Positions 1-64,000 of a stretch of DNA of 64,000 nt are shown one piece after another; the stretch's first letter is position 1; every line of letters begins with the position of its first letter. The notes beneath the pieces are model-generated. The model worked only from the letters and a program-made list of their open reading frames with translations, was not told the origin of the DNA and made no database searches. The stretch is from Phaeocystidibacter marisrubri (GTDB lineage Bacteria; Bacteroidota; Bacteroidia; Flavobacteriales; Schleiferiaceae): contig NZ_WBVQ01000001.1 of NCBI RefSeq assembly GCF_008933165.1, positions 930,001 through 994,000 of the forward strand, written 5' to 3'. Both the position numbers and the translations under genes were made by a program.

Positions 1-258
1 CAAGTGCTTGATACCTTTGCTTTATTTGGGTTCTTAATAGGAACAATTCAGGTCTATTTGATAGGAAATCCAATCGCCAAGAGAATCAATTTTAAAACCA
101 AACAGAACAATAATTTGCCATTGATTATGCTCATTGTAGCGTTCTCTTTGGCTACTGTCAACAACTTAACCCCGTCTATCGGATTCGCGATATTCTTCAT
201 TTTCCCCGTGATTCATGATGAAGTGTTGATGCGAGAAAATAAGCTAGCATATGTTTAA
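1..258 (+). CDS. C-terminal end of an integral membrane protein (partial)
   Basis: The frame is open through base 1, so this is the last 85 or so codons of a gene starting left of the window. The visible part is strongly hydrophobic in two stretches (the first 25 or so residues, then a longer stretch from a Leu-Pro-Leu-Ile to an Ile-Phe-Phe-Ile-Phe), separated by a short polar Lys/Asn-rich loop. Its 3' end overlaps capE by 8 bp, so it belongs to the same operon. A polysaccharide polymerase (Wzy) would be expected here and none is visible elsewhere in the locus, but the fragment has no diagnostic motif. The function is unassigned. Confidence 0.6.
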   Translation, partial: QVLDTFALFGFLIGTIQVYLIGNPIAKRINFKTKQNNNLPLIMLIVAFSLATVNNLTPSIGFAIFFIFPVIHDEVLMRENKLAYV

Positions 259-1255
259 AAATAAGAGACTTCTCATCACCGGAGGCACAGGTTCGTTTGG
301 AAATGCTGTACTGAAGGGATTCCTAGATTCTGATATTGAAGAAATCAGAATCTTTAGTCGCGACGAAAAGAAGCAAGATGATATGCGTCATCAGCTTCAA
401 AGTGATAAAGTAAAGTTCTTTATCGGAGATGTAAGAGACTCCGATAGTCTCCAATATGCGATGGAAGGTGTAGACTATATCTTTCATGCGGCGGCCTTAA
501 AGCAAGTTCCATCTTGTGAATTCTACCCTATAGAAGCCGTGAAGACGAATGTTCTCGGAACGGAGAATGTCTTGAACGCAGCCATTCGCAACCATGTTGA
601 AAAGGTTATTTGCCTCAGCACGGACAAAGCGGCCTATCCCATTAATGCAATGGGGATTTCAAAAGCAATGATGGAAAAGGTTGCGGTTGCCAAATCGCGT
701 GTGGCTCATGGCACAACCATCACGGCAACCCGTTATGGAAATGTAATGGCAAGTAGGGGATCGGTTATTCCTCTGTTTATTCAGCAGATTAAAGAAGGCA
801 AGCCTTTAACACTCACCAATCCTGAAATGACCCGTTTTATGATGTCGTTGGAGCAGGCCGTTGAGTTGGTGTTGTTCTCTTTCGAAAATGGAAAATCAGG
901 AGATTTGTTTGTTCAGAAAGCTCCTGCGGCAACCATTGGACAGCTTGCAGAAGTGATGCTCGATATTTTCAACAGTACAGTAGGGGTACGCGTGATTGGA
1001 ACACGTCATGGTGAGAAACTCTATGAAACCTTGCTTACAGCAGAAGAACGAGTGAAGAGTGAAGACTTGGGCGATTACTATCGAGTAACCGCAGATGATA
1101 GAGACCTGAACTACGGTAAGTACTTCTCCGAGGGAAATGAAGAAGTTCAGAAAATCGAAGACTACCATTCTCATAACACATACCGACTTTCGAATGATGA
1201 ACTCAAGAAGTTGATTCTTCAGTTGGAATACGTTCAAAATGAATTGAAAGGATGA
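251..1255 (+). CDS. capE: UDP-GlcNAc 4,6-dehydratase/5-epimerase, CapE/WbjB/FnlA family
   Basis: Extended short-chain dehydrogenase of 334 aa. The NAD-binding GGTGSFG motif is at residues 11-17, STDK at 123-126, and an NAMGISK segment at 132-138 in which Met-134 stands where classical SDR enzymes have the catalytic Tyr. That substitution is typical of the CapE/WbjB group of inverting 4,6-dehydratases. The family converts UDP-GlcNAc to a 5-epimerised 4-keto-6-deoxy sugar in the cytosol, the first step toward UDP-N-acetyl-L-fucosamine. The capF and capG homologues follow at once, each overlapping the previous stop as ATGA, so the three form a translationally coupled pathway module. The assignment rests on motifs, length and gene order. 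Confidence 0.93.
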   Translation: MFKNKRLLITGGTGSFGNAVLKGFLDSDIEEIRIFSRDEKKQDDMRHQLQSDKVKFFIGDVRDSDSLQYAMEGVDYIFHAAALKQVPSCEFYPIEAVKTNVLGTENVLNAAIRNHVEKVICLSTDKAAYPINAMGISKAMMEKVAVAKSRVAHGTTITATRYGNVMASRGSVIPLFIQQIKEGKPLTLTNPEMTRFMMSLEQAVELVLFSFENGKSGDLFVQKAPAATIGQLAEVMLDIFNSTVGVRVIGTRHGEKLYETLLTAEERVKSEDLGDYYRVTADDRDLNYGKYFSEGNEEVQKIEDYHSHNTYRLSNDELKKLILQLEYVQNELKG

Positions 1256-2361
1256 AGATAGCCGTTACAGGAGCCAGTGGGTTTATAGGGAAAAACTTGA
1301 TTTCCCGTTTGCAAAGACTGGAAGAAGTGGAGCTGGTAGAGATTACTCGAAACACATCTGTTGACGATTATTCAAGCCTATTGGAAAATGTAGATGTCAT
1401 TTACCATTTGGCAGGGGTGAATCGTCCCAAAACGGAAGAGGAGTTTACCACCGGAAATACCGATCTAACGGAGCAGCTCATCCGTCATTTGGGAGGTGAG
1501 AAGTGTCCTGTTTTTGTCATGAGTTCTTCCACTCAGGCGTTGATAGATAATCCGTACGGCATTAGTAAGAAGAGGGCAGAAGATTTGGTAGTTGAAGCTA
1601 CAAATCAAGGTAAATTGAAAGGTGTGATTTACCGATTGCCCGGTGTTTTTGGCAAGTGGTCAAAACCGAATTACAATTCAGTTATTTCTACATTTTGTCA
1701 CAATGTAGCTCACGGTAAACCATTGGAAATTAGAGATCCTAATTACACGTTTCCAGTGGTTTATGTAGATGATGTGGTAGAGCAGTTCTTGGAGCAGATT
1801 TCACATGACTCCGTCGAGAACGAGTGTAAGTACGAAGAGATTAGAACGGTTTTCAATGTTTCTTTGGGATATCTGGCTAAAACGATCTCCTCATTTCCTA
1901 CCAATCGAGAAACGCTTATTGCTCCAGCTGTAGGCGATACCCTTACCAAGTATCTCTATAGTACCTATTTATCCTACCTTCCAGAAGATCAGTTCGCTTA
2001 TCCGATGGAACTCAAAGTGGATAATAGAGGAGATCTTTTTGAATGGATTAAGTCTGAGGCGTTTGGACAAGTCTTTATATCCACAACTAAACCGGGAATC
2101 ACGAGAGGGAACCACTATCACCATACGAAGACCGAGAAGTTCTTAGTCATTCGAGGAGAGGCGGTCATTCGATTTAGACACATTTTCTCAGATCGAGTAA
2201 TTGAATATCCCGTAAACGGCAAAGAACCTAAGGTGGTAGATATACCAACGGGATACACGCATAACATCACAAATGTTGGTGATACGGAGTTGATCACCCT
2301 TTTCTGGGCCAATGAAATTTTCGATCAGAATCGAACAGATACTTATTTCTTAGAAGTATGA
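1252..2361 (+). CDS. capF: CapF/WbjC/FnlB bifunctional UDP-sugar reductase/epimerase
   Basis: A 369-aa protein with two domains. The N-terminal Rossmann SDR domain begins with a TGASGFIG nucleotide-binding loop at about residues 6-13. The C-terminal cupin domain carries a histidine-rich HYHHTKTE motif near residue 290. In characterised CapF proteins the cupin binds zinc and epimerises C3, and the SDR domain reduces the 4-keto group with NADPH to give UDP-N-acetyl-6-deoxy-L-talosamine. The ATG overlaps the capE stop (ATGA) and its own stop overlaps the capG start, so the three are translated as a unit. The distinctive two-domain layout makes the call secure. Confidence 0.93.
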   Translation: MKIAVTGASGFIGKNLISRLQRLEEVELVEITRNTSVDDYSSLLENVDVIYHLAGVNRPKTEEEFTTGNTDLTEQLIRHLGGEKCPVFVMSSSTQALIDNPYGISKKRAEDLVVEATNQGKLKGVIYRLPGVFGKWSKPNYNSVISTFCHNVAHGKPLEIRDPNYTFPVVYVDDVVEQFLEQISHDSVENECKYEEIRTVFNVSLGYLAKTISSFPTNRETLIAPAVGDTLTKYLYSTYLSYLPEDQFAYPMELKVDNRGDLFEWIKSEAFGQVFISTTKPGITRGNHYHHTKTEKFLVIRGEAVIRFRHIFSDRVIEYPVNGKEPKVVDIPTGYTHNITNVGDTELITLFWANEIFDQNRTDTYFLEV

Positions 2362-3491
2362 AAAAGTTAAAGGTACTTACGGTAGTAGGCACAAGACCAG
2401 AGATTATTCGTCTTGCACGCGTGATGGCAAAGCTAGACGAGTCTGATGCAATTGAGCATATTCTAGTCCACACTGGGCAGAACTACGACTATGAATTGAA
2501 TCAGATTTTCTTTGAAGATATGGGAATTCGCAAACCAGATTACTTCTTGGAGGCCGCTGGAAAAAATGCGACAGAAACCGTTGGACAGATTCTGATTAAA
2601 ATTGATCCAATCTTAGAAAGTGAAGCTCCTGATGCTTTTCTGGTTTTAGGCGACACAAACAGTTGCCTGTGTGCCATTCCAGCAAAGAAGAGAAAGATTC
2701 CTATTTTCCATATGGAGGCGGGAAATCGATGCTTCGATCAACGCGTTCCTGAAGAAACGAATAGAAAGATTGTAGATCATGTGGCTGATGTCAACCTGAC
2801 TTACAGTGACATAGCGAGAGAATACTTGCTAAAAGAAGGTCTTCCAGCCGATCGTATCATCAAAACAGGAAGTCCGATGTTTGAAGTTCTGGGTCATTAT
2901 ATGGATCAGATTGACGCATCAGACGTACACACACGCCTTGGATTAGAGAAGGGAAAGTACTTTGTAGTTTCTGCTCACAGGGAAGAGAATATTACGAATG
3001 ATGTGAATTTCAATGGGCTTCTAACTTCCCTAAATACAATCGCTGAGAAGTACGGTTACCCCATCATTGTTTCTACGCATCCTCGTACGAAGAACCGACT
3101 CGCGACTTCCAATGTTGAAATGCACGAGCTGGTTCAGTTCCTTAAACCGCTAGGGTTCTCTGATTACAACGCACTACAGAAGAATGCATTCGCGGTACTT
3201 TCGGATAGTGGAACAATTTCAGAAGAATCGTCCATTATGAACTTCCGTGCGCTGAATATCAGAGATGCTCATGAGCGACCTGAAGCAATGGAGGAAGCTT
3301 CTGTAATGATGGTTGGTATGGATCCAGAACGAATCATGCAAGGTCTTACCCAATTGAGTTCTCAGAACTTAGAGAATAGAAACTTTAGACCTGTAGCGGA
3401 TTACTCTATGCCGAATGTGGGTGAAAAAGTAGTTCGAATCATTCTATCCTATACCTCGTACATTAATCGTGTGGTTTGGCAGAAGAGATGA
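2358..3491 (+). CDS. capG: UDP-N-acetyl-L-fucosamine synthase (CapG/WbjD/FnlC), WecB-like 2-epimerase
   Basis: A 377-aa non-hydrolysing UDP-GlcNAc 2-epimerase-type protein. Family hallmarks are GTRPEIIRLARV near the N-terminus, LVLGDTNS, HMEAGNRCFDQRVPEETNR with the catalytic acidic/His cluster, and SDSGTISEESS near residue 280. As the third gene of capEFG it should convert the talosamine intermediate to UDP-L-FucNAc. A stand-alone wecB (UDP-ManNAc) role is less likely, because capE and capF are coupled directly upstream. The start overlaps the capF stop and the stop TGA overlaps the next gene's ATG. Confidence 0.92.
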   Translation: MKKLKVLTVVGTRPEIIRLARVMAKLDESDAIEHILVHTGQNYDYELNQIFFEDMGIRKPDYFLEAAGKNATETVGQILIKIDPILESEAPDAFLVLGDTNSCLCAIPAKKRKIPIFHMEAGNRCFDQRVPEETNRKIVDHVADVNLTYSDIAREYLLKEGLPADRIIKTGSPMFEVLGHYMDQIDASDVHTRLGLEKGKYFVVSAHREENITNDVNFNGLLTSLNTIAEKYGYPIIVSTHPRTKNRLATSNVEMHELVQFLKPLGFSDYNALQKNAFAVLSDSGTISEESSIMNFRALNIRDAHERPEAMEEASVMMVGMDPERIMQGLTQLSSQNLENRNFRPVADYSMPNVGEKVVRIILSYTSYINRVVWQKR

Positions 3492-4612
3492 GGATACTTT
3501 TCTCAAATAACAGTGCTTGGTCCGTTTATAATTTCCGTCGCAAAATGCTGGCGGAGATTAGAGAGTCTATGGGGTGTGAGATTCACGTTTTGTGCCCTTG
3601 GGATGAAGTATACTCCAACCTTCTAAAAGAGGAAGGCTTTGTGGTTCATCGTCTTGATTTTCACAATAACGACGCTTCATTTTCCAATCAGATACGATTG
3701 TTTTTGAAGTATAGAACCATCTATAAACAGATAGCACCTGATGTGATTTTGCACAATGCCATCTTGCCTAATATTTACGGTTCTTTGGCAGCTAGGTTGA
3801 ATGGCATCCCGGTTATCAATAATGTTTCTGGTCTTGGTTCTGCCTTTATCAAAGGGGGCTTAACATGGAAGTTGATCAAAATACTCTACAAGTTGAGTCA
3901 GAGAAAAGCCGATCATATTTTCTTTCAGAATGAAGATGATCAAGCCTATTTCGTTCAGCATATCCTTGGCCGTAGAACCAATTATTCTCTCCTTCCTGGT
4001 TCAGGCGTTGACATCGACCGGTTCCATCCAAAGCACCGAACATTTGGGACGAATGACAGTACGGAGCTGTGCTTTGTAGGTAGAGTTATCAAGGACAAAG
4101 GAGTAGTGGAATATGTGGATGCCATCAAAATTCTTCGTTCAGAAGGCGTGGATGCCAAGTTCCACATTCTCGGTGGATTGGATGAGATGCAGATAACAGG
4201 AATCTCTCGCGCCACCGTTTCTCAATGGCAGTCTGACGGTTTGATTATTTACCATGCACAAACGGATAGTCCTGAATTAGAGCTGGGTAAGTATGATGCC
4301 ATTGTACTTCCTTCCTATCGGGAAGGAATGTCCAGAGTCTTGCTCGAAGCAAGTAGTTCAGGGGTGCCGATTATTACTACCAATGTACCGGGCTGTAGAC
4401 AAGCGGTGATCGCAGATGAAAGTGGATTTCTTTGTGAGCCAAAAGACGTAAATTCTCTCCAGCAAGCGATTTTAAAACTTTTGGGTAAATCCAAAGGTGA
4501 GCGATTGCAAATGGGGGATAGAGGAAGGAAGCTAGCGGAAGATACTTTTGATGAAAAGTGGGTGGTAGGTAGCTATCTAGATCAAATAAAAAAATTGACT
4601 CAATCCAACTAA
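3488..4612 (+). CDS. GT4-family glycosyltransferase, candidate L-FucNAc transferase
   Basis: A GT-B fold glycosyltransferase of 374 aa. The N-terminal acceptor domain begins MRILFSNNSAW. The C-terminal donor domain has PSYREGMSRVLLE, the family E-x7-E motif, followed by a segment of the type seen in GT4 enzymes of O-antigen loci. I start it at ATG 3488, which overlaps the capG stop as ATGA; a TTG four codons upstream is possible but less likely. Its position right behind capEFG suggests that it transfers L-FucNAc to a lipid-linked acceptor on the cytoplasmic face of the membrane, as WbuB-type enzymes do. Donor and acceptor are inferred from context only. Confidence 0.85.
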   Translation: MRILFSNNSAWSVYNFRRKMLAEIRESMGCEIHVLCPWDEVYSNLLKEEGFVVHRLDFHNNDASFSNQIRLFLKYRTIYKQIAPDVILHNAILPNIYGSLAARLNGIPVINNVSGLGSAFIKGGLTWKLIKILYKLSQRKADHIFFQNEDDQAYFVQHILGRRTNYSLLPGSGVDIDRFHPKHRTFGTNDSTELCFVGRVIKDKGVVEYVDAIKILRSEGVDAKFHILGGLDEMQITGISRATVSQWQSDGLIIYHAQTDSPELELGKYDAIVLPSYREGMSRVLLEASSSGVPIITTNVPGCRQAVIADESGFLCEPKDVNSLQQAILKLLGKSKGERLQMGDRGRKLAEDTFDEKWVVGSYLDQIKKLTQSN

Positions 4613-4619
4613 CTGTCTG

Positions 4620-5615
4620 ATGTTTCAGCTTGACAACATTACGCTAGCGGTACTTTTCTCAGTTTTTGTACTGCTAGAAATGCTCTATATATGGATCGCA
4701 CCGCGCATTGGAATAGTAGATGTTCCATCAGGTCGATCTTCGCATTCCACACTGACCATTAGAGGAGGGGGGATTATCTTTCCGATTTCTATTTTCATAG
4801 GGTTAATAGTATCCCAGAATAGCAGTGTGATGGATCATGCCGCTTGGGTCGTATCAGGCTTATTTACCATTTCTGTCATCAGCTTCATTGATGATAAATA
4901 CACCATTAAGCCGCTATCTCGTTTGGTGGTTCATATCCTATCGGTCGTACTTCTCTTATGGGGGATGGGATTTGATTCGCAACCATGGTATTTGTGGTTG
5001 GCTGCATTAGTCTTAATCATAGGTTGGATCAACGCATTCAATTTTATGGATGGTATTAATGGGATCACGGCATTGTACGCTTTATCTATCATCGTTCCAG
5101 CATTATTCCTGTATAGCAGCGGTGAGTACCAAACTCTATTGGATTCCTCTATTGTTGAGGTAGGATTACTTTCTGTACTTGCATTTGGGGTTTTCAACAT
5201 ACGCCGCAAGGCCAGAACTTTTGCTGGTGACGTTGGTAGCGTGAGTATGGCGTTTATTCTGGCGTTTATCTTGTTGGATCTAATGCTATCTGGATATGGA
5301 TTCTCAATCCTTGTCTTTTTCTCGGTTTATGGGGTAGATACCGTGTTTACAATCCTTACGAGATTAAAGAAAGGTGAGAATATTTTTGAAGCACATCGAA
5401 CCCATTTGTATCAGTACTTGGCCAATGAAATGAAGATTCCACATGTGGCTGTTTCTGCGATCTATGCGTCCATTCAATTACTCATTAATCTGGGTTGGAT
5501 AGGAATGAGTTCGAATAACCGATTTTCGTATTTCATTCTAGTTTTGGGTGGATTAGTTGCGGTTTACCTCCCTTTTAAAATGAAATTGGTTTCTAAAATT
5601 AGGGCGAAAGCATGA
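4620..5615 (+). CDS. WecA/MraY-type polyprenyl-phosphate phosphosugar transferase (copy 1)
   Basis: A polytopic membrane protein of 331 aa with about ten hydrophobic segments. Family marks are SSHSTLTIRGGG near residue 40, the metal-binding Asp pair in SFIDDKY, FNFMDGINGI near residue 140, FAGDVGS near residue 201, and the cytoplasmic HRTHLYQYL loop near residue 260. Enzymes of this group join a sugar-1-phosphate (often GlcNAc-1-P or a derivative) to undecaprenyl phosphate and so start glycan assembly. It begins 7 bp after the preceding glycosyltransferase. A paralogue with the same motifs lies at 16778-17800. The exact sugar cannot be read from the sequence. Confidence 0.88.
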   Translation: MFQLDNITLAVLFSVFVLLEMLYIWIAPRIGIVDVPSGRSSHSTLTIRGGGIIFPISIFIGLIVSQNSSVMDHAAWVVSGLFTISVISFIDDKYTIKPLSRLVVHILSVVLLLWGMGFDSQPWYLWLAALVLIIGWINAFNFMDGINGITALYALSIIVPALFLYSSGEYQTLLDSSIVEVGLLSVLAFGVFNIRRKARTFAGDVGSVSMAFILAFILLDLMLSGYGFSILVFFSVYGVDTVFTILTRLKKGENIFEAHRTHLYQYLANEMKIPHVAVSAIYASIQLLINLGWIGMSSNNRFSYFILVLGGLVAVYLPFKMKLVSKIRAKA

Positions 5616-6253
5616 TCGGTGATGCAAATCATATGACCTTGTTGATTGTAGGTGCAGGTGGCTTAGGCAGAGAGGTAGCCGCTACAGCCCTAGCATTGGG
5701 GAATTGGAATGAGATTGCCTTTGTGGACGACAATGCCACAGAACCTGTTAATGGGTTATCGATTTGGGGAGATGTAGCTGATTTGAGTACTGCGGAAGGA
5801 CACTATGAGGTCATGATTGCCATAGGTAACCCTAGTTTAAAGCGATCAATTCATGAACGGCTGAAGAAGAATGAGAAATTAACCTTTCCAACCATCGTTC
5901 ATCCCAATGCCAGAATTCATTGGCCAGAATATGTTCATCTTGGCAATGGTACATATATAGCCGACGGCACCATTATTACAACTAATGTTCGGATTGGTGA
6001 TTTTGTGCTCATCAATTTGGGGTGTACCGTTGGACATGATACCACAATAGGAGATTACAGTTGTATAATGCCTTCCGCTAATATTTCAGGTGGAGCGACC
6101 TTAGAAGAAGAGGTTTACATAGGGACAGGGGCAAAGTTGATAAAGGCGACTAAATTGGGACGAGGATGTGTAGTAGGAGCAGGCGCTGTTGTGAATATAG
6201 ATATCCCCATCAATGAAACTTGGGGTGGGGTTCCAGCCAAACCACTAAAATGA
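5612..6253 (+). CDS. PglD/NeuD-family sugar O/N-acyltransferase
   Basis: A 213-aa protein with an N-terminal Rossmann-like sugar-nucleotide-binding domain (LLIVGAGGLGREVA) and a C-terminal left-handed beta-helix made of hexapeptide repeats. CTVGHDTTIGDY contains the His that acts as general base in PglD. PglD acetylates UDP-4-amino-4,6-dideoxy-GlcNAc; NeuD-type relatives acetylate other sugars. The next gene is a PglC-like transferase, the usual partner of PglD. The ATG at 5612 overlaps the previous stop (ATGA); a second in-frame ATG at 5633, eight codons in, would remove a non-conserved N-terminus. Confidence 0.85.
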   Translation: MIGDANHMTLLIVGAGGLGREVAATALALGNWNEIAFVDDNATEPVNGLSIWGDVADLSTAEGHYEVMIAIGNPSLKRSIHERLKKNEKLTFPTIVHPNARIHWPEYVHLGNGTYIADGTIITTNVRIGDFVLINLGCTVGHDTTIGDYSCIMPSANISGGATLEEEVYIGTGAKLIKATKLGRGCVVGAGAVVNIDIPINETWGGVPAKPLK

Positions 6254-6840
6254 GCATGTATCGCAAAACCGTCAAACCGGTACTCGATCGTCTTTTGGGA
6301 ATAACATGTTTTGTCCTTGCTATCCCTTTTCTGTGTATTACAGCTGTTTTGGTCTACTTGTTCATCAGCCACAAGGTGGTTTTCGTTCAAGAAAGAATTG
6401 GATATCGTGAGCGACCGTTTAAGCTGTACAAATTCCGATCTATGCGGAGTGATGGTTACTACGCTGCAGAGAATGAGTCTATTCCTAGGGTTGGAAGGTT
6501 CATTCGGAAATTTGGGCTTGATGAGTTACCGCAATTACTAAATGTGATTAAGGGAGAAATGAGTTTTGTTGGGCCACGCCCATTATTACCAGAGTACTTA
6601 GCGCTTTATACTTTGGAAGAACGCAAAAGGCATCACGTTGTCCCAGGAATTACAGGCTTAGCTCAAGTGAGTGGTAGAAATGAAATTGAATGGAAGAAAA
6701 GATTCACTTTTGATTTACAATATGTACAACAAATTTCTTTTGGTCTAGATTTACGGATACTGGTTAAGACGGCTTTGGTCTTAATGAAAGGTTCCGATTC
6801 GATGCCACCTCAAAAATTTCAGGGGCACTCAGAAGAATAG
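6250..6840 (+). CDS. PglC/WcaJ-like initiating sugar transferase (monotopic phosphoglycosyl transferase)
   Basis: A bacterial sugar transferase of 196 aa, the minimal PglC size. One N-terminal hydrophobic re-entrant helix (about residues 12-38) is followed by a Lys-Phe-Arg-Ser-Met segment, LDELPQLLNV with the Asp-Glu catalytic dyad, and the FVGPRP motif. Such enzymes attach a sugar phosphate to undecaprenyl phosphate through a covalent Asp intermediate. ATG 6250 overlaps the previous stop; a TTG ten codons upstream is less likely. It follows a PglD-like gene, which points to a bacillosamine-type sugar. That a WecA-type initiator sits two genes upstream is unusual. Confidence 0.9.
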   Translation: MSMYRKTVKPVLDRLLGITCFVLAIPFLCITAVLVYLFISHKVVFVQERIGYRERPFKLYKFRSMRSDGYYAAENESIPRVGRFIRKFGLDELPQLLNVIKGEMSFVGPRPLLPEYLALYTLEERKRHHVVPGITGLAQVSGRNEIEWKKRFTFDLQYVQQISFGLDLRILVKTALVLMKGSDSMPPQKFQGHSEE

Positions 6841-6974
6841 GATTAAACATTGAATTGGATGAAGAGATTAGAATAAGTGTCTTTAATGAAGGATTATTAC
6901 TTTGAAGTACTCTTCCTTTTCTTCTGATGTCTTACTACTTCTCTTAAGATTCCTCCCATCACCGTAAACTTTTC

Positions 6975-6982
6975 TACCTTCG
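6975..6982 (+). promoter_or_regulatory. Variant -7 box (TACCTTCG) five nt before rmlA
   Basis: TACCTTCG differs by one base from the Bacteroidota -7 consensus TAnnTTTG and ends 5 nt before the ATG of rmlA. With that spacing transcription would begin at or next to the start codon. The same spacing recurs at several other genes in this window, which raises my confidence that it is real. Confidence 0.4.
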
Positions 6983-6987
6983 AACTT

Positions 6988-7845
6988 ATGAAAGGCATCA
7001 TACTCGCAGGAGGTTCGGGAACCCGACTCCATCCGCTTACTCTGGCAGTATCTAAACAGCTCATGCCTGTTTACGATAAACCGATGATTTACTATCCACT
7101 GGACACGTTGATGCGTGCCGGAATTCGTGAAATTCTGATCATCACTACACCACATGATCAGGAGCTTTTCATGAAATTATTGGGAGATGGATCGAGATTG
7201 GGATGTCGATTTGAGTACGTAGTGCAACACGAACCCAATGGTCTGGCACAGGCTTTTGTATTGGGCAAAGACTTTATTGGAAATGATAAGGTTGCACTTA
7301 TCCTAGGAGATAATATCTTTTATGGAACGGGGTTGGGTAAGTTGCTACAAGATTCAGCCAATCCATCTGGAGGAGTTGTATTCGCTTACAAGGTTTCTGA
7401 TCCAGAGAGATACGGTGTGGTTGAGTTTGATGAAAATCTCAATGCACTTAGTATTGAAGAAAAACCTGCTCAGCCAAAGTCGAGCTATGCCGTTCCCGGA
7501 ATCTACTTCTACGATAATTCGGTGATCGAGATTGCGGAGAACTTGAAGCCGTCACCACGAGGAGAATATGAGATTACCGACGTGAACAGAGAGTACCTGA
7601 AAAGGGGAAATCTCCATGTGGGAATCCTAGATAGAGGTACGGCTTGGTTGGATACGGGAACATTTAACTCCCTACAACAAGCTGCTCAATTCGTGCAAGT
7701 CATTGAGAACCGCCAAGGTGTAAAAATTGGCTGTATTGAAGAAACAGCTTACCAAATGGGCTTCATCGACTCTAGGCAACTACGTGAAATTGCCGAACCA
7801 CTGAAGAAAAGTGGGTATGGAGAGTATTTGTTGAAGTTGTTGTAG
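6988..7845 (+). CDS. rmlA: Glucose-1-phosphate thymidylyltransferase
   Basis: A 285-aa nucleotidyltransferase with the signature [13 protein letters not shown] at about residues 6-18, then [12 protein letters not shown] and [11 protein letters not shown], as in RmlA/RffH. It makes dTDP-glucose from dTTP and glucose-1-phosphate, allosterically controlled by dTDP-rhamnose in known members. It is separated from the preceding operon by 147 bp and has its own putative promoter box. No rmlB, rmlC or rmlD occurs in the window, so either those genes are elsewhere or the product feeds another dTDP-sugar pathway. Confidence 0.95.
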
Positions 7846-7864
7846 TCTGATAGTTTCCAGACTA
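7843..7864. terminator. Hairpin formed by the facing 3' ends of rmlA and lhgO
   Basis: TAGTCTG (7843-7849) pairs with CAGACTA (7858-7864) across an 8-nt loop. The outer bases are the stop codons of rmlA (plus) and lhgO (minus), so the whole 16-bp gap plus both stops forms the stem-loop. There is no U-tract. It may act as a weak bidirectional terminator or 3' end protector. Confidence 0.35.
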
Positions 7865-9046
7865 TAGAGCTTTCACAATGCGATCCGCAATGGCCAAGCT
7901 TGCTGTAGCAGCTGGACTCGGCGCGTTGATGACGTGGATGGCCGCTCGCCCCTTTTCAATTACGAAATCGTCAACCAGCGTTCCATCTGGGCGTAGTGCT
8001 TGCGCACGAACTCCTGCGCGTGCTGGAGTGATGTCACTGTCTTCCAGAGATGGAATGAGTTTTTGAAGGGCTTCAAGAAATTTGGATCTACTAAATGCCC
8101 TTTCATATTCTCCCAGTCCGTAACGCCAGTGTTTCTTAAATAGGTTCCACGTACCCGAAAATCTCAGGGCATTAAGGCTGTCTCGCAAGCTGAAAGAGGT
8201 TTTGGAGTATCCTTCGCGTTTAAAGGAGAAAACGGCATTGGGTCCACACTCCACGCCACCCTTGATCATTCGTGTAAAGTGAACACCCAAAAAGGGCAAA
8301 TCTGGATCAGGTACGGGGTAAATCAAATGTTTCACCTTGTGTTCTCCAGATGGTGTCAAATCGTAATAATCTCCTCGGAAGGGAACAATCTTCACGTCTA
8401 AGTTCAAACCATCCAATGCTGCCAATCGGTCGGCTTCCAAGCCGCCACAGGCAACCACACGATCTGCAATAAAGGTATCTGTGTCTGTTTTTACAGCGGT
8501 TACCTTTCCCTTTTGGGTGATGCGTATGACGCGTTGATGGGGCAATACACGACTTTCAGGCTGTAATTCAACAATGAGTTCAGCGAGCTTTAGACACATG
8601 CCTACATAGTCGACAATTCCCGTTTGAGGAACTTTGATGGCTTTGATTCCAGCTACAAAAGGCTCTGCATCAGTCATTTCATCGGGACCAATAATTTCCA
8701 GTCCTTCCAAACCATTTTCTATTCCTCGAGCATAAATTCTATCGATTTGGGGAAGTTCTCGCTCTTCTGTAGCAACAATCAGCTTACCGCAGAGGTCGTA
8801 GTCAACATTGTACTTCTCTACAAACTCAACCAACTGTTGGTACCCATCTCTGCACGTAGTGGCTTTGAGTGAGCCGGGCTTGTAATAGATTCCACTGTGG
8901 ATTACTCCGCTGTTTCTTCCTGTTTGATGCTTGGCAACTCCTGCCTCTTTCTCCAAGACGGTCACTACTCCTTCAGGGTTCTTCAACTGCCATTTGTAGG
9001 CCGTTGCCAAACCAACTATGCCACCGCCAATTACGATTAGGTTCAT
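7862..9046 (-). CDS. lhgO: L-2-hydroxyglutarate oxidase
   Basis: A 394-aa FAD-dependent oxidoreductase of the DAO family. The N-terminal dinucleotide-binding motif is VIGGGIVGLATA, followed by the LhgO-typical TGRNSGVIHSGIYYKPGSLKA, in which substrate and flavin contacts lie. The C-terminus has GVRAQAL and NAPSPAATASLAIA. LhgO oxidises L-2-hydroxyglutarate to 2-oxoglutarate and passes electrons to the membrane quinone pool. It is metabolically unrelated to the polysaccharide genes on both sides and is read in the opposite direction. A tandem heptamer array begins 45 bp upstream of its start. Confidence 0.92.
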   Translation of the reverse strand: MNLIVIGGGIVGLATAYKWQLKNPEGVVTVLEKEAGVAKHQTGRNSGVIHSGIYYKPGSLKATTCRDGYQQLVEFVEKYNVDYDLCGKLIVATEERELPQIDRIYARGIENGLEGLEIIGPDEMTDAEPFVAGIKAIKVPQTGIVDYVGMCLKLAELIVELQPESRVLPHQRVIRITQKGKVTAVKTDTDTFIADRVVACGGLEADRLAALDGLNLDVKIVPFRGDYYDLTPSGEHKVKHLIYPVPDPDLPFLGVHFTRMIKGGVECGPNAVFSFKREGYSKTSFSLRDSLNALRFSGTWNLFKKHWRYGLGEYERAFSRSKFLEALQKLIPSLEDSDITPARAGVRAQALRPDGTLVDDFVIEKGRAAIHVINAPSPAATASLAIADRIVKAL

Positions 9047-9090
9047 GGAGAAAAATGAATTTCAATGTTTTATTGACCCCGCTCATCGGA

Positions 9091-9167
9091 CACCCAGCAC
9101 CCAGCACCCAGCACCCAGCACCCGTCACCCGTCATCCAGCACCCAGCACCCAGCATCCGCCACCCAT
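9091..9167. repeat. Tandem heptamer array, 11 units of CACCCAG type
   Basis: Eleven consecutive 7-bp units can be read without a gap: four CACCCAG, two CACCCGT, CATCCAG, two CACCCAG, CATCCGC and CACCCAT. The array fills much of the 162-bp gap between lhgO and the NYN gene. On the minus strand it reads GGG separated by 4-nt loops, which fits the G3N1-7 quadruplex rule and would be carried in RNA read from either minus-strand gene. It is not a CRISPR array: the units are contiguous with no spacers. Confidence 0.9.
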
Positions 9168-9208
9168 CCTACATCTCCAGGGCCAGAATCATCACGTTCC
9201 CTACCGCC

Positions 9209-10141
9209 TTATACCATCAACTCCACTTCCTTGGCAACCAATTCACCTTTATCATTTTCTTCAACGATGAATTTTACCGCATCCCCTTCGTAGAGGTCGT
9301 TGAAATCCGCATTGGTGAGATTGCTGTGGTGGAAGAAGAGGTTGTTTGGCTGGAATTGAATGAATCCATATCCGGTCTTCAAACTTAGGATTTCGCTCTC
9401 GTGAACTTCTCCCGGTTTTGCATCTGAATTATCAACCGACGTAGAATCGAAAGTTCTGCTTTCACGCGGTTGACGTTCCTCGCGTTGATCAGGAGGAGGG
9501 AGGACGAAAATGTTTTGAATGGATTCGTCGTCATCTTCGAGACCTTCTTCAATTCGATCGTGCATGAGGATAGGGTAAGATACACTCTTGATGAGGTCTT
9601 GAGAAGTTTTGGTCGTCATTCGCTTACCGTCATCATTGGTGAATTCAAAATCCCAACTGATGAGCATCACTCTGATTCCGAGTGAGTTTAGTTTGTTCAC
9701 GATGGCGGTGTAGTCGCCGTCAGCGCCAATTAGAGCTACGACATCTAATTTGTCATTGTAGGCTAAATCCAGGATGTCGACAGCCATTTGCAGGTTCAGG
9801 CCTTTATCGGCAGAACGACTATTCACTATACCCTTCACAGGTTGGTAATGAGCAGTGACACCTTCGTAGCTCAAGATATCGTCAAAAACGCGATCGAAAT
9901 AGAGTTGGTTTCCCTTTTCACTTGCTTCCGATGCTACAATTCGACCTTTGTAAAAATGGGACTCAACAATCTTGCATCGCTCCACTTCATTTTCTTCTAA
10001 AAAGGCCAAACGTTCTGTGATGTATCGATGGATTCCAGAAAGGCTTAATCGGCTCTTTCTGTCGTGTACGTAGTTGTAGTAGTTACTAACGTGTGTAAAG
10101 TAATTTCCGTCGTAAAAGACACCTATGCGTGTAAGGTTCAT
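9209..10141 (-). CDS. NYN (PIN-like) domain protein fused to a cold-shock domain
   Basis: A 310-aa soluble protein. Residues 1-190 are a LabA/DUF88-like NYN domain: GVFYDGNYF and LIGADGDYTAIVNKL carry the conserved acidic residues of PIN-like nucleases. An acidic, proline-rich linker follows (about 195-245). The last 65 residues match a cold-shock/S1-like fold, with GYGFIQFQPNNLFFHHSNL (RNP-like aromatic motif) and a final KGELVAKEVE. NYN domains are often RNases and cold-shock domains bind single-stranded RNA or DNA, so an RNA-processing or RNA-binding role is inferred. It is read alone, opposite to the polysaccharide genes. Confidence 0.85.
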   Translation of the reverse strand: MNLTRIGVFYDGNYFTHVSNYYNYVHDRKSRLSLSGIHRYITERLAFLEENEVERCKIVESHFYKGRIVASEASEKGNQLYFDRVFDDILSYEGVTAHYQPVKGIVNSRSADKGLNLQMAVDILDLAYNDKLDVVALIGADGDYTAIVNKLNSLGIRVMLISWDFEFTNDDGKRMTTKTSQDLIKSVSYPILMHDRIEEGLEDDDESIQNIFVLPPPDQREERQPRESRTFDSTSVDNSDAKPGEVHESEILSLKTGYGFIQFQPNNLFFHHSNLTNADFNDLYEGDAVKFIVEENDKGELVAKEVELMV

Positions 10142-10189
10142 AGTGAGTTGGATGACTAGGATTGTAAATAAGGGTGTAAAGATAGGGAT

Positions 10190-10490
10190 AAGTATGTAGT
10201 TAGTGATGGGTAGGGAGGTTGGGGTGTGTTAGGAGTTTGATGGGGTTAAGGGGGGTAAGGTGTTGGGTGACGGGTGATGGGTGATTAAGGAGTTTAATGT
10301 GTTTGCGGTGTTTAAGGTGTTGGGTGACGGATGATGGGTGTTTGCGGGGTTTAAGGTGTTGGAGGATGGATGCTGGGTGACGGGTGAGATCAACAGTTCC
10401 TTTCTACCGCGCGAATCCTTTCGCGTGGGAATTGAAGGGGGGGATGATGGATGCTAAGTGACAGGTGACGGATGAGACCTACAGCTCACT
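10190..10490. repeat. G-rich degenerate repeat island between the NYN gene and the WbpM-like gene
   Basis: The 440 bp between the divergent starts (10142-10584) contain no gene. From about 10190 the plus strand is made of G-rich degenerate units: heptamers such as GGGTGAC, GGGTGAT and GGATGAT, interleaved with TTTAAGGTGTT and TTTGCGGGG units that are the reverse complements of those at 23090-23160. One REP-like hairpin (10407-10428) is embedded. The island mixes all repeat types found elsewhere in the window. Confidence 0.8.
10407..10428 (-). repeat. REP-like hairpin, copy in reverse orientation
   Basis: Read on the minus strand, these 22 bp are identical to 23027-23048. The core CGCGAAAGGATTCGCG is a 6-bp perfect stem with an AGGA loop, and the outer CC/GG pairs extend it past one mismatch. 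The identity continues 3 bp further (TAG) on the loop-distal side. A third, slightly diverged copy is at 23293-23314. Confidence 0.85.
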
Positions 10491-10557
10491 GATGCACAAT
10501 TAAAAACCCATTTACCCTCGCAATCGTATGTCACATATGTCATGGAAGAAAATTCAT

Positions 10558-10565
10558 TACATTTG
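10558..10565 (+). promoter_or_regulatory. Perfect -7 box (TACATTTG) upstream of the WbpM-like gene
   Basis: TACATTTG matches TAnnTTTG exactly and ends 19 nt before ATG 10585. It lies inside the frame that would be used if translation began at the upstream ATGs (10528 or 10537), so it argues for the 10585 start. I see no clear TTG element at the expected -33 distance. Confidence 0.45.
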
Positions 10566-10584
10566 GCAAGACCAATCAACCAGT

Positions 10585-12516
10585 ATGCTTAGAAAAATTC
10601 TTAGCAGTTATAACGACCGCTTTCTCTCTAGGTGGGTAGTGCTTGCCTTCGATATCTTCATGGTAGGTGTTGCCTTTGTTATCGCTACTGTCTTGCGATA
10701 CAATTTCGAATTCCATGAAATAGATCCAAATGATTTGAGCCAACAAGCAATTGTAGCGTGTATGGCTTACTTTATTGGTTTCTTACTCACGCAAAGTTAT
10801 GCGGGTATTGTTCGTCATACTGGGGTAAATGACGCCGTTCGCTTGGTTGAAGGTGCAATGATTGCAAGTGGGGGAGTTCTCTTTATTTCAGCTTACTTTT
10901 CCTGGTTTCAACCCTTGTACTCTGGAGTGTTCAACTTCAGTAGAAGTATCATCATCATTCATTTCCTGCTGGTTCTGTTCTTCCTAATTGGAAGTCGATT
11001 CTTCGTAAAAGGCATCTATATCACGGCAGTGAAGCGCGCCCGCATGAACAATAGAAATATTGTGATTTTCGGTGCGGGAACTTCAGGAATGATTACTCGA
11101 AATGCTCTCCTTTCTGATCCCATTTCTAACGTAAACGTTGTGGCCTTTATGGATGAAAATCCGAGTAAGGTTCGCAAGTCTTTGGAAGGCATTCCAGTTC
11201 TACACCCAGATAAGGTGTTGAAGATTAAATTTATTGAGCAAAAGGAAATCAGTGAAGTAGTTATCTCAATTCAAGGATTGAGTAGGGCTAAGCTTCGTGA
11301 AATTTCCGATAAGGCGGTTCGATTAGGTCTTCAAGTGAAGATTGTTCCCCCAGCTGAAAAGTGGATTAACGGTGAGTTGTCTGCACGACAGTTGCGCCAA
11401 GTGCGAATTGAAGATTTGCTGGAACGCGATCCGATTCAACTGGATAACTTCAATATCGAACGAGAGATTAAGGATCGAGTGATCTTGGTAACAGGGGCAG
11501 CCGGCTCTATCGGATCTGAAATTGCTCGTCAGGTTTTACACTACAGTCCTAAGAAGGTTATTTATCTCGATCAAGCGGAGAGCCCACTCTATGAGTTGGA
11601 GTTTGAGATTAAATCTAAATTCCCTGATCTCTTCAATAGATGTCAATTCGTTGTGGCAAGTGTGAAGGATTTTCTTCGCATGGAGAAATTGTTTGAGACG
11701 CATAAGCCAGAAGTGATCTATCACGCAGCAGCTTACAAGCATGTTCCGTTGATGGAGGCAAACCCATACGAAGCCTTGATGGTGAACGTATTTGGTACAA
11801 AGATCATGGCCGATTTAGCTTGTGAGTACGGAGCTCAGAAGTTTGTGATGGTGAGTACAGACAAGGCCGTGAATCCTACCAATGTAATGGGAACGACGAA
11901 GCGCATTGCTGAAATCTACGCTCAAGCACTAGCCAATTCTGGCACATGTAGGACGCAGTTTATCACTACTCGTTTTGGTAATGTATTGGGATCCAATGGT
12001 TCAGTAATTCCACTCTTCCGCAAGCAAATCGAACAAGGTGGACCGATCACAGTGACGCATAAGGATATTACTCGTTTCTTCATGACGATTCCGGAAGCCT
12101 GTAACCTAGTTATGGAAGCTGGTGCCATGGGAGAAGGGGGAGAGATCTTCGTCTTCGATATGGGAGAGAGTGTAAAGATTTATGACTTGGCAAAGAAAAT
12201 GATCGCTTTGTCGGGTTTGCGCTTGGGTAAGGATATCGAAATCAAAGAGACAGGACTCCGTCCGGGTGAAAAGTTGTACGAAGAACTTCTTGCCAACAAC
12301 GAGAATACGCTTCCTACACACAATGCTAAGATTCTCAAGGCACGCGTGCAGAAGAACGATTTTGATGTGGTTCGTCGCCAAATTGACAAGCTTTCTGAAG
12401 CGCTCGTTGATGCAGATCCAATGACCTTGGTTTCTGTAATGAAGGAAATGGTACCTGAGTTTATTTCTAACAATAGCGTGTACGAACAACTCGACAATAA
12501 ATCGGCAAACGATTAA
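10585..12516 (+). CDS. WbpM/PglF/CapD-type membrane nucleoside-diphosphate-sugar 4,6-dehydratase
   Basis: A 643-aa protein. Four N-terminal membrane segments (about residues 15-140) are followed by a CoA-binding-like Rossmann domain (GAGTSGMITRNAL) and a C-terminal SDR catalytic domain with TGAAGSIGSE near residue 305 and STDKAVNPTNVMGTTK near 425, where Met replaces the usual Tyr. The family removes water from UDP-GlcNAc or UDP-GalNAc to give the 4-keto-6-deoxy sugar used for bacillosamine- or FucNAc-type residues. I start it at ATG 10585, where residues match the family start (LSSYNDRFLSRW) and a perfect promoter box lies upstream; ATG 10528 would add 19 residues. It opens the second polysaccharide block. 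Confidence 0.9.
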   Translation: MLRKILSSYNDRFLSRWVVLAFDIFMVGVAFVIATVLRYNFEFHEIDPNDLSQQAIVACMAYFIGFLLTQSYAGIVRHTGVNDAVRLVEGAMIASGGVLFISAYFSWFQPLYSGVFNFSRSIIIIHFLLVLFFLIGSRFFVKGIYITAVKRARMNNRNIVIFGAGTSGMITRNALLSDPISNVNVVAFMDENPSKVRKSLEGIPVLHPDKVLKIKFIEQKEISEVVISIQGLSRAKLREISDKAVRLGLQVKIVPPAEKWINGELSARQLRQVRIEDLLERDPIQLDNFNIEREIKDRVILVTGAAGSIGSEIARQVLHYSPKKVIYLDQAESPLYELEFEIKSKFPDLFNRCQFVVASVKDFLRMEKLFETHKPEVIYHAAAYKHVPLMEANPYEALMVNVFGTKIMADLACEYGAQKFVMVSTDKAVNPTNVMGTTKRIAEIYAQALANSGTCRTQFITTRFGNVLGSNGSVIPLFRKQIEQGGPITVTHKDITRFFMTIPEACNLVMEAGAMGEGGEIFVFDMGESVKIYDLAKKMIALSGLRLGKDIEIKETGLRPGEKLYEELLANNENTLPTHNAKILKARVQKNDFDVVRRQIDKLSEALVDADPMTLVSVMKEMVPEFISNNSVYEQLDNKSAND

Positions 12517-12552
12517 GGAAGCGTATCTTCACAGCGTGATACCTCATAGTAT

Positions 12553-13782
12553 ATGCTGAAGTACAAAGCCACCAACGGGCTTAAATTCAATTTCATTTTT
12601 GCCCTACTTGGAAATGTTGGCTATGCAGCCTTTCAATTCCTGCTACTCACGGTATTTGTCCGACTCTATTCAACAGAAGAGATTGGAGTTTTCAATTATG
12701 TAGGTGCCTTCGTGCTTCCCATTACGCTTGCTTTCGATTTACAACTTAGAAGCTTGTACCTAACAGGCACAGAAGAGGGCCATTATCACAGCTACCACAG
12801 ATATAGGAATCGCGTAAATATCTTCGCATTTGCTGTATTGCTCATCTCCACTCAGTTTACAGATAGTGAGTATTTCTGGTATGTGCTCATACTGGGTACC
12901 ATGAAGTTGCTGGAGAATCAATCTAACTTATACTACGGGCTCTTCCACAAGATTGAAAGTACGCAACGCGTAGCAATGTCGCGATGGATTAAAACCGGAG
13001 GCACATTTGTGGTTACGGCAACGGTAGGCATTCTCTGGAAACCTGATTTCCTGACCTTGCTTTGGGTGTATTTGGGAACAAATATTCTACTATTCGTCGC
13101 TTTCGATTTGCGCTGGGCACTACAGTTTGGGAGAAAAGTCGCCGATGTCCCTACACCGATCAAACACATGATTGTTCTCACCATTCCAATGGTAATCATA
13201 GCGCTGATCGAAAAATACTACATCAATTATCCCAAACTCGCCCTGGAGCAGTTTTTTGGCCTGGAGGCGATTGGTATAGTGGGAACACTTTACTACTTCC
13301 GAATGATTGGAAGTCAGATTGTAGGCTCACTTTCTACAGCAACGCAGAGCAGATATGGCGAATTGTTGAAAGTGAAGAACTACAGAGGTTTGGATAAATT
13401 TGTTGCGCTGAATGTGGCCATTGGTGGCGGACTGGGTATCGGACTCACACTCGTTTTTTGGCTCTTTGGAGAAAGTATAATCACCTTGCTATTTACAGAA
13501 GCCTACACGGCTTATATGGATGCATTAATGCTGATTTTGCTGGCCAGTACGGCTGGCTTTGCCTACACTTTCTTGGGGGCTGTATTTAATGCCTTCCGTC
13601 AGCATAGGTGGAAGGTTCTTTTTCAAGGTGTTTCCTTTGCTGTATTGTTGATTCTTACCTATTATCGCCATGAAACCGTAAATGAGGTATTGCTCAATGT
13701 GCTTTATGCTGAAATATTGACGCTCATGCAATTTGTTATGGGTTATTTGGTTCTGCGGAAAAGGAGAGTAGCTAGGTCCTAG
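12553..13782 (+). CDS. Wzx-like polysaccharide flippase (MOP/PST superfamily)
   Basis: A 409-aa integral membrane protein with about 12 hydrophobic segments and a basic C-terminus (LRKRRVARS). The N-terminus (LLGNVGYAAFQFLLLTVFVRLYSTEEIGVF, residues 17 to 46) has the form of lipopolysaccharide O-unit flippases: two amphipathic helices joined by a short LYSxEEIG loop. Such proteins move undecaprenyl-linked repeat units across the inner membrane. Its place between the dehydratase and two glycosyltransferases fits. The N-terminal pattern and topology are the only evidence; the substrate is unknown. Confidence 0.8.
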   Translation: MLKYKATNGLKFNFIFALLGNVGYAAFQFLLLTVFVRLYSTEEIGVFNYVGAFVLPITLAFDLQLRSLYLTGTEEGHYHSYHRYRNRVNIFAFAVLLISTQFTDSEYFWYVLILGTMKLLENQSNLYYGLFHKIESTQRVAMSRWIKTGGTFVVTATVGILWKPDFLTLLWVYLGTNILLFVAFDLRWALQFGRKVADVPTPIKHMIVLTIPMVIIALIEKYYINYPKLALEQFFGLEAIGIVGTLYYFRMIGSQIVGSLSTATQSRYGELLKVKNYRGLDKFVALNVAIGGGLGIGLTLVFWLFGESIITLLFTEAYTAYMDALMLILLASTAGFAYTFLGAVFNAFRQHRWKVLFQGVSFAVLLILTYYRHETVNEVLLNVLYAEILTLMQFVMGYLVLRKRRVARS

Positions 13783-13820
13783 ACTTCAGGCTCCAGGATG
13801 AAAGACCAATGACCAACCCC

Positions 13821-13828
13821 TATCTTCG
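13821..13828 (+). promoter_or_regulatory. Variant -7 box (TATCTTCG) five nt before the GT4 gene
   Basis: TATCTTCG differs at one base from TAnnTTTG and ends 5 nt before ATG 13834, the same arrangement as at 6975 and 33362. It suggests an internal promoter giving a leaderless transcript for the downstream part of the polysaccharide block. Confidence 0.4.
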
Positions 13829-13833
13829 TTCCC

Positions 13834-15021
13834 ATGAAAGGCAGACTTCTATTTGTAACCGACCATGTTTACTATGAATGTGATGGTGAGGTATATGATA
13901 CATTTGGTTTTAACTACGAGTTCTTTGCACCTTATTTAGAAGTGTTTGAGAAGGTGGATGTGTTGTGCAGGTTGAAGTCGGTGGAAGATTCGACGGGATT
14001 GGTAAAATCTTCTGGAGATCGACTTGAGTTTCATGGGACACCGGCAGTTCACGGCGTGAAGTGGTTCATCGATTCCATGAAGTATTTTAGGCCTTTTGCC
14101 AAGTTGATTGATGGGGTAGACGCTATTTGTTACCGAATACCTGCAACCGCTGCATGGAATGTTCATCTGATAAATCAAAGACGAAAGCAGCCTAAACCTC
14201 ATATCTTTGAGTTCGTAGGCGATCCTTTAGAGAGTTTACTTTCGGTAGATGACGGTCGGATTAAACGGCAAATTATGCTGCTAGCTGGGCGTGTACATGG
14301 ACAGAGAATGAAGGCCATTGTTCAATCGGCAAAGACCGGGAGTTACGTGAGCGCTTCGCATCTCCAATCGCTCTATCCACCTCCGGCAAACGTGAATACG
14401 AAAGCCATTTCTAGTATTCGATTAAATGAAAAATACATATTGGATTCTCCTCGGGAATTACCCCCTTTGAATCCTATTCGAATTGTAGAGGTGGCCAGTT
14501 TTGTGATTCCTAAGAACCAAGCCTACTTGATCCGTATCGGTTCTGTGTTGAAGGAGAAGGGGTACCCCATCGAATTGCATTTTGTGGGAACTGGAGCAGA
14601 GCAGGAAAGCGCAAGAGCACTGGTGAATCAGTTGAATATGAATGATGATGTGGTTTTTCATAATCAAGTGACAGGCTTTGATAACATCGTTCGCATTCTG
14701 GATTCCTGTCACATTTTTTGTCTGCCTTCTTATTCCGAAGGAGTTCCACGCTCCATGATTGAAGCCATGGCCAGAGGTTTGGTTTGTGTTGGGACGCCCA
14801 TTGGAGGTATTGTTGAGTTGATTGATAAGGCACACACCTTTCCATTGGATGATGTAGAGCATGCAACTCAGTTTTTTGCCCAATTAATAGACCATAGTGA
14901 TACTTGGATGGAAATCGGTGAACGCAATATTCAAAAGGCGAGGGAATACGGTCAATCTGTACTCGGACCGCGAAGAATTGTGATGTATACCGAACTGCGT
15001 GATGCTATTCCTCTAGATTAA
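13834..15021 (+). CDS. GT4-family glycosyltransferase
   Basis: A 395-aa GT-B glycosyltransferase. The C-terminal donor domain has CLPSYSEGVPRSMIEAMARG, which holds the E-x7-E motif (EGVPRSMIE) near residue 310, then GTPIGGIVELID. The N-terminal half is diverged and has no obvious acceptor signature. It is placed between the flippase and the acyltransferase of the second polysaccharide block, so it most likely adds one sugar of the repeat unit in the cytoplasm. Linkage and donor cannot be inferred. Confidence 0.82.
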   Translation: MKGRLLFVTDHVYYECDGEVYDTFGFNYEFFAPYLEVFEKVDVLCRLKSVEDSTGLVKSSGDRLEFHGTPAVHGVKWFIDSMKYFRPFAKLIDGVDAICYRIPATAAWNVHLINQRRKQPKPHIFEFVGDPLESLLSVDDGRIKRQIMLLAGRVHGQRMKAIVQSAKTGSYVSASHLQSLYPPPANVNTKAISSIRLNEKYILDSPRELPPLNPIRIVEVASFVIPKNQAYLIRIGSVLKEKGYPIELHFVGTGAEQESARALVNQLNMNDDVVFHNQVTGFDNIVRILDSCHIFCLPSYSEGVPRSMIEAMARGLVCVGTPIGGIVELIDKAHTFPLDDVEHATQFFAQLIDHSDTWMEIGERNIQKAREYGQSVLGPRRIVMYTELRDAIPLD

Positions 15022-15166
15022 GGGGAACCTCGCTATATTTGAATTCTAAATCGAACGTCCTATCAACTCCATCTACCACCAACTCCGCTATATTTTACCA
15101 CTCTGGTTTGTCCAGCTGATCACAGCATGGTTACCAGACAATAAGTTCACCATACGTTTTCGTGGG

Positions 15167-15628
15167 GTGCTGGTGAGCCCTTTTATTGGAAAGTGTGGCA
15201 AGAACTTCACACTAGCGGGAGGAGTGGTCATCAATGGACCACAGGGACTAAATGTTGGAGACAACGTCTACTTTGCCAGAGGGACATGGATTAATGCGAA
15301 GGCAGGAATTTATATTGAAGACAACGTACTTTTTGGTCCCAATGTGGTGATCAGTTCGGCCCAGCACGTTTTCAAAGACGGAAGCTTTGCTAGCGGTCAG
15401 AATATTTACCGCCCTATTACCATTGGTGAGGGCTCATGGCTGGCAGCCAATGTCACCGTAAAATGCGGTGTGAAATTGGGCAAGGGCAATTTGGTTGCAA
15501 GCAATTCAAGCGTGGTAAGCGACACACCCGATTACTATTTGGTGGCTGGTGTTCCTGCGCAGCCTGTGAAACCCGTAAGTGAAAGAGATGGTGAAGCTTT
15601 TACAGGTGTGATTCCCAAACGTTCATAG
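15167..15628 (+). CDS. Hexapeptide-repeat acyltransferase (WcaF-like); true start probably upstream
   Basis: At least 153 aa of left-handed beta-helix with hexapeptide repeats (GKCGKNFTLAGGVVING, ISSAQHVFKDG, ASNSSVVSDTPDYYLVAGVPAQPV), like sugar O-acetyltransferases of capsule clusters. GTG 15167 is the first conventional start codon. However, the same frame stays open upstream to a TAA at 15047-15049 and encodes a plausible family N-terminus (YHQLRYILPLWFVQLI, then AWLPDNKFTIRFRG) directly joined to it. No ATG, GTG or TTG lies in that extension. It probably acetylates a sugar of the exported glycan. A start mutation, a rare ATT/ATC start or a sequence error are all possible. Confidence 0.75.
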   Translation: MLVSPFIGKCGKNFTLAGGVVINGPQGLNVGDNVYFARGTWINAKAGIYIEDNVLFGPNVVISSAQHVFKDGSFASGQNIYRPITIGEGSWLAANVTVKCGVKLGKGNLVASNSSVVSDTPDYYLVAGVPAQPVKPVSERDGEAFTGVIPKRS

Positions 15629-15632
15629 TGGT

Positions 15633-16781
15633 ATGAAATTGATGTTGGTCATTAACAACGCCTTTTCTGCATTTCACTTAAAGGGTGCCGTTCGGTATTT
15701 CTCGGAGAAAGGTCACGATGTGAGTATCATGTCTACTCCGGGAAAATTGGTGGATGATTTGGCCAAAGAAGAGGGGGGAAGAGTTATTCCCATTCAATTG
15801 AATCGAGATATTGCCCCATTTGAAGACATCAGATCCTTATTCCAACTCATTCGAATTCTGAAGAAGGAAAAGCCAGACGTCATCAATGTAGGAAGCCCTA
15901 AAACAGGATTTCTCTTTGCATTGGCAAAAATTTTCCTACCTAAACTCCCAATGATCTTCACATTGAGAGGAATTCGAAGTGACACCTTGACTGGCCTTAA
16001 ACGAGCGATCGTATTCCGAACGGAGAAGCTAGCTTGCTCGATGGCTGAAAAGGTGATTGTGATTAGTCCTTCTCTGCGCGATCATGCCGTGGAAATAGGC
16101 ATGTTAGATCCTCAAAAAGCCGTTGTTTTTGGTGCGGGTAGCAGCAATGGAATTAATACGGAACTCTATAAACTCACAGATGAGTGGGTTCAAAAGGGGA
16201 ATGACCTGAGATCTGAGCTTGGGATTTCTCCCAATGCTTTGGTCATGACTACCATTGGTAGGGTGACGAAAGATAAGGGACTCACCGAGGTCTACCGGGC
16301 TTATAAGCGCTTGGCGGGTGAGTACGCAGAACTACATTGGCTAGTTGCAGGACCAGCAGAGGAAGGCGATCCTTTGGATCCTTCTATTGTAAAGGCAATG
16401 GTTGAGAATTCGCGCATTCATTTATTGGGTCAAGTGAATCCCATTCAACCTGTAATAGCGGCCAGCACAGTTGTTATTCAATACAGTTACCGCGAAGGGT
16501 TTGGCAACGTAGTCCTACAAGCCATGGCCATGAAACGTCCAGTAGTTATTGCCGATATTCCAGGCTTGCGAGATACCTTGGGAAACAGTTCCGCTGGATT
16601 GAAAATACGCCCCAAAGACTCAGAATTATTGGCAACCTCTATCAATCATTATCTATCTCGCCCAGATTTGTGTGAGCAACACGGAGAGTTTGGTCGGAAG
16701 CGCGTTGAACAACATTTTGCTTCTGAAGTGATTTGGGATGCCCAAAGTGCATTGTATGCTGAAATATCGGGGAACAAATGA
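15633..16781 (+). CDS. GT4-family glycosyltransferase
   Basis: A 382-aa GT-B enzyme. The N-terminal LVINNAFSAFHLKGAVRYFSEKGHDV and the TLRGIRSDTLTGLKR segment are typical of GT4 members near WecA-type transferases in Bacteroidota polysaccharide loci; the donor domain carries YSYREGFGNVVLQAMA (E-x7-x variant of the E-x7-E motif, Gln for the second Glu) and IPGLRDTL. Its stop overlaps the ATG of the next gene (ATGA), so it is coupled to the second WecA-type transferase. It may add the second sugar onto that enzyme's lipid-linked product. Confidence 0.83.
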   Translation: MKLMLVINNAFSAFHLKGAVRYFSEKGHDVSIMSTPGKLVDDLAKEEGGRVIPIQLNRDIAPFEDIRSLFQLIRILKKEKPDVINVGSPKTGFLFALAKIFLPKLPMIFTLRGIRSDTLTGLKRAIVFRTEKLACSMAEKVIVISPSLRDHAVEIGMLDPQKAVVFGAGSSNGINTELYKLTDEWVQKGNDLRSELGISPNALVMTTIGRVTKDKGLTEVYRAYKRLAGEYAELHWLVAGPAEEGDPLDPSIVKAMVENSRIHLLGQVNPIQPVIAASTVVIQYSYREGFGNVVLQAMAMKRPVVIADIPGLRDTLGNSSAGLKIRPKDSELLATSINHYLSRPDLCEQHGEFGRKRVEQHFASEVIWDAQSALYAEISGNK

Positions 16782-17800
16782 AGTTAGAATACCTCATATA
16801 TCCCGCTATTTTCATCATTCTAGTTGGTGTGATGCAATTGTACATGTACATCGCAAAGCGCTTTGACATTACGGACGAACCTGGGTATCGCAGCAATCAT
16901 CAACACACCGTATTGCGGGGAGGGGGAATTCTATTTCCCATTGTAGTGCTGCTTTTCTTTGCCATTCACGGTCCATTACATCCCTATTTCTTCGCAGGTG
17001 TCTTCATGCTGTCTGTGGTGAGTTTTTGGGATGATGTGATGAACGTGAAAGCCGTTTATCGATTGATGGTTCAAATCGCAGCTGTTGGTTTGATGTTGCT
17101 CGATCTTCATGTAGCTAATCTCGGTTGGCCCATTTTGCTCCTGATGTTTGTTGTTGGAGTTGGGTGGGTAAATGCTTTCAATTTCATGGATGGCATTAAC
17201 GGCATCACGGCTATTAATGCGAGCTTGAATTTGGCAACCTTGGTGTTAATCAACTATGAAATGCGCTTCATTGAGATGCGCTTGCTGATTTTTCTATTGC
17301 TCTCTGTGATTGTGTTCGGCATCTATAACTTCAGAAGGAGAGCGCTTGTATTTGCGGGAGATATCGGCTCTATCACCATGGCGTATTCAACGGCATTTGC
17401 CATGGGAGCGCTTATTCTGTATACGGGACAGTGGCAATATTTACTTTTCTTGAGTGTGTATGCGGTAGATGCAGGTTATTCGGTTTTACACCGTGTATTC
17501 CATGGTTTTAATCCGCTAAAGCCTCACAGAACTTTCCTATTTCACATGTTGGTAAATGAAGTCGGCTGGCCACATTTGGCGGTAAGTTCGCTATATGCCG
17601 GACTTCAATTGCTCATCAATTTACTGACCTACTACGTTATTATCCCTGCTAACCATACCAATGCGTGGAGTTTACTACTCTTGGCCGTGCTCACAACAGC
17701 ATATTGGTTGATCAAGTCCTATTTGCGAAAAACAGCAAGACGTAAAGGAACACTGTGGCGTGAAGAACACGAGAAAGTATTCTCTAGAACTAAGACTTAG
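16778..17800 (+). CDS. WecA/MraY-type polyprenyl-phosphate phosphosugar transferase (copy 2)
   Basis: A 340-aa polytopic membrane protein, clearly paralogous to 4620-5615: SNHQHTVLRGGGILFP, SFWDDVMNVKAVYR, FNFMDGINGITAINA, FAGDIGSITMAYS and HRTFLFHMLVNE stand in the same order. The first Asp pair reads WDD rather than IDD. It should load a sugar-1-phosphate onto undecaprenyl phosphate. Coupled by ATGA to the upstream glycosyltransferase. The last 11 bp overlap the converging response regulator gene. Having two copies in one locus suggests either two glycans or two acceptor sugars. Confidence 0.87.
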   Translation: MKLEYLIYPAIFIILVGVMQLYMYIAKRFDITDEPGYRSNHQHTVLRGGGILFPIVVLLFFAIHGPLHPYFFAGVFMLSVVSFWDDVMNVKAVYRLMVQIAAVGLMLLDLHVANLGWPILLLMFVVGVGWVNAFNFMDGINGITAINASLNLATLVLINYEMRFIEMRLLIFLLLSVIVFGIYNFRRRALVFAGDIGSITMAYSTAFAMGALILYTGQWQYLLFLSVYAVDAGYSVLHRVFHGFNPLKPHRTFLFHMLVNEVGWPHLAVSSLYAGLQLLINLLTYYVIIPANHTNAWSLLLLAVLTTAYWLIKSYLRKTARRKGTLWREEHEKVFSRTKT

Positions 17801-18200
17801 TATCGAGTATTTCTCGGAACATTTGCTGAGTGATCGGTTTAATGATGTAATCAGAGATGTCTGAAATGGAGTTTGCCTTTTCGATATCATCTGGAACAAC
17901 GGAAGAACTGATCATGTATACCGTGATTGGCTTGCTAAGTTTGGGTTTGATTTTAACAAACTGCTCCATAAACTCCCAACCATCCATATAAGGCATGTTG
18001 ATATCCAAAAAGATGATGTCGGGTAGTTTTTCTCGTACACCTAGGTTTTCGTTGAGATAATTAAAAGCCTCTTCACCGTCTCCGAAAACCAATACACGCT
18101 TAACTACAGAGCTACTCTTAATCGATTTTGTAGCGGTGTATTGGTAAACTTCATCATCGTCTATGATGCAAATAATCTCTTTACTTCCTTCATGTAACAT
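17790..18200 (-). CDS. Single-domain response regulator (CheY-like)
   Basis: A 136-aa receiver domain with no output domain. Acidic pocket D14-D16, phosphoacceptor D66 in FLDINMPYMDG, and the conserved Lys in YIIKPITQQ near residue 120. It lies 25 bp downstream of the histidine kinase at 18226-20433 on the same strand and is the evident partner. With no effector domain it must act by protein contact or within a phosphorelay. Its 3' end overlaps the polysaccharide gene that comes from the other direction by 11 bp. Confidence 0.9.
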   Translation of the reverse strand: MLHEGSKEIICIIDDDEVYQYTATKSIKSSSVVKRVLVFGDGEEAFNYLNENLGVREKLPDIIFLDINMPYMDGWEFMEQFVKIKPKLSKPITVYMISSSVVPDDIEKANSISDISDYIIKPITQQMFREILDTKS

Positions 18201-18225
18201 AATGCAGGGTGTTTTGTATGGCTGG

Positions 18226-20433
18226 TTATCGTTTTTCTGAAGATGGGAAGATGATAGTGAAGGTGGTACCTACATCTAATTTGCTCGTTACTTTAATCTG
18301 ACCTCCGCACGATTCAATTTGAGTTTTGGTCATGAATAGACCCAGACCCTTGCCTGGCTTGCTGCGGTGAAAGGTTTTGTACAGTCCAAAAACTTTGTGG
18401 GCGTTCTTATTCATATCTATACCCGAACCATTGTCTGAGAAGATGAGTTCAGTTCGTCCTGCTTCATTCACTCGTGTTGATATATTCAACTCGAGCTGTC
18501 TTTCTTCGGATCGGTATTTAATGGCATTGCTCATCAGGTTCAACAAGAGACTATTCAAGTAGACCTTTGGGAAATACACTTTCTTAACAGCGCTCAGATC
18601 GACATGAATCTGGGCATTGGTTTCTTCAATTTGACGCGCCAATAACTTTTGGGCTTGTTCAATGGCAGGCTCTATGTCAACAATTTGGGTTTTGATCTCC
18701 GCATTGTCTAGAATCTTTACCGTTTCTAAGAGTTCTTCCAGTAGGTTCTGTAAACTGTGGTTTACTTCTTTCAGTTTAGCAACGATTTCAGCACGCTCTT
18801 CATTGTCTTCAGCATCGTCGTATATGGAGAGTAAAAGTCCTAGGTTACCAATTGGACTTCTCACATTATGTGAAATGATATGACTGAACTCCTTTAACTG
18901 CTTGTTGCGTGTTTCCATTTGATCGATCAGTGCGTGAAGCTGACGATCCTTCTCATGAAGCTCTGTAATATCAACACCTTCAGGAATCAAATTGGTGATT
19001 TCTCCGGCTTCATTCTTAAGTGGTGTAAGGCTAAAGGCAATACGGCGCTTTTTACCTTGCTTATCGATCATTGTAGTTTCATAATGAACCACTTCATCAT
19101 TTAAAACTACGGCAATGGCTTGGGTTAGATTTTTTCGTACCTGCTCTTGATCACCAAACACTGGGAAATCCCAAACGAACTTTCCTTCAACGTATTTCTT
19201 ATCAATTCCAAGTGTCTCTAAAGTTCTTCGATTCACGTCTATGAGTCTTCCATCGGTGTCCATCACTCCGGCGTAATGAATACTTGAATCAAAGAGAGTA
19301 GAGAGGAGTTGTGCGTTCTTTGTCAGTTCTTTCCGCTGATTTCTTACGAGAATTTCGAGTTCTTTCTTAGTGGCTTTCAACGCAGCTTCCGATGTATTCA
19401 ACGCTCGGTTTGCCTTCACCACTTCGCTAAAGCTGTATTGCTCCAACTTTCTAAATCGCGCCCAACGGTAACAGAAAAACGCAATGAGTGTAACGAAGAA
19501 GGATTGAATGATAAAGATATAGGGTAGGTTCACATGTACCCTTTTGATGTAGCTATCATAGGGAAGACGGTAGAGCACCATTGTAGGATTGTTGGATGAA
19601 GCCTTGATTCGAACTTCATCCGTATTCAAATTATCCTCCATCATCTGCTGTAAAGATGGACGCAAGTCTCTGAAAAAGATGGACTTGTCATTGGAGAATC
19701 CATTTTCTACCTCCCAGCCTTCAAAGCCTATGGCGCTAAAGAGAGAGTCGGCGGATTCTTGGAAATAGATGTGATCGTTGTAGTAAACAGCACCTTCTTG
19801 AGTCGCAAACATAAGCGCCCCGTCATTTCGAACATTTAGGAAGCTGTCGTCGTCAAACAATTCTCTTGCGTCAATATTAGCAACGAGCATTCCCATTCGG
19901 GTTCCATCGCTAGCAAAAAGAGGAAATGACCAACGAATAACGATCACATATGGGTATTCATATTGACCATTTTCCATATTGAGATCCAATGGAGTAAATC
20001 CCAAAGTGTTTGGTTCGTCATTGATGTGATCTCTGAAATACGCTCTTTTTGATTTGTTCTGAAGTAGAGAGTCTGGAGTTCGCGTAATGATATTGTTCTT
20101 TCGATTGAAGCGAATCACCTCCATACCCGTTGTATCGATGAACCGAACTTGTGTGAGTTCATGTCGACTGTAGATATATCCCTTTAAATTGCTCGATAGA
20201 TCTTCTAGACTGTATGTAGAATCCAATGAAGTAGTGGAAGCAATTCCGTTCAATCCTCTGCCTATAGAGATGAAACGGAGGATCACATCATCCAAAATGG
20301 ATTCTGCATTGTGCTGACTTTCTATCGCAACTTCACTTTTCAACCGAGTATAGTGCATCCTATAAATGGTCGATGTAATGGTCAAGGCCAAAACAGCAAT
20401 TGGGATAAAGAGCTTTAGAAATTGCTTCGTCAT
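18226..20433 (-). CDS. Membrane sensor histidine kinase with extracytoplasmic sensor and PAS domain
   Basis: A 735-aa kinase. TM1 (about residues 5-22), a periplasmic sensor of about 290 residues resembling a Cache/CHASE-type ligand-binding domain, TM2 (about 308-328), a coiled-coil, a PAS domain (about 380-495), then HisKA with HIISHNVRSPIGN near residue 520 and HATPase_c (N-box LMSNAIKYRS, G1 DNGSGID, G2 GKGLGLF). The HisKA box has HNVRSP where most kinases have HDLRTP, a variant common in Bacteroidota. It is co-directional with the single-domain regulator at 17790. The signal sensed is unknown. Confidence 0.88.
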   Translation of the reverse strand: MTKQFLKLFIPIAVLALTITSTIYRMHYTRLKSEVAIESQHNAESILDDVILRFISIGRGLNGIASTTSLDSTYSLEDLSSNLKGYIYSRHELTQVRFIDTTGMEVIRFNRKNNIITRTPDSLLQNKSKRAYFRDHINDEPNTLGFTPLDLNMENGQYEYPYVIVIRWSFPLFASDGTRMGMLVANIDARELFDDDSFLNVRNDGALMFATQEGAVYYNDHIYFQESADSLFSAIGFEGWEVENGFSNDKSIFFRDLRPSLQQMMEDNLNTDEVRIKASSNNPTMVLYRLPYDSYIKRVHVNLPYIFIIQSFFVTLIAFFCYRWARFRKLEQYSFSEVVKANRALNTSEAALKATKKELEILVRNQRKELTKNAQLLSTLFDSSIHYAGVMDTDGRLIDVNRRTLETLGIDKKYVEGKFVWDFPVFGDQEQVRKNLTQAIAVVLNDEVVHYETTMIDKQGKKRRIAFSLTPLKNEAGEITNLIPEGVDITELHEKDRQLHALIDQMETRNKQLKEFSHIISHNVRSPIGNLGLLLSIYDDAEDNEERAEIVAKLKEVNHSLQNLLEELLETVKILDNAEIKTQIVDIEPAIEQAQKLLARQIEETNAQIHVDLSAVKKVYFPKVYLNSLLLNLMSNAIKYRSEERQLELNISTRVNEAGRTELIFSDNGSGIDMNKNAHKVFGLYKTFHRSKPGKGLGLFMTKTQIESCGGQIKVTSKLDVGTTFTIIFPSSEKR

Positions 20434-20551
20434 GGATGGGTGAGTCTACTTGAGAATATGAAAATAGACCAAAATATATGTGAAGCCTAAGAAAAATGGG
20501 GAGATTATAGAATAAATGAATTGTTACCTTGGTAGAATCAATTCTCCAGTT

Positions 20552-21106
20552 ATGAAAAAAGCATTCAGACGTATACTTCTTGTTTTATTCTCGGTACTGA
20601 TTCTTGTAACAGGTTTCTTTTACTACCTGAGATACCAAACAAAGCAGGCTTCTCCAGAGGCGGTGGAGTTGTATGAAGAAGATGGTGTGAGAATGGAGGT
20701 TCACTATTCTCGACCTTCTAAGAAAGGCCGTCAAATTTTTGGATCACTTGTTCCGTACGGGGAAACTTGGAGAACTGGTGCCAATGAGGTGACCACGTTT
20801 GAATCCAATATAGATCTACTGGTGAATGGAAAGCGGTTACCAGCGGGAAAGTACTCCTTGTGGACCATCCCAAATCCCAATGAATGGATTGTGATTTTCA
20901 ATACGAAAAACAGTGGCTGGGGAGTAGATATGAATGGAAAAGCATCGAGAGACGCTCAGTTTGATATGCTGACGGTGATATCACGACCTCAAACTACGTA
21001 CGGAATACAAGACACGTTCGCGATTGACTTATCGAGTTCGAACATGAGCTTAAAATGGGATCAAGTGAAAGTTGATGTAACACTTGATCCCGTTTTTATG
21101 GATTAG
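20552..21106 (+). CDS. DUF2911 domain protein with N-terminal membrane anchor
   Basis: A protein of 184 aa if started at ATG 20552 (MKKAFRRILLVLF), giving a clean signal anchor at residues 6-25. ATG 20516 would add 12 polar residues and overlap a TACCTTGG box (20525-20532, one mismatch to TAnnTTTG). The soluble part has the DUF2911 pattern: YSRPSKKGRQIFGSLVPYGE, WRTGANEVTTFE, LPAGKYSLWTIP and IFNTKNSGWG. The family is widespread in Bacteroidota and its function is not established. The last 4 bp overlap the stop of the converging PLP lyase gene. Confidence 0.83.
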   Translation: MKKAFRRILLVLFSVLILVTGFFYYLRYQTKQASPEAVELYEEDGVRMEVHYSRPSKKGRQIFGSLVPYGETWRTGANEVTTFESNIDLLVNGKRLPAGKYSLWTIPNPNEWIVIFNTKNSGWGVDMNGKASRDAQFDMLTVISRPQTTYGIQDTFAIDLSSSNMSLKWDQVKVDVTLDPVFMD

Positions 21107-22350
21107 ACCTGTTCCAAAGCGTTACGAACATCCTCGATCAAATCATCGGGGTGTTCCAAACCAACACTGAGTCGAACAAGGTTAGCGGCAATTCCGTATT
21201 TCTCTTTGTCTTCTTGGGCTACATCGGCGTGCGTCATCGTAGCAGGATGTTCCGCAAGCGACTCCGTTGAGCCTAGTGATACGGCGAGTTTCACCATTTT
21301 CAAACCATTCAAAAATTTGAATGCTTGAGCTTCACCACCTTTGATGTTGAAGGCCATCATGGCACCATTGCTCGTAAACTGCTCCTCACGGATTTTACCT
21401 TCGCGCTCGTTGCGCTCGCTAGCGTACTTGAGGTAATGAACAACTTCTACCTTTGGATGCTCTTTCAACCAATCGGCAACGATTTCGGCCGTTTGAGCTT
21501 GACGTTCCATTCGGATAGAAAGTGTTTCTAAACTTCTCATCAGCAACCAGCTGTTGAATGGAGACCCCATATTGCCCAAGAATGTTCTCAAAGTTTTGAT
21601 GCGTGTAATCAATTCGGCTGAACCTACCGCAGCACCAGCAACAACATCGCTGTGCCCACCGATGTACTTGGTAGCAGAATACAGAACAAGGTCGGCTCCA
21701 AACTCACTCGGCTTGCAGAATACAGGTCCCATGTACGTGTTGTCCACAATCAGTGGAACCTTCTTTTCACCGGTTTCAAAGTGCTTTGCTACGCGCTTTG
21801 AATTTTTGATACAGATTAGCTCTGTAGTTGGATTAGCTGGGGTTTCGATGTAAACCGCTGCAACGCGATCTGACCAGCCTTTGGCTTCAATTCGGGCAAT
21901 GACCTCTTCGTGACTCTCTCCTGGATCCATACCCAATGAATCGATACCGTACTTTGGAAGTACGTGGTGAATGAAGTGGTCGGTTCCTCCATAAAGCGGT
22001 GCACTATGGATAAGTACACTGTGAGGAGGTAGCAATTCCAAAAGTGTAGTAGAAATAGCAGCCATACCAGATTCGAATACGGCACCTGCTTCTGCGTTTT
22101 CCCAAAGGGTAAGACGATCTTCGAGAATTTCCAAGTTAGGGTTATTCAATCGACTGTAAATCAAACCTGTTGATTCAGCTGGATCTTTTTCACGAAGACC
22201 ATAGGCTACTTCGAAGAAACGCTTTCCTTCTTCGGCTGTCTTGAAAACAAAGGTTGTGGTTTGAAAGATGGGAGGCTTAACTGATCCTTCTGATAACATG
22301 GGATCGTAACCGTACGACATCATTTCACTCTCTGGGAAACGCTTACTCAT
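21103..22350 (-). CDS. Cys/Met-metabolism PLP enzyme, probable methionine gamma-lyase or cystathionine gamma-synthase
   Basis: A 415-aa fold-type I PLP enzyme. SATKYIGGHSDV contains the PLP-binding Lys (about residue 228); ETPANPTTELI and DNTYMGPVFCKP are family motifs, and SLGSTESLAEHPATMTH near residue 365 is the usual substrate-carboxylate region. Such enzymes either eliminate methionine to methanethiol, 2-oxobutyrate and ammonia, or act in transsulfuration; the sequence does not decide. The divergent Lrp/AsnC regulator at 22480 suggests amino-acid-controlled expression and favours a catabolic role. A perfect -7 box lies 31 nt upstream (22382-22389). Confidence 0.88.
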   Translation of the reverse strand: MSKRFPESEMMSYGYDPMLSEGSVKPPIFQTTTFVFKTAEEGKRFFEVAYGLREKDPAESTGLIYSRLNNPNLEILEDRLTLWENAEAGAVFESGMAAISTTLLELLPPHSVLIHSAPLYGGTDHFIHHVLPKYGIDSLGMDPGESHEEVIARIEAKGWSDRVAAVYIETPANPTTELICIKNSKRVAKHFETGEKKVPLIVDNTYMGPVFCKPSEFGADLVLYSATKYIGGHSDVVAGAAVGSAELITRIKTLRTFLGNMGSPFNSWLLMRSLETLSIRMERQAQTAEIVADWLKEHPKVEVVHYLKYASERNEREGKIREEQFTSNGAMMAFNIKGGEAQAFKFLNGLKMVKLAVSLGSTESLAEHPATMTHADVAQEDKEKYGIAANLVRLSVGLEHPDDLIEDVRNALEQV

Positions 22351-22381
22351 GGGGTAGAGTTTAAATTTATCCTGTGTATAG

Positions 22382-22389
22382 CAAAGGTA
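22382..22389 (-). promoter_or_regulatory. Perfect -7 box (TACCTTTG) for the PLP lyase gene
   Basis: The minus strand reads TACCTTTG, an exact TAnnTTTG match, ending 31 nt before the ATG at 22350. It lies in the short divergent region shared with the Lrp/AsnC gene, whose own box is at 22446-22453. Confidence 0.5.
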
Positions 22390-22445
22390 TTGGTATATAT
22401 TTCTGGATGAATTTTAATTGGGTAGAAGATTCATCTATAAATGGC

Positions 22446-22453
22446 TAGTTTTG
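22446..22453 (+). promoter_or_regulatory. Perfect -7 box (TAGTTTTG) for the Lrp/AsnC regulator
   Basis: TAGTTTTG matches TAnnTTTG exactly and ends 26 nt before ATG 22480. It sits downstream of the alternative ATG at 22441, which therefore is unlikely to be the real start. Confidence 0.45.
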
Positions 22454-22479
22454 CTACGTATTTAGAATATTTCACTGCC

Positions 22480-22935
22480 ATGGATTCCATAGATCTCAAG
22501 TTGATTGCCTTATTGAAAAAGGACGCCAAGATGACCGTAGCTCAGTTAGCGTCGGAGCTTAACCGCTCTCCGACACCTATCTATGAGAGAATCAAAAAGT
22601 TAGAAAAGACTGGAGTAATTAGAGGATATACCGCCATTATAGATGGTGTGAAATTGGGAAGAACACTTACTGCCTTTTGCGAAGTGACATTGAAAACTCA
22701 TGAAGCTGAGCATTTAAAGGCGTTTGAAGCCAAGATCCTAGAGTTAGATGACGTTGTAGAGTGTCACCATATTGCAGGATCTTTCGATTATCTCCTTAAA
22801 ATATTGGTCAGCGATATTTCCCATTACCAGCGCTTCGTAACCGAGAAATTAACTAGTGTTCCTTATATCGCTCGTTTACAATCCGCTTTTGCTTTAAGCG
22901 AGATTAAAGGGACGTGGTCTAAGGTAGTGCAATGA
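22480..22935 (+). CDS. Lrp/AsnC family transcriptional regulator
   Basis: A 151-aa protein, the standard family length, if begun at ATG 22480 (MDSIDLKLIALLKKDAK, a canonical Lrp start). Winged helix-turn-helix at about residues 4-60 (TVAQLASELNRSPTPIYERIKKLEKTGVIRGY), then the RAM ligand-binding domain with VVECHHIAGSFDYLLKI. It is divergent from the PLP lyase gene with about 130 bp between starts, a typical arrangement for local control by an amino acid such as methionine. An upstream ATG at 22441 would add 13 atypical residues. Confidence 0.9.
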   Translation: MDSIDLKLIALLKKDAKMTVAQLASELNRSPTPIYERIKKLEKTGVIRGYTAIIDGVKLGRTLTAFCEVTLKTHEAEHLKAFEAKILELDDVVECHHIAGSFDYLLKILVSDISHYQRFVTEKLTSVPYIARLQSAFALSEIKGTWSKVVQ

Positions 22936-23026
22936 CGATGTGAATGGAGTAGTCATTGTCGGAATTAGGAAAGCACACTTTATTTGAGCCCTGTTGTGAA
23001 AAGCAAGCAAAGAGAATAGCGAGGGA

Positions 23027-23048
23027 CCACGCGAAAGGATTCGCGCGG
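23027..23048 (+). repeat. REP-like hairpin, copy 2
   Basis: Same 22 bp as the minus strand of 10407-10428. The stem CGCGAA/TTCGCG closes an AGGA tetraloop and CC/GG pairs lie outside one mismatch. It lies inside the first copy of the duplicated module. Confidence 0.85.
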
Positions 23049-23292
23049 TAGTTCTGGGCAGCAGGCTTGAGGTCCATCTACGTCTAAAACCCCGCAAACC
23101 CCGCAAACTCCTTAAACCTCAAACCTCAAACCTCAAACCTCAAACTCTCAAACCTCTCAACCTCATTTCCAACCCTTCCGCACGAATCCATTAGTGCAAA
23201 ACTTAGTAGTCACTAGCTGTTTTCGTTGGAATTAGTGAAGCACACTCCATTTGAGCCCTATTGTGAAAAGCACGCAAGAGAATGGTCAGGGG

Positions 23293-23314
23293 CCACGCGA
23301 AAGGATTCGCACGG
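23293..23314 (+). repeat. REP-like hairpin, copy 3 (one change)
   Basis: Identical to copy 2 except at one base: CGCA replaces CGCG at the 3' stem, so the outermost core pair is lost. It lies inside the second copy of the duplicated module. Confidence 0.8.
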
Positions 23315-23475
23315 TAGTTCAGGGTAGTATGGCCTGTGGTAGTAACCACCTACGCCTTAAACCCCTTAAACCCCGTAAACCTCTAAAACCCCTTAAACCC
23401 CTAAAACGCCTAAAACTTCTACCCACCCAAAACCCCCAACCCTTCCATCTTTTTCCTTAAATTGACCTACTACCT

Positions 23476-24768
23476 ATGAAAAAACTGTGGACACATCTAT
23501 TGGGAGTGGATGATGGTCTGCCAACGCGGGGAATTGTCTTTAATGCTACGGTTCTCTCCGTGGCTGGACTATTAATCCTTTTTTTACCCTTGTTAATATG
23601 GATAGAGCTGTATGAGATCGCCATTGTAGATGGCCTCGTGATGGTTATGCTCATACTGGCTTGGACAATTTCGCGATTCTTCGGTCTCACCAATTTGGGA
23701 TTGATGATTGTCGTCTTTAGTTCAGTAGTAGGTGTGATCTATTCATTTATCGCAAAAGGGGGGATTAATGGACCTGCTTATGTACTTGCCCTCGTTTCCT
23801 TTGTGGCGGTTATAGGTTTGGTGCATGAAAAGTATCAGATTTGGGTTTATGCAGGACATTTGATCTTGCTCGCCGGCATGTTTTATTACGATTATGCTAC
23901 CCCCGTAGATCAAGAGGTGTATTCAAGTGTAGAAAATGAATACATCGACTTCTTTTTTACTAGCGGCATTAGTTTAACCATCGTTTTTGTCCTGTATTCG
24001 CGCACGATCAATGGATACCAAAGATCTTTAGAATCCCTACAGGAGAAAAGTTTGCAGAATACAACTCTTACTCAATCATTGGAGAAGAGCAATGCGGAGA
24101 AAGACCGACTCTTTTCTGTGCTTGCGCATGATATCCGTAGTCCTATGGCGAGTATTGAAGGAGCGATGGAGTTGATCAGCAACGACAGATTAAACAAGGA
24201 AGAGGTAGTGGAGTTGTCCAAGGAGCTCTTGGATATGACGCGAAGCACTATGTTCCTGGTTGAAAACCTACTGTATTGGTCGAGGAATGAATTGGGGGCA
24301 GATGTGGTTGTGAAAGATCACTTCTATTTGGAAGATGTATTCCGTCAGATTAGATCCATGTTTTATCCTCTTGCCAAACAGAAAAAGGTTCAATTGAATT
24401 TCAATATCACACCGGGTATCTACCTTGAGAATCACAGAAATGCGATGGAAGTGATTTTTAGAAACGTGGTCCACAACGCGATAAAATTTAGTCCGAAGGG
24501 CGGTGCTGTAGAGGTTTACACCAAGCGAAGGGACAATCATGTTCTTCTGTTTATTGAAGACGAAGGGAAGGGACTATCTCCGGAAGCTTTTTACTCAGAT
24601 CAAGCAATCCCCTCTAGCTCAGGGACATCTGGTGAAATGGGGTCGGGTTTAGGATTGAGAATCACTAAAACGCTATCATCCAAACTAGAGATTCCCGTTT
24701 ATGTCACTACTCCCATTTCAGGGGGAACGCGATTCTGTTTTGAGCTGTCAAGCATCCAGCCCTCTTAA
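23476..24768 (+). CDS. Membrane sensor histidine kinase (orphan)
   Basis: A 430-aa kinase. Five or six N-terminal membrane segments (about residues 15-185) form a 7TMR-like or MHYT-like integral sensor with almost no extracytoplasmic domain. A short coiled-coil follows, then HisKA with VLAHDIRSPMASIEGAMELIS (His near residue 218) and HATPase_c (VVHNAIKFSP, DEGKGLS, GSGLGLRI). No response regulator is adjacent. It is preceded by the repeat island and its last 4 bp overlap the stop of the converging protease-like gene. Confidence 0.86.
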   Translation: MKKLWTHLLGVDDGLPTRGIVFNATVLSVAGLLILFLPLLIWIELYEIAIVDGLVMVMLILAWTISRFFGLTNLGLMIVVFSSVVGVIYSFIAKGGINGPAYVLALVSFVAVIGLVHEKYQIWVYAGHLILLAGMFYYDYATPVDQEVYSSVENEYIDFFFTSGISLTIVFVLYSRTINGYQRSLESLQEKSLQNTTLTQSLEKSNAEKDRLFSVLAHDIRSPMASIEGAMELISNDRLNKEEVVELSKELLDMTRSTMFLVENLLYWSRNELGADVVVKDHFYLEDVFRQIRSMFYPLAKQKKVQLNFNITPGIYLENHRNAMEVIFRNVVHNAIKFSPKGGAVEVYTKRRDNHVLLFIEDEGKGLSPEAFYSDQAIPSSSGTSGEMGSGLGLRITKTLSSKLEIPVYVTTPISGGTRFCFELSSIQPS

Positions 24769-25967
24769 TTCTCATTCAAAAGCTCCCCTCTGGGAACGTG
24801 TTTTTGATAGGTGAATACGCTTCCATCACTATACTGAATGGTGAGGTTCTCTTCATTCCTTGAGAAGAATAGTATCATCTTCAAGTATCCACAATCCGTA
24901 TTCAATAGGTCCTTTGCTGTGCGACCATTTATCGAATAAATGATTTTTTCCATTTCAGCTCCATCTTGATGGGCTTGGGATTGAAGATTCAGATTGGCAA
25001 CATATAATGTAGAATCTCTCAAACCAGGCACGAATCCATATGAACGGCTGAGGACAGCGTCACTCTCAGCTTCCCCAAGATAGAGTCGTTCATTCTGACC
25101 ATCAATAATAAAGTGCCTATTTCCAAAGGCGCTCATTCCAATTTTGCGCTCTACTTTATCACTGAAATCAACATTGGAGAGCAGGGGGATGCCAGCAACT
25201 TGGACTGTGTCGTTATAAACCCGGTAAACAGTGTCCAGCACATTTCCATAAACACCCTGTGTGGTGCCGTCTATTTGGGTCACGAAGCGCTTAGAATTCA
25301 TGTGCGGATTCATGGCGGATTTCTTCAAGTCAAGTCCTCCAGTGGAGCCAGAGTCGAAGAGTACACCACCGTATCTCACTCCATTGTAATCAAGAGAGAG
25401 CACAGGTGCTTTTCTACCTGTCATTTCTACATTTTCATAGGTGCGGTTTCCTCGTAAATCGCTTATGGATCCTACTAAAATAGTGTCACCAGGGTGGTAT
25501 GCCCATTGCGCGTTCCGAATCACATGATATCCCAAAATGCCATCACGAGCCATGCAGGGTATCATGCTGTTCTCAGGGAAAGGAATAATGGCGGCAAGAA
25601 CATCCGTATAAACTCCATTTCCCAATTGTAGGGTATCTAGATTGATCACCGACACTTCGTAAGACGATCCTTGAGAATCTCCCAATTTCATGGTTTTATC
25701 CGATGACAAGCCCAATTCCTTTGCTGTATTTGAATTCAAAACAGTGAGGTTTGCTCCAGTGTCAAAAATGAATTCAAGTGGTCTCGGATGATTGTTGACC
25801 TTAACGTAGACCATCATCAACCCCATCTTGTTTTCTACATGTAGAGTGTCGTTAACAGGGGCATTGACCAACTTAGCGCGGTAGATGTCCCTTCGGATAC
25901 TGGCACTTCTAAAAAGGCCGCACCCGGTGAGTAACAAGAAGAGTAAAGCATAAAGGGAAAGGCGCAT
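24765..25967 (-). CDS. Retropepsin-like aspartyl protease lipoprotein
   Basis: A 400-aa lipoprotein: signal peptide with lipobox LLTGC (Cys near residue 16). Two aspartyl-protease-like halves are visible, FIFDTGANLTVLN near residue 68 and VLFDSGSTGGLDL near residue 205, i.e. one DTG and one DSG. The C-terminal 90 residues resemble a PDZ-like domain (IIYSINGRTAKDLLNTDCGYLKM). Proteins of this kind are common in Bacteroidota and presumed to be periplasmic or outer-membrane peptidases; activity is not shown. Its 3' end overlaps the orphan kinase gene by 4 bp. Confidence 0.82.
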   Translation of the reverse strand: MRLSLYALLFLLLTGCGLFRSASIRRDIYRAKLVNAPVNDTLHVENKMGLMMVYVKVNNHPRPLEFIFDTGANLTVLNSNTAKELGLSSDKTMKLGDSQGSSYEVSVINLDTLQLGNGVYTDVLAAIIPFPENSMIPCMARDGILGYHVIRNAQWAYHPGDTILVGSISDLRGNRTYENVEMTGRKAPVLSLDYNGVRYGGVLFDSGSTGGLDLKKSAMNPHMNSKRFVTQIDGTTQGVYGNVLDTVYRVYNDTVQVAGIPLLSNVDFSDKVERKIGMSAFGNRHFIIDGQNERLYLGEAESDAVLSRSYGFVPGLRDSTLYVANLNLQSQAHQDGAEMEKIIYSINGRTAKDLLNTDCGYLKMILFFSRNEENLTIQYSDGSVFTYQKHVPRGELLNEN

Positions 25968-26025
25968 GGGTCTGTTTGCTTTGAGAATAGGCGAGGCTTA
26001 CCTATGGGTTAAAGTTAGCTCCGTA

Positions 26026-26202
26026 TTATTCCCAACCGTTTCTCTCCGCATTGTCAACACAATCTTGTCGGTTGTGATATCCCTGAGAACTCGCTCCAAC
26101 AATGCGTCCGTTCACAGCGGTTCTTCTCCATCGCCACAGATCGGCTTCGTCTTTGTAAAATTCCCAAGTGTCTCTTTCTGGATGTGGATTTGCTTCTGAC
26201 AT
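26026..26202 (-). CDS. Small YegP-like (DUF1508) protein, 58 aa
   Basis: A short open frame starting at ATG 26200-26202. It encodes one DUF1508/YegP-like repeat: an Asp-Thr-Trp-Glu-Phe-Tyr-Lys-Asp strand, LWRWRRTAVNGRIVGASSQGY, then HNRQDCVDNAERNGWE. The pattern W-x-W-R-x(4)-NG-x-I-x(2)-SS-x-GY is the family hallmark. E. coli YegP has two such repeats; this protein has one. The function of the family is unknown. Divergent to nothing close: the aspartyl protease gene lies 58 bp downstream on the same strand, so the two may be co-transcribed. Confidence 0.75.
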   Translation of the reverse strand: MSEANPHPERDTWEFYKDEADLWRWRRTAVNGRIVGASSQGYHNRQDCVDNAERNGWE

Positions 26203-26287
26203 AGTAAGGTATTTATGTGAAGGTAAGGAATTGGTTGGTTTTTTTAGAAGCTAAGTCAATAGTCCGAGGCTCCAGACGACCGAAGAC

Positions 26288-26320
26288 AAAAAAAGGTCCC
26301 GCCGGGAGGCGGAACCTTTC
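26288..26320 (-). terminator. Rho-independent terminator of the flavoprotein gene
   Basis: On the minus strand an AAAGGT...ACCTTT outer stem and a CCGCC/GGCGG inner stem (one mismatch between) close a 4-nt loop, followed by a run of at least seven T. It lies 50 bp after the stop of the SQR-like gene. Confidence 0.85.
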
Positions 26321-26369
26321 TGCGTGGCATCTCCATGCCACACGCGCCGTGCTCTGCACGTTTGCACGT

Positions 26370-27572
26370 CTACGGTAAGAAGCTATAACCGTGGCGTGTC
26401 TTCCAGAGGAAGTATTTCTCAAACAAGACTTTGTTAAAGTCGTAAAGCACGTTCGGTATCATGACCGCAAAGCTTCTAGGTTTGAAAAGGTGATTACTGA
26501 TAATCAATACCTCTTTTTTACCAGCATCCATGACACAGAGTCCAGGGATAGCGCCCCATGCTTTTTTGATTAGGTTTTTATCTCCTTTGTGAACCTTGAT
26601 GATATTCTTGGCTACAATTTTTCCTGTTTCATCGCTTGGGTAGCCTGTTTTAGGGCTACCAAAAGGAACTTTACCCGGGGTGAAGGGAAGTTTAACATCT
26701 ACTGCAATTCCGGCTGCCCAAACATTGGGATATACCGGGTGACGGTAGTCTTCACCCACTGGAATATAACCTGCAGCTGTTGCTCCCAATTGTGGACTCT
26801 TTGTGACGAAGTCCACTCCAATAAATGGCGGCATCAACATCGTGAATGCATGTGGAAGTTCTTCACCATTGGTCAATGTAATGGTATGGGCATCCATCTT
26901 TTCGACACCAACTTCAGTGTGGAAGTGGATGTTAAACATGTTCATGAAGGTTTTGAGCATGGTTTCAGCACCGACCATTCCATCAATTCCAAAGTGACCT
27001 ACGTACGGTTCTGGAGTAATCCAGTGGAGATCCACCTTTTTGCGAATTTTTTTATCGCGAAGCCACTTTTCAAAGTTGAAGAGGAACTCATAGGCAGCAC
27101 CCATACAGCCAGCGCTTTGGGTAGCACCAATGACTACGGGGCCAGGGTTCACTTCAAACTCTTCAAGTCTTTTGCGAATATCCATCGCTCCTTTTGGAGT
27201 GCCTATATATGTGGCGTATTCCGCAACGCCTGGAGCTACGTCGTATTTAACTTTAGGTCCTGTGGCAATGACAAGTTCGTCATAGTGGACATCTCCTTTG
27301 TCGGTTCTAACCATGTTGTGGTCAGGGTCTACTTGTAAAGCCTCCGCAAGCATGAAGTCGACTCCTTTTTTCTTGAAGATGACATCCTTGCGGATAGTGA
27401 TGTCTTTCATTTCTCTTCTACGGAAAGGCACCCAGATTAAACTTGGAATAAATAGGAATACGGGGCTCTTGTCAATTACCAAAACCTCATATTCATCTCC
27501 ACCGCGGCGCTTTACCTCTAACGCGGCGGTGAAGCCGGCAAAATTGCCTCCGATTACTACTGTCTTTTTCAT
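26370..27572 (-). CDS. Sulfide:quinone reductase-like NAD(P)/FAD oxidoreductase
   Basis: A 400-aa flavoprotein of the SQR/FCSD/NDH-2 group. FAD-binding GGNFAG at residues 8-13, VIATGPKVKYD near 104, and the second GxGxxG-type loop IGATQSAGCMGAAYEF at 148-163. Cys-156 in that loop and Cys-346 (IPGLCVMDAG) correspond to the redox-active pair of SQR/FCSD enzymes; I do not see the third SQR cysteine near residue 120, so an FCSD-like or variant SQR chemistry is possible. The C-terminus is amphipathic and suggests membrane attachment. A FNR-like box lies 72 bp upstream. Confidence 0.82.
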   Translation of the reverse strand: MKKTVVIGGNFAGFTAALEVKRRGGDEYEVLVIDKSPVFLFIPSLIWVPFRRREMKDITIRKDVIFKKKGVDFMLAEALQVDPDHNMVRTDKGDVHYDELVIATGPKVKYDVAPGVAEYATYIGTPKGAMDIRKRLEEFEVNPGPVVIGATQSAGCMGAAYEFLFNFEKWLRDKKIRKKVDLHWITPEPYVGHFGIDGMVGAETMLKTFMNMFNIHFHTEVGVEKMDAHTITLTNGEELPHAFTMLMPPFIGVDFVTKSPQLGATAAGYIPVGEDYRHPVYPNVWAAGIAVDVKLPFTPGKVPFGSPKTGYPSDETGKIVAKNIIKVHKGDKNLIKKAWGAIPGLCVMDAGKKEVLIISNHLFKPRSFAVMIPNVLYDFNKVLFEKYFLWKTRHGYSFLP

Positions 27573-27643
27573 GGCGCGTTAATTTTCATAGTGAAAGTAC
27601 ACCTTACTATTGGGGGATATCGTGACCCTCATCACCTTAAAAC

Positions 27644-27657
27644 ATGATTTATGTCAA
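27644..27657. promoter_or_regulatory. FNR/CRP-like operator
   Basis: ATGA-N6-TCAA on the plus strand, i.e. TTGA-N6-TCAT on the minus strand, one base from the FNR core TTGA-N6-TCAA. It lies between the divergent SQR-like gene (start 27572) and a lipoprotein gene (start 27773), 72 bp upstream of the former. An oxygen- or redox-responsive Crp/Fnr regulator is plausible; none is encoded in the window. Confidence 0.4.
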
Positions 27658-27772
27658 CTTTTATAACTCACTAAATCAGCATGTTACAACATTGATTGAA
27701 AAAAAGTTGGGCTAGAGGAAATCCAAGGTGTGGAGTAGTGGCGTAGATGAATCATAACCCATTAAAAAAACA

Positions 27773-28297
27773 ATGATGAAGTATTTTAACGCTTTTGCAT
27801 CTACAACTGCTAAATTGACTTTAGCACTCGCTATTTCACTAGGAATGGCATCTTGTTCTAAGGATGACGACATGAAGGAGGATCCAAAGCAATCCATGAC
27901 GTACAACTATGCATTCAGTGATGCATATAGTGGGTCTCACGCCAACAACTTTAGCGCAAAGATGGAGGTAGAAGAGATTGATGACAATTCGTCTAAGATC
28001 ACAGTGACCTTGATGAACACAATGGACGGTGAAATGTACATGGTACATGCACACGATGCGGCAGATCCAGCCAATACGCCAAATGGAACGCCGTACAACG
28101 AGACTCCGAATTCAAATGTATTTGTTCAAATGGGAACAGGAAACGGAGGAACCATCACGTTGTCTCAAACGGCTAACATGTCATACGAAGACATCACGGC
28201 AAATTATGAAGCCTTTTTTGTAGTGCACGATCCAACACAAAGTATCAGCACTACAGACATTTCAACTTACCTCGTAGTAGGCGCGTTCGCACGCTAA
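27773..28297 (+). CDS. Small lipoprotein of unknown function
   Basis: A 174-aa protein with a signal peptide and lipobox MASC (Cys near residue 28) followed by acidic SKDDDMKED, the kind of Asp/Glu signature associated with surface export of Bacteroidota lipoproteins. The mature part is a small beta-rich domain with YMVHAHDAADPANTPNGTPYNE, which superficially recalls CHRD or Cu/Zn-SOD-like folds, but no family is recognised. ATG 27776 is an alternative start one codon later. A strong terminator follows at once. The upstream region is shared with the SQR-like gene and contains the FNR-like box. Confidence 0.75.
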   Translation: MMKYFNAFASTTAKLTLALAISLGMASCSKDDDMKEDPKQSMTYNYAFSDAYSGSHANNFSAKMEVEEIDDNSSKITVTLMNTMDGEMYMVHAHDAADPANTPNGTPYNETPNSNVFVQMGTGNGGTITLSQTANMSYEDITANYEAFFVVHDPTQSISTTDISTYLVVGAFAR

Positions 28298-28319
28298 TCT
28301 CTGCGATGGTTTTTGGGGG

Positions 28320-28349
28320 AGAACGGTCAGAGATGGCCGTTCTTTTTTT
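28320..28349 (+). terminator. Rho-independent terminator of the lipoprotein gene
   Basis: AGAACGG (28320-28326) pairs with CCGTTCT (28337-28343) followed by a run of T, 23 bp after the stop codon. Confidence 0.9.
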
Positions 28350-28371
28350 GATGTTGTGGCGTGGGATGGGT

Positions 28372-28441
28372 GTCTGATGTCTGATGTCTGATGATGGATG
28401 ATGGATGATGGATGATGGATGACGGGTGATGGGTGACTGAC
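28372..28441. repeat. Tandem heptamer array, 10 units of GATGGAT type
   Basis: Ten contiguous 7-bp units: GTCTGAT three times, GATGGAT four times, then GACGGGT, GATGGGT and GACTGAC. It fills the gap between the lipoprotein terminator and the stop of the converging BNR-like gene. The last units are the same type as in the arrays at 9091 and 10190. Confidence 0.9.
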
Positions 28442-28446
28442 GCCTT

Positions 28447-29457
28447 CTACGGTAACAGCTCTGTAAGATTAACCACTCTACCATTGCTACCTGCGGCCCA
28501 TAGTTCTCTTTTGTTTGGGGGAGATGCTAGAACGTGAAAGCCTTCCTTGGTGAGAGAAGTCCACATCAAACCATTGGCAGAATAGTCTACACCATTGGGC
28601 CCACAGCATACGAAAGATTGGTCGCTGAGTTGTATGATGCAGCTTCGGTATCCACGAGGAGGATCGGTAAACTCAACAAAGTTGTACTGGCCATCAACCA
28701 ATCGCAAAACCCCTCCATTTCCGTGGGTAGCATCAGGAAATCTGTAATCGCCCCCAACAAATAAAATGTCGCCTTTGTGGTTGAGGGTAGCAGAGTAAAT
28801 GCCAAAGGTGTTACTGGTATCCGTTTGGAAGGTGCGGTTTAGACGAGAGTCTGTGCTTCTCATGCCATTAGCACCGCCTCCCGTAAAGAATGTAATTCGA
28901 GAATCTTCACAGATCAATCCAGAACCAGATGCAGCAAAAGCGACTTCGTTGGGGTGAGCAGAATAGGAAGTTTGAGGACTCCAGCGCGTCCAATTCTCTC
29001 CGTAGTCATGGGTACCAAGGATGGTCCATTTTCCATCTATTGGATCGCCGATAACAATACCAGAGCCGGAGGAGTTGAAATCCATGTTGTCAAAAAAAGT
29101 AGAAGGATGATCCAATTGGTAAACTTCCACCCAGGATTTACCACCGTTTGTCGTTTTCCACAGTATTCCTGGACTTTCAATTCCCATTGCGATGGCTGTG
29201 TTCTCATCCCAAGCTTCGATATCTCTTATTTCGCCATCAAATCCCGCAATATGTCCGGTATCCCAAGTTTCACCAGAATTGGAGGAGTGTGCCCAGAAGC
29301 CGTGCTGTGCAGCAATCCAAATGTTCGATTCATCGGGGGCATCCATTGCGCGAAAACTGTAATTCGTATCACCAAAAGGAGCGCGGTCGGAACATGAAAA
29401 TAGCACCAGTGATAGTAGGGCAAAGCTTACAAGTTTTATGGGCTTCAAGCCGTACAT
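28447..29457 (-). CDS. BNR/Ycf48-like beta-propeller lipoprotein
   Basis: A protein of 336 aa if begun at ATG 29457 (MYGLKPIKLVSF), giving a good lipoprotein signal with lipobox LFSC. ATG 29505 would add 16 polar residues. The mature part shows several propeller-blade repeats with Asp-box/BNR-like motifs (SSNSGETWD, TTNGGKSWVE, THDYGENWTR), as in sialidase-like and photosystem-II-stability-factor-like proteins. Nothing suggests a catalytic site. It probably sits in the periplasm or on the surface and binds a ligand, but no substrate can be named. Divergent from the PAS kinase. Confidence 0.8.
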   Translation of the reverse strand: MYGLKPIKLVSFALLSLVLFSCSDRAPFGDTNYSFRAMDAPDESNIWIAAQHGFWAHSSNSGETWDTGHIAGFDGEIRDIEAWDENTAIAMGIESPGILWKTTNGGKSWVEVYQLDHPSTFFDNMDFNSSGSGIVIGDPIDGKWTILGTHDYGENWTRWSPQTSYSAHPNEVAFAASGSGLICEDSRITFFTGGGANGMRSTDSRLNRTFQTDTSNTFGIYSATLNHKGDILFVGGDYRFPDATHGNGGVLRLVDGQYNFVEFTDPPRGYRSCIIQLSDQSFVCCGPNGVDYSANGLMWTSLTKEGFHVLASPPNKRELWAAGSNGRVVNLTELLP

Positions 29458-29471
29458 TTTGAGGCTGTTCT

Positions 29472-31343
29472 TTGGAGTACTTTCAGAAAAACTGTTATAG
29501 TTCATGCTTAACGCTTAGGTTAAAAGGATTTATCCTCGTATTTTCGGTCGGCTTTCTAAAAAATCGAGTCACTTTGAAATCAAAAATTAAGACAAATACA
29601 GATTGGTTTTCGCACTATTGGGCGGACCGTAATTCTGTATGGGTTCGAGTGACTAAAGATAACAACGTTGAGGTTTTCCCCGGTGGTCAGAATATTCTGC
29701 CACTTCCCGAGGGCGATGCTCTGGACCTAGGCGAATTGCCAACATCTTTGATTTCAGCTGTTTACCGAGTTCGAAAGTCGAGGGCTACAGAATGGTTACA
29801 GTTTACTGGGAGAAACGAACGTTGTCTTTCAGCACGAGTAGAGTTCAAAGCGGATGCTTCGGTCTTTATCGATATCGATCTTCGTTGTCAGCCGAACTTT
29901 GATTGGAGCAGGTACGATGGGTTCTCGGTAGGAGTATTGATCGCGGATGCTTCCAAGAATTTAGTGTATGCCAACGAAAGTGCAGCGAATCTCCTGGGGT
30001 ATTCGACGGCGCAAGAGGTACTCTTACAAAATCCATCTGAGCTCTTACATCCAGACGATTGGCAAAATGTGAAACGTCTTTTTGCGGAACGACGAGCAGA
30101 GGGAAGTAGTCATATTGAAGATGTTTTCCGATTCCGTAGAAGAGAAGGTGGAGACAAGTGGCTCAAAGCCGTTGTTTCTCCTATAACCGACCCCAATAAT
30201 GTCATCACGCACTACATTTCTGTCATTGTCAGTATCAATGAAGAGAAGCTAATCGAACACCGCTTGATTCGAAGCGAGGAGCGATTGAGATCGATCTTCT
30301 ATCGCGCTCAAGCTGGGGTGGTATTAGCCAATTCTCAAGGAAGAATTATTGCGGCCAACAGTGCTTTTTGTGAAATGGTCGGATTTGAGTCAGAGAGGGA
30401 GGCGCGTAGAGTTTCCTTACCAGAGGTGACGGTCGCTGAAGACCGGATTAGGGAAAAGGAGCTTTTTGATGATCTGCTCCAGAATCGCAGATCCCACTAT
30501 AGAATCGAGAAGCGCTACATTCATCAGGATGGTCATACGACTTGGACTGATGCCATTGTAAGTGCGATTTATGAAGATGGAAAAGACGAACCAGTCAACT
30601 ATATTTCCATCGTTCAGAATATACAACAAGCCAAAGAGAACGAACAGCGCATGCTAGCGCTTAACGAGTTGAAAGATAAATTCTTCTCTATCTTAAGTCA
30701 TGATTTAAAGAACCCAATTGCCGCGGTAATTGGACTGAGTGATCTGGCATTGCACAGCGCTAAGGAAGGCAAAATGGACGATGTACTTGAAATGCTGAAC
30801 ATGATTCAAGTAAGTTCAAATCGCGTTCATGATCTCCTCATCAATGTCTTGGATTGGAGTAGAAGTCAACAAGGAAGTCTTACGTTTTCTCCAGAAGAGG
30901 TTTCATTAGATGCCATCATCGACGAAGTTTCTGATCTCTTGGAACTCTCCTGTCTTCAGAAAGAAGTCAACTTGATCACTGATATTCCTAGTGGTACATC
31001 TATTAAAGCAGATATTCACATGTTGAAGAGTATTCTGCTGAATCTCACTACAAATGCACTGAAGTATACAGAGCGAGGAGGGGAGATTGTCATAAAGGTT
31101 GAAAAAACGGGTTCGGGTTTTTTCTTTTCGGTAGAAGATTCTGGTATTGGGATGTCCGTCGATCAATTAGAGCGACTAAAACACATGGAGCCACCTCAGA
31201 GAAGCAATGGCACCGAAGATGAACCTGGAAGTGGATTGGGACTTATCCTCGTGAAAGAGTTCGTCCAAGCCCACGGATCAGAATTAATGGTGGTCTCAGA
31301 AGAGGGGAAAGGTTCAACGTTCAGCTTTTATTTGCCTTCATGA
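29472..31343 (+). CDS. Cytoplasmic PAS-domain sensor histidine kinase
   Basis: A kinase with no obvious membrane segment: an N-terminal region of about 140 residues, two PAS/PAC domains (about 150-280 and 285-400), HisKA with ILSHDLKNPIAAVIGLSDLAL (His near residue 410), and HATPase_c (NLTTNALKYTERG, DSGIGM, GSGLGLIL). The start is uncertain. The first usable codon is TTG 29472, which overlaps the divergent gene's alternative start; TTG 29574 is a reasonable alternative preceded by a TATTTTCG-like box. No regulator is adjacent. Its last 16 bp overlap murQ. Confidence 0.85.
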   Translation: MEYFQKNCYSSCLTLRLKGFILVFSVGFLKNRVTLKSKIKTNTDWFSHYWADRNSVWVRVTKDNNVEVFPGGQNILPLPEGDALDLGELPTSLISAVYRVRKSRATEWLQFTGRNERCLSARVEFKADASVFIDIDLRCQPNFDWSRYDGFSVGVLIADASKNLVYANESAANLLGYSTAQEVLLQNPSELLHPDDWQNVKRLFAERRAEGSSHIEDVFRFRRREGGDKWLKAVVSPITDPNNVITHYISVIVSINEEKLIEHRLIRSEERLRSIFYRAQAGVVLANSQGRIIAANSAFCEMVGFESEREARRVSLPEVTVAEDRIREKELFDDLLQNRRSHYRIEKRYIHQDGHTTWTDAIVSAIYEDGKDEPVNYISIVQNIQQAKENEQRMLALNELKDKFFSILSHDLKNPIAAVIGLSDLALHSAKEGKMDDVLEMLNMIQVSSNRVHDLLINVLDWSRSQQGSLTFSPEEVSLDAIIDEVSDLLELSCLQKEVNLITDIPSGTSIKADIHMLKSILLNLTTNALKYTERGGEIVIKVEKTGSGFFFSVEDSGIGMSVDQLERLKHMEPPQRSNGTEDEPGSGLGLILVKEFVQAHGSELMVVSEEGKGSTFSFYLPS

Positions 31344-32143
31344 GCCTCTATGGCCTTGCGCACGCTTCCGTGTTGAACCAATAGCGCATTGGCTTCTTCA
31401 TAGGGAAGCTCAGTACTGTCCATAATCATTCGTGTTCCTCGATCTACTAGCTTGTTGTTACTGAGGTGCATATCCACCATTCTGTTTCCTAGCACACGAC
31501 CCAAGCGAATCATCACGCCGGTAGAAATCATATTTAATATCAATTTCTGGGCGGTACCAGCCTTCATGCGAGTGGAGCCCGTAACAAATTCTGGTCCAGT
31601 AACGGCAACGAGCGGTATTTCAGCGGCGGTAGTAACGGGAGCATCAGGGTTGCAAGTGATACACGCGGTGAGGAGTCCATTTTTTCTAGCCTCATTGAGT
31701 CCGCCAATTACATAAGGTGTGGTGCCACTTGCAGCAATTCCAATGACGGTATCGTTGGTGCCAATGGCGTGCTCCGTCATGTCTTTCCATGCTTGCTCGG
31801 TGTCATCTTCTGCAAATTCAACCGCCTTTCGCATGGCGCGATCTCCACCGGCAATGAGTCCAATTACCCATCCATGAGGGACGCCAAAAGTTGGGGGACA
31901 TTCGCTGGCATCTACTACACCAAGCCTTCCGCTCGTACCCGCGCCGATGTAGAACAATCGCCCACCCATTTTCATTCGTTCGGCAATCTTATCCACTAAT
32001 TCTGCAATGATGGGAATAATGGGTTCGATAGCCGCAGGAACCTTGTGATCCTCGCGATTGATCCACGTTAGGAGTTGTTCAGTACTTTGCTGTTCGAGAT
32101 TGTTGTAGAGAGATGACTTCTCTGTGATGCGCTCAAAAGCCAT
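31328..32143 (-). CDS. murQ: N-acetylmuramic acid 6-phosphate etherase
   Basis: A 271-aa SIS-domain protein with GAGTSGRLGVVDASECPPTFG near residue 68 (phosphosugar-binding SIS loop with the family signature) and GSTRMKAGTAQKLILNMIST near residue 185. It cleaves the lactyl ether of MurNAc-6-P to give GlcNAc-6-P and D-lactate in cell-wall recycling. No MurNAc kinase, AnmK or transporter lies nearby. It is 11 bp downstream of the RNA methyltransferase gene on the same strand, so probably co-transcribed. Its 3' end overlaps the converging kinase gene by 16 bp. Confidence 0.95.
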   Translation of the reverse strand: MAFERITEKSSLYNNLEQQSTEQLLTWINREDHKVPAAIEPIIPIIAELVDKIAERMKMGGRLFYIGAGTSGRLGVVDASECPPTFGVPHGWVIGLIAGGDRAMRKAVEFAEDDTEQAWKDMTEHAIGTNDTVIGIAASGTTPYVIGGLNEARKNGLLTACITCNPDAPVTTAAEIPLVAVTGPEFVTGSTRMKAGTAQKLILNMISTGVMIRLGRVLGNRMVDMHLSNNKLVDRGTRMIMDSTELPYEEANALLVQHGSVRKAIEAHEGK

Positions 32144-32154
32144 GGGAGATGGGA

Positions 32155-33357
32155 TTAGTCATTTTTGATAAGACGAGCCATGTAGAATCCATCGCCATAC
32201 TCACATGGATTTACGCGCTCCTCCTGTTCTAGAGTATACTCAGGATGATTCTCTAGAAAATTACGGACTTGATCTTCGTTTTCCGATTTAAAAATGGAGC
32301 AAGTGGCATATACCAGGGTTCCTCCTGGGCGAAGCATATTGGAATACCTCTCTAGGATATCCGCCTGTATTTCTAGTGTTCGTTCTAAATGTTCAGGTTG
32401 AAGCTTCCACTTTGTATCGGGATCTCGCTTGATGACCCCCGTTCCAGAACATGGGACGTCTAGCAAGAGGGTGTCTGCCCAATGTTCGTATTTAGAAATC
32501 GTAGTGCGGCTATCGATGGGATGCGTTTTTACGATATTGATACCACTGCGTTGGGCGCGTTTCTCTAATTCTCCTAGCTTCCGTTCTTCGATGTCCATAG
32601 AGACAATGCTACCTCTATTCTTCATCATTTCAGCAAGGTGAAGCGTTTTACCGCCAGCACCTGCACAAGCATCGATTACTTTTTGTCCAGCAGTTACACC
32701 TGTAAACGGAGCAATTTGTTGCGAACCACCGTCTTGAACTTCAATTCGTCCTTCTTGAAAAGCAGGTAAGTGATTCAGCCGAGGTCTCCCTTCTAAGATG
32801 ATTCCAATTTCGCTATCCGGCAATTCGGTCACGGTGTGTCCAGCTTCTCGCAGTTCCTCCATCACATCAGCTCGATGAGATTTTAGGGTGTTAACGCGGA
32901 GAATAACATAGGCAGGAACGTTGAGGTTATGGGCTATCGCAGCCCAATTACCGCCGAGTTCATTTTCAGCGCGCTCATTGAACCACTCGGGAAAACTCTC
33001 TTCAATGCCAATGTTTTTTGGGAGCTCAGCCAATCTACTTGGGAGGTCGAAATCTCGAATGGAATCAAACTTTGGCCAATCTGGTAAATCAATTCCCTTC
33101 CAAAGGAAGTATACACCGACTAGCTTCCAGAGCGACTTTCTCTTGGTGGATGGCTCCATGTCTAACAACCACCATAAGAATCGCCAGTTGCGCACAATTT
33201 CATAGGTGTGTTCAGCAACAAATGAACGGTCTCTAGAACCCCACTTTTTGTTACTTCTCAAGATTCGCTCAACCACCTTATCGGCGTAGATGCCTTTGCC
33301 AAAACTCGTCTCTAGAGCTTCGATTACACCGGCTACAGTATTCGGAAACATTCGCAT
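32155..33357 (-). CDS. RsmB/NOP2/Sun-type RNA (cytosine-5) methyltransferase
   Basis: A protein of 400 aa if started at ATG 33357 (MRMFPNTVAG). An N-terminal NusB-like helical domain is followed by a Rossmann methyltransferase domain with the SAM loop DACAGAGGKTLHLAEMM, the catalytic-site LLLDVPCSGTGV and YATCSIFKSENEDQV, the two cysteines of the m5C-methyltransferase family. The substrate is probably 16S rRNA C967 (RsmB) or another RNA. A start further upstream (33429) would include non-conserved residues and bury the TATCTTCG box. murQ follows 11 bp downstream. Confidence 0.9.
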   Translation of the reverse strand: MRMFPNTVAGVIEALETSFGKGIYADKVVERILRSNKKWGSRDRSFVAEHTYEIVRNWRFLWWLLDMEPSTKRKSLWKLVGVYFLWKGIDLPDWPKFDSIRDFDLPSRLAELPKNIGIEESFPEWFNERAENELGGNWAAIAHNLNVPAYVILRVNTLKSHRADVMEELREAGHTVTELPDSEIGIILEGRPRLNHLPAFQEGRIEVQDGGSQQIAPFTGVTAGQKVIDACAGAGGKTLHLAEMMKNRGSIVSMDIEERKLGELEKRAQRSGINIVKTHPIDSRTTISKYEHWADTLLLDVPCSGTGVIKRDPDTKWKLQPEHLERTLEIQADILERYSNMLRPGGTLVYATCSIFKSENEDQVRNFLENHPEYTLEQEERVNPCEYGDGFYMARLIKND

Positions 33358-33361
33358 GACG

Positions 33362-33369
33362 CGAAGATA
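33362..33369 (-). promoter_or_regulatory. Variant -7 box (TATCTTCG) four nt before the RNA methyltransferase gene
   Basis: Minus-strand TATCTTCG ends 4 nt before ATG 33357. It differs at one base from TAnnTTTG. The spacing suggests a leaderless transcript and supports the chosen start codon. Confidence 0.4.
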
Positions 33370-33425
33370 GGGGATAGTGTAGAGGTTTCGGCTGTTAGCT
33401 CTCGCTTTTGGCCTCACGGCTCTAT

Positions 33426-33500
33426 CCAACCCCTGAAACCTCTCAAACCCCTCAAACGCCTCAAACCCCTCAAACGCCTCAAACCCCTCAACCCCCTCAT
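33426..33500. repeat. Decamer tandem tract (CCTCAAACSC type)
   Basis: About seven degenerate 10-bp units alternating CCTCAAACCC and CCTCAAACGC between the RNA methyltransferase start and the secreted protein gene. The same type occurs at 23090-23160 and 23347-23420. It lies between two divergent genes. Confidence 0.8.
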
Positions 33501-33565
33501 CCTAAACCATCTACCATTATTTTTCACTAAATTGAATAAGTACTAACCACTCAAGTAGACCTGAA

Positions 33566-35782
33566 ATGAGAAAATCAATTACTGCGATCTGTGTGTTTTC
33601 GTCAGCCTTATTATTCGGCCAAGATTTTACCAGTGATCTTGGAGGCGGAACCGGAAATTGGGACAATCCTGCAACGTGGGGGAATGTTTCCGGAGGAGCT
33701 GGAGTGGGATATCCCGGTTCTGGCAATTCAGTGCTCATTACTGGAGGTGATGATGTGAATTACAACATTACATCAGGTTCGGTCACCTATGGAAGTTTAA
33801 CATTAAATGCTTCAGGTTGCTCTTTTGCACCGCAAACAGGCTGTTCACCTGCAGTGTTTAGTTCATATTCAGATGTAACCGGGGCTACAATCTCGGCCAG
33901 TACTGGTGCGGGCTTGGTGACCATTAATAGTGACGTGACTCTCAATGGAGGATTTTTCTTAAGCGCTAGTATTCTTATCAATGGTTCGCTAGATATACAG
34001 GGAAACGTGTTCATCTTCAACCCAGCAGTCACTCTTGAAATCAGTTCGTCGAATGGTTCAACTTCTTTGGATGGCAGCCTAAACATGTCAGATGGAATTC
34101 TTGCGCTCACAGCGAGCGGGGCAAATGATGTGGATATTGCAGCGACAGCAAATATCATTATCGGCGATGGAGCTGTGTTGTACTTGGAAGGCAATGGATC
34201 TCAACATCTCAATAATGCGGGAACGGTGACCGTGCGATCAGGTGGACTCATTACCATCTCAGGTTCGAACAATATCAATTTCAACAATACGGGGACGTTG
34301 ACCTTTGAATACGGTTCAAGTTTTTATCCAGGTCTGACGGGAGCAAAGATTAGTACGACAGGAAATGCTCCCAATTGGGAAATAGACCTGACGAACGACG
34401 GCAATGGTCATTGGCGCCAAATCGGATTTCCCTTTGAAGCAGGTACAACACTGTCCATTTTAAGTGGCACTGATTTCAATCCAAATATAACTGCAGGTCA
34501 ACGGAATATTTATTACTACGACGCAGACGAAGATGCTTTGAACCCAGGAAAGGCCTATGGCTGGACCGATATTGGTGACCTTTCGAGTACCGCTGCATAC
34601 AGCAGTGCATCAGCGTATAATATTTATACGGGGGATGCCAACTATCCCTTTACTAATGGAGGAGTGGTGAGTATTAGTGCGAGTGTGCCCGATAATGTTG
34701 ATTCACGTTCTTTTACGCTGTACAATTTCTTAGATCCAGTGGTGTCAACTCCTATCATAGCCACAGATGAAGGTTGGAACCTCGTTTATAATCCATTTCC
34801 ATGTTGGATTGATTTGGAGTCCGTAATGGCGGCTAACACGAATTTGACCTATACAGGCGTGCATGTTTGGGATGCTGCCAATAATCAATACATCGCCTTT
34901 CTACCCAGTGGGGAATTAAGTACTGTAAGTCACTCTAATTCTCTATTGGCGGGAGCTACAGCAACTCAATACATCAATCCATTTCAGGCATTTTGGGTGA
35001 AGTTGGAACTCACAGATGCAAGCAATGAGAACCTGACCATTTCTCTATCCAATAGAACCCTGACCAATTCAGGAAGTGGATATCTCAAAACGAAGAAATA
35101 TGAATCATTAGTTCGACTCAACACATTTGCTGTTGCAGACTCATCGTGGGATCAAGTACTTCTTGCCATTGATGAAAATGCAAGCTACGATAGAATAGGG
35201 AGTGAGGATGCTTATGATAGGACACCGGGATTTGAAGTTCCGAACATGAGCTTGGTGAGTACCGATGGGGTTCTGCTGTCCATTAGCACCATGCCGCTGG
35301 ATTCAACGTATACAGTGCCTATGGAGTTTACCAATGCAGTGGATGGGGCTGAGTATTTTATCGAACTGGATCCGAGTGATTTCAACGCCGCCATGACAAT
35401 TTTGCTTGAAGATGAAAAGAATGGGATTTTCCACGACCTAGAGAACGGGAATTATCGCTTTACCCATGACGCTACTTGGGGAGGAACTCGTTTTGCCATT
35501 CACCTAGGAAGAGGTTCTATTGGCATTGATGAAGAAAGAGTGAAAAATCGACTTACAGCTTGGATTAGTGGAGATCATCTCTTGATGGATTCTAAGGCAA
35601 ACTGCGGTGCTTCTATGGTTCAGGTGGTAGATATGAGTGGCAGAATTCTATATTCTGAAAGTCATGATATTTCTATTGGGAGAAGCCAAATTGCTTTGCC
35701 TCAAGTGTCTCGCGGAGCACATCTTATTCGCGTGGTACCAGAATTCGGTTCGCCAATCCAAATCAAACACCTCGAACTATGA
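33566..35782 (+). CDS. Large secreted T9SS-sorted protein
   Basis: A 738-aa protein with a Sec signal (MRKSITAICVFSSALLFG, about 19 residues). The N-terminal part has a NWDNPATWGN / GYPGSGNSVLITGG motif seen in G8-like and adhesin-like Bacteroidota surface proteins. The middle is a Gly/Ser/Asn/Thr-rich beta-helix-like region. The C-terminal 80 residues (VQVVDMSGRILYSESHDI, then LPQVSRGAHLIRVV, ending KHLEL) match the T9SS type A sorting domain, so it should cross the outer membrane and be attached or released. No enzymatic motif is seen. Start codon ATG 33566. Confidence 0.82.
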   Translation: MRKSITAICVFSSALLFGQDFTSDLGGGTGNWDNPATWGNVSGGAGVGYPGSGNSVLITGGDDVNYNITSGSVTYGSLTLNASGCSFAPQTGCSPAVFSSYSDVTGATISASTGAGLVTINSDVTLNGGFFLSASILINGSLDIQGNVFIFNPAVTLEISSSNGSTSLDGSLNMSDGILALTASGANDVDIAATANIIIGDGAVLYLEGNGSQHLNNAGTVTVRSGGLITISGSNNINFNNTGTLTFEYGSSFYPGLTGAKISTTGNAPNWEIDLTNDGNGHWRQIGFPFEAGTTLSILSGTDFNPNITAGQRNIYYYDADEDALNPGKAYGWTDIGDLSSTAAYSSASAYNIYTGDANYPFTNGGVVSISASVPDNVDSRSFTLYNFLDPVVSTPIIATDEGWNLVYNPFPCWIDLESVMAANTNLTYTGVHVWDAANNQYIAFLPSGELSTVSHSNSLLAGATATQYINPFQAFWVKLELTDASNENLTISLSNRTLTNSGSGYLKTKKYESLVRLNTFAVADSSWDQVLLAIDENASYDRIGSEDAYDRTPGFEVPNMSLVSTDGVLLSISTMPLDSTYTVPMEFTNAVDGAEYFIELDPSDFNAAMTILLEDEKNGIFHDLENGNYRFTHDATWGGTRFAIHLGRGSIGIDEERVKNRLTAWISGDHLLMDSKANCGASMVQVVDMSGRILYSESHDISIGRSQIALPQVSRGAHLIRVVPEFGSPIQIKHLEL

Positions 35783-35961
35783 AAGTTTCATTAAGCACTA
35801 AGCTCACGCTGACTATCTTATTGGTATGTATTACCTATATGATCGGATACGCACAACCCGGTAATCCTTCCACACCGGCACCTCTCGGTTTCTTAGAATT
35901 AATCTTGGGAGCAGGAATAATGTACGGGGGGTATAAGCACTATAAGAGTAGTAGGCGTTAG
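35779..35961 (+). CDS. Small membrane protein companion (60 aa)
   Basis: A 60-aa protein starting at an ATG that overlaps the stop of the T9SS protein (ATGA), so translation is coupled. A signal peptide (about residues 8-25) leads to PGNPSTPAPLGFLELILGAGIMYGGYKHYKSSRR after AQ: a short Pro-rich linker, one hydrophobic helix and a basic tail. The layout resembles the short Pro-x-Pro/TM/basic-tail proteins often found behind Bacteroidota exported proteins and annotated as putative protein-sorting (CTERM-like) peptides. I cannot show which machinery, if any, handles it. Confidence 0.7.
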   Translation: MKVSLSTKLTLTILLVCITYMIGYAQPGNPSTPAPLGFLELILGAGIMYGGYKHYKSSRR

Positions 35962-36040
35962 GTAGCTACTTGGCCCTTAAGATTCTAGAGCTCTGCGCCC
36001 GATTACTGGTGTACAACCATCAAACCCAAAGGGTATAAAA

Positions 36041-36068
36041 TAAGAAAGTCCCCCGGGCGGGGGACTTT
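36041..36068 (-). terminator. Hairpin terminator of the E1 gene
   Basis: A perfect 10-bp stem, AAAGTCCCCC with GGGGGACTTT (36045-36068), 4-nt loop, followed on the minus strand by a T-rich stretch (TTATTTTA). It lies between the facing E1 gene and the small membrane protein gene. Confidence 0.7.
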
Positions 36069-36190
36069 CCACTCTCTGCGTGCTTCGCTCTCTCTCTCAG
36101 GACGCAAATAAATTTTTCTACTACAATAATACGTCAAAAATCACATTCGCACCAAATTGATGTGCAAAATTTTGAATGAATTTTCCGTCA

Positions 36191-38587
36191 TTATTTCATT
36201 TTAGGAAAAGCATTGGGATTTAACTCGCTCATCATATTGTAGATAGCTTCTACAACGTCGTCTACGGATGGTTTTGAAAAATAATCACCATCGGTTCCGT
36301 AAGCAGGTCTGTGATCCTTAGATGTTAGTGTTTGAGGAGCTGAATCCAAGTATCGATATCCGCCTTGTGTTTCCAAAATTTGTTGCAAGATGAAGGCGCT
36401 TGCACCACCGTTTACGTCTTCGTCAAACACCAACAGTCGATTGGTTTTTGCAAGTCGTTCTACAATGCTGTGGTGGATATCAAATGGAAGCAAGGTTTGA
36501 ACGTCAATCACTTCAATTTGTATGTCCATTTTTGCTAGCTCTTCGGCAGCTTCCATTGCGATTCTGCAGTTGGAACCATAGGTAACGAGAGTAACGTCAG
36601 AACCTTCGCGAATCACTTCTGGAATACCCAATGGAGTTTTGAAATCTCCAAGATTGCTAGGCATCTTTTCTTTCAGACGATATCCATTTAGACATTCAAT
36701 TACCAAAGCAGGCTCGTCAGATTCGAGCAAGGTATTGTAGAAACCAGCGGCCTTGGTCATGTTTCGTGGTACGCAAACGTGAATTCCGCGAATGCTGTTA
36801 ATGATGGTTCCCATTGGTGAGCCACTGTGCCAAATGCCTTCTAGACGGTGGCCACGTGTTCTCACAATCACTGGCGCTTTCTGACCACCCTTGGTTCTGT
36901 ATTGAACCGTAGCCAAGTCATCGCTCATGATTTGTAGGGCATAGAGAAGGTAATCGAGGTATTGAATTTCAGCAATTGGACGAAGACCTCTCATGGCCAT
37001 TCCAATTCCCTGACCCAAGATGGTTGCTTCGCGAATTCCGGTATCACTAACGCGAATTTCGCCGTATTTCTCTTGAAGACCTTCTAATCCTTGGTTTACA
37101 TCACCAATCTTGCCGCTGTCTTCACCAAAAATGAGTACTTCTGGGTACTTAGCGAGGATCGCATCAAAGTTGTCTCTCATGATGACACGAGCATCAACTT
37201 CTTCATCGGTAGCATATTCAGCCTCAACAGGAGTGACATTCAATGCACTTTGTGCACTTTCACTGTAGAGGTGCGTGTTGTACCGATCGCGGTTAACGGC
37301 TTCTTGACCATTCAACCAACGAACCAAGGCCATTTTATCGTCGTTGTTTTCTCCTCTCAAAATCCAAAGCGCGCGACGAACAGCACTGACTGCGTCTTTG
37401 TGCAATGGATCCATCAAGCCCTTGAGATTATCAATAAGCGTTTGAATTTCACCATTCAAGGAAACCACTCCTTCGAGAAGGGCAACAGCCTCGGAGATTT
37501 CAGCTTTGATGCTAACGTTGAAGTCTTTCCAAGCCGCCGCCTTTTGATCGCGAGCAGATTTCTTCGCTTCTTTTTCAATGGCATCTAGTTCTTCGGCGGT
37601 TCCAATTCCAGCCTCTTCAATGAATTGACGGAACTTGACAATACAGTCGTGCTCTTTTTCCCACTGTAGTCTTTCTGGACTCTTGTAGCGCTCGTGGCTA
37701 CCTGAAGTAGAGTGCCCTTGTGGTTGAGTCATTTCACGAACGTGTACCAATACAGGTACATGTTTTTCTCGGGCAATTGCGCCTGCTTTTTCGAAGGTTT
37801 CAACTAGAGATGCGTAATCCCATCCCTTGGTATGAAGAATTTCGTAGCCTTGGCCGTTTTCATCCGTTTGGAATCCCTTGAGAATTTCTGAGATATTCTG
37901 CTTGGTTGTTTGGTGCTTGGCGTGAACGGAAATTCCGTATTCATCATCCCAAACACTAATGACCATAGGAACTTGTAGCACACCAGCAGCATTGATGGTC
38001 TCAAAGAAGAGACCTTCTGAAGTGGAAGCATTTCCAATGGTCCCCCAAGCAACTTCATTTCCCGATTTGCTAAACTTCTCGCTATTAGCGATGGCTTCAA
38101 CGTTTCTGTACACCTTCGATGCCTGAGCCAATCCTAGTAGGCGAGGCATTTGTCCGGCAGTAGGAGAAATATCTGCAGAGGAGTTCTTTTGTTCTGTGAG
38201 GTTTACCCAATTGCCATTCTCGTCTAAGCTTCGAGTGGCAAAGTGACCATTCATTTGGCGACCGCCTGAAGCGGGCTCCAATTCTGTATCGGTAGTGGCG
38301 TAAAGACTTGCAAAGAATTCTTGAACCGTAAGCTGACCAATGGCCATCATGAAGGTTTGGTCACGGTAGTATCCGCTTCGGAAGTCGCCATTCTTAAATG
38401 CTTTAGCCCATGCAATTTGTGCGAGCTCTTTTCCGTCACCGAAAATACCAAACTTGGCTTTTCCGGTTAGAACTTCACGTCGACCAATCAAACTGGCTTC
38501 TCTACTGGTAACAGCGAGTTTGTAATCGTTGAGTACGATTTGTTTGTATTGGGTCTCAGTGGTAGATTTTTCGATGGTATTCGACAT
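36191..38587 (-). CDS. Fused E1 alpha/beta 2-oxoacid dehydrogenase (branched-chain type)
   Basis: A protein of 798 aa from ATG 38587 (MSNTIEKSTTETQY), in which the alpha and beta subunits of a 2-oxoacid dehydrogenase E1 are one chain. The alpha part contains GTIGNASTSEGLFFETIN and ISVWDDEYGISV (thiamine-diphosphate site); the beta part has EVLIFGEDSGKIGDVNQGL, SDTGIREATILGQGIG, YRTKGGQKAPVIVRT, HSGSPMG and LLPFD. It decarboxylates a 2-oxoacid (probably a branched-chain one) and acylates lipoate of an E2, which is not in the window. A TTG 6 codons upstream is less likely; a perfect promoter box ends 26 nt before the ATG. Confidence 0.92.
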   Translation of the reverse strand: MSNTIEKSTTETQYKQIVLNDYKLAVTSREASLIGRREVLTGKAKFGIFGDGKELAQIAWAKAFKNGDFRSGYYRDQTFMMAIGQLTVQEFFASLYATTDTELEPASGGRQMNGHFATRSLDENGNWVNLTEQKNSSADISPTAGQMPRLLGLAQASKVYRNVEAIANSEKFSKSGNEVAWGTIGNASTSEGLFFETINAAGVLQVPMVISVWDDEYGISVHAKHQTTKQNISEILKGFQTDENGQGYEILHTKGWDYASLVETFEKAGAIAREKHVPVLVHVREMTQPQGHSTSGSHERYKSPERLQWEKEHDCIVKFRQFIEEAGIGTAEELDAIEKEAKKSARDQKAAAWKDFNVSIKAEISEAVALLEGVVSLNGEIQTLIDNLKGLMDPLHKDAVSAVRRALWILRGENNDDKMALVRWLNGQEAVNRDRYNTHLYSESAQSALNVTPVEAEYATDEEVDARVIMRDNFDAILAKYPEVLIFGEDSGKIGDVNQGLEGLQEKYGEIRVSDTGIREATILGQGIGMAMRGLRPIAEIQYLDYLLYALQIMSDDLATVQYRTKGGQKAPVIVRTRGHRLEGIWHSGSPMGTIINSIRGIHVCVPRNMTKAAGFYNTLLESDEPALVIECLNGYRLKEKMPSNLGDFKTPLGIPEVIREGSDVTLVTYGSNCRIAMEAAEELAKMDIQIEVIDVQTLLPFDIHHSIVERLAKTNRLLVFDEDVNGGASAFILQQILETQGGYRYLDSAPQTLTSKDHRPAYGTDGDYFSKPSVDDVVEAIYNMMSELNPNAFPKMK

Positions 38588-38613
38588 AACTTGGGGTTTA
38601 TGCAAAGCGAATA

Positions 38614-38621
38614 CAAAGGTA
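38614..38621 (-). promoter_or_regulatory. Perfect -7 box (TACCTTTG) for the E1 gene
   Basis: Minus-strand TACCTTTG exactly matches TAnnTTTG and ends 26 nt before ATG 38587. Confidence 0.5.
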
Positions 38622-38665
38622 AGGAATATGCATTGCTATTCCTCATTTTGTTACTACTCTGAATC

Positions 38666-41464
38666 TCAGTACCATCCTCGTCTTGCTCGTTGTATGATGT
38701 CGTCTTGATCGAGGTTGAGAATGAAGCGAATCTGCGAAATGTAGTTCGGCTGCGAAATGTGGTTGGTCAAATTACTTTGAATAGGGAAGTAGAACTCAAG
38801 GAAATCAGGCACAATGCAAAGCCGGATGCCGTAATCCCAGTATAATTGCTGCTGTCTTCCTGCATACCCTAGATCACCAAAGAGTCCAATTCCTTTCCAA
38901 ATGGGAATATTGGTGGAGATACTGGCTAACCACGTGTCCGAATAAACTTGTGTAGAGGTTTTGAATCCACCGTCGCTGATGAAAAACTGTTGACTCCATA
39001 CTCCCGATGAATCCGATCGACCAATGAAGCTGTAATCGTACAGGTAATCTTGTGTTCCACTCATTCCGAAGGCAAAGAAGGGTTGGCCTTCTGGTTGGAT
39101 GTTGTGTACAAATGCTCCTGCAAAAACTCGAATTCCCAACCACTGTCGATTTGGAAGCATGAATCTCTGACGGAAGGAAGCACTCACCTTGGTAAATCGA
39201 GAAGAGACTTGAAGATCTGCTTCTAAGAAAGAAGGAGCGAGTACATTTTGTTCTTCTCGGCGATAGCGCAGATCGGTTATCCAATAATCGGCATTGGTTT
39301 CTGTAACGGGTTTCAGTTCGTCTTCGAGTTTCAATTCGCGTTGTACGCCTACGCCTCTCAATCGAATACTCTGTTGAACGGTACTGCGGGGGGATGACTT
39401 CCGGATGTAGAGGTTCATACCTGGACTCATTCGACTATAGGCTAGATTTTCGTCGTAATGGAAGTATTTACCATACAATCCTACATTAAAAGCTTGCAGC
39501 CAGCCAGAGTTCAAAGGATGATAGTACTTGATTGACCCCATTCCTGTTAACTCACCAGTATTGGTGCTGTATTCTGGACCAATTCGATACTCCCAACGCT
39601 TGGGAAGAAGGGTTTTGTTGTAGAAAACCATTCCCAGTAGAATACCGTCGTAGGCATTGTATTTTAAAGATGGCAACCAGTTAATTTGCGTTTTTTTGCC
39701 CTGATCCAATCCCGTGTAAAAATTGAGTCGCAGGGGTTCAACCGCTTGAAACAGCCCCGTCGGTTTCCTCATGTGATCCTGTTCGTCAAAGTCAGGTAAA
39801 TTCCCGTTGGGATCAAGCTCCACCTTGCTGTAGTATTCCGTGTGGAGCTGAATTCTTGTAGATCCAAGGTGACCTTCGTGCCATTCTTCCAAGACGGGAT
39901 TTCCATCCCTGTCGTAGCCTAGTGTGGCATATGGAATGGCCACTTCACCGTGATTCGTAACATCAGCAGTAACCATGTAGCTGCACTGATCTACGTCATC
40001 TAGACTGTAGTCCACCAGCTTGGTCGTGGAGTAAATATCGCCTAAAACCCAATCGAGTTCTACGTTGGAATAATAGCGAATAGGAGCCACGAACTCCTGA
40101 GGTCCGGTAGGCGTTCCTGATTCCGTCTCTATTAATCGACGCAAACCTCTTTTAAAGGCAACCTCTCCCACATATCCTCGAATGGTGCTTAGCAGCAGCG
40201 CCGCCTTTCCCTTCAACACCGCTTCGCGATTTAGAGGAGCGAATGCAAGTGCCGAATCGGATAGAGGTTGATCCAATCCTTGGCGAGCCATGTAGAGGTA
40301 AAGCCAGCGATGGAAGTAGGTGGGTTTGAGATCCTCAACATCCAAGAATCGTGCGACGAGTGAGTTGGAGTATTCGCCCAATAACTTCTCTTCAGGATAG
40401 GCCGTAGCTAGGAAGTCATATCGGTGATAATGTGCGGTTCCTACAGTGAGCCAAGGATCTTTTAATTCATTCACAAACAACACTCTACTATAAAGTGCTT
40501 CTATGAATGATTCAATCACTCTCGATTCAAAAACGGCATCATTTTCAGAGTATTCAACCACTAATAAACCCGGTCGTGAACGGAGGGCGCCTTTGTCTTC
40601 AACTACCCAAACGTTCATATTCTCTGGCCAAATATCACCGTATAAATTCTCGATGTATTTCGCCAAGCGACCCACGGTTTCCGTCATGGAAATAGGTGGG
40701 AGGTTTTCGTGATATAGCCAATGCACGGTTCCGTATTCATCATCTGTTGTTGTGAAGTCGAATAGTTGATTGGACTGTACAAAGAAAGGTTCGGAAGTCC
40801 GTTGAACAGACACAATCTCCGCATCGGTTCGAATGCCGGGATAATCTGGAGTTACAACGGAATAGTTTCCTGAATTGTGAATGATTAACTCAGAGCGATA
40901 GGGTTTGTCGGCGGTGTATCCATTCACGTTTGCCGGTTTAGTCTGAGGATCATTATTTACAGAATAGGCGAAGAAGGGGCGATTCATCGCAAAGAAATGA
41001 TCGTCGATGCCTTCACCTGTATATTGGCGTTGTGGAGGGAAGAAGCGATATGAATTTGTAACCGTTCCAACGGTCAGCTCAGCATTCGTCGGCACATCAA
41101 AATGAGACTTGCTGTCGGATATTGAGAATCTGACGCTTGAAGCTTGTGGAAACGAAAGACGAATTGCACTATCCTCAATCAGCGTTCCTTTTTCCCAATC
41201 TTCGGCAAAGTTCAAATCAACATCTTGTTCATTCAGTAATTCTTGAAAAAGATGAGAATGAGGGTCAGACCAAGCTGAGATATCATTATAAGCTTCTAAC
41301 GCTCCCGATTCTAGATACAGTTCACTGGATTGTTCAACCCTAAATTCGTGAGAATCAGGATTAATCCAAATCTCAATGCGTTGATTCAGAAGGGTGTCGT
41401 TACTCTGAGCAACCGCTAGAGTAGAAGAAAGCGTGAGTGGAAAAAGTAGAGCAGAGATGCGCAT
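38666..41464 (-). CDS. M1-aminopeptidase-like protein lacking catalytic residues, with C-terminal beta-barrel-like domain
   Basis: A 932-aa exported protein (signal MRISALLFPLTLSSTLAVA). Residues 25-550 resemble the M1 gluzincin architecture: the region VFESRVIESFIEALYSRV aligns with the zinc motif HExxH, but the expected His-Glu...His are Glu-318, Ser-319 and Glu-322, and DPWLTVGTAHY (337-346) has Val where the catalytic/zinc Glu of WLxEGFA stands. Residues 580-932 are rich in alternating strands with aromatic girdles (FIGRSDSSGV, FFAFGMSG) and resemble an outer-membrane barrel ending in Trp-Tyr. It is probably an inactive surface or outer-membrane protein. The promoter box lies only 5 nt before its start. 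Confidence 0.75.
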   Translation of the reverse strand: MRISALLFPLTLSSTLAVAQSNDTLLNQRIEIWINPDSHEFRVEQSSELYLESGALEAYNDISAWSDPHSHLFQELLNEQDVDLNFAEDWEKGTLIEDSAIRLSFPQASSVRFSISDSKSHFDVPTNAELTVGTVTNSYRFFPPQRQYTGEGIDDHFFAMNRPFFAYSVNNDPQTKPANVNGYTADKPYRSELIIHNSGNYSVVTPDYPGIRTDAEIVSVQRTSEPFFVQSNQLFDFTTTDDEYGTVHWLYHENLPPISMTETVGRLAKYIENLYGDIWPENMNVWVVEDKGALRSRPGLLVVEYSENDAVFESRVIESFIEALYSRVLFVNELKDPWLTVGTAHYHRYDFLATAYPEEKLLGEYSNSLVARFLDVEDLKPTYFHRWLYLYMARQGLDQPLSDSALAFAPLNREAVLKGKAALLLSTIRGYVGEVAFKRGLRRLIETESGTPTGPQEFVAPIRYYSNVELDWVLGDIYSTTKLVDYSLDDVDQCSYMVTADVTNHGEVAIPYATLGYDRDGNPVLEEWHEGHLGSTRIQLHTEYYSKVELDPNGNLPDFDEQDHMRKPTGLFQAVEPLRLNFYTGLDQGKKTQINWLPSLKYNAYDGILLGMVFYNKTLLPKRWEYRIGPEYSTNTGELTGMGSIKYYHPLNSGWLQAFNVGLYGKYFHYDENLAYSRMSPGMNLYIRKSSPRSTVQQSIRLRGVGVQRELKLEDELKPVTETNADYWITDLRYRREEQNVLAPSFLEADLQVSSRFTKVSASFRQRFMLPNRQWLGIRVFAGAFVHNIQPEGQPFFAFGMSGTQDYLYDYSFIGRSDSSGVWSQQFFISDGGFKTSTQVYSDTWLASISTNIPIWKGIGLFGDLGYAGRQQQLYWDYGIRLCIVPDFLEFYFPIQSNLTNHISQPNYISQIRFILNLDQDDIIQRARRGWY

Positions 41465-41469
41465 GGGAC

Positions 41470-41477
41470 CAAAGATA
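41470..41477 (-). promoter_or_regulatory. Perfect -7 box (TATCTTTG) five nt before the M1-like gene
   Basis: Minus-strand TATCTTTG, an exact TAnnTTTG match, is followed by GTCCC and then ATG 41464. Transcription would begin at the start codon, giving a leaderless mRNA. Confidence 0.6.
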
Positions 41478-41487
41478 GGTCGGCCAA

Positions 41488-42003
41488 TTATATGCGCTTC
41501 AATTGCTGCTTAAACATCTTGATTTGATCGTCAAGCATTCCGCGAGTGTCCAACTTCTTAGCTTCTGTGAGAAGTGCTTGTGCTTCACGCTTACGGCGAC
41601 GAGACATGGCAATTCCTGCGAGTTGGAGTTTGGCCATAGCCTGATCTTGCTTCATTCTCAATCCAGTGTTCAAAGCCTTGCGCATGTAGCTCTCCGCTTT
41701 ATTCATATTGGTTTGAGATTCAAGAACACCTTTGAGGAAGTACCAGTACGCCACTTGACCCTTCGTGAGCGATTGATCGGGATTTTTAATGGCATTCACA
41801 TGTTTAGCCGCTTTAGCCATGTCTTGTTTACGCATGTACCACAAGGCCATAATCATGCGCTCGTGACGGAAGTAGGTGAAGAGCACAATGCCCGAAAGCA
41901 AAGTGATGAAAATTCCGTTTCCGATGTGTCCATCAGCAAATTCGATGATGGCCCATACAAGAACGAGAGCGGTAAGTCCGAGACGAATGATTTTATTCAA
42001 CAT
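41488..42003 (-). CDS. Small membrane protein with TPR-like helices
   Basis: A 171-aa protein: two hydrophobic segments (about residues 8-22 and 28-44), then a soluble helical part in which AYWYFLKGVLESQTNMNKAESYMRKALNTG and QAMAKLQLAGIAMSRRRKREAQALLTEAKKLD have the alternation of TPR helices. Proteins of this shape are conserved in Flavobacteriia and have no assigned function. It lies 23 bp upstream of the M1-like gene on the same strand. A perfect -7 box (42037-42044) lies 33 nt upstream. Confidence 0.78.
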   Translation of the reverse strand: MLNKIIRLGLTALVLVWAIIEFADGHIGNGIFITLLSGIVLFTYFRHERMIMALWYMRKQDMAKAAKHVNAIKNPDQSLTKGQVAYWYFLKGVLESQTNMNKAESYMRKALNTGLRMKQDQAMAKLQLAGIAMSRRRKREAQALLTEAKKLDTRGMLDDQIKMFKQQLKRI

Positions 42004-42036
42004 AACCTAAAGGGCTAATTTTTCTGAGTTGGAGCG

Positions 42037-42044
42037 CAAATTTA
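42037..42044 (-). promoter_or_regulatory. Perfect -7 box (TAAATTTG) for the TPR-like gene
   Basis: Minus-strand TAAATTTG matches TAnnTTTG exactly and ends 33 nt before ATG 42003. Confidence 0.45.
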
Positions 42045-42155
42045 GTAACACCAATTGGAAAGTACTACCAATGTTATAGGAAGATGTTGTGAACGATATG
42101 GCTTTTATTGCGTTCGAGATTATATATCTTAAGGGTTCATCTCAAAAAACATTTC

Positions 42156-43610
42156 ATGATTCCATACGCTAAGCGTTTATTCTTCAGTCTTTTATTCTTA
42201 TTTCCAACGCTCTCCTTCGCGTCCGATGAGGGACATAGTGATCCTTTTACGAAGGAATTTTTAGCCATTTTCCTCATTCTTATTGCCGCCGTTTCGGGTC
42301 GATTTATTGCCCGTCGTTTTAAGCAAAGTGAGGTTTTGGGGGAGTTGATAATCGGAATAGCACTAGGGGCATTGCTCTTTAGTTTGAACAACCGCTTGGT
42401 AACCACCATTCGATATCAGAATGAAATTCGTGAAATCATCGAGGAAACCTCAGATATGGAAGCTGAGTTCGATGTAGCAGTGAAGAACTACGTGGCCAAT
42501 GAAACCGAGTTGCCCGATGATGTACAAGCTAGGATAGTCAATGTCATGACGTCCGAAGGCTTTTTGAATAATTTTCTAAATGCCAATTACACCTTACTGT
42601 TTTCGTCGCTAGGGGTATTGCTGCTGCTCTTCATGGTTGGACTGGAGGTCTCCAGTGCCGAAATGATCAAGATGGGATCTATTAGTTTCTCGGTGGCCAC
42701 TTTGGGAGTGGTCTTTCCGTTTGTCCTCGGTTACTTGGTGGCAGAATTTCTCATTCCGGGAATTGAAGATCAAAACGTAGCCATCTTTGTGGGGGCAACC
42801 CTAGCAGCTACTTCCATTGGAATCACCGCCCGGGTATTTAAGGATGCCAATAGTTTGCAATTAAAGGAAAGTAAGCTTGTTCTAGGTGCAGCGGTTATCG
42901 ACGATATCATGGGACTGATCCTTCTAGCTATTGTAAGTGGATTAGTGACCAGTGGAAATATCGACCTCACTGAAATTGTGGTAATCGTGGCCAAAGCCCT
43001 GTTATTCTTAGTGTTTGTATATGTAACTGAGCGATACCTCCTACGTCATGTAGTCAAGTTTTTTGGCTTCTTTGCAGGGAGAAACACCTTCTTACTCTTT
43101 CCATTTACCTTGTTGCTTCTCTTCGCGTGGTTGTCTAGTGTGATTGGCTTAGCCAGCATTGTGGGTGCTTTCTGTGCGGGCTTGGTGTTGCGAGATGATC
43201 TCTTCAAGCGCTTCAAACGCGATCATCAAACCATTGAGGATTTGATTGCTCCAATTGAAGGCATCTTTGCACCTGTATTCTTTGTGTTGATGGGATTCCA
43301 AGTGGATATCATGGCATTTGGAAATTGGGATGTACTCCTAGCGGGATTGATGCTTACCGTTGTAGCCATTGTTGGAAAACTGTTGGCAGGAATGTTCTTG
43401 AAGAAGGGATACGACAAGTTGCTCGTTGGTATCGGTTTGGTGCCAAGGGGTGAAGTAGGATTGATTTTCGCCAGTATTGGTAAATCGATAGGTGTTTTGA
43501 ATGACGAGCTCTTCGCTGTTGTAATTATTGTTGTCATTCTGACCACTTTAGTGACCCCTCCATTGTTGAGTGCTCGATTGAAGAAAGTGCGAGCATCTGC
43601 AAATGAGTGA
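42156..43610 (+). CDS. Kef-type monovalent cation:proton antiporter (CPA2)
   Basis: A protein of 484 aa if begun at ATG 42156 (MIPYAKRLFFSLLFLFP); a TTG at 42108 would add 16 residues with no signal-like pattern. It has about 12 hydrophobic segments, GLEVSSAEMIKMG, ATLAATSIGITARVFKD, AVIDDIMGLILLAIVSG (ion-site Asp-Asp) and KLLAGMFLKKG, as in the Na+/H+ exchanger/KefB family. A short periplasmic loop after TM2 (about residues 70-130) is acidic and unusually long. Exchanges Na+ or K+ for H+ across the inner membrane; the ion is not predictable. No C-terminal TrkA domain is present. Confidence 0.87.
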   Translation: MIPYAKRLFFSLLFLFPTLSFASDEGHSDPFTKEFLAIFLILIAAVSGRFIARRFKQSEVLGELIIGIALGALLFSLNNRLVTTIRYQNEIREIIEETSDMEAEFDVAVKNYVANETELPDDVQARIVNVMTSEGFLNNFLNANYTLLFSSLGVLLLLFMVGLEVSSAEMIKMGSISFSVATLGVVFPFVLGYLVAEFLIPGIEDQNVAIFVGATLAATSIGITARVFKDANSLQLKESKLVLGAAVIDDIMGLILLAIVSGLVTSGNIDLTEIVVIVAKALLFLVFVYVTERYLLRHVVKFFGFFAGRNTFLLFPFTLLLLFAWLSSVIGLASIVGAFCAGLVLRDDLFKRFKRDHQTIEDLIAPIEGIFAPVFFVLMGFQVDIMAFGNWDVLLAGLMLTVVAIVGKLLAGMFLKKGYDKLLVGIGLVPRGEVGLIFASIGKSIGVLNDELFAVVIIVVILTTLVTPPLLSARLKKVRASANE

Positions 43611-43627
43611 ATTAGTTGCAGAAGCAA

Positions 43628-43667
43628 ATTACCTCCATTTGGTAATAAATCGGTGTCAACCTGACAC
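43628..43667 (+). promoter_or_regulatory. Two inverted repeats upstream of the TonB receptor
   Basis: ATTACC-N7-GGTAAT (43628-43646) and GTGTCA-ACC-TGACAC (43653-43667) follow each other in the 155-bp gap between the antiporter and the receptor gene. They are perfect, lack a U-tract, and may be operators or an RNA structure. No promoter consensus is clear. Confidence 0.35.
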
Positions 43668-43765
43668 TTTATGGCGGTAAAAATTATGCGCAACGAATAG
43701 AATTTGGTGTTTGAAATGCCAATTTTTTTGGTAGATTTCCATTCCAATTGAAACTATCCTCCTTT

Positions 43766-46498
43766 ATGCGCAAGGGATACATTGTACTCGTAGGTCTTTT
43801 GTTTTTGTCGTATTTCTCTAACGCTCAGTTGTTATCAGGTGTCATTATTGATGCTGACGATAAGCAACCTTTACCGAGTGTTGTGATTACAGAAGTAGGA
43901 CAAAGTGTTTCGGTCTCCACCAATTTTGATGGGGAATTCGAAATTCAGCTCTTTAAAATTCCAACCCAGATCAAAGTTCAGGGAATGGGCTACGCGGAGA
44001 AAATCGTGGATGTTTCGAGCGTTCGCTCCAAAATGACCATCAGTATATCTCCCGATCAAGAAGTGTTGGAGGAGGTGAGTGTAGTTGCACGAAGGTTGAG
44101 CGATAAGCAAGAAGAATCGGCACTGACCATTGAAGCGCTGGATTTACGCGCGATTCAGGAAACTCCTAGTGCGAGCTTTTACGACGGTTTAGGTAACTTG
44201 AAGGGAGTGGATTTGACTTCTGCAAGTATTGGGTTTAAAGTGATTAACACCCGTGGTTTCAATTCTACTTCACCCGTTCGTTCCCTCCAAATCATTGATG
44301 GTGTGGATAACCAGGCTCCGGGTTTGAATTTCTCTTTGGGTAACTTCCTTGGAGCTTCAGAGTTGGATGTCATGAACGTGGATATCATCGCAGGTGCGAG
44401 TTCAGCGTTCTATGGCCCGAATGCCTTTAATGGGGTGATTTCAATGACGACCAAAGATCCTTTCGTTTTTCGTGGATTGGATGCAAGCGTGAAAGTGGGG
44501 GAGCGGAACCTCAATGAAGTAGCTGTGCGATGGGCACAGGCCTTTGACAATGATGAAGGCGAGCCTGTATTTGCCTACAAGATCAATCTGTATCGATTAG
44601 CAGCCGATGATTGGGAAGCTACGAATATGAATCCTACAGACGGTTCAGAGTCTCCCGCTAATAATCCAGGTGGATACGATGCCGTGAATCGTTACGGTGA
44701 TGAAACGGGGTATCTTACACCGGGTTCAACCAAAGAATATCCCGCATTGGGAACTTATCACAGAACGGGGATAGAAGAGCAGTATTTGGTAGATTACAAC
44801 ACTGAGAATATCAAGTTGGGAACGAGTTTGCACTATAAGCCCAATCGCGATATCGAACTCATCTATGCCTTCAACTTTGGTACGGGAACCACGGTTTATC
44901 AGGGCGATAATCGCTACAGCCTTAAAGACATCCTCTTTTTCCAAAACCGCGTTGAAGTTCGCAACAAAGACAAGTGGTTTGTTCGAGCGTATTCAACCAA
45001 TGAAGATGCCGGCAATAGTTACGATGCCTACTTTACAGCACTTCGTATGCAAGACAGTTTGAGGTCGGGTAGAGTGTGGGCCAACAACTACTCTCAATTG
45101 TGGAAGATCAATTATGGCAATCAGGTGCGAAATCTACCGGGCTACCCAAGCGAGAGTCTTCCTCAAAATGAATACGATGCCGCCATGGTAGATTTTGTGG
45201 ATAGACATAGAGGACAGCTAACGCAGTGGCACAATGATCTTCACAACACTTTGAGCAACCCCGGCTCTACGCCAGGCACCCGTGAATTCGACAAATTATT
45301 CAACTATATCACAACCACTTCATTCGCGGATGGTGGAAGTATGTTTGAAGACCGTTCGTCACTTTATCACCTTCAAGGTGAATACAAGTTTGACCCTGTT
45401 AATCTTGGGGACTTTACGGTAGGAGGAAACGGTCGTATTTACACGCCAAACTCCAACGGAACCTTGTTTAGCGATACCAACGGACGTGTGATCCAGAACT
45501 GGGAATACGGTGTTTACGGTGGATGGGAGCGAATGTTTAACGGAGAACAGTGGAAGATAAGCGCCACCCTTCGCATGGATAAGAATGTGAACTTCGATTA
45601 CCTATTCTCTCCAGCTGCTTCCGTCGTTTACAACATTGATGAAATCAACAGCTTGAGAGTTTCGTTCTCCAGTGCCATTCGCAACCCTACTCTTCAAGAT
45701 CAATATTTGTACTACAATGTAGGCCCAGCCATGTTGATCGGTAACCTGAACGGATACGATTCGCTAATCACAGCAGATGAACTCGAGTATTTCCTTTCCC
45801 TACCAATTACGGATCAGCAGAACTACAAGATGAACTACTTTAGTGTTAATCCTATTCGTCCAGAGCGTGTTCAAACGGCCGAAATAGGATACCGAACCAC
45901 ACTTTGGAAAGCACTTTATGTAGATGCAAACTACTATTTCAGCTACTACCGTGATTTTATCGGGTACCAAATAGGACTAGATATTACGGACAACCCTCAA
46001 TTCCCAACCATTACAAATGTGGATGTCTATCGAATTGCGGCGAATGCGCAGGACGTTGTAACCACCCAAGGGTTTTCCATCGGACTCAACTACTACTTCG
46101 CCGATTACTTCAACCTAAGCGGAAACTACACTTGGAACGTGTTGAATACGGCAACAGACGATCCTATTATTCCTGCCTTTAACACACCAGAGAACAAGTT
46201 CAACATCAGCTTTGGCGGGCGAGAAATTCCAGTGAAATTCAAGAATCACGAGATTGGTTTTAACGTAACTTACAAGTGGATTGAAGGATTCGAGTTTGAA
46301 GGCTCGCCTCAGTTTACAGGTTTCATTGATAGCTACGACTTGCTAGATGCGCAAGTGACCTATGTGATTCCCGATTGGAATTTAACAGCAAAACTCGGTG
46401 CAAGTAATGTGCTGAATAACAAAGTATATCAAGTGTATGGCGGTCCTCAAGTAGGCAGATTAGCTTATTTATCGCTCGCTTACAATTGGAGACCTTGA
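43766..46498 (+). CDS. TonB-dependent outer-membrane receptor with carboxypeptidase-like N-terminal domain
   Basis: A protein of 910 aa if begun at ATG 43766 (MRKGYIVLVGLLFLSYFSNA signal, then QLLSGVI). N-terminal CarbopepD_reg-like beta-sandwich (about 22-105), plug domain (VINTRGFNSTSPVRSLQIIDG, DIIAGASSAFYGPNAFNGVISM) and a 22-strand barrel ending LAYNWRP. A TTG start six codons earlier is less likely. No SusD is adjacent, so it is not a classical PUL pair; the next gene is a secreted hydrolase-like protein 50 bp away. It probably imports a siderophore, vitamin or glycan-like ligand; the ligand cannot be inferred. Confidence 0.88.
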   Translation: MRKGYIVLVGLLFLSYFSNAQLLSGVIIDADDKQPLPSVVITEVGQSVSVSTNFDGEFEIQLFKIPTQIKVQGMGYAEKIVDVSSVRSKMTISISPDQEVLEEVSVVARRLSDKQEESALTIEALDLRAIQETPSASFYDGLGNLKGVDLTSASIGFKVINTRGFNSTSPVRSLQIIDGVDNQAPGLNFSLGNFLGASELDVMNVDIIAGASSAFYGPNAFNGVISMTTKDPFVFRGLDASVKVGERNLNEVAVRWAQAFDNDEGEPVFAYKINLYRLAADDWEATNMNPTDGSESPANNPGGYDAVNRYGDETGYLTPGSTKEYPALGTYHRTGIEEQYLVDYNTENIKLGTSLHYKPNRDIELIYAFNFGTGTTVYQGDNRYSLKDILFFQNRVEVRNKDKWFVRAYSTNEDAGNSYDAYFTALRMQDSLRSGRVWANNYSQLWKINYGNQVRNLPGYPSESLPQNEYDAAMVDFVDRHRGQLTQWHNDLHNTLSNPGSTPGTREFDKLFNYITTTSFADGGSMFEDRSSLYHLQGEYKFDPVNLGDFTVGGNGRIYTPNSNGTLFSDTNGRVIQNWEYGVYGGWERMFNGEQWKISATLRMDKNVNFDYLFSPAASVVYNIDEINSLRVSFSSAIRNPTLQDQYLYYNVGPAMLIGNLNGYDSLITADELEYFLSLPITDQQNYKMNYFSVNPIRPERVQTAEIGYRTTLWKALYVDANYYFSYYRDFIGYQIGLDITDNPQFPTITNVDVYRIAANAQDVVTTQGFSIGLNYYFADYFNLSGNYTWNVLNTATDDPIIPAFNTPENKFNISFGGREIPVKFKNHEIGFNVTYKWIEGFEFEGSPQFTGFIDSYDLLDAQVTYVIPDWNLTAKLGASNVLNNKVYQVYGGPQVGRLAYLSLAYNWRP

Positions 46499-46548
46499 TA
46501 CACCGTGGATTAATCCTTATCTTTCTAACAATAAACAGAACAAAGCTT

Positions 46549-48132
46549 ATGAAAAAGTCTTTACTCGTTGCCGGCCTGTTCGCGGCTGGAACAATGGCTG
46601 TAAGTGGACAAACCCGTTACGTGGACGAGGTTTTCACGAACGCCGATATTACCGTTACAGCTGACGTGCCTTATGGCGTCAACTTTAGCGCTTACGTGCC
46701 AGCCGCAATGGGTGGTCCTCAGGTGATTCCATTGTATATGGATATCTACCAGCCAGACACGGCTATTGATAATGAAATGAATCGCCCTGTGGTGATGTAC
46801 TTCCACACGGGTTCGTTCTTGCCGAAAGGTCTTGTATCTCCGATGGGAGGTAGAAAAGATAGTGCTGCTGTTGAAATTTGTCAGCGATTCGCTCGAATGG
46901 GTTATGTTGCAGCGTCGGTTACCTATAGATTGGGATGGCAGCCGAACAACACGTCAAATCTCGACCTTCGTCGCGGTTCTAACTTGATGGCTGTTTATAA
47001 TGCTGTTCAAGATGCTAAAAACGCCGTTCGTTACATCCGCGCTAGTCAATTGGCAATGGGTAACCCACTTCGCGTTGACCATGAAAATATTTACTTGATC
47101 GGTCAAGGTTCTGGTGGTTATATCACCTTCGCTTATGCGACCATCGATAAGTTGAACGAGTTGACCACTCCTACTAAATTCCAGTACCAAGATACCGTGG
47201 GTATTTTTGGAGGTAAAGTGAATGTTGGAGATCCTTATGTAGATACATCTACCGTAGGGGATTGGGATGGTTTCGGCGGTAAAGCGGTAATCACAGGTAC
47301 TAACTCCAACGGATTGCCTGTAATTGATTTCAACGCTCCAGGTAGAAACATCGAGAACATTGCAGGTGTACCTTCAAATGTTAGAATGGTTATCAACATG
47401 GGCGGTGCCTTGGGAGATCAATCTTGGCTAGAAGCGGGTGATGTACCAATGTTGTCGGTTCACTGTGTGTATGATTTCTATGCGCCTTATGTTTCGGGAA
47501 TGGTTCGCGTTCCAGTGAACGGTCAGTTCTGGGATGTAGTAGAAGTTGCTGGTAGCTACACCGCTATCAAGAAAGCGAACATGCTTTTCAATAACTACGT
47601 TTTCCAGCGTGAGAACTACACCGATCCTACATGGACAATCTCTAAGAATCATCCAGCTAACCCAGATGGCCTTTCCGGTATTTACCCAATTGGAATTCAA
47701 CCTGCTGATCCAAACCTACCGTTTGCAGTGAACTCCAATCCTTGGGATTTCTGGGACCCATCTGATCCACTAGGAGCGAATGAGACCAACCCGAACATCA
47801 AGTCACAAAGTTTGGCTTACATCGATACTGTAATGGATTTCATCACTCCACGTATGAAGACAGTTATGGATGCCAATGATATCAGCGTAGTTGAAGCTGC
47901 GGTGGTTGACTTCAAAATGTATCCAAACCCATCGAATGGCGACGTTCGCGTTCGTTCAGAAGAACTTATTCAAAGTGTACGAGTAATTGATGTTACAGGT
48001 CGCGTGGTATTTACTGCTGAACCAAACAGCAACGACTTCCGTTTTGACGCGAGCAATTGGACTCCAGGAGTTTACATTGTTCAAGTGAAGAGTGAAAAGC
48101 TCACAGGCACTGAGCGCCTTTCTGTTTACTAA
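46549..48132 (+). CDS. T9SS-sorted alpha/beta-hydrolase-like protein
   Basis: A protein of 527 aa begun at ATG 46549 (MKKSLLVAGLFAAGTMAVSG signal). Residues 75-420 follow the carboxylesterase/alpha-beta-hydrolase order: VVMYFHTGSF (oxyanion-like), DLRRGSNLMAVYNAVQDAKNAVRYIR, IYLIGQGSGGYITFAYA (nucleophile elbow at 185-190 reads GQGSGG, not GxSxG) and VPMLSVHCVYDFYAPY (acid). The C-terminal 75 residues (FKMYPNPSNGDVRV...VYIVQVKSEKLTGTERLSVY) are a T9SS type A sorting domain. It should be exported to the surface or medium. Fifty bp downstream of the TonB receptor, so the pair may work together. Confidence 0.83.
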   Translation: MKKSLLVAGLFAAGTMAVSGQTRYVDEVFTNADITVTADVPYGVNFSAYVPAAMGGPQVIPLYMDIYQPDTAIDNEMNRPVVMYFHTGSFLPKGLVSPMGGRKDSAAVEICQRFARMGYVAASVTYRLGWQPNNTSNLDLRRGSNLMAVYNAVQDAKNAVRYIRASQLAMGNPLRVDHENIYLIGQGSGGYITFAYATIDKLNELTTPTKFQYQDTVGIFGGKVNVGDPYVDTSTVGDWDGFGGKAVITGTNSNGLPVIDFNAPGRNIENIAGVPSNVRMVINMGGALGDQSWLEAGDVPMLSVHCVYDFYAPYVSGMVRVPVNGQFWDVVEVAGSYTAIKKANMLFNNYVFQRENYTDPTWTISKNHPANPDGLSGIYPIGIQPADPNLPFAVNSNPWDFWDPSDPLGANETNPNIKSQSLAYIDTVMDFITPRMKTVMDANDISVVEAAVVDFKMYPNPSNGDVRVRSEELIQSVRVIDVTGRVVFTAEPNSNDFRFDASNWTPGVYIVQVKSEKLTGTERLSVY

Positions 48133-48149
48133 GAAGTAAACCTAACCTT

Positions 48150-48184
48150 GAGAAGCCTCGCATTTGCGGGGCTTTTCTATTTTC
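48150..48184 (+). terminator. Rho-independent terminator of the receptor-hydrolase pair
   Basis: GAGAAGCCTCGCA pairs with TGCGGGGCTTTTC (one G-U-type and one mismatch) and is followed by a T-rich tail. It lies 18 bp after the stop of the T9SS hydrolase-like gene. Confidence 0.8.
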
Positions 48185-48272
48185 ATACCTATCACTCTAA
48201 AAGATAGAAGGGGTGTGATATGCTATAAATGCTTTCTATGACAATTTTATTCTGTCAATTCAGCTTTGAATG

Positions 48273-48280
48273 TACCTTTG
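48273..48280 (+). promoter_or_regulatory. Perfect -7 box (TACCTTTG) four nt before the aminotransferase gene
   Basis: TACCTTTG is followed by TCGC and then ATG 48285. This both supports the 48285 start over ATG 48270 and suggests a leaderless transcript. A TGACA-N9-TGTCA inverted repeat lies just upstream (48239-48257). Confidence 0.6.
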
Positions 48281-48284
48281 TCGC

Positions 48285-49133
48285 ATGATCAATCACAACG
48301 GAGAGATTCTCGACATCGATGCGGTTCACTTCAGAGCCGATTTCCGCCCCATTCAGTATGGAGATGCGCTGTTTGAAACCGTAAAGTTCAACGGAGAGTC
48401 TTTTCTCTTGTGGGAAGATCACTATTTCCGTTTGATGGCGTCTATGCGAATTTTACGCATGGAAATCCCGCTTGATTGGTCCCCCGAATTCTTGGAAGAG
48501 CAAATGCTTGAAACCATTCGCGCCAATCACATGGAGCGCGGAGCCGTACGCGTTCGCCTTACGGTTTACCGCGATGCGCCGGGGAAGTATACACCGAAAG
48601 AGAAAATCTATCAAGGGTTCATCATTCAGGTTGAGGCGTGGCCACACGTGGAGTACGTATTGAATACAGAAGGACTTTCTGTTGATGTATACAAGGATCA
48701 TGAAGTGCATGAATCGATGCTCAGCAACTTGAAAACGACCAATAGCTTACTCTATACTTTGGCAGGGATTTATGCCGATGAAAACGATCTCGATACCGCC
48801 CTGCTCATCAATAAAGACAAACACATCGTTGAAGCTGTTTCTTCCAATGTTTATATGATTACGGGAGATACGCTGACCACGCCGCCATTGAGTTCAGGCG
48901 CCTTGAAGGGAGTGATGCGCAAGCATATTTTGCGTTCTGCAAGTGCTTGGGGATTAAAAGTAGAAGAGAAAGGCTTTTCACCTTTTGATCTTCAACGTGC
49001 CGATGAGGTTTGGTTGAGCAATGCGATGCATGGCATTCAATGGGTTGGACAATACCGCAAGAAGAAGTATTCCAACCAAAAAGCTCTAGAAATTGTCACA
49101 GCTTTGAATGAATCAGTTAAGCAAGGGGTCTGA
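48285..49133 (+). CDS. Class IV PLP aminotransferase (branched-chain aminotransferase or PabC-like lyase)
   Basis: A protein of 282 aa from ATG 48285 (MINHNGEILDID). Family marks are QYGDALFETVKF, VRVRLTVYRDAPG, the Lys in NLKTTNSLLYTLAG near residue 150, ALLINKDKHIVEAVSSNVYMI and LTTPPLSSGALKGVMR (PLP phosphate loop). It either transaminates branched-chain amino acids or cleaves aminodeoxychorismate; PabC is somewhat favoured by length, but I cannot decide. The last 21 bp overlap the converging yqgE-like gene. pdxH, which supplies PLP, lies just beyond, possibly by chance. Confidence 0.85.
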   Translation: MINHNGEILDIDAVHFRADFRPIQYGDALFETVKFNGESFLLWEDHYFRLMASMRILRMEIPLDWSPEFLEEQMLETIRANHMERGAVRVRLTVYRDAPGKYTPKEKIYQGFIIQVEAWPHVEYVLNTEGLSVDVYKDHEVHESMLSNLKTTNSLLYTLAGIYADENDLDTALLINKDKHIVEAVSSNVYMITGDTLTTPPLSSGALKGVMRKHILRSASAWGLKVEEKGFSPFDLQRADEVWLSNAMHGIQWVGQYRKKKYSNQKALEIVTALNESVKQGV

Positions 49134-49664
49134 CGGAGCATTTGCCCACAACTGATAATCGCCTCCGAGTTGATTGATGGCGGCTTTCCAGAAGTTTTCA
49201 GGAGATTCATCAAACAGACGAATGGTGTCCAAAGGAAGAATTCGCCATGATTTCTCGCTGAGTTCTGCTTGTAATTGACCTTTTCCCCATCCAGAATACC
49301 CCAAGAAAAAGCGGATATCAGAAGGTAGGAGTAACCCTAGCTCTACGACTTCCTTTAATCGTTCAAAGTCACCTCCCCAGCAAAGATTCTCGTCTATCTT
49401 AATGCAGTCTTCAAAGAGATCGGGACGTTTGTGCAAGAAGTACAAGTTACTCTGTTCAACGGGACCACCGTTGTAAAGTGGGGCGTCAAACGCTGGGAAA
49501 TCTGGAATCACACTATCTACCTTTAAATCCAAAGGGCGATTGAGAACATAGCCCACGGTACCATCCTCACCGTGATCGGTGATGAGGATGACGCTGCGGT
49601 CAAAGTTGGGATCCCCCAAAAAGGGTTCGGCGATTAGTAGCTTGCCAGTAGTAGGAATTTCCAT
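49113..49664 (-). CDS. YqgE/AlgH family protein
   Basis: A protein of 183 aa if started at ATG 49664 (MEIPTTGKLLIAEPFLGDPNF); TTG 49700 would add 12 residues. Signature RSVILITDHGEDGTVGYVLNRPLDL near residue 23 and YNGGPVEQSNLYFLHK near residue 65 define the family. YqgE proteins are widespread cytosolic proteins of debated function. It shares a short divergent region with pdxH, and its 3' end overlaps the aminotransferase gene by 21 bp. Confidence 0.92.
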   Translation of the reverse strand: MEIPTTGKLLIAEPFLGDPNFDRSVILITDHGEDGTVGYVLNRPLDLKVDSVIPDFPAFDAPLYNGGPVEQSNLYFLHKRPDLFEDCIKIDENLCWGGDFERLKEVVELGLLLPSDIRFFLGYSGWGKGQLQAELSEKSWRILPLDTIRLFDESPENFWKAAINQLGGDYQLWANAPSDPLLN

Positions 49665-49723
49665 TGTTTCCAAATTAGCTAGGTTCTCATTGAAATCCAA
49701 CTCAAATCAACGAATTTTGTAGC

Positions 49724-50368
49724 ATGGAAGACACAAAGCTCAGAAAAGATCGCAGGGAGTACGTGAGAGGTCGCCTAAATAAAGCCGATGCTCCAGAGAA
49801 TCCCATGGAAATGTTTGACGCATGGTTTGCAGAATGGTGCGAAACGGGTAGGGGTGATGCTACGGCCATGACCTTAGCTACAGCAACCAAAGACGGCATG
49901 CCCGATGCGAGAATAGTACTTCTCAAAGGAGTAGAGTCAGGTCGATTTGTGTTCTACACCAACTACAACAGCGCAAAAGGACAACAATTGGACGCGAATC
50001 CAAGGGCAACCTTGCTTTTCTTCTGGTCTGATCACGAACGTCAAGTTCGCGTTTCGGGTGAGGTTACGCGCTTGACCTATGATGAGAATGAAAAGTATTT
50101 CAAGGAACGCCCGATTGGAAGTCAAATTGGTGCGTTGAGTTCACCTCAATCTGCCATTATTGAAAACCGTGAAGTGTTGGAAGAGGTCGTGAAAGCGAAT
50201 ACCGACCAATACGGTGAAACAGGACCTGATTGTCCGCTTTTCTGGGGAGGCTATGCTGTGATTCCAAGCAAGATTGAGTTTTGGCAAGGAAGAGCTAGTA
50301 GGTTGCATGATAGGTTGTTATACACCTTGGAGGAAGGCGTATGGACCTTGAATCGATTAGCTCCTTGA
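49724..50368 (+). CDS. pdxH: Pyridoxamine 5'-phosphate oxidase
   Basis: A 214-aa FMN enzyme with RIVLLKGVESGRFVFYTNYNSAKGQQLDANP (FMN/PLP site), FFWSDHERQVRVSG, YFKERPIGSQIGALSSPQS and the C-terminal EFWQGRASRLHDR motif. It oxidises pyridoxine- and pyridoxamine-5'-phosphate to PLP with O2. ATG 49724 gives the normal length. Divergent from the yqgE-like gene with about 60 bp between starts. It may be co-transcribed with nothing downstream, since the sulfate gene starts 100 bp later with its own leader. Confidence 0.96.
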   Translation: MEDTKLRKDRREYVRGRLNKADAPENPMEMFDAWFAEWCETGRGDATAMTLATATKDGMPDARIVLLKGVESGRFVFYTNYNSAKGQQLDANPRATLLFFWSDHERQVRVSGEVTRLTYDENEKYFKERPIGSQIGALSSPQSAIIENREVLEEVVKANTDQYGETGPDCPLFWGGYAVIPSKIEFWQGRASRLHDRLLYTLEEGVWTLNRLAP

Positions 50369-50468
50369 TTTAATCCTATCGAATTAGTAGATTTTTGTAT
50401 TATTGCACTTGTACTGAACAGATTGGGAGGGGGGTAAATGCTCCTAATTTGGAAGTACCAGGACAAAG

Positions 50469-52247
50469 ATGACAGAAACTACGGTACATTATATTCTTCT
50501 GGGAGCCTTGCTCGCCATTACGGTGAGTTTGTTCATCCAACGTTTCAAACCCACTCTGGTGTTTGGCTGGATTACCATGCTTTTAGTGGTAAGTGGTATC
50601 GTGCCCGTTGAGGTGCTGCTTTCTTCGGTGAGCAACAAAAGTATTCTCACCATCTTCCTTTTGATCTTTATTACTTCAGCACTGCGGAAGCATTTCAACC
50701 TTTTGGGATTGATTGATGGTCTGTTCCGATCGATTAAATCACCACGCGCCTTTCTTGCAGGGATGACTTCCTCGGTAGCGTTACTTTCATCTGTGGTAAA
50801 CAATACGCCTATTGTGGCCTTGATGATTCCGTACGTGTACAACTGGTCCAAGAAGAGAAACCTCTCTCCCTCAAAATTCTTAATGCCATTGAGTTTTGCC
50901 GCGACTTTAGGAGGAACCATCACGGTAATTGGTACCAGTACCAACCTCGTTTTAAACGGATTGTTAGAAGCCAACGATCTACAGCCATTGGCATTTTCCG
51001 ATTTCCTATATCCGGGCCTCTTGGTAACCGGCTTTGGTCTGTTGTACCTAGTGATTGTGGGTTATAAGCTGCTGAGTAATCGCAAGGATGTGTTGGAGGA
51101 CTTTACCCATAACCGACGAGAGTACATTGTGGAAACCGTACTTCTACCACAGTCGAATAAAGTGGGGAAAACCATTACGGAAGCGGGACTGCGAAACCTA
51201 GACGGTATTTTCTTGGTTGAAATTTATCGTGGAAACAAACTCATATCGCCAGTAACACCAACAGAAAGTTTGCAGGCTAACGACCTACTTTATTTCGCTG
51301 GTGAGGTTGATAGAATCGTTGAATTGCTCAAGGATGATAACGGCCTTGAGATAGCAAAGCGCGATAAATTTGAAATGGGTGATGCCTTGGATGTTGTGGA
51401 AGTACTTCTTCCCATCACATCTGATTTGGCCGGCAAGAAAGTGAGAGAGACCAATTTTAGAGAGCGGTTTGATGCTGCCATTGTTGCCATTCACAGAGAT
51501 GGTAGACGATTAGGAGGAAAGATTGGTGACGTTGAATTGGAGTTCGGAGATTTGCTACTCATCACTACTGGTAATCGATTCAAGAACATCATTGTTGGCA
51601 ATAAGCATTTGTACACCGTTTCTGTAATGGAACGCATTGCGACCAATGGCAAGAGAGAGAAGAAGTGGATTATGGGTGCGGCCCTTCTCGGATTGAGCGC
51701 AGTTTTTGCGGGTTACTTAGATCTCTTTATGTTCTTGTTGATGTTCCTCGGCGTGCTTGCCAGCTTTGGAATGTTTACCGCTCAAGATTTGCGCAAGGAT
51801 ATCAATTCAGATTTGCTGATTATCCTGATAACGGCAGTAACCTTGGGTACTAGCTTAATTCACACGGGAACAGCGGCATGGATCAGCAATGGACTTACAG
51901 GACTTCTGAATGGGGCCAGTCCTTTTACCATACTCACCAGTGTTTTCTTGCTTACCGTTGTGCTCACTAGCTTCGTCACAAACGTTGCTTCTGTGGCCAT
52001 TGTATTCCCCATTGTGGCAGCTCTTATTGCTCAAAATGGAGTAGATGGAACGCCTTATTTCTTGGCTCTAGCCTATGGAGCGTCCGCATCTTTCTTAACT
52101 CCAGTGAGTTATCAAACCAACCTCATGGTGTATGGACCTGGTGGGTATAAGAGCAGTGACTTTTTGCGTGTTGGGGCACCACTGACACTCATTTATATCA
52201 TTACAATACTAACGTATCTCACTTTGAGATATAACATTCACGCCTAA
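50469..52247 (+). CDS. SLC13-type anion permease with two TrkA-C domains, probable sulfate transporter
   Basis: A 592-aa protein: hydrophobic N-terminal half (about residues 1-205), two TrkA-C-like cytosolic domains (about 215-290, 310-385), then a second membrane half. [17 protein letters not shown] ([11 protein letters not shown]) and [17 protein letters not shown] are the paired re-entrant loop motifs of DASS/SLC13 carriers. This layout is that of sulfate/thiosulfate permeases of the SAC1/SLT type. The stop TAA overlaps the ATG of cysC (TAATG), and cysD and cysN follow, so sulfate is the likely substrate. Confidence 0.87.
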
Positions 52248-52837
52248 TGTCGAAGGTAATCGTCATTCCACAGATTCATGATGTCAACGCTGAAATGCGG
52301 GCAGAACTGAACGGCCATAAGCCATTGGTTCTATGGTTTACAGGACTTTCAGGATCGGGTAAAAGCACAGTGGCAAATGCGGTAGAGAAGGTGCTTCACG
52401 AGCGCAAAACGCGAACGTACATCTTGGATGGTGACAATGTTCGTCGTGGACTCAATAATGATCTCGACTTCTCTGAGAGTGGGAGAGTAGAGAACATTCG
52501 AAGAATTGGTGAAGTGGCCAACCTGATGTTAGATGCAGGCTTAGTTGTCCTTACGGCATTTGTCTCTCCGTTTAAATCGGACAGAGAAAAGGTTCGTCAA
52601 ACGGTCGGAGCAGAGAATTTTGTAGAAGTCTTCGTGGATTGTCCATTGGAAGTTTGTGAAGCTCGAGATGTAAAAGGACTTTACAAGAAAGCGCGTGCAG
52701 GAGAAATTCCAGATTTCACAGGAATTTCATCACCGTTTGAAGCTCCTGAAAGTCCAGACATCCACTTGCACACCGATACAGAAGATCTGGCTGAAAGTGT
52801 GGCTAAGGTTCTCAGTTTCATTGAGAAAAAACTTTGA
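52247..52837 (+). CDS. cysC: Adenylylsulfate kinase
   Basis: A 196-aa P-loop kinase: Walker [16 protein letters not shown] near residue 34, [31 protein letters not shown] (APS-binding) and [14 protein letters not shown]. It phosphorylates APS to PAPS. The start overlaps the permease stop. With cysD and cysN it makes PAPS in the cytosol; no PAPS reductase gene (cysH) or sulfite reductase is in the window. Confidence 0.96.
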
Positions 52838-52894
52838 TTTTAAAGTATATCAATTTAGTAGGATTTAGCATCTTTGCATCGAAACAATAGCTAT

Positions 52895-53800
52895 ATGAGC
52901 AATTACCATCTTTCACACCTTAAAGAGCTTGAAGCGGAAGCGATTTATGTTATCCGCGAGGTGTATGCGCAATTTGATAACCCGGCGATCTTATTCTCAG
53001 GAGGTAAGGATTCCATCGTTGTAACCCATTTGGCTAGAAAGGCATTCTTCCCTGCGAAGATCCCATTCCCATTGGTACACATTGACACGGGACACAATTT
53101 CCCAGAAACCATAGAGTTCAGAGATCAATTAATCAAAGATTTGGGGGCCAACCTCGTGGTAGGTAGTGTTCAAAAATCCATTGATGACGGTCGCGTTCTT
53201 GAGGAATCAGGAGCGAATGCGAGCCGAAATGCGCTTCAAACCACAACCTTGCTCGACACCATTGAAGAAATGGGTTACGACGCGTGCTTGGGTGGTGCTC
53301 GTAGAGATGAAGAGAAGGCACGTGCCAAAGAGCGCTTCTTCTCTCATAGAGATGACTTCGGTCAATGGGATCCTAAAAATCAACGTCCAGAGCTTTGGAA
53401 CCTCTTTAACGGTAAGAAGAGAATGGGTGAGCACTTCCGTGTCTTCCCGATTTCAAACTGGACAGAGATGGATGTATGGCAGTACATTTTGATGGAGAAC
53501 ATTGAGATTCCAAGTCTGTACTTCGCTAGAAAACGTGAAGTGATTTGGAGACACAATAGCTGGTTGCCTGTTTCTGACTACATCACTCTTCGTGAGAACG
53601 ATGAGCCTCAAGTGAAAATGATCCGTTTCCGCACGCTCGGCGATATCACCATTACAGGTGGTGTTGAATCTGATGCAGATGATTTGGAGAAAATTATTCA
53701 GGAGGTGGCTTCAACTCGTGTAACAGAGCGCGGTAATCGTGAGGATGATAAGCGCAGTGAGACGAGTATGGAAGACCGCAAACGTCAGGGTTACTTCTAA
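52895..53800 (+). CDS. cysD: Sulfate adenylyltransferase subunit 2
   Basis: A protein of 301 aa from ATG 52895 (MSNYHLSHLKELEAEAIYVIREV); TTG 52874 would add 7 residues. PP-loop ILFSGGKDSIVV near residue 30, HIDTGHNFPETIEFRD and CLGGARRDEEKARAKER are the ATP-pyrophosphatase motifs. It makes APS from ATP and sulfate with CysN. A CATCTTTG box (one change from the consensus) lies about 15 nt before the start, so it may have its own promoter. Confidence 0.96.
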   Translation: MSNYHLSHLKELEAEAIYVIREVYAQFDNPAILFSGGKDSIVVTHLARKAFFPAKIPFPLVHIDTGHNFPETIEFRDQLIKDLGANLVVGSVQKSIDDGRVLEESGANASRNALQTTTLLDTIEEMGYDACLGGARRDEEKARAKERFFSHRDDFGQWDPKNQRPELWNLFNGKKRMGEHFRVFPISNWTEMDVWQYILMENIEIPSLYFARKREVIWRHNSWLPVSDYITLRENDEPQVKMIRFRTLGDITITGGVESDADDLEKIIQEVASTRVTERGNREDDKRSETSMEDRKRQGYF

Positions 53801-53840
53801 ACAGCCGATCATCTAAGTTTCAACGGACAAAAAGAATATT

Positions 53841-55106
53841 GTGAATACTACCAATTATCTAGATATGGAACTCCTTCGCTTTACTACAGCAGGGAGTGTA
53901 GACGACGGAAAATCAACGCTTATCGGTCGTCTTCTATACGATAGCAAGAGCACGTTTGAAGATCAAATGGATGCGGTTGAGAAATCGAGTACCAAAAAAG
54001 GTCTTCAGCATGTTGACCTCAGTCTTCTTACCGATGGTTTGAAGGATGAGCGTGAGCAGGGCATCACCATTGATGTGGCCTATCGCTATTTTGCTACACC
54101 CAAGAGAAAGTTCATTATTGCCGATACTCCAGGACACATTCAGTACACCCGAAACATGGTTACTGGTGCGTCTACAGCTAACGTAGCACTCATTTTGGTG
54201 GATGCTCGTAACGGCGTGTTGGAGCAAACGAAGCGTCACTCTTTTATCGCCTCTCTTCTTCAAATTCCGCACATTGTAGTATGTGTAAACAAGATGGATT
54301 TGGCAGAATACAGTGAGGAGCGTTTCAACGAAATCGTTGATCAGTACGAAGAATTCGCTTCAAAACTTGACATCAAAGATGTTCGTTTCATTCCTATTTC
54401 AGCGCTTCATGGAGATAACGTAGTGAACCGAAGCGAGAATATGAGCTGGTTTGAAGGCGGAACTTTGCTTCACACACTAGAAACCATCCACATTGGCAGC
54501 GATGAAAACCACATTGATTGCCGATTCCCAGTACAAACGGTGATTCGCCCACACTCTGACGAATACCACGACTATCGTGGATACGCAGGTAGAATTGCAG
54601 GTGGAGTATTCAAGCCAGGGGATAAGGTTACGGTTCTTCCAAGTGGATTGGAATCGACGATCACTAGTATTGTTACCATGGATGGTGAGATTGAAGAGGC
54701 ATTCCCTCCAATGAGTGTGACGATCAACCTAGCTGATGATGTGGACATTTCTCGTGGAGATATGATTGTTCGCCCGAATAATCAACCAGATTCTTCACAA
54801 GACCTCGATGTGATGTTGTGTTGGTTGAATAATGCCGCTCCACGTCCACGTGCGAAGTACATCATTCGTCACACAACGAATGAAGCTCGTGCAATGATCA
54901 CGGAAGTAGTTTATAAAGTTGATGTGAATACCCTTCACAGAAATGAAGAGGATCAAGACATCAAGATGAACGATATCGCAAGAGTGAAGATCCGTTCCAC
55001 TCGTCCGATGTTCGTAGACTCATACCGCAAAAACCGTCATACAGGTTCTATCATTTTGATTGATGAGACGACCAATGAAACGGTAGCTGCTGGAATGGTG
55101 ATATGA
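53841..55106 (+). CDS. cysN: Sulfate adenylyltransferase subunit 1 (GTPase)
   Basis: A 421-aa EF-Tu-like GTPase without a C-terminal APS kinase fusion. GSVDDGKSTLIGRLLYDSK (G1) near residue 18, DTPGHIQYTRNM (G3) and NKMDLAEY (G4). The start is GTG 53841; ATG 53865 is an alternative, but the extra residues (NTTNYLDMELLRFTTAG) match the family. It drives APS formation by GTP hydrolysis together with CysD. A strong terminator follows at 55152. Confidence 0.96.
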   Translation: MNTTNYLDMELLRFTTAGSVDDGKSTLIGRLLYDSKSTFEDQMDAVEKSSTKKGLQHVDLSLLTDGLKDEREQGITIDVAYRYFATPKRKFIIADTPGHIQYTRNMVTGASTANVALILVDARNGVLEQTKRHSFIASLLQIPHIVVCVNKMDLAEYSEERFNEIVDQYEEFASKLDIKDVRFIPISALHGDNVVNRSENMSWFEGGTLLHTLETIHIGSDENHIDCRFPVQTVIRPHSDEYHDYRGYAGRIAGGVFKPGDKVTVLPSGLESTITSIVTMDGEIEEAFPPMSVTINLADDVDISRGDMIVRPNNQPDSSQDLDVMLCWLNNAAPRPRAKYIIRHTTNEARAMITEVVYKVDVNTLHRNEEDQDIKMNDIARVKIRSTRPMFVDSYRKNRHTGSIILIDETTNETVAAGMVI

Positions 55107-55151
55107 TAATTAATGGCTCCGGGCTTCAAGCTTCGGGCGACTAATACCTAA

Positions 55152-55185
55152 ATGCCGAGCAATTATGCTCGGCATTTTTTATTTT
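55152..55185 (+). terminator. Rho-independent terminator of the sulfate operon
   Basis: A perfect 10-bp stem ATGCCGAGCA/TGCTCGGCAT around an ATTA loop (55152-55175) followed by T6 and more T. It lies 45 bp after the cysN stop and includes an ATG (55165) that is not a real start. Confidence 0.93.
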
Positions 55186-55194
55186 CACAGAGCT

Positions 55195-56826
55195 ATGATT
55201 AAAATGCTACCTGTCGTTCTCTTTTTGTTCTTCGCTTGTTCTGGTCAGAAAGAACAAACTGCTTCCACGCCATTGGATGTACAGGAGTCGGTTGCATTTT
55301 GGGTTCCAGATAACACCATTTACAAGGTTTACCCAGACGGAACGGCGCATTTGATTCAGGAGAAGGAATTTCTCAATAACGGTGCGATCGATGTGGAGCG
55401 TCAATACATTTCTCGAGTTGAACCGAATGATTCCTCTGGTTATTTCTATTCCCTCTACCGTGAATATCGGTATGTGTATTCCGACGATGGTCGGTTAAGC
55501 GAGCGATTGAACTACGAAATGGGCAATCACGATTCATTGCTACTCCGATCAAAGGAGATATACACCTGGAAAGACGATACAGTGATCCATTCAACTGCAC
55601 TTAAACAACCGAATGGAGAGGGATTTCAAGAGCCAGAGGAAGTGGATAGAACCGTTCGTGATGCGAAAGGACGTGTGGTGTATACGAAAGTGATGAAGGG
55701 CATCGAATGGAGAGATGTATATGAGAGAAAGGATAGAATAGCGAGATATGTAGTAGTGAAGCACAACTATCAAAATGCTCAGCTTAAGAGCACACTGATT
55801 ATCAATAGAGATAATGTTCATGAATATCCCATCTTCGGAAAGGCCGTACCAACAAATGCAATCCTAAAAAGATCCTACCGAAATGAAGGAGGCCTGTTAT
55901 CAGATACGGTATTCTTCATCGATTATGATCGGGTGATTGAAAGTGCTGAAGTGACTGTGTTTAATGAGTATGATGAAATTATTTCTTACTCCATGTGCGA
56001 GGGAAATCCCAGAGGGGAAGAGGTTGAATGGATCAAGATGGATGTTCCCGGGCTCAATTCTATGTTTCTACCTCCCCGTGATTTAGACCCCATGACAGAA
56101 GTCCGAGCGCGACAGTTGGAACCTATGGAGACCTTAGAGAATTGGGAATGGGAAAGATGGAAGATAAAGCACTCGAGATACACGTATCACAACGGACTCA
56201 TTCAAACGAGAAAGGATGAATTCGAGAACTCCAAAGGAGCTTCTCAGATGATCCAAAGGGACATATCCTATCACTATGATGAGGACCTCTTCTTAGTGAA
56301 ACAAACGATTGAGGTAGAGTACGGAGATGGTCGAAAAGAGCATCATGTAGTTGAATGCCTAAGATATGAAGATGGGCAATTGGAAAGGTTGATCCAGTAT
56401 GTAGATGGGCTACGCGTTCGGGAAACCCATCTATCACCTGCTGGAATGTATGTAGATGAATATAAGGCAGATCGGAAGAATGACTCAACGGTTTGGGGAA
56501 CATTCGTTAAGTATAGATTGTCATATAGCTACCGTGCCGCAGAGAGTGTGGAAGTCAAGAACGGTGAGTTCGTAAGAGGTTACATGGTCTTATCTGATTC
56601 CTTGGGTAGAGTAACGAGATATTTCGCAGAAGATCAAGGCATGGACGCATCCTTTTACTATGAAGATGGAGCGATGAAGTACTCGACACACAGAAAGATT
56701 CGCTTCACGTATTTCCCTGAATCGATGCATGAAAACGATGTGTACGAATTGCACTATGGAAGAGGGTACTCGTTTGAAAGTGTATTGTTTTCCCCTTGCG
56801 TACCATATATTGATCTGAATATCTGA
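55195..56826 (+). CDS. Large lipoprotein of unknown function with YD-like repeats
   Basis: A protein of 543 aa from ATG 55195 (MIKMLPVVLFLFFACSG, lipobox FFAC); an ATG 10 codons upstream lies inside the terminator hairpin. The mature part is charged and rich in Tyr, Asp and Glu, with repeated blocks of the kind Tyr-x-Tyr-x(2)-Asp-Gly-Arg-Leu (YRYVYSDDGRLSERL, YHYDEDLFLVKQ, LRYEDGQLERL, FYYEDGAMKYS), which recalls MORN or YD/RHS-type antiparallel repeats. I recognise no named family. It is exported and probably membrane-anchored; its role is unknown. Confidence 0.75.
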   Translation: MIKMLPVVLFLFFACSGQKEQTASTPLDVQESVAFWVPDNTIYKVYPDGTAHLIQEKEFLNNGAIDVERQYISRVEPNDSSGYFYSLYREYRYVYSDDGRLSERLNYEMGNHDSLLLRSKEIYTWKDDTVIHSTALKQPNGEGFQEPEEVDRTVRDAKGRVVYTKVMKGIEWRDVYERKDRIARYVVVKHNYQNAQLKSTLIINRDNVHEYPIFGKAVPTNAILKRSYRNEGGLLSDTVFFIDYDRVIESAEVTVFNEYDEIISYSMCEGNPRGEEVEWIKMDVPGLNSMFLPPRDLDPMTEVRARQLEPMETLENWEWERWKIKHSRYTYHNGLIQTRKDEFENSKGASQMIQRDISYHYDEDLFLVKQTIEVEYGDGRKEHHVVECLRYEDGQLERLIQYVDGLRVRETHLSPAGMYVDEYKADRKNDSTVWGTFVKYRLSYSYRAAESVEVKNGEFVRGYMVLSDSLGRVTRYFAEDQGMDASFYYEDGAMKYSTHRKIRFTYFPESMHENDVYELHYGRGYSFESVLFSPCVPYIDLNI

Positions 56827-56870
56827 TCATTGGTTATGATAACAGAAGTCTGACCCTCATTTACGGGCAT

Positions 56871-56912
56871 AAAAAAACCCCGACGAAGCAAAAGCTTGTC
56901 GGGGTGATTTTT
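56871..56912 (-). terminator. Strong terminator between the lipoprotein and HU genes
   Basis: CCCCGAC-GAAGC pairs with GCTT-GTCGGGG (56878-56904) around an A-rich loop. The minus strand is followed by seven T, so it terminates HU; the plus strand has T5 and may also terminate the lipoprotein gene. Confidence 0.9.
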
Positions 56913-56926
56913 CTTATAAGCTAGGC

Positions 56927-57199
56927 TTAGTTCAACTTGTCGTTGAGCTCAGCACCTGGCTTAAACTTAGCTACGTTTTTAGCAGCGATTTTGATCGGAG
57001 CACCAGTTTGTGGGTTACGACCTTCACGTGCAGCGCGCTTAGATACAGAGAAAGAACCGAATCCTACTAGAGAAACACGGCCACCTTTACCAAGTGCACC
57101 TGCTACATTACCTGTGAATGAGTCAAGGGCCTTTTTTGCTTGTGCTTTAGAGATACCTGCATCAGCAGCCATCGCGTCGATCAATTCAGCTTTGTTCAT
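56927..57199 (-). CDS. HU-family nucleoid DNA-binding protein
   Basis: A 90-aa protein from ATG 57199 (MNKAELIDAMAADAGISKAQAKKALDSF). VSLVGFGSFSVSKRAAREGRNPQTG is the family DNA-binding arm signature, with Pro at the tip. It bends DNA and compacts the chromosome as a homodimer. The frame extends 50 codons upstream but without conservation, and the promoter lies inside that stretch, so the short form is correct. Expression should be high: it has the best promoter in the window and a strong terminator. Confidence 0.96.
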   Translation of the reverse strand: MNKAELIDAMAADAGISKAQAKKALDSFTGNVAGALGKGGRVSLVGFGSFSVSKRAAREGRNPQTGAPIKIAAKNVAKFKPGAELNDKLN

Positions 57200-57242
57200 G
57201 GCGATTGAAATTTTGGTTATACTAATTCGCTTGAATGCCTTA

Positions 57243-57272
57243 CAAATATAGACGAATGCACTATCCATGCAA
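57243..57272 (-). promoter_or_regulatory. HU promoter, TTG-N19-TATATTTG
   Basis: On the minus strand a TTG (57270-57272) is separated by 19 bp from TATATTTG (57243-57250), an exact match to the Bacteroidota sigma-70-type promoter layout (TTG...TAnnTTTG). The -7 box ends 43 nt before ATG 57199. Confidence 0.8.
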
Positions 57273-57368
57273 GATTCAGGGCTATAAATGCGCCTTATTG
57301 TTGATAAAAGTGGTGAAATGTTGAAAACCCCATCAGATTTTTCTTGCAAATAGAGGTTCTCAGCAAAA

Positions 57369-58322
57369 TCAAGGGGTACAGAGCGCTTTCAACTCAGAAT
57401 ACTCTGTGTAACCATTTTTGAAGTCGGCAACCCCCATTTTTTTCTTCCCTGGCCATTGGATTTCACCTAGGATGAGAAGTCCACTTTTGCACTGAATGGC
57501 CAACTCGTTCTTTCGCCATTCCAGTGTGCCACATTCACCTATTTGGCCTTCTTCATACGTACTATTGGCCACTTTGGCTTCTATGCGTTCGCCACTACTG
57601 GTTTCTAGTACAATAAGAGGAGCAGGGAAGGGAGTTAATCCACGCACGCGATTATGTGCGGCTTCAGCGATATCATTTAAAGGCACATACTGATGTTCTC
57701 GGAACAACTTGGGGGCGTTCTTCGGAGAATCTACATGCTTTTGTGTCTTTCCTTCCAGTTTACCACTCAACAGTCCATCTACAGTTTCAACTACCAGAGG
57801 ACTACCGAGGTCCATCAATCGATGGTACAATTCCCCCGTGGTTTCATTTGCTCCAATAGACGTTTCGGCTTGTAAGAGAATATTTCCAGTATCAATCTCT
57901 TCATCGATGAGGAAGGTGGTCACTCCGGTTTTCTCTTCACCGTTTATTACCGCCCAATGGATAGGAGCCGCGCCGCGATAATCAGGAAGTAGGGAAGCGT
58001 GGAGATTAAAAGTACCCAACTTTGGCATGGACCAAACTGAAGTAGGGAGCATACGGAAGGCAACCACCACAAATAGATCTGCATTGTACGACACGAGCTC
58101 AGCTTGGAACTGCTCGTCCCTCAATTTTTCGGGCTGTAGTATGGGTAGGTTGTGTTTTTCGGCACATACCTTAACTGCACTTGGAGTTGGTTTTCTTCCG
58201 CGACCAGCTTGACGATCGGGTACGGTTACAACCGCCACCACTTCGTGTTGAGATTGAATCAATGCTTCAAGTGGGGCTACCGCAAATTCAGGGGTGCCCA
58301 TGTATACAATACGTGCCTTCAT
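57369..58322 (-). CDS. fmt: Methionyl-tRNA formyltransferase
   Basis: A 317-aa enzyme. N-terminal GART domain with MGTPEFAVAPLEAL, SLLPDYRGAAPIHWAVINGE (formyl-tetrahydrofolate site) and FLIDEEIDTGNIL; C-terminal OB-like domain with GLTPFPAPLIVL. It formylates the initiator Met-tRNA. Its -7 box (58327-58334) contains the stop codon of recQ and lies 4 nt before the ATG, so it may have its own leaderless transcript. Confidence 0.95.
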   Translation of the reverse strand: MKARIVYMGTPEFAVAPLEALIQSQHEVVAVVTVPDRQAGRGRKPTPSAVKVCAEKHNLPILQPEKLRDEQFQAELVSYNADLFVVVAFRMLPTSVWSMPKLGTFNLHASLLPDYRGAAPIHWAVINGEEKTGVTTFLIDEEIDTGNILLQAETSIGANETTGELYHRLMDLGSPLVVETVDGLLSGKLEGKTQKHVDSPKNAPKLFREHQYVPLNDIAEAAHNRVRGLTPFPAPLIVLETSSGERIEAKVANSTYEEGQIGECGTLEWRKNELAIQCKSGLLILGEIQWPGKKKMGVADFKNGYTEYSELKALCTP

Positions 58323-58326
58323 GTTA

Positions 58327-58334
58327 CAAAGTTA
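58327..58334 (-). promoter_or_regulatory. Perfect -7 box (TAACTTTG) four nt before fmt
   Basis: Minus-strand TAACTTTG is followed by TAAC and then ATG 58322. Its first three bases are the TAA stop of recQ. A leaderless fmt transcript is suggested. Confidence 0.6.
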
Positions 58335-60236
58335 ACGGCTGTGAATTGAATAGTGTCCGTCGGGATTGCGCTTTATTTGCCCTTCGTCCATTAAGATGCT
58401 GAGGGCTTTTCGAATGTCACCAACACGGTAGGAATTGAGATTTTGCTCCAATTCTAACAAGGTGTAATCCGAAGTGCTTAATGCGGTGCGAATGGCTTCG
58501 TCTACTGGGATTTCAGGAGTTATATAGTCTTCACTTTTACAGCGGTCGCATTGTCCGCAACGAACAGGCTTTTCCCCGAAGTAGGCAAGAAGTACTCCAA
58601 ATCGACATTCTCGTTCGTGAGAAGCAAAGTAGATCATGGCGTTCATCCGCTTGATGGCCTCTTCCTCTAACTTGACCAATTCTTTTCTTTGAATGGGCAA
58701 GTAGTTGCTCTCCATTCGTGCCATGGTCCATTCCAAACCCTGACCACTTGTTGCGGGCCTGTACTCAACCACCCGCATCCCATCTAGAGTTTTCAATTGC
58801 TGCACCACAGATACACCGGGGAGTTGAATTGCAGCCGACAAAGCTCGCTCGTCTATTCCTGTCGGCCCCGTTGTAATTCCGCCATACCACCGCAGCATTT
58901 GTCGGATAAGTGGCACAAAGCGAGGGTGCGTCACCTCAAATTCATACAATTCGCGTTGCGGCAGTATGATTTGTGCAGTACTCCTCGGTTTAAACCCTTC
59001 GGAAAGTCGAATGAGGCCATAGCGTTCTAACAGTAGTAATGCTTGAAACGCAGAGCGATGATCGAAGTCATATTTCTTAGAGAACCCTAGTATGTCTAGG
59101 CCTGTAAAAGTTCCTTCGCCGCTTCCAATGGGTATTTGAAGATGATTGGCAAGGGCAGTGTATACCCTACGTGCTAATTCAAGATCGGGCAATTGTGATT
59201 TTACCCTTTCAATTAGGCGCTGCTTTGAGTTAGGGGTAAGAAGCATGTAGGCATAAGCGGGCTTTCCATCTCTACCACCGCGCCCTGCTTCTTGGTAATA
59301 CGCCTCTGGACCATCGGGAAGTTCAAGGTGGATAACCAATCGCACATCGGGTTTGTCAATGCCCATTCCAAAGGCATTGGTAGCAACCATCACACGTATG
59401 TCACCTGCCATCCATTGGGCCTGACGAATATCTCTATCCTGACGCTCCAGTCCGGCGTGATACGATACCGCAGATACTCCCATGGCTGCTAATCGCGTAG
59501 CAAGGTGGGTTGTTTGGTTTCTGCTTCGAATGTAAATAATCGCAGACCCTGGAATTTCTGAAAGGATATCCAAGATACGCTGCTCTGGACCTTCCGTATG
59601 CTCTACCCTAAAAATCAGGTTTGGGCGGAAGAAGGTTTTCTTGTGTACCGATGGATGGACGAGCTGTAATTTCCCTTTCAAGTCCTCTATTACTGCGGGA
59701 GTGGCCGATGCCGTAAGAGCGATGAATGGAGCCCCGTTCACAAAAGGACGTATTTCAGCAATTTCTAAGTAGGGCGGTCTGAAGTCATAGCCCCATTGCG
59801 AAACACAGTGCGCTTCATCAATGGCTACCAAATTGACGTTCATTCGCTTGATGCGTTCTCGTACAATCTCGCTTTTCAATCGTTCTGGAGAGAGGTAAAG
59901 AAACTTGACATCACCAAAAACCACATTGTCCAGAATACGGTCAATATCACGATAGGACATTCCACTGAGGAGGGCAACCGCGTCAATCCCACGTTGGTTG
60001 AGCTGTTGGACCTGATCCTTCATTAGTGCAATGAGCGGAGAGACCACAATACACACTCCATCACGAGCAAGGGCTGGGACTTGATAACACAGACTTTTAC
60101 CGCCTCCTGTGGGAAGCAGAGCAATGACATCTTTTCGGTCTAGTACATCGCGAATAATCTCCTCTTGGCCCGGACGAAAGCTATCGTATCCAAAAAAGGA
60201 TTTTAGCGTTTCGTGTATGTTTCTTCCGTTGCTCAA
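58332..60236 (-). CDS. recQ: RecQ-family ATP-dependent DNA helicase
   Basis: A 634-aa SF2 helicase. Motif I LLPTGGGKSLCYQ near residue 40, motif II AIDEAHCVSQWG, motif VI NAFGMGIDKPDVRLVIHLELP and EAYYQEAGRGGRDG. The RQC part ends in a zinc-binding region (CRFGVLLAYFGEKPVRCGQCDRC) and a winged helix; no HRDC domain is seen. The start is TTG 60236, overlapping the previous stop as TTGA, with the FFGYDSFRPGQEEI family start only 12 residues in. It unwinds DNA in recombination and fork repair. Confidence 0.92.
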   Translation of the reverse strand: MSNGRNIHETLKSFFGYDSFRPGQEEIIRDVLDRKDVIALLPTGGGKSLCYQVPALARDGVCIVVSPLIALMKDQVQQLNQRGIDAVALLSGMSYRDIDRILDNVVFGDVKFLYLSPERLKSEIVRERIKRMNVNLVAIDEAHCVSQWGYDFRPPYLEIAEIRPFVNGAPFIALTASATPAVIEDLKGKLQLVHPSVHKKTFFRPNLIFRVEHTEGPEQRILDILSEIPGSAIIYIRSRNQTTHLATRLAAMGVSAVSYHAGLERQDRDIRQAQWMAGDIRVMVATNAFGMGIDKPDVRLVIHLELPDGPEAYYQEAGRGGRDGKPAYAYMLLTPNSKQRLIERVKSQLPDLELARRVYTALANHLQIPIGSGEGTFTGLDILGFSKKYDFDHRSAFQALLLLERYGLIRLSEGFKPRSTAQIILPQRELYEFEVTHPRFVPLIRQMLRWYGGITTGPTGIDERALSAAIQLPGVSVVQQLKTLDGMRVVEYRPATSGQGLEWTMARMESNYLPIQRKELVKLEEEAIKRMNAMIYFASHERECRFGVLLAYFGEKPVRCGQCDRCKSEDYITPEIPVDEAIRTALSTSDYTLLELEQNLNSYRVGDIRKALSILMDEGQIKRNPDGHYSIHSR

Positions 60237-60757
60237 ATCTGTTCAAGTAGCCAATCCGTTCGTTCACTTAGCGACGCCTTTGGGATTTCAATAACGCGGT
60301 ATCCATAGTCTTCGTAAGTATGACACAAAATTTCGTGAATTCTAATGAGTTTCTCTAGGGTTTCACGTCGCTCATTGTCTTGTTGGTAGATCTCTTCCCA
60401 AGGTGGAGTGATGAATACGCGTTCGTGGTACCGGTGTATTTTGGCCAATTGATCCCACTCAGGCTTAACGGGAAGATGGTCAACGTGCTGATAAGCAATA
60501 GAATCTATAATGGTTCGATCGTAAAAAGACGTAATGCGATCTTGGGCGCTGTGGTATTGGGTAAGTCGACCTTCGATCACCTTTTCCGTAAAAGCAGGTA
60601 GGTTGTCCCAGGGTAGCACATCGGAGTTGTTCTCCAGAGAATGTTTGATTACCTCTCTGGAATACTCGTGAAAGCAAGTGTGTCCGCGTTGTTCGAGTTC
60701 CTGAATAATACTGGTTTTACCTGTACCAGGACCTCCGCTAATACCAATTCGAATCAT
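60233..60757 (-). CDS. AAA_28-type P-loop NTPase
   Basis: A 174-aa protein with Walker A GISGGPGTGKTS near residue 5 and a DRTIIDS Walker-B-like segment near residue 80, as in AAA_28/NadR-kinase-like domains. Substrate unknown; ribosylnicotinamide kinase activity is possible but not supported by any specific motif. It is coupled by overlap to recQ downstream. Its own -7 box lies 5 nt before its ATG. Confidence 0.82.
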   Translation of the reverse strand: MIRIGISGGPGTGKTSIIQELEQRGHTCFHEYSREVIKHSLENNSDVLPWDNLPAFTEKVIEGRLTQYHSAQDRITSFYDRTIIDSIAYQHVDHLPVKPEWDQLAKIHRYHERVFITPPWEEIYQQDNERRETLEKLIRIHEILCHTYEDYGYRVIEIPKASLSERTDWLLEQI

Positions 60758-60762
60758 GGGCG

Positions 60763-60770
60763 CAAATGTA
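60763..60770 (-). promoter_or_regulatory. Perfect -7 box (TACATTTG) five nt before the AAA_28 gene
   Basis: Minus-strand TACATTTG is followed by CGCCC and then ATG 60757, implying a leaderless transcript for the AAA_28-recQ pair. Confidence 0.6.
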
Positions 60771-60771
60771 C

Positions 60772-62106
60772 CTAAATCAGTCCTCTTGCCTTAAATTCAA
60801 GATACTTGTTTAGTGTATCAATGGTCAATTCATCCGGACGAGAAATCAAAGTGTGTATTCCCGCTTGATTCAATTCCTGAACGAGAATGGTTTTGTCTAT
60901 TTCCATTTTCGAGGCAGCGGTCTTGCGGTAGATGTCTAGCGTATTTTGCGCAAACTCGTGGGCATAGTCTTCTAATTCCGTGTTTTTGAAGAACACCACA
61001 ACAAGGAGGTGTCTCTTTCGCATGCGGATCAACTCTGGCAAAACGCGGTTGAGTTGATTTCGTGTTTCAATGTTTGTGAAGACGAAGAGGAGGGAACGCG
61101 TTCTTGCCAAACTGTTCATCACCTTGTACATCAGCTTGAAGTTGGATTCATGCTGACCAGGCTTTTCCTTGTACAATGATTCGAGAATCGTAGGAAGTTG
61201 CTTTGGATTCGATGAAGCCTTTAGCATGGTATCAATGCCCTTTTCAAAGGTCACCAACCCGATTCTATCCCTCTTTTGCAAACTCACGTTAGAGATCACA
61301 AGAGCCGTGTTAATGGCGTAATCCAAGAGACTCATGCCATTGAACGGGAGTAGCATTTGTCGCGACTTATCAATCAGAACATACACTGGCTGCGATTGCT
61401 CGTCTGTGTATTGATTCACCATGAGTTCATTTAAACGACTCGTCGCTTTCCAATTGATACTGCGGTAATCGTCGCCCTCAACATACGTCTTGATCTGTTC
61501 AAACTCATAGTTGTGTCCAATGCGACGCGTTTTACTTCTACCAAAATCGCGCTGTAGCTTTTCTATACTGGCGAGCTGGAAGCGTTTCATTTGAATGATA
61601 GATGGGTATACCCGCATTTCACTGGCGGTTTTGCATCGTATGCGACGTTCTGCTAAACCCCATGGAGATTGAAGAAACACCATGGTATCTCCAAACTCAA
61701 AAGCACCTCTCGATTTTGGCGTGATTTCGTATTCTGCGCGAAAGGATTCCGTAGACTTTGCCGAACCGTAAATTCGAAAATCACGGTTTTGAAGCTGAAA
61801 GGGGAGTTCTTCAATGATATAGAAGTTGATCTTTCGGGCGGTGTTGTTGAATATTTTCAACACAATTTGGTTAGAATCGCCCAAGCTGAGGATTTTTGCG
61901 GCACTTCGCTCCGCAGAAATACTTCCTCTTCCAAACAGTAGCAAACTGTCATACAGCAAGGCTAGCACAAAACCGAGGACACCTATAATACCCAGTAGGA
62001 ATAGGAAATCCCAAATGAATCCCAAGATAAAAATGAGAATCAAGGCCCCTATGAACCAAAAGGTTTTAGGATGGATATAATAGGATCGAATTCGGATTTT
62101 TCTCAT
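60772..62106 (-). CDS. DUF58 domain membrane protein
   Basis: A 444-aa protein: two adjacent hydrophobic helices (about residues 14-50), an Ig-like region, then the DUF58 core YVEGDDYRSINWKATSRLNELMVNQYTDEQSQPVYVLIDKSRQM near residue 205 and a von Willebrand A-like fold. In other bacteria DUF58 proteins are encoded with MoxR ATPases and may form part of chaperone-like assembly complexes. Its ATG overlaps the moxR stop (ATGA). Confidence 0.9.
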   Translation of the reverse strand: MRKIRIRSYYIHPKTFWFIGALILIFILGFIWDFLFLLGIIGVLGFVLALLYDSLLLFGRGSISAERSAAKILSLGDSNQIVLKIFNNTARKINFYIIEELPFQLQNRDFRIYGSAKSTESFRAEYEITPKSRGAFEFGDTMVFLQSPWGLAERRIRCKTASEMRVYPSIIQMKRFQLASIEKLQRDFGRSKTRRIGHNYEFEQIKTYVEGDDYRSINWKATSRLNELMVNQYTDEQSQPVYVLIDKSRQMLLPFNGMSLLDYAINTALVISNVSLQKRDRIGLVTFEKGIDTMLKASSNPKQLPTILESLYKEKPGQHESNFKLMYKVMNSLARTRSLLFVFTNIETRNQLNRVLPELIRMRKRHLLVVVFFKNTELEDYAHEFAQNTLDIYRKTAASKMEIDKTILVQELNQAGIHTLISRPDELTIDTLNKYLEFKARGLI

Positions 62107-63197
62107 CGAGGAGTTTCAGTCTTTTCAATGATATCTCTTAGCACATCTTCTAGTGTAACTCCTTCCATTTCGCGTTCTGGTGTGAGTGCCAAACGGTGGT
62201 TGAGAACAGGGTAGAGGACGAATTGAATGTCGTCTGGTGAAACGAAATCTCTGCCGTTGATAGCAGCAACCGCTTTGGCCGTTTTCATAATAGCAAGCGA
62301 AGCCCTCGGACTCGCACCCAGGTATAAATCAGGATGGTTGCGCGTAAGTTGAATAATCTGAGCAATGTACTTTCTCAGGCTAGGTTCCACGTTTACGTTT
62401 TCCACTAATTCGCGATATTCCTCAATATCCTTATTGGAAAGGACGGCATTGATGGAAGATAGATCATGCGAACTCACGCTACCTGAGAAGCGGTCCAACA
62501 TCTGAATTTCCTCAAGTTCACTTGGGTAATCGAGCAGAATACGGAAAAGGAAGCGGTCCATTTGCGCTTCGGGTAACTTGTAAGTTCCCTCTTGTTCCAA
62601 TGGGTTCTGAGTGGCTAATACCATGAATGGTGTTTTCATGGGGTAGGTAGTCCCATCTACTGTAACCTGCGTTTCTTCCATCACCTCAAATAGCGCAGAT
62701 TGTGTCTTCGCAGGAGCGCGGTTGATCTCATCAATCAATACAAACTGTGAGAAAATAGGGCCTTTCTTGAACTTGAATTCAGCCTCTTTCATCATGTACA
62801 CATTGGTACCAATCACATCGGTTGGCATCAAATCAGGTGTAAATTGAATACGCGAAAAATCCAAACTTGTCACTTTGGCAAGAAGCTTAGAGGTTAGCGT
62901 TTTTGCAATCCCTGGTACACCTTCTACGAGTGCATGACCTTCACTCAACATGGCGATGAAGAGCAAATCGATGAATTTATCTTGGCCAATCACCAACTTG
63001 TGAATTTCAGCTCTCGCCTCATTCAGCTTTTTGTTCATGCCCGTCAACTTGTTCTCGTGAGCACTATAGGAAGTTGTAGGTACTTCCGTAAGTGGCGAAG
63101 ACATTGATTCCGCAGAACCCCCAGTGGGATTTGGCGTTACAGCATCATCTTTTGGAGTTTCCGCTCCTGATGGTTGGATATTCTCATTTTCAGACAT
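62103..63197 (-). CDS. MoxR-family AAA+ ATPase
   Basis: A 364-aa protein. An acidic, Ser/Pro-rich N-terminus of about 50 residues precedes the AAA+ core: Walker A GVPGIAKTLTSKLLAK, Walker B VLIDEINRAPAKTQSALFEVMEE, sensor 1 ATQNPLEQEGTY and arginine region near YPSELEEI. MoxR ATPases help fold or activate partner proteins. It sits between a DUF4350-like and a DUF58 gene, overlapping both by a few bases, so the three are one operon. Confidence 0.94.
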   Translation of the reverse strand: MSENENIQPSGAETPKDDAVTPNPTGGSAESMSSPLTEVPTTSYSAHENKLTGMNKKLNEARAEIHKLVIGQDKFIDLLFIAMLSEGHALVEGVPGIAKTLTSKLLAKVTSLDFSRIQFTPDLMPTDVIGTNVYMMKEAEFKFKKGPIFSQFVLIDEINRAPAKTQSALFEVMEETQVTVDGTTYPMKTPFMVLATQNPLEQEGTYKLPEAQMDRFLFRILLDYPSELEEIQMLDRFSGSVSSHDLSSINAVLSNKDIEEYRELVENVNVEPSLRKYIAQIIQLTRNHPDLYLGASPRASLAIMKTAKAVAAINGRDFVSPDDIQFVLYPVLNHRLALTPEREMEGVTLEDVLRDIIEKTETPR

Positions 63198-64000
63198 GAC
63201 TGTAGATGTATCTTGTTATTGAATAAATTTTTGACAGATCTTCGGTTGTTACCTCATGAGTCATCGTCTCACACTTGTGGTGGAGATAGAACAAGGTTTC
63301 AATCCGATCGGCTTGATTGGGAAGCATTCCAATGAGATGGGATTTAAATTCCGCATCCATACTTCCATTGTTTCTAAATCTTCGCTTGGCCCAAATGCGG
63401 AACTGACGGTACATCTCTAGTCCGAGTTCCCCATGTTTGTTTGCCCCTGCAGTTTTGAATTTCAAGGTTCCCAAACTCTTGGCAAATTCCAAACTTTGAT
63501 TGGTTCTTCCCTTAATAACAGGCACAATGCGCTCTTTTCGCTGTGTTCGGAAGAGAATAAAGAGCAACAGAGATACCAATAACAGATACCAAGCCCACCG
63601 AAGAGTAGGGAATGACAGTATGAAATGCAAAGGCGATTGACCCAGTGTTGAGTTGTTCTGATTGTCTGACTCAAATGATGGATAGTAAACGTCGGTTACT
63701 AACATCTCCACTGGCCAAGATTGCACATATTGAGAAGCAAACTCAAAGTTCTCTGTATTGGATAATGCATAATTGGTAAAAATGGCCGGAATCAATGCAA
63801 TGTGAATCCGTCCCTTTTCACGGGGGATATCAAAAGATGTAACACTGGAAGTTTGTCCCTTCACATGAGAAGTGACAATGGCAGTTGGAAACAGGGTATC
63901 TAGCACGCTCTTGTGAATGTACCCCTCATGCCATTCTTCTCGTCGGATGGTATCATTGCGAACCGCATAGCTGAATGTAGCCGAAACATCTGTGTCAACC
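63190..64000 (-). CDS. DUF4350-like membrane protein (partial, open at the right edge)
   Basis: The frame is open on the minus strand to the right end of the window (last full codon at 63997-63999); at least 269 codons are visible. A GTG at 63906 is internal, because the frame continues upstream with no stop. One hydrophobic helix (LRWAWYLLLVSLLLFILF, about 130 residues from the visible GTG) separates an extracytoplasmic domain from a cytosolic domain ending RIETLFYLHHKCETMTHEVTTEDL. DUF4350 proteins occur beside MoxR and DUF58 in Bacteroidota; their role is unknown. Confidence 0.75.
   Translation of the reverse strand, partial: VDTDVSATFSYAVRNDTIRREEWHEGYIHKSVLDTLFPTAIVTSHVKGQTSSVTSFDIPREKGRIHIALIPAIFTNYALSNTENFEFASQYVQSWPVEMLVTDVYYPSFESDNQNNSTLGQSPLHFILSFPTLRWAWYLLLVSLLLFILFRTQRKERIVPVIKGRTNQSLEFAKSLGTLKFKTAGANKHGELGLEMYRQFRIWAKRRFRNNGSMDAEFKSHLIGMLPNQADRIETLFYLHHKCETMTHEVTTEDLSKIYSITRYIYSHV

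Follow-up and report, generated by a model that had tools for sequence, protein, structure and literature searches.

We found that the minus-strand gene at positions 38666–41464 of the window (the whole stretch of 64,000 nucleotides of Phaeocystidibacter marisrubri DNA that was analysed) encodes a pseudo-peptidase within a widespread family. In this protein, a predicted M1-aminopeptidase fold whose zinc site has been lost is followed by a barrel that is modelled as Omp85-like. Moreover, where the site is lost, sequence constraint shifts from the peptidase to the barrel. The reading that we favour, to which we give roughly even chances, is that of an outer-membrane protein combining an M1 fold with a 16-strand Omp85-like barrel, whose periplasmic M1 half, formerly active, would now be a non-cutting binding module for the barrel.

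The gene is an uninterrupted open reading frame of 932 codons, and the plus-strand frame over the same positions is broken by many stops. By eye, its N-terminus reads as a Sec-type signal peptide, and the lipobox cysteine is absent. The features of the gene, with the evidence for each in brackets, are the following:

38666–41464, minus strand: whole open reading frame, 932 amino acids plus stop, encoding an M1-like pseudo-peptidase with an Omp85-like barrel (frame and relatives)
41408–41464, minus strand: likely signal peptide, residues 1–19, ahead of Gln20 (by-eye reading; helix 2–20 in the model)
40760–41392, minus strand: M1-like N-terminal lobe, residues ~25–235, boundary approximate (model; M1 superpositions begin at residue 24–25)
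39995–40759, minus strand: M1-like catalytic-type domain, residues ~236–490, boundary approximate (profile match, model and superposition)
40442–40513, minus strand: dead zinc site, residues 318–341, with Glu318, Ser319, Glu322 and Val341 replacing H, E, H and E (alignments)
38714–39691, minus strand: Omp85-like 16-strand barrel, residues ~592–917 (two models and fold searches; weak sequence support)
38933–39100, minus strand: 56-residue L6-like loop between strands 11 and 12, residues 789–844, containing DYLYD and Arg816 (models and alignment)
38669–38713, minus strand: basic C-terminal tail beyond the last strand, residues 918–932 (alignment and model)

In the basic tail, R926, R928 and R929 are invariant across the 32 aligned relatives.

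Searched alone, the protein gave no match in Pfam (where a match to PF01433 was absent), NCBIfam or the PDB sequences, so that its kinship with M1 peptidases becomes visible only through its relatives or a model. A profile of 32 family relatives matched glutamyl aminopeptidase among solved structures (4kx7, E 4.3e-10), and the same M1-barrel profile matched puromycin-sensitive aminopeptidase (E 1.1e-9). PF01433 was matched by 17 of the 32 relatives at E up to 1 (best 2.4e-4), and by 4 of 4 intact copies, with a best E of 5.2e-16. The AlphaFold2 model of the protein (mean pLDDT 84.0, pTM 0.84) could be superposed on M1 aminopeptidases, the highest Z being 26.0 (8sw0; rmsd 3.1, 466 residues aligned), and according to this model the N-terminal part of the protein is an M1-aminopeptidase fold. 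The M1-like layout put forward in the original prediction is thus retained. Residues ~25–590 share fold and domain order with puromycin-sensitive aminopeptidase (8sw0), ERAP1, PepN and tricorn factor F3; unlike these enzymes, the protein is without zinc ligands and catalytic residues and has a membrane-type barrel appended.

The loss of the zinc site is evident from alignment. At residues 318, 319, 322 and 341 the protein has Glu, Ser, Glu and Val, in gap-free alignment with H, E, H and the third-ligand E of its intact relatives, which confirms exactly the replacement of HExxH and of the third-ligand Glu that had been proposed at the outset. HExxH was missing at the zinc-site position in all 35 family orthologues examined, one of which has a chance HEAFH elsewhere. 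We take a GxMEN-type motif and a catalytic Tyr to be features of active M1 peptidases. The former has no match in the protein, which reads SRPGLLVVEYS in the region where the intact rows of our alignment are GGMEY-like; in the column taken as that of the catalytic Tyr, all 46 intact rows have Tyr and the window's protein has Lys418. None of the three zinc ligands survives in 39 of the 54 dead rows; 14 rows keep one and a single row keeps two, and the four active-site columns vary freely among the dead rows. The dead relative L081:4942–7773 reads HRVLH, with both His retained and the catalytic Glu and third ligand lost.

Two findings could have told against the original prediction, a model lacking the M1 fold or zinc ligands supplied from other positions. 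The model has the fold, and a search of conserved residues (not a metal-site prediction) brought up no evident replacement zinc site among those conserved in ≥80% of the 32 dead relatives. Beside the varying zinc columns, Trp338 and Gly342 are kept in the window's clade, as are Arg394, Gln399, Lys420, Trp472, Cys494 and Trp528. Of the residues in the former cleft, the dead relatives strongly conserve only a few, and this weak conservation lends no support to a specific binding role.

The same architecture also occurs with its site intact. Across 100 aligned M1-barrel proteins, H, E, H and E were all kept in 46 and not in 54. The 24 rows from outside the order were intact without exception (24/24), as were all rows of groups f11 (10 rows), f7 (2) and f14 (2). 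Dead rows fall in f1 (the window's family), f2, f3, f4, f6, f12 and f13, and f15 contributes one dead and one intact row. Site losses lie in some Flavobacteriales lineages, and the dead state is common to many genera of several families. Three changes were counted on the 100-row tree and two on a 75-row tree, and a single origin of 42 dead rows was not rejected (AU p 0.442).

Several sequences were dropped before the 54/46 count: L134 (the same locus as L058), L163 (the same genome place as L168), L161, L162, L165 and L166 (truncated pieces, all found within the order and lacking HExxH), L034 (intact, near L032), and the fragments L036, L073, L079, L085, L086 and L089. L003–L031 and L037–L051 were left out except for L026, because most of them come from the same genomes as L052–L086; the set of 35 orthologues therefore overlaps to a large extent with that of the 32 dead rows. 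The genome of the window also holds a separate M1 protein of 618 amino acids (L002, 205–2061), a soluble enzyme in which the HEATH motif and the third Glu are both intact and which was left out of the 100 rows; given this enzyme, M1 chemistry has probably not been lost from the cell.

The intact protein L058 (Flavobacteriales BWSM_116) shares most of its neighbour genes, in order, with the dead L056 and L057, and thus represents the same locus in the opposite state. It is a positional orthologue with an intact site, and its identity to the window's protein is 42% in the barrel (153/368) versus 26% in residues 236–490 (65/253). A locus that occurs in both states amounts to a natural experiment separating the role of the barrel from that of the peptidase, and suggests that the barrel is what selection keeps. 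In four f1 genomes (G009, G021, G010 and G012), an extra intact M1-barrel copy (L032, L033, L034 and L035) was observed beside the dead one.

To describe the distribution of the gene, genomes were searched at several taxonomic levels. The single protein found no relative among the genome contigs, and the profile query found 39 loci. In the window's family (group f1), the gene was present in 36 of 88 genomes, two of them with the gene split over contigs; several genomes are incomplete. It had no long match in any of the 50 genomes of the three small-genome genera of f1 (G006–G008, G038–G059 and G062–G086; 50/50), and it was present in 36 of the 38 remaining f1 genomes. Since it is missing from whole genera, the gene is not essential everywhere. 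Matches to the barrel profile occur in 210 of 395 sampled genomes of the order, in 206 of 295 sampled from the class Bacteroidia, and in 21 of 118 sampled phylum-wide, all 21 inside the class (the listing leaves out 77 genomes without a match). With relatives so common in Bacteroidia, and many of them carrying an intact site, evolution appears to have retained the barrel while giving up the enzyme. As the barrel is this common in the order, a tractable laboratory species belonging to it should allow the roles of barrel and peptidase to be told apart. In the single-contig genome G381, the gene (L252, 1971–4800) is split into three open frames, through either assembly error or true decay; a barrel-only gene considered in that genome turned out to be this gene in pieces, with M1 stretches present.

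We then compared sequence conservation in the two halves. Among the dead rows of the window's family (32 rows), pairwise identity averaged 27% in residues 236–400 against 48% in the barrel; of 496 pairs, 494 were less identical in the M1 part (residues 236–490) than in the barrel. The 18 dead rows of other groups (one f15 row included) gave 33% and 41%, with M1 below barrel in 149 of 153 pairs. The reverse was observed for intact proteins: 53% and 34% for the 24 intact rows of the class (M1 below barrel in 0/276 pairs), and 75% and 44% for the 12 intact rows of f7 and f11 (0/66). The divergent dead rows L142, L143, L144 and L150 are omitted from this comparison. Given that M1 and barrel were compared within pairs, overall divergence is not the explanation; the pairs share ancestry and are not independent. 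In the one dead pair with measurable dS, both members of which come from a single metagenome bin, dN/dS was 0.11 for the M1 half against 0.05 for the barrel. Saturation of dS affected one or both parts in 9 of 13 pairs, and the seven remaining dead pairs were all saturated in their M1 part. The M1 half of dead copies thus seems to be still under selection.

The C-terminal part bears out the original prediction of an outer-membrane-type barrel, in that ~340 residues form 16 strands in both of two models, the last strand being short. The longest loop (56 residues) lies between strands 11 and 12, with residues 806–820 at pLDDT below 50. In Foldseek, all 50 matches listed for the barrel model are titled as Omp85 proteins or complexes holding one (BamA, TamA, FhaC, CdiB, Sam50), the best being BamA 8xnb (E 3.1e-7); TM-scores among the matches listed are modest, at 0.33–0.48 by query, with rmsd 7.8–12.6. 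A second fold comparison also ranked 8xnb highest (Z 17.0, 280 aligned, rmsd 4.7), and all matches listed there are of the Omp85 kind except an LptD model and 5ayw, titled 'a membrane complex'. Structure prediction and fold comparison gave an M1 fold for the N-terminal half and an Omp85-like barrel for the C-terminal half.

At the level of sequence, the barrel was compared by hhalign with 12 TamL-like Omp85s of related genomes (so labelled by length), which gave 76.2% for all rows, 78.0% for dead rows and 34.0% for intact rows (E 2.2e-5, 1.8e-5 and 4.3e-4, respectively, in single comparisons). The alignment runs along nearly the whole barrel, a permissive setting being needed. There was no profile match to 14 BamA-like proteins (0.3–1.1%) or to short Omp85s (0.4–1.7%); a FadL control on the barrel gave 0.1–0.6%, and the M1 part used as negative query at most 0.3%. 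No PF01103 match was obtained for the protein, nor for any of 26 barrel rows with E values as high as 10 allowed, and the barrel profile matched none of the PDB sequences. DUF5686 was considered as kin of the barrel and set aside as weak (2/26 barrel rows, best E 0.013; hhalign 4.3–6.8%).

The (V/L)RG(F/Y) motif is absent from the barrel, which in the alignment has DYLYD where a TamL-like protein has IRGW. A plain pattern search, among the rows shown, found the motif in 6/6 BamA but missed it in 5/6 TamL-like and 6/6 DUF5686 rows, so its absence is not decisive. Arg816, which lies beyond DYLYD in the loop, is present in all 32 dead rows of the window's family (32/32), in all 46 intact rows (46/46) and in 18 of 22 other dead rows. 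Where POTRA domains would be expected, residues 25–590 align to M1 enzymes; Omp85 members without POTRA are known. The protein shares 16 strands and a long 11–12 loop with the Omp85 superfamily (nearest by fold to BamA, TamA, FhaC and Sam50, and by sequence to the TamL-like set), but differs in having an M1 domain at the place usually taken by a POTRA-type N-terminus, no PF01103 match and no (V/L)RG(F/Y). By these models, the C-terminal third is an Omp85-like barrel; given the modest TM-scores and the weak sequence link, we label it Omp85-like rather than filing it as an Omp85 member.

If the models hold, the 16 strands and the position of the longest loop, which corresponds to L6, would leave both termini of the barrel on the periplasmic side. 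By this reasoning, together with the analogy to PlpD, a periplasmic M1 half is more likely than one at the surface. The proposed display outside the cell thus finds no support: the even strand count and the placement of the loop point inward, and in PlpD, the nearest analogue studied, the enzyme domain is periplasmic. According to PMC11116518, the patatin domain of PlpD, once thought to be exported, was found only in the periplasm. Under the reading that we favour, the ancestor would have been a membrane-anchored periplasmic aminopeptidase; catalysis would then have been lost in lineages including the window's organism, with the M1 half retained in a non-cutting form. Sitting where a POTRA domain would, this module may bind a polypeptide or a partner protein, and may either pass what it binds on to the barrel or gate the barrel. 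The function of the protein is probably to bind a substrate or partner for the barrel, and the peptide binding or transport put forward in the original prediction is possible. More tentatively, and as a possibility that we rate clearly below an even chance, the proteins could form an unrecognised Omp85-like family of Bacteroidia with M1 in the POTRA place, in which a Flavobacteriales peptidase became, at least once, a non-catalytic substrate receptor, an extra factor for outer-membrane assembly or export beside BamA and TamL.

Among the other explanations, the barrel might serve outer-membrane homeostasis in the manner of PlpD, its M1 half being ligand-free and merely stabilising or dimerising. 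PlpD, itself an enzyme-Omp85 fusion, dimerises and its loss alters lipids, according to PMC11116518, and such a role would fit the weak constraint that dead lineages show in their M1 half; yet the protein has no patatin domain (no Pfam match, and an M1 fold in its place), its M1 half is full-length in the dead orthologues examined, and dN/dS is 0.11 there in the one measurable pair, so that we consider this role rather unlikely. Somewhat less likely still is an exported M1 half that captures peptides or other ligands on the outside of the cell. A former enzyme half ahead of a barrel does recall autotransporters, among them AaaA of P. aeruginosa, a surface-tethered aminopeptidase (PMC3426542). 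However, the barrel models as an Omp85 type and not as an autotransporter type, its strand number and L6-like loop place the N-terminus on the periplasmic side, and PlpD has its patatin domain only in the periplasm (PMC11116518).

It is very improbable that the M1 half is a decaying relic drifting toward loss, even if its identity lies below that of the barrel in dead lineages and the gene is in pieces in one genome. Frames are open through the contained M1 region in all 35 family orthologues, several M1 residues are near-invariant, the single measurable dead pair has a dN/dS of 0.11, and many genera of several families have the dead state in common. We give as little credence to an enzyme still working with an altered site or another metal. 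One or two ligands are kept in 15 of the 54 dead relatives, HRVLH of L081 among them, but the free variation of the four columns in dead rows leaves no common new site evident. Set beside these alternatives, a non-cutting binding module in the periplasm remains the reading that we prefer.

If this reading is right, an M1-containing architecture is added to the Omp85 superfamily. Omp85 members that have been studied act in outer-membrane protein assembly, in protein movement across the membrane or, in the case of PlpD, in lipid handling. We found no description of an M1-Omp85 protein in the open-licence PMC literature, and we assume that public annotation of family members as M1 or gluzincin peptidases may exist. 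PF00149, which occurs in one of the comparisons below, is presumably the calcineurin-like phosphoesterase family.

Three known systems resemble the architecture of the window's protein. In PlpD, as described in PMC11116518, an enzyme-derived domain likewise lies N-terminal to an Omp85-type barrel, but it is an active patatin with POTRA, whereas the domain of the window's protein is M1-like and catalytically dead. Heinz and Lithgow (2014) distinguished ten bacterial Omp85 subfamilies (PMC4104836); their 'Metallo' subfamily also has a metal-enzyme-type domain ahead of the Omp85 barrel, but that domain is PF00149 and not M1. AaaA of P. aeruginosa similarly ties an aminopeptidase to an outer-membrane barrel, but is an active, cell-surface autotransporter (PMC3426542). 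Two further candidates were set aside on the basis of their published descriptions: BamM, considered as a possibly metallopeptidase-like subunit of the BAM complex of F. johnsoniae but described as a lipoprotein at the cell surface whose N-terminal domain has a PPIase fold (here, an M1 fold and a barrel), and the elastase FP0506 of F. psychrophilum ('gluzincin'), a 296-residue lipoprotein of different layout.

As a functional clue, the neighbouring genes yielded nothing specific and no pathway; they look like housekeeping genes. The next gene downstream on the same strand, which we read as fused 2-oxoacid dehydrogenase E1 subunits, is found with this E1-like reading in 17 of 53 dead loci and at the single L058 locus (listed twice, as L058 and L134). 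Upstream neighbours that we name PspC-like, often with a PadR-like gene by the same naming, directly precede the M1-barrel gene in 6 of 49 dead loci and in 6 of 22 intact ones (with L058 again counted twice), and a link to envelope stress is possible. This PspC-like gene was observed at L056, L057, L058, L061, L065, L070, L121, L122, L142, L145 and L155, in both dead and intact lineages. In the window itself, a gene of 171 amino acids that appears TPR-like by eye lies at 41488–42003 on the same (minus) strand, its end 23 bases upstream of the open reading frame; when neighbouring genes were compared, it clustered with genes from only two other loci, L052 and L083.
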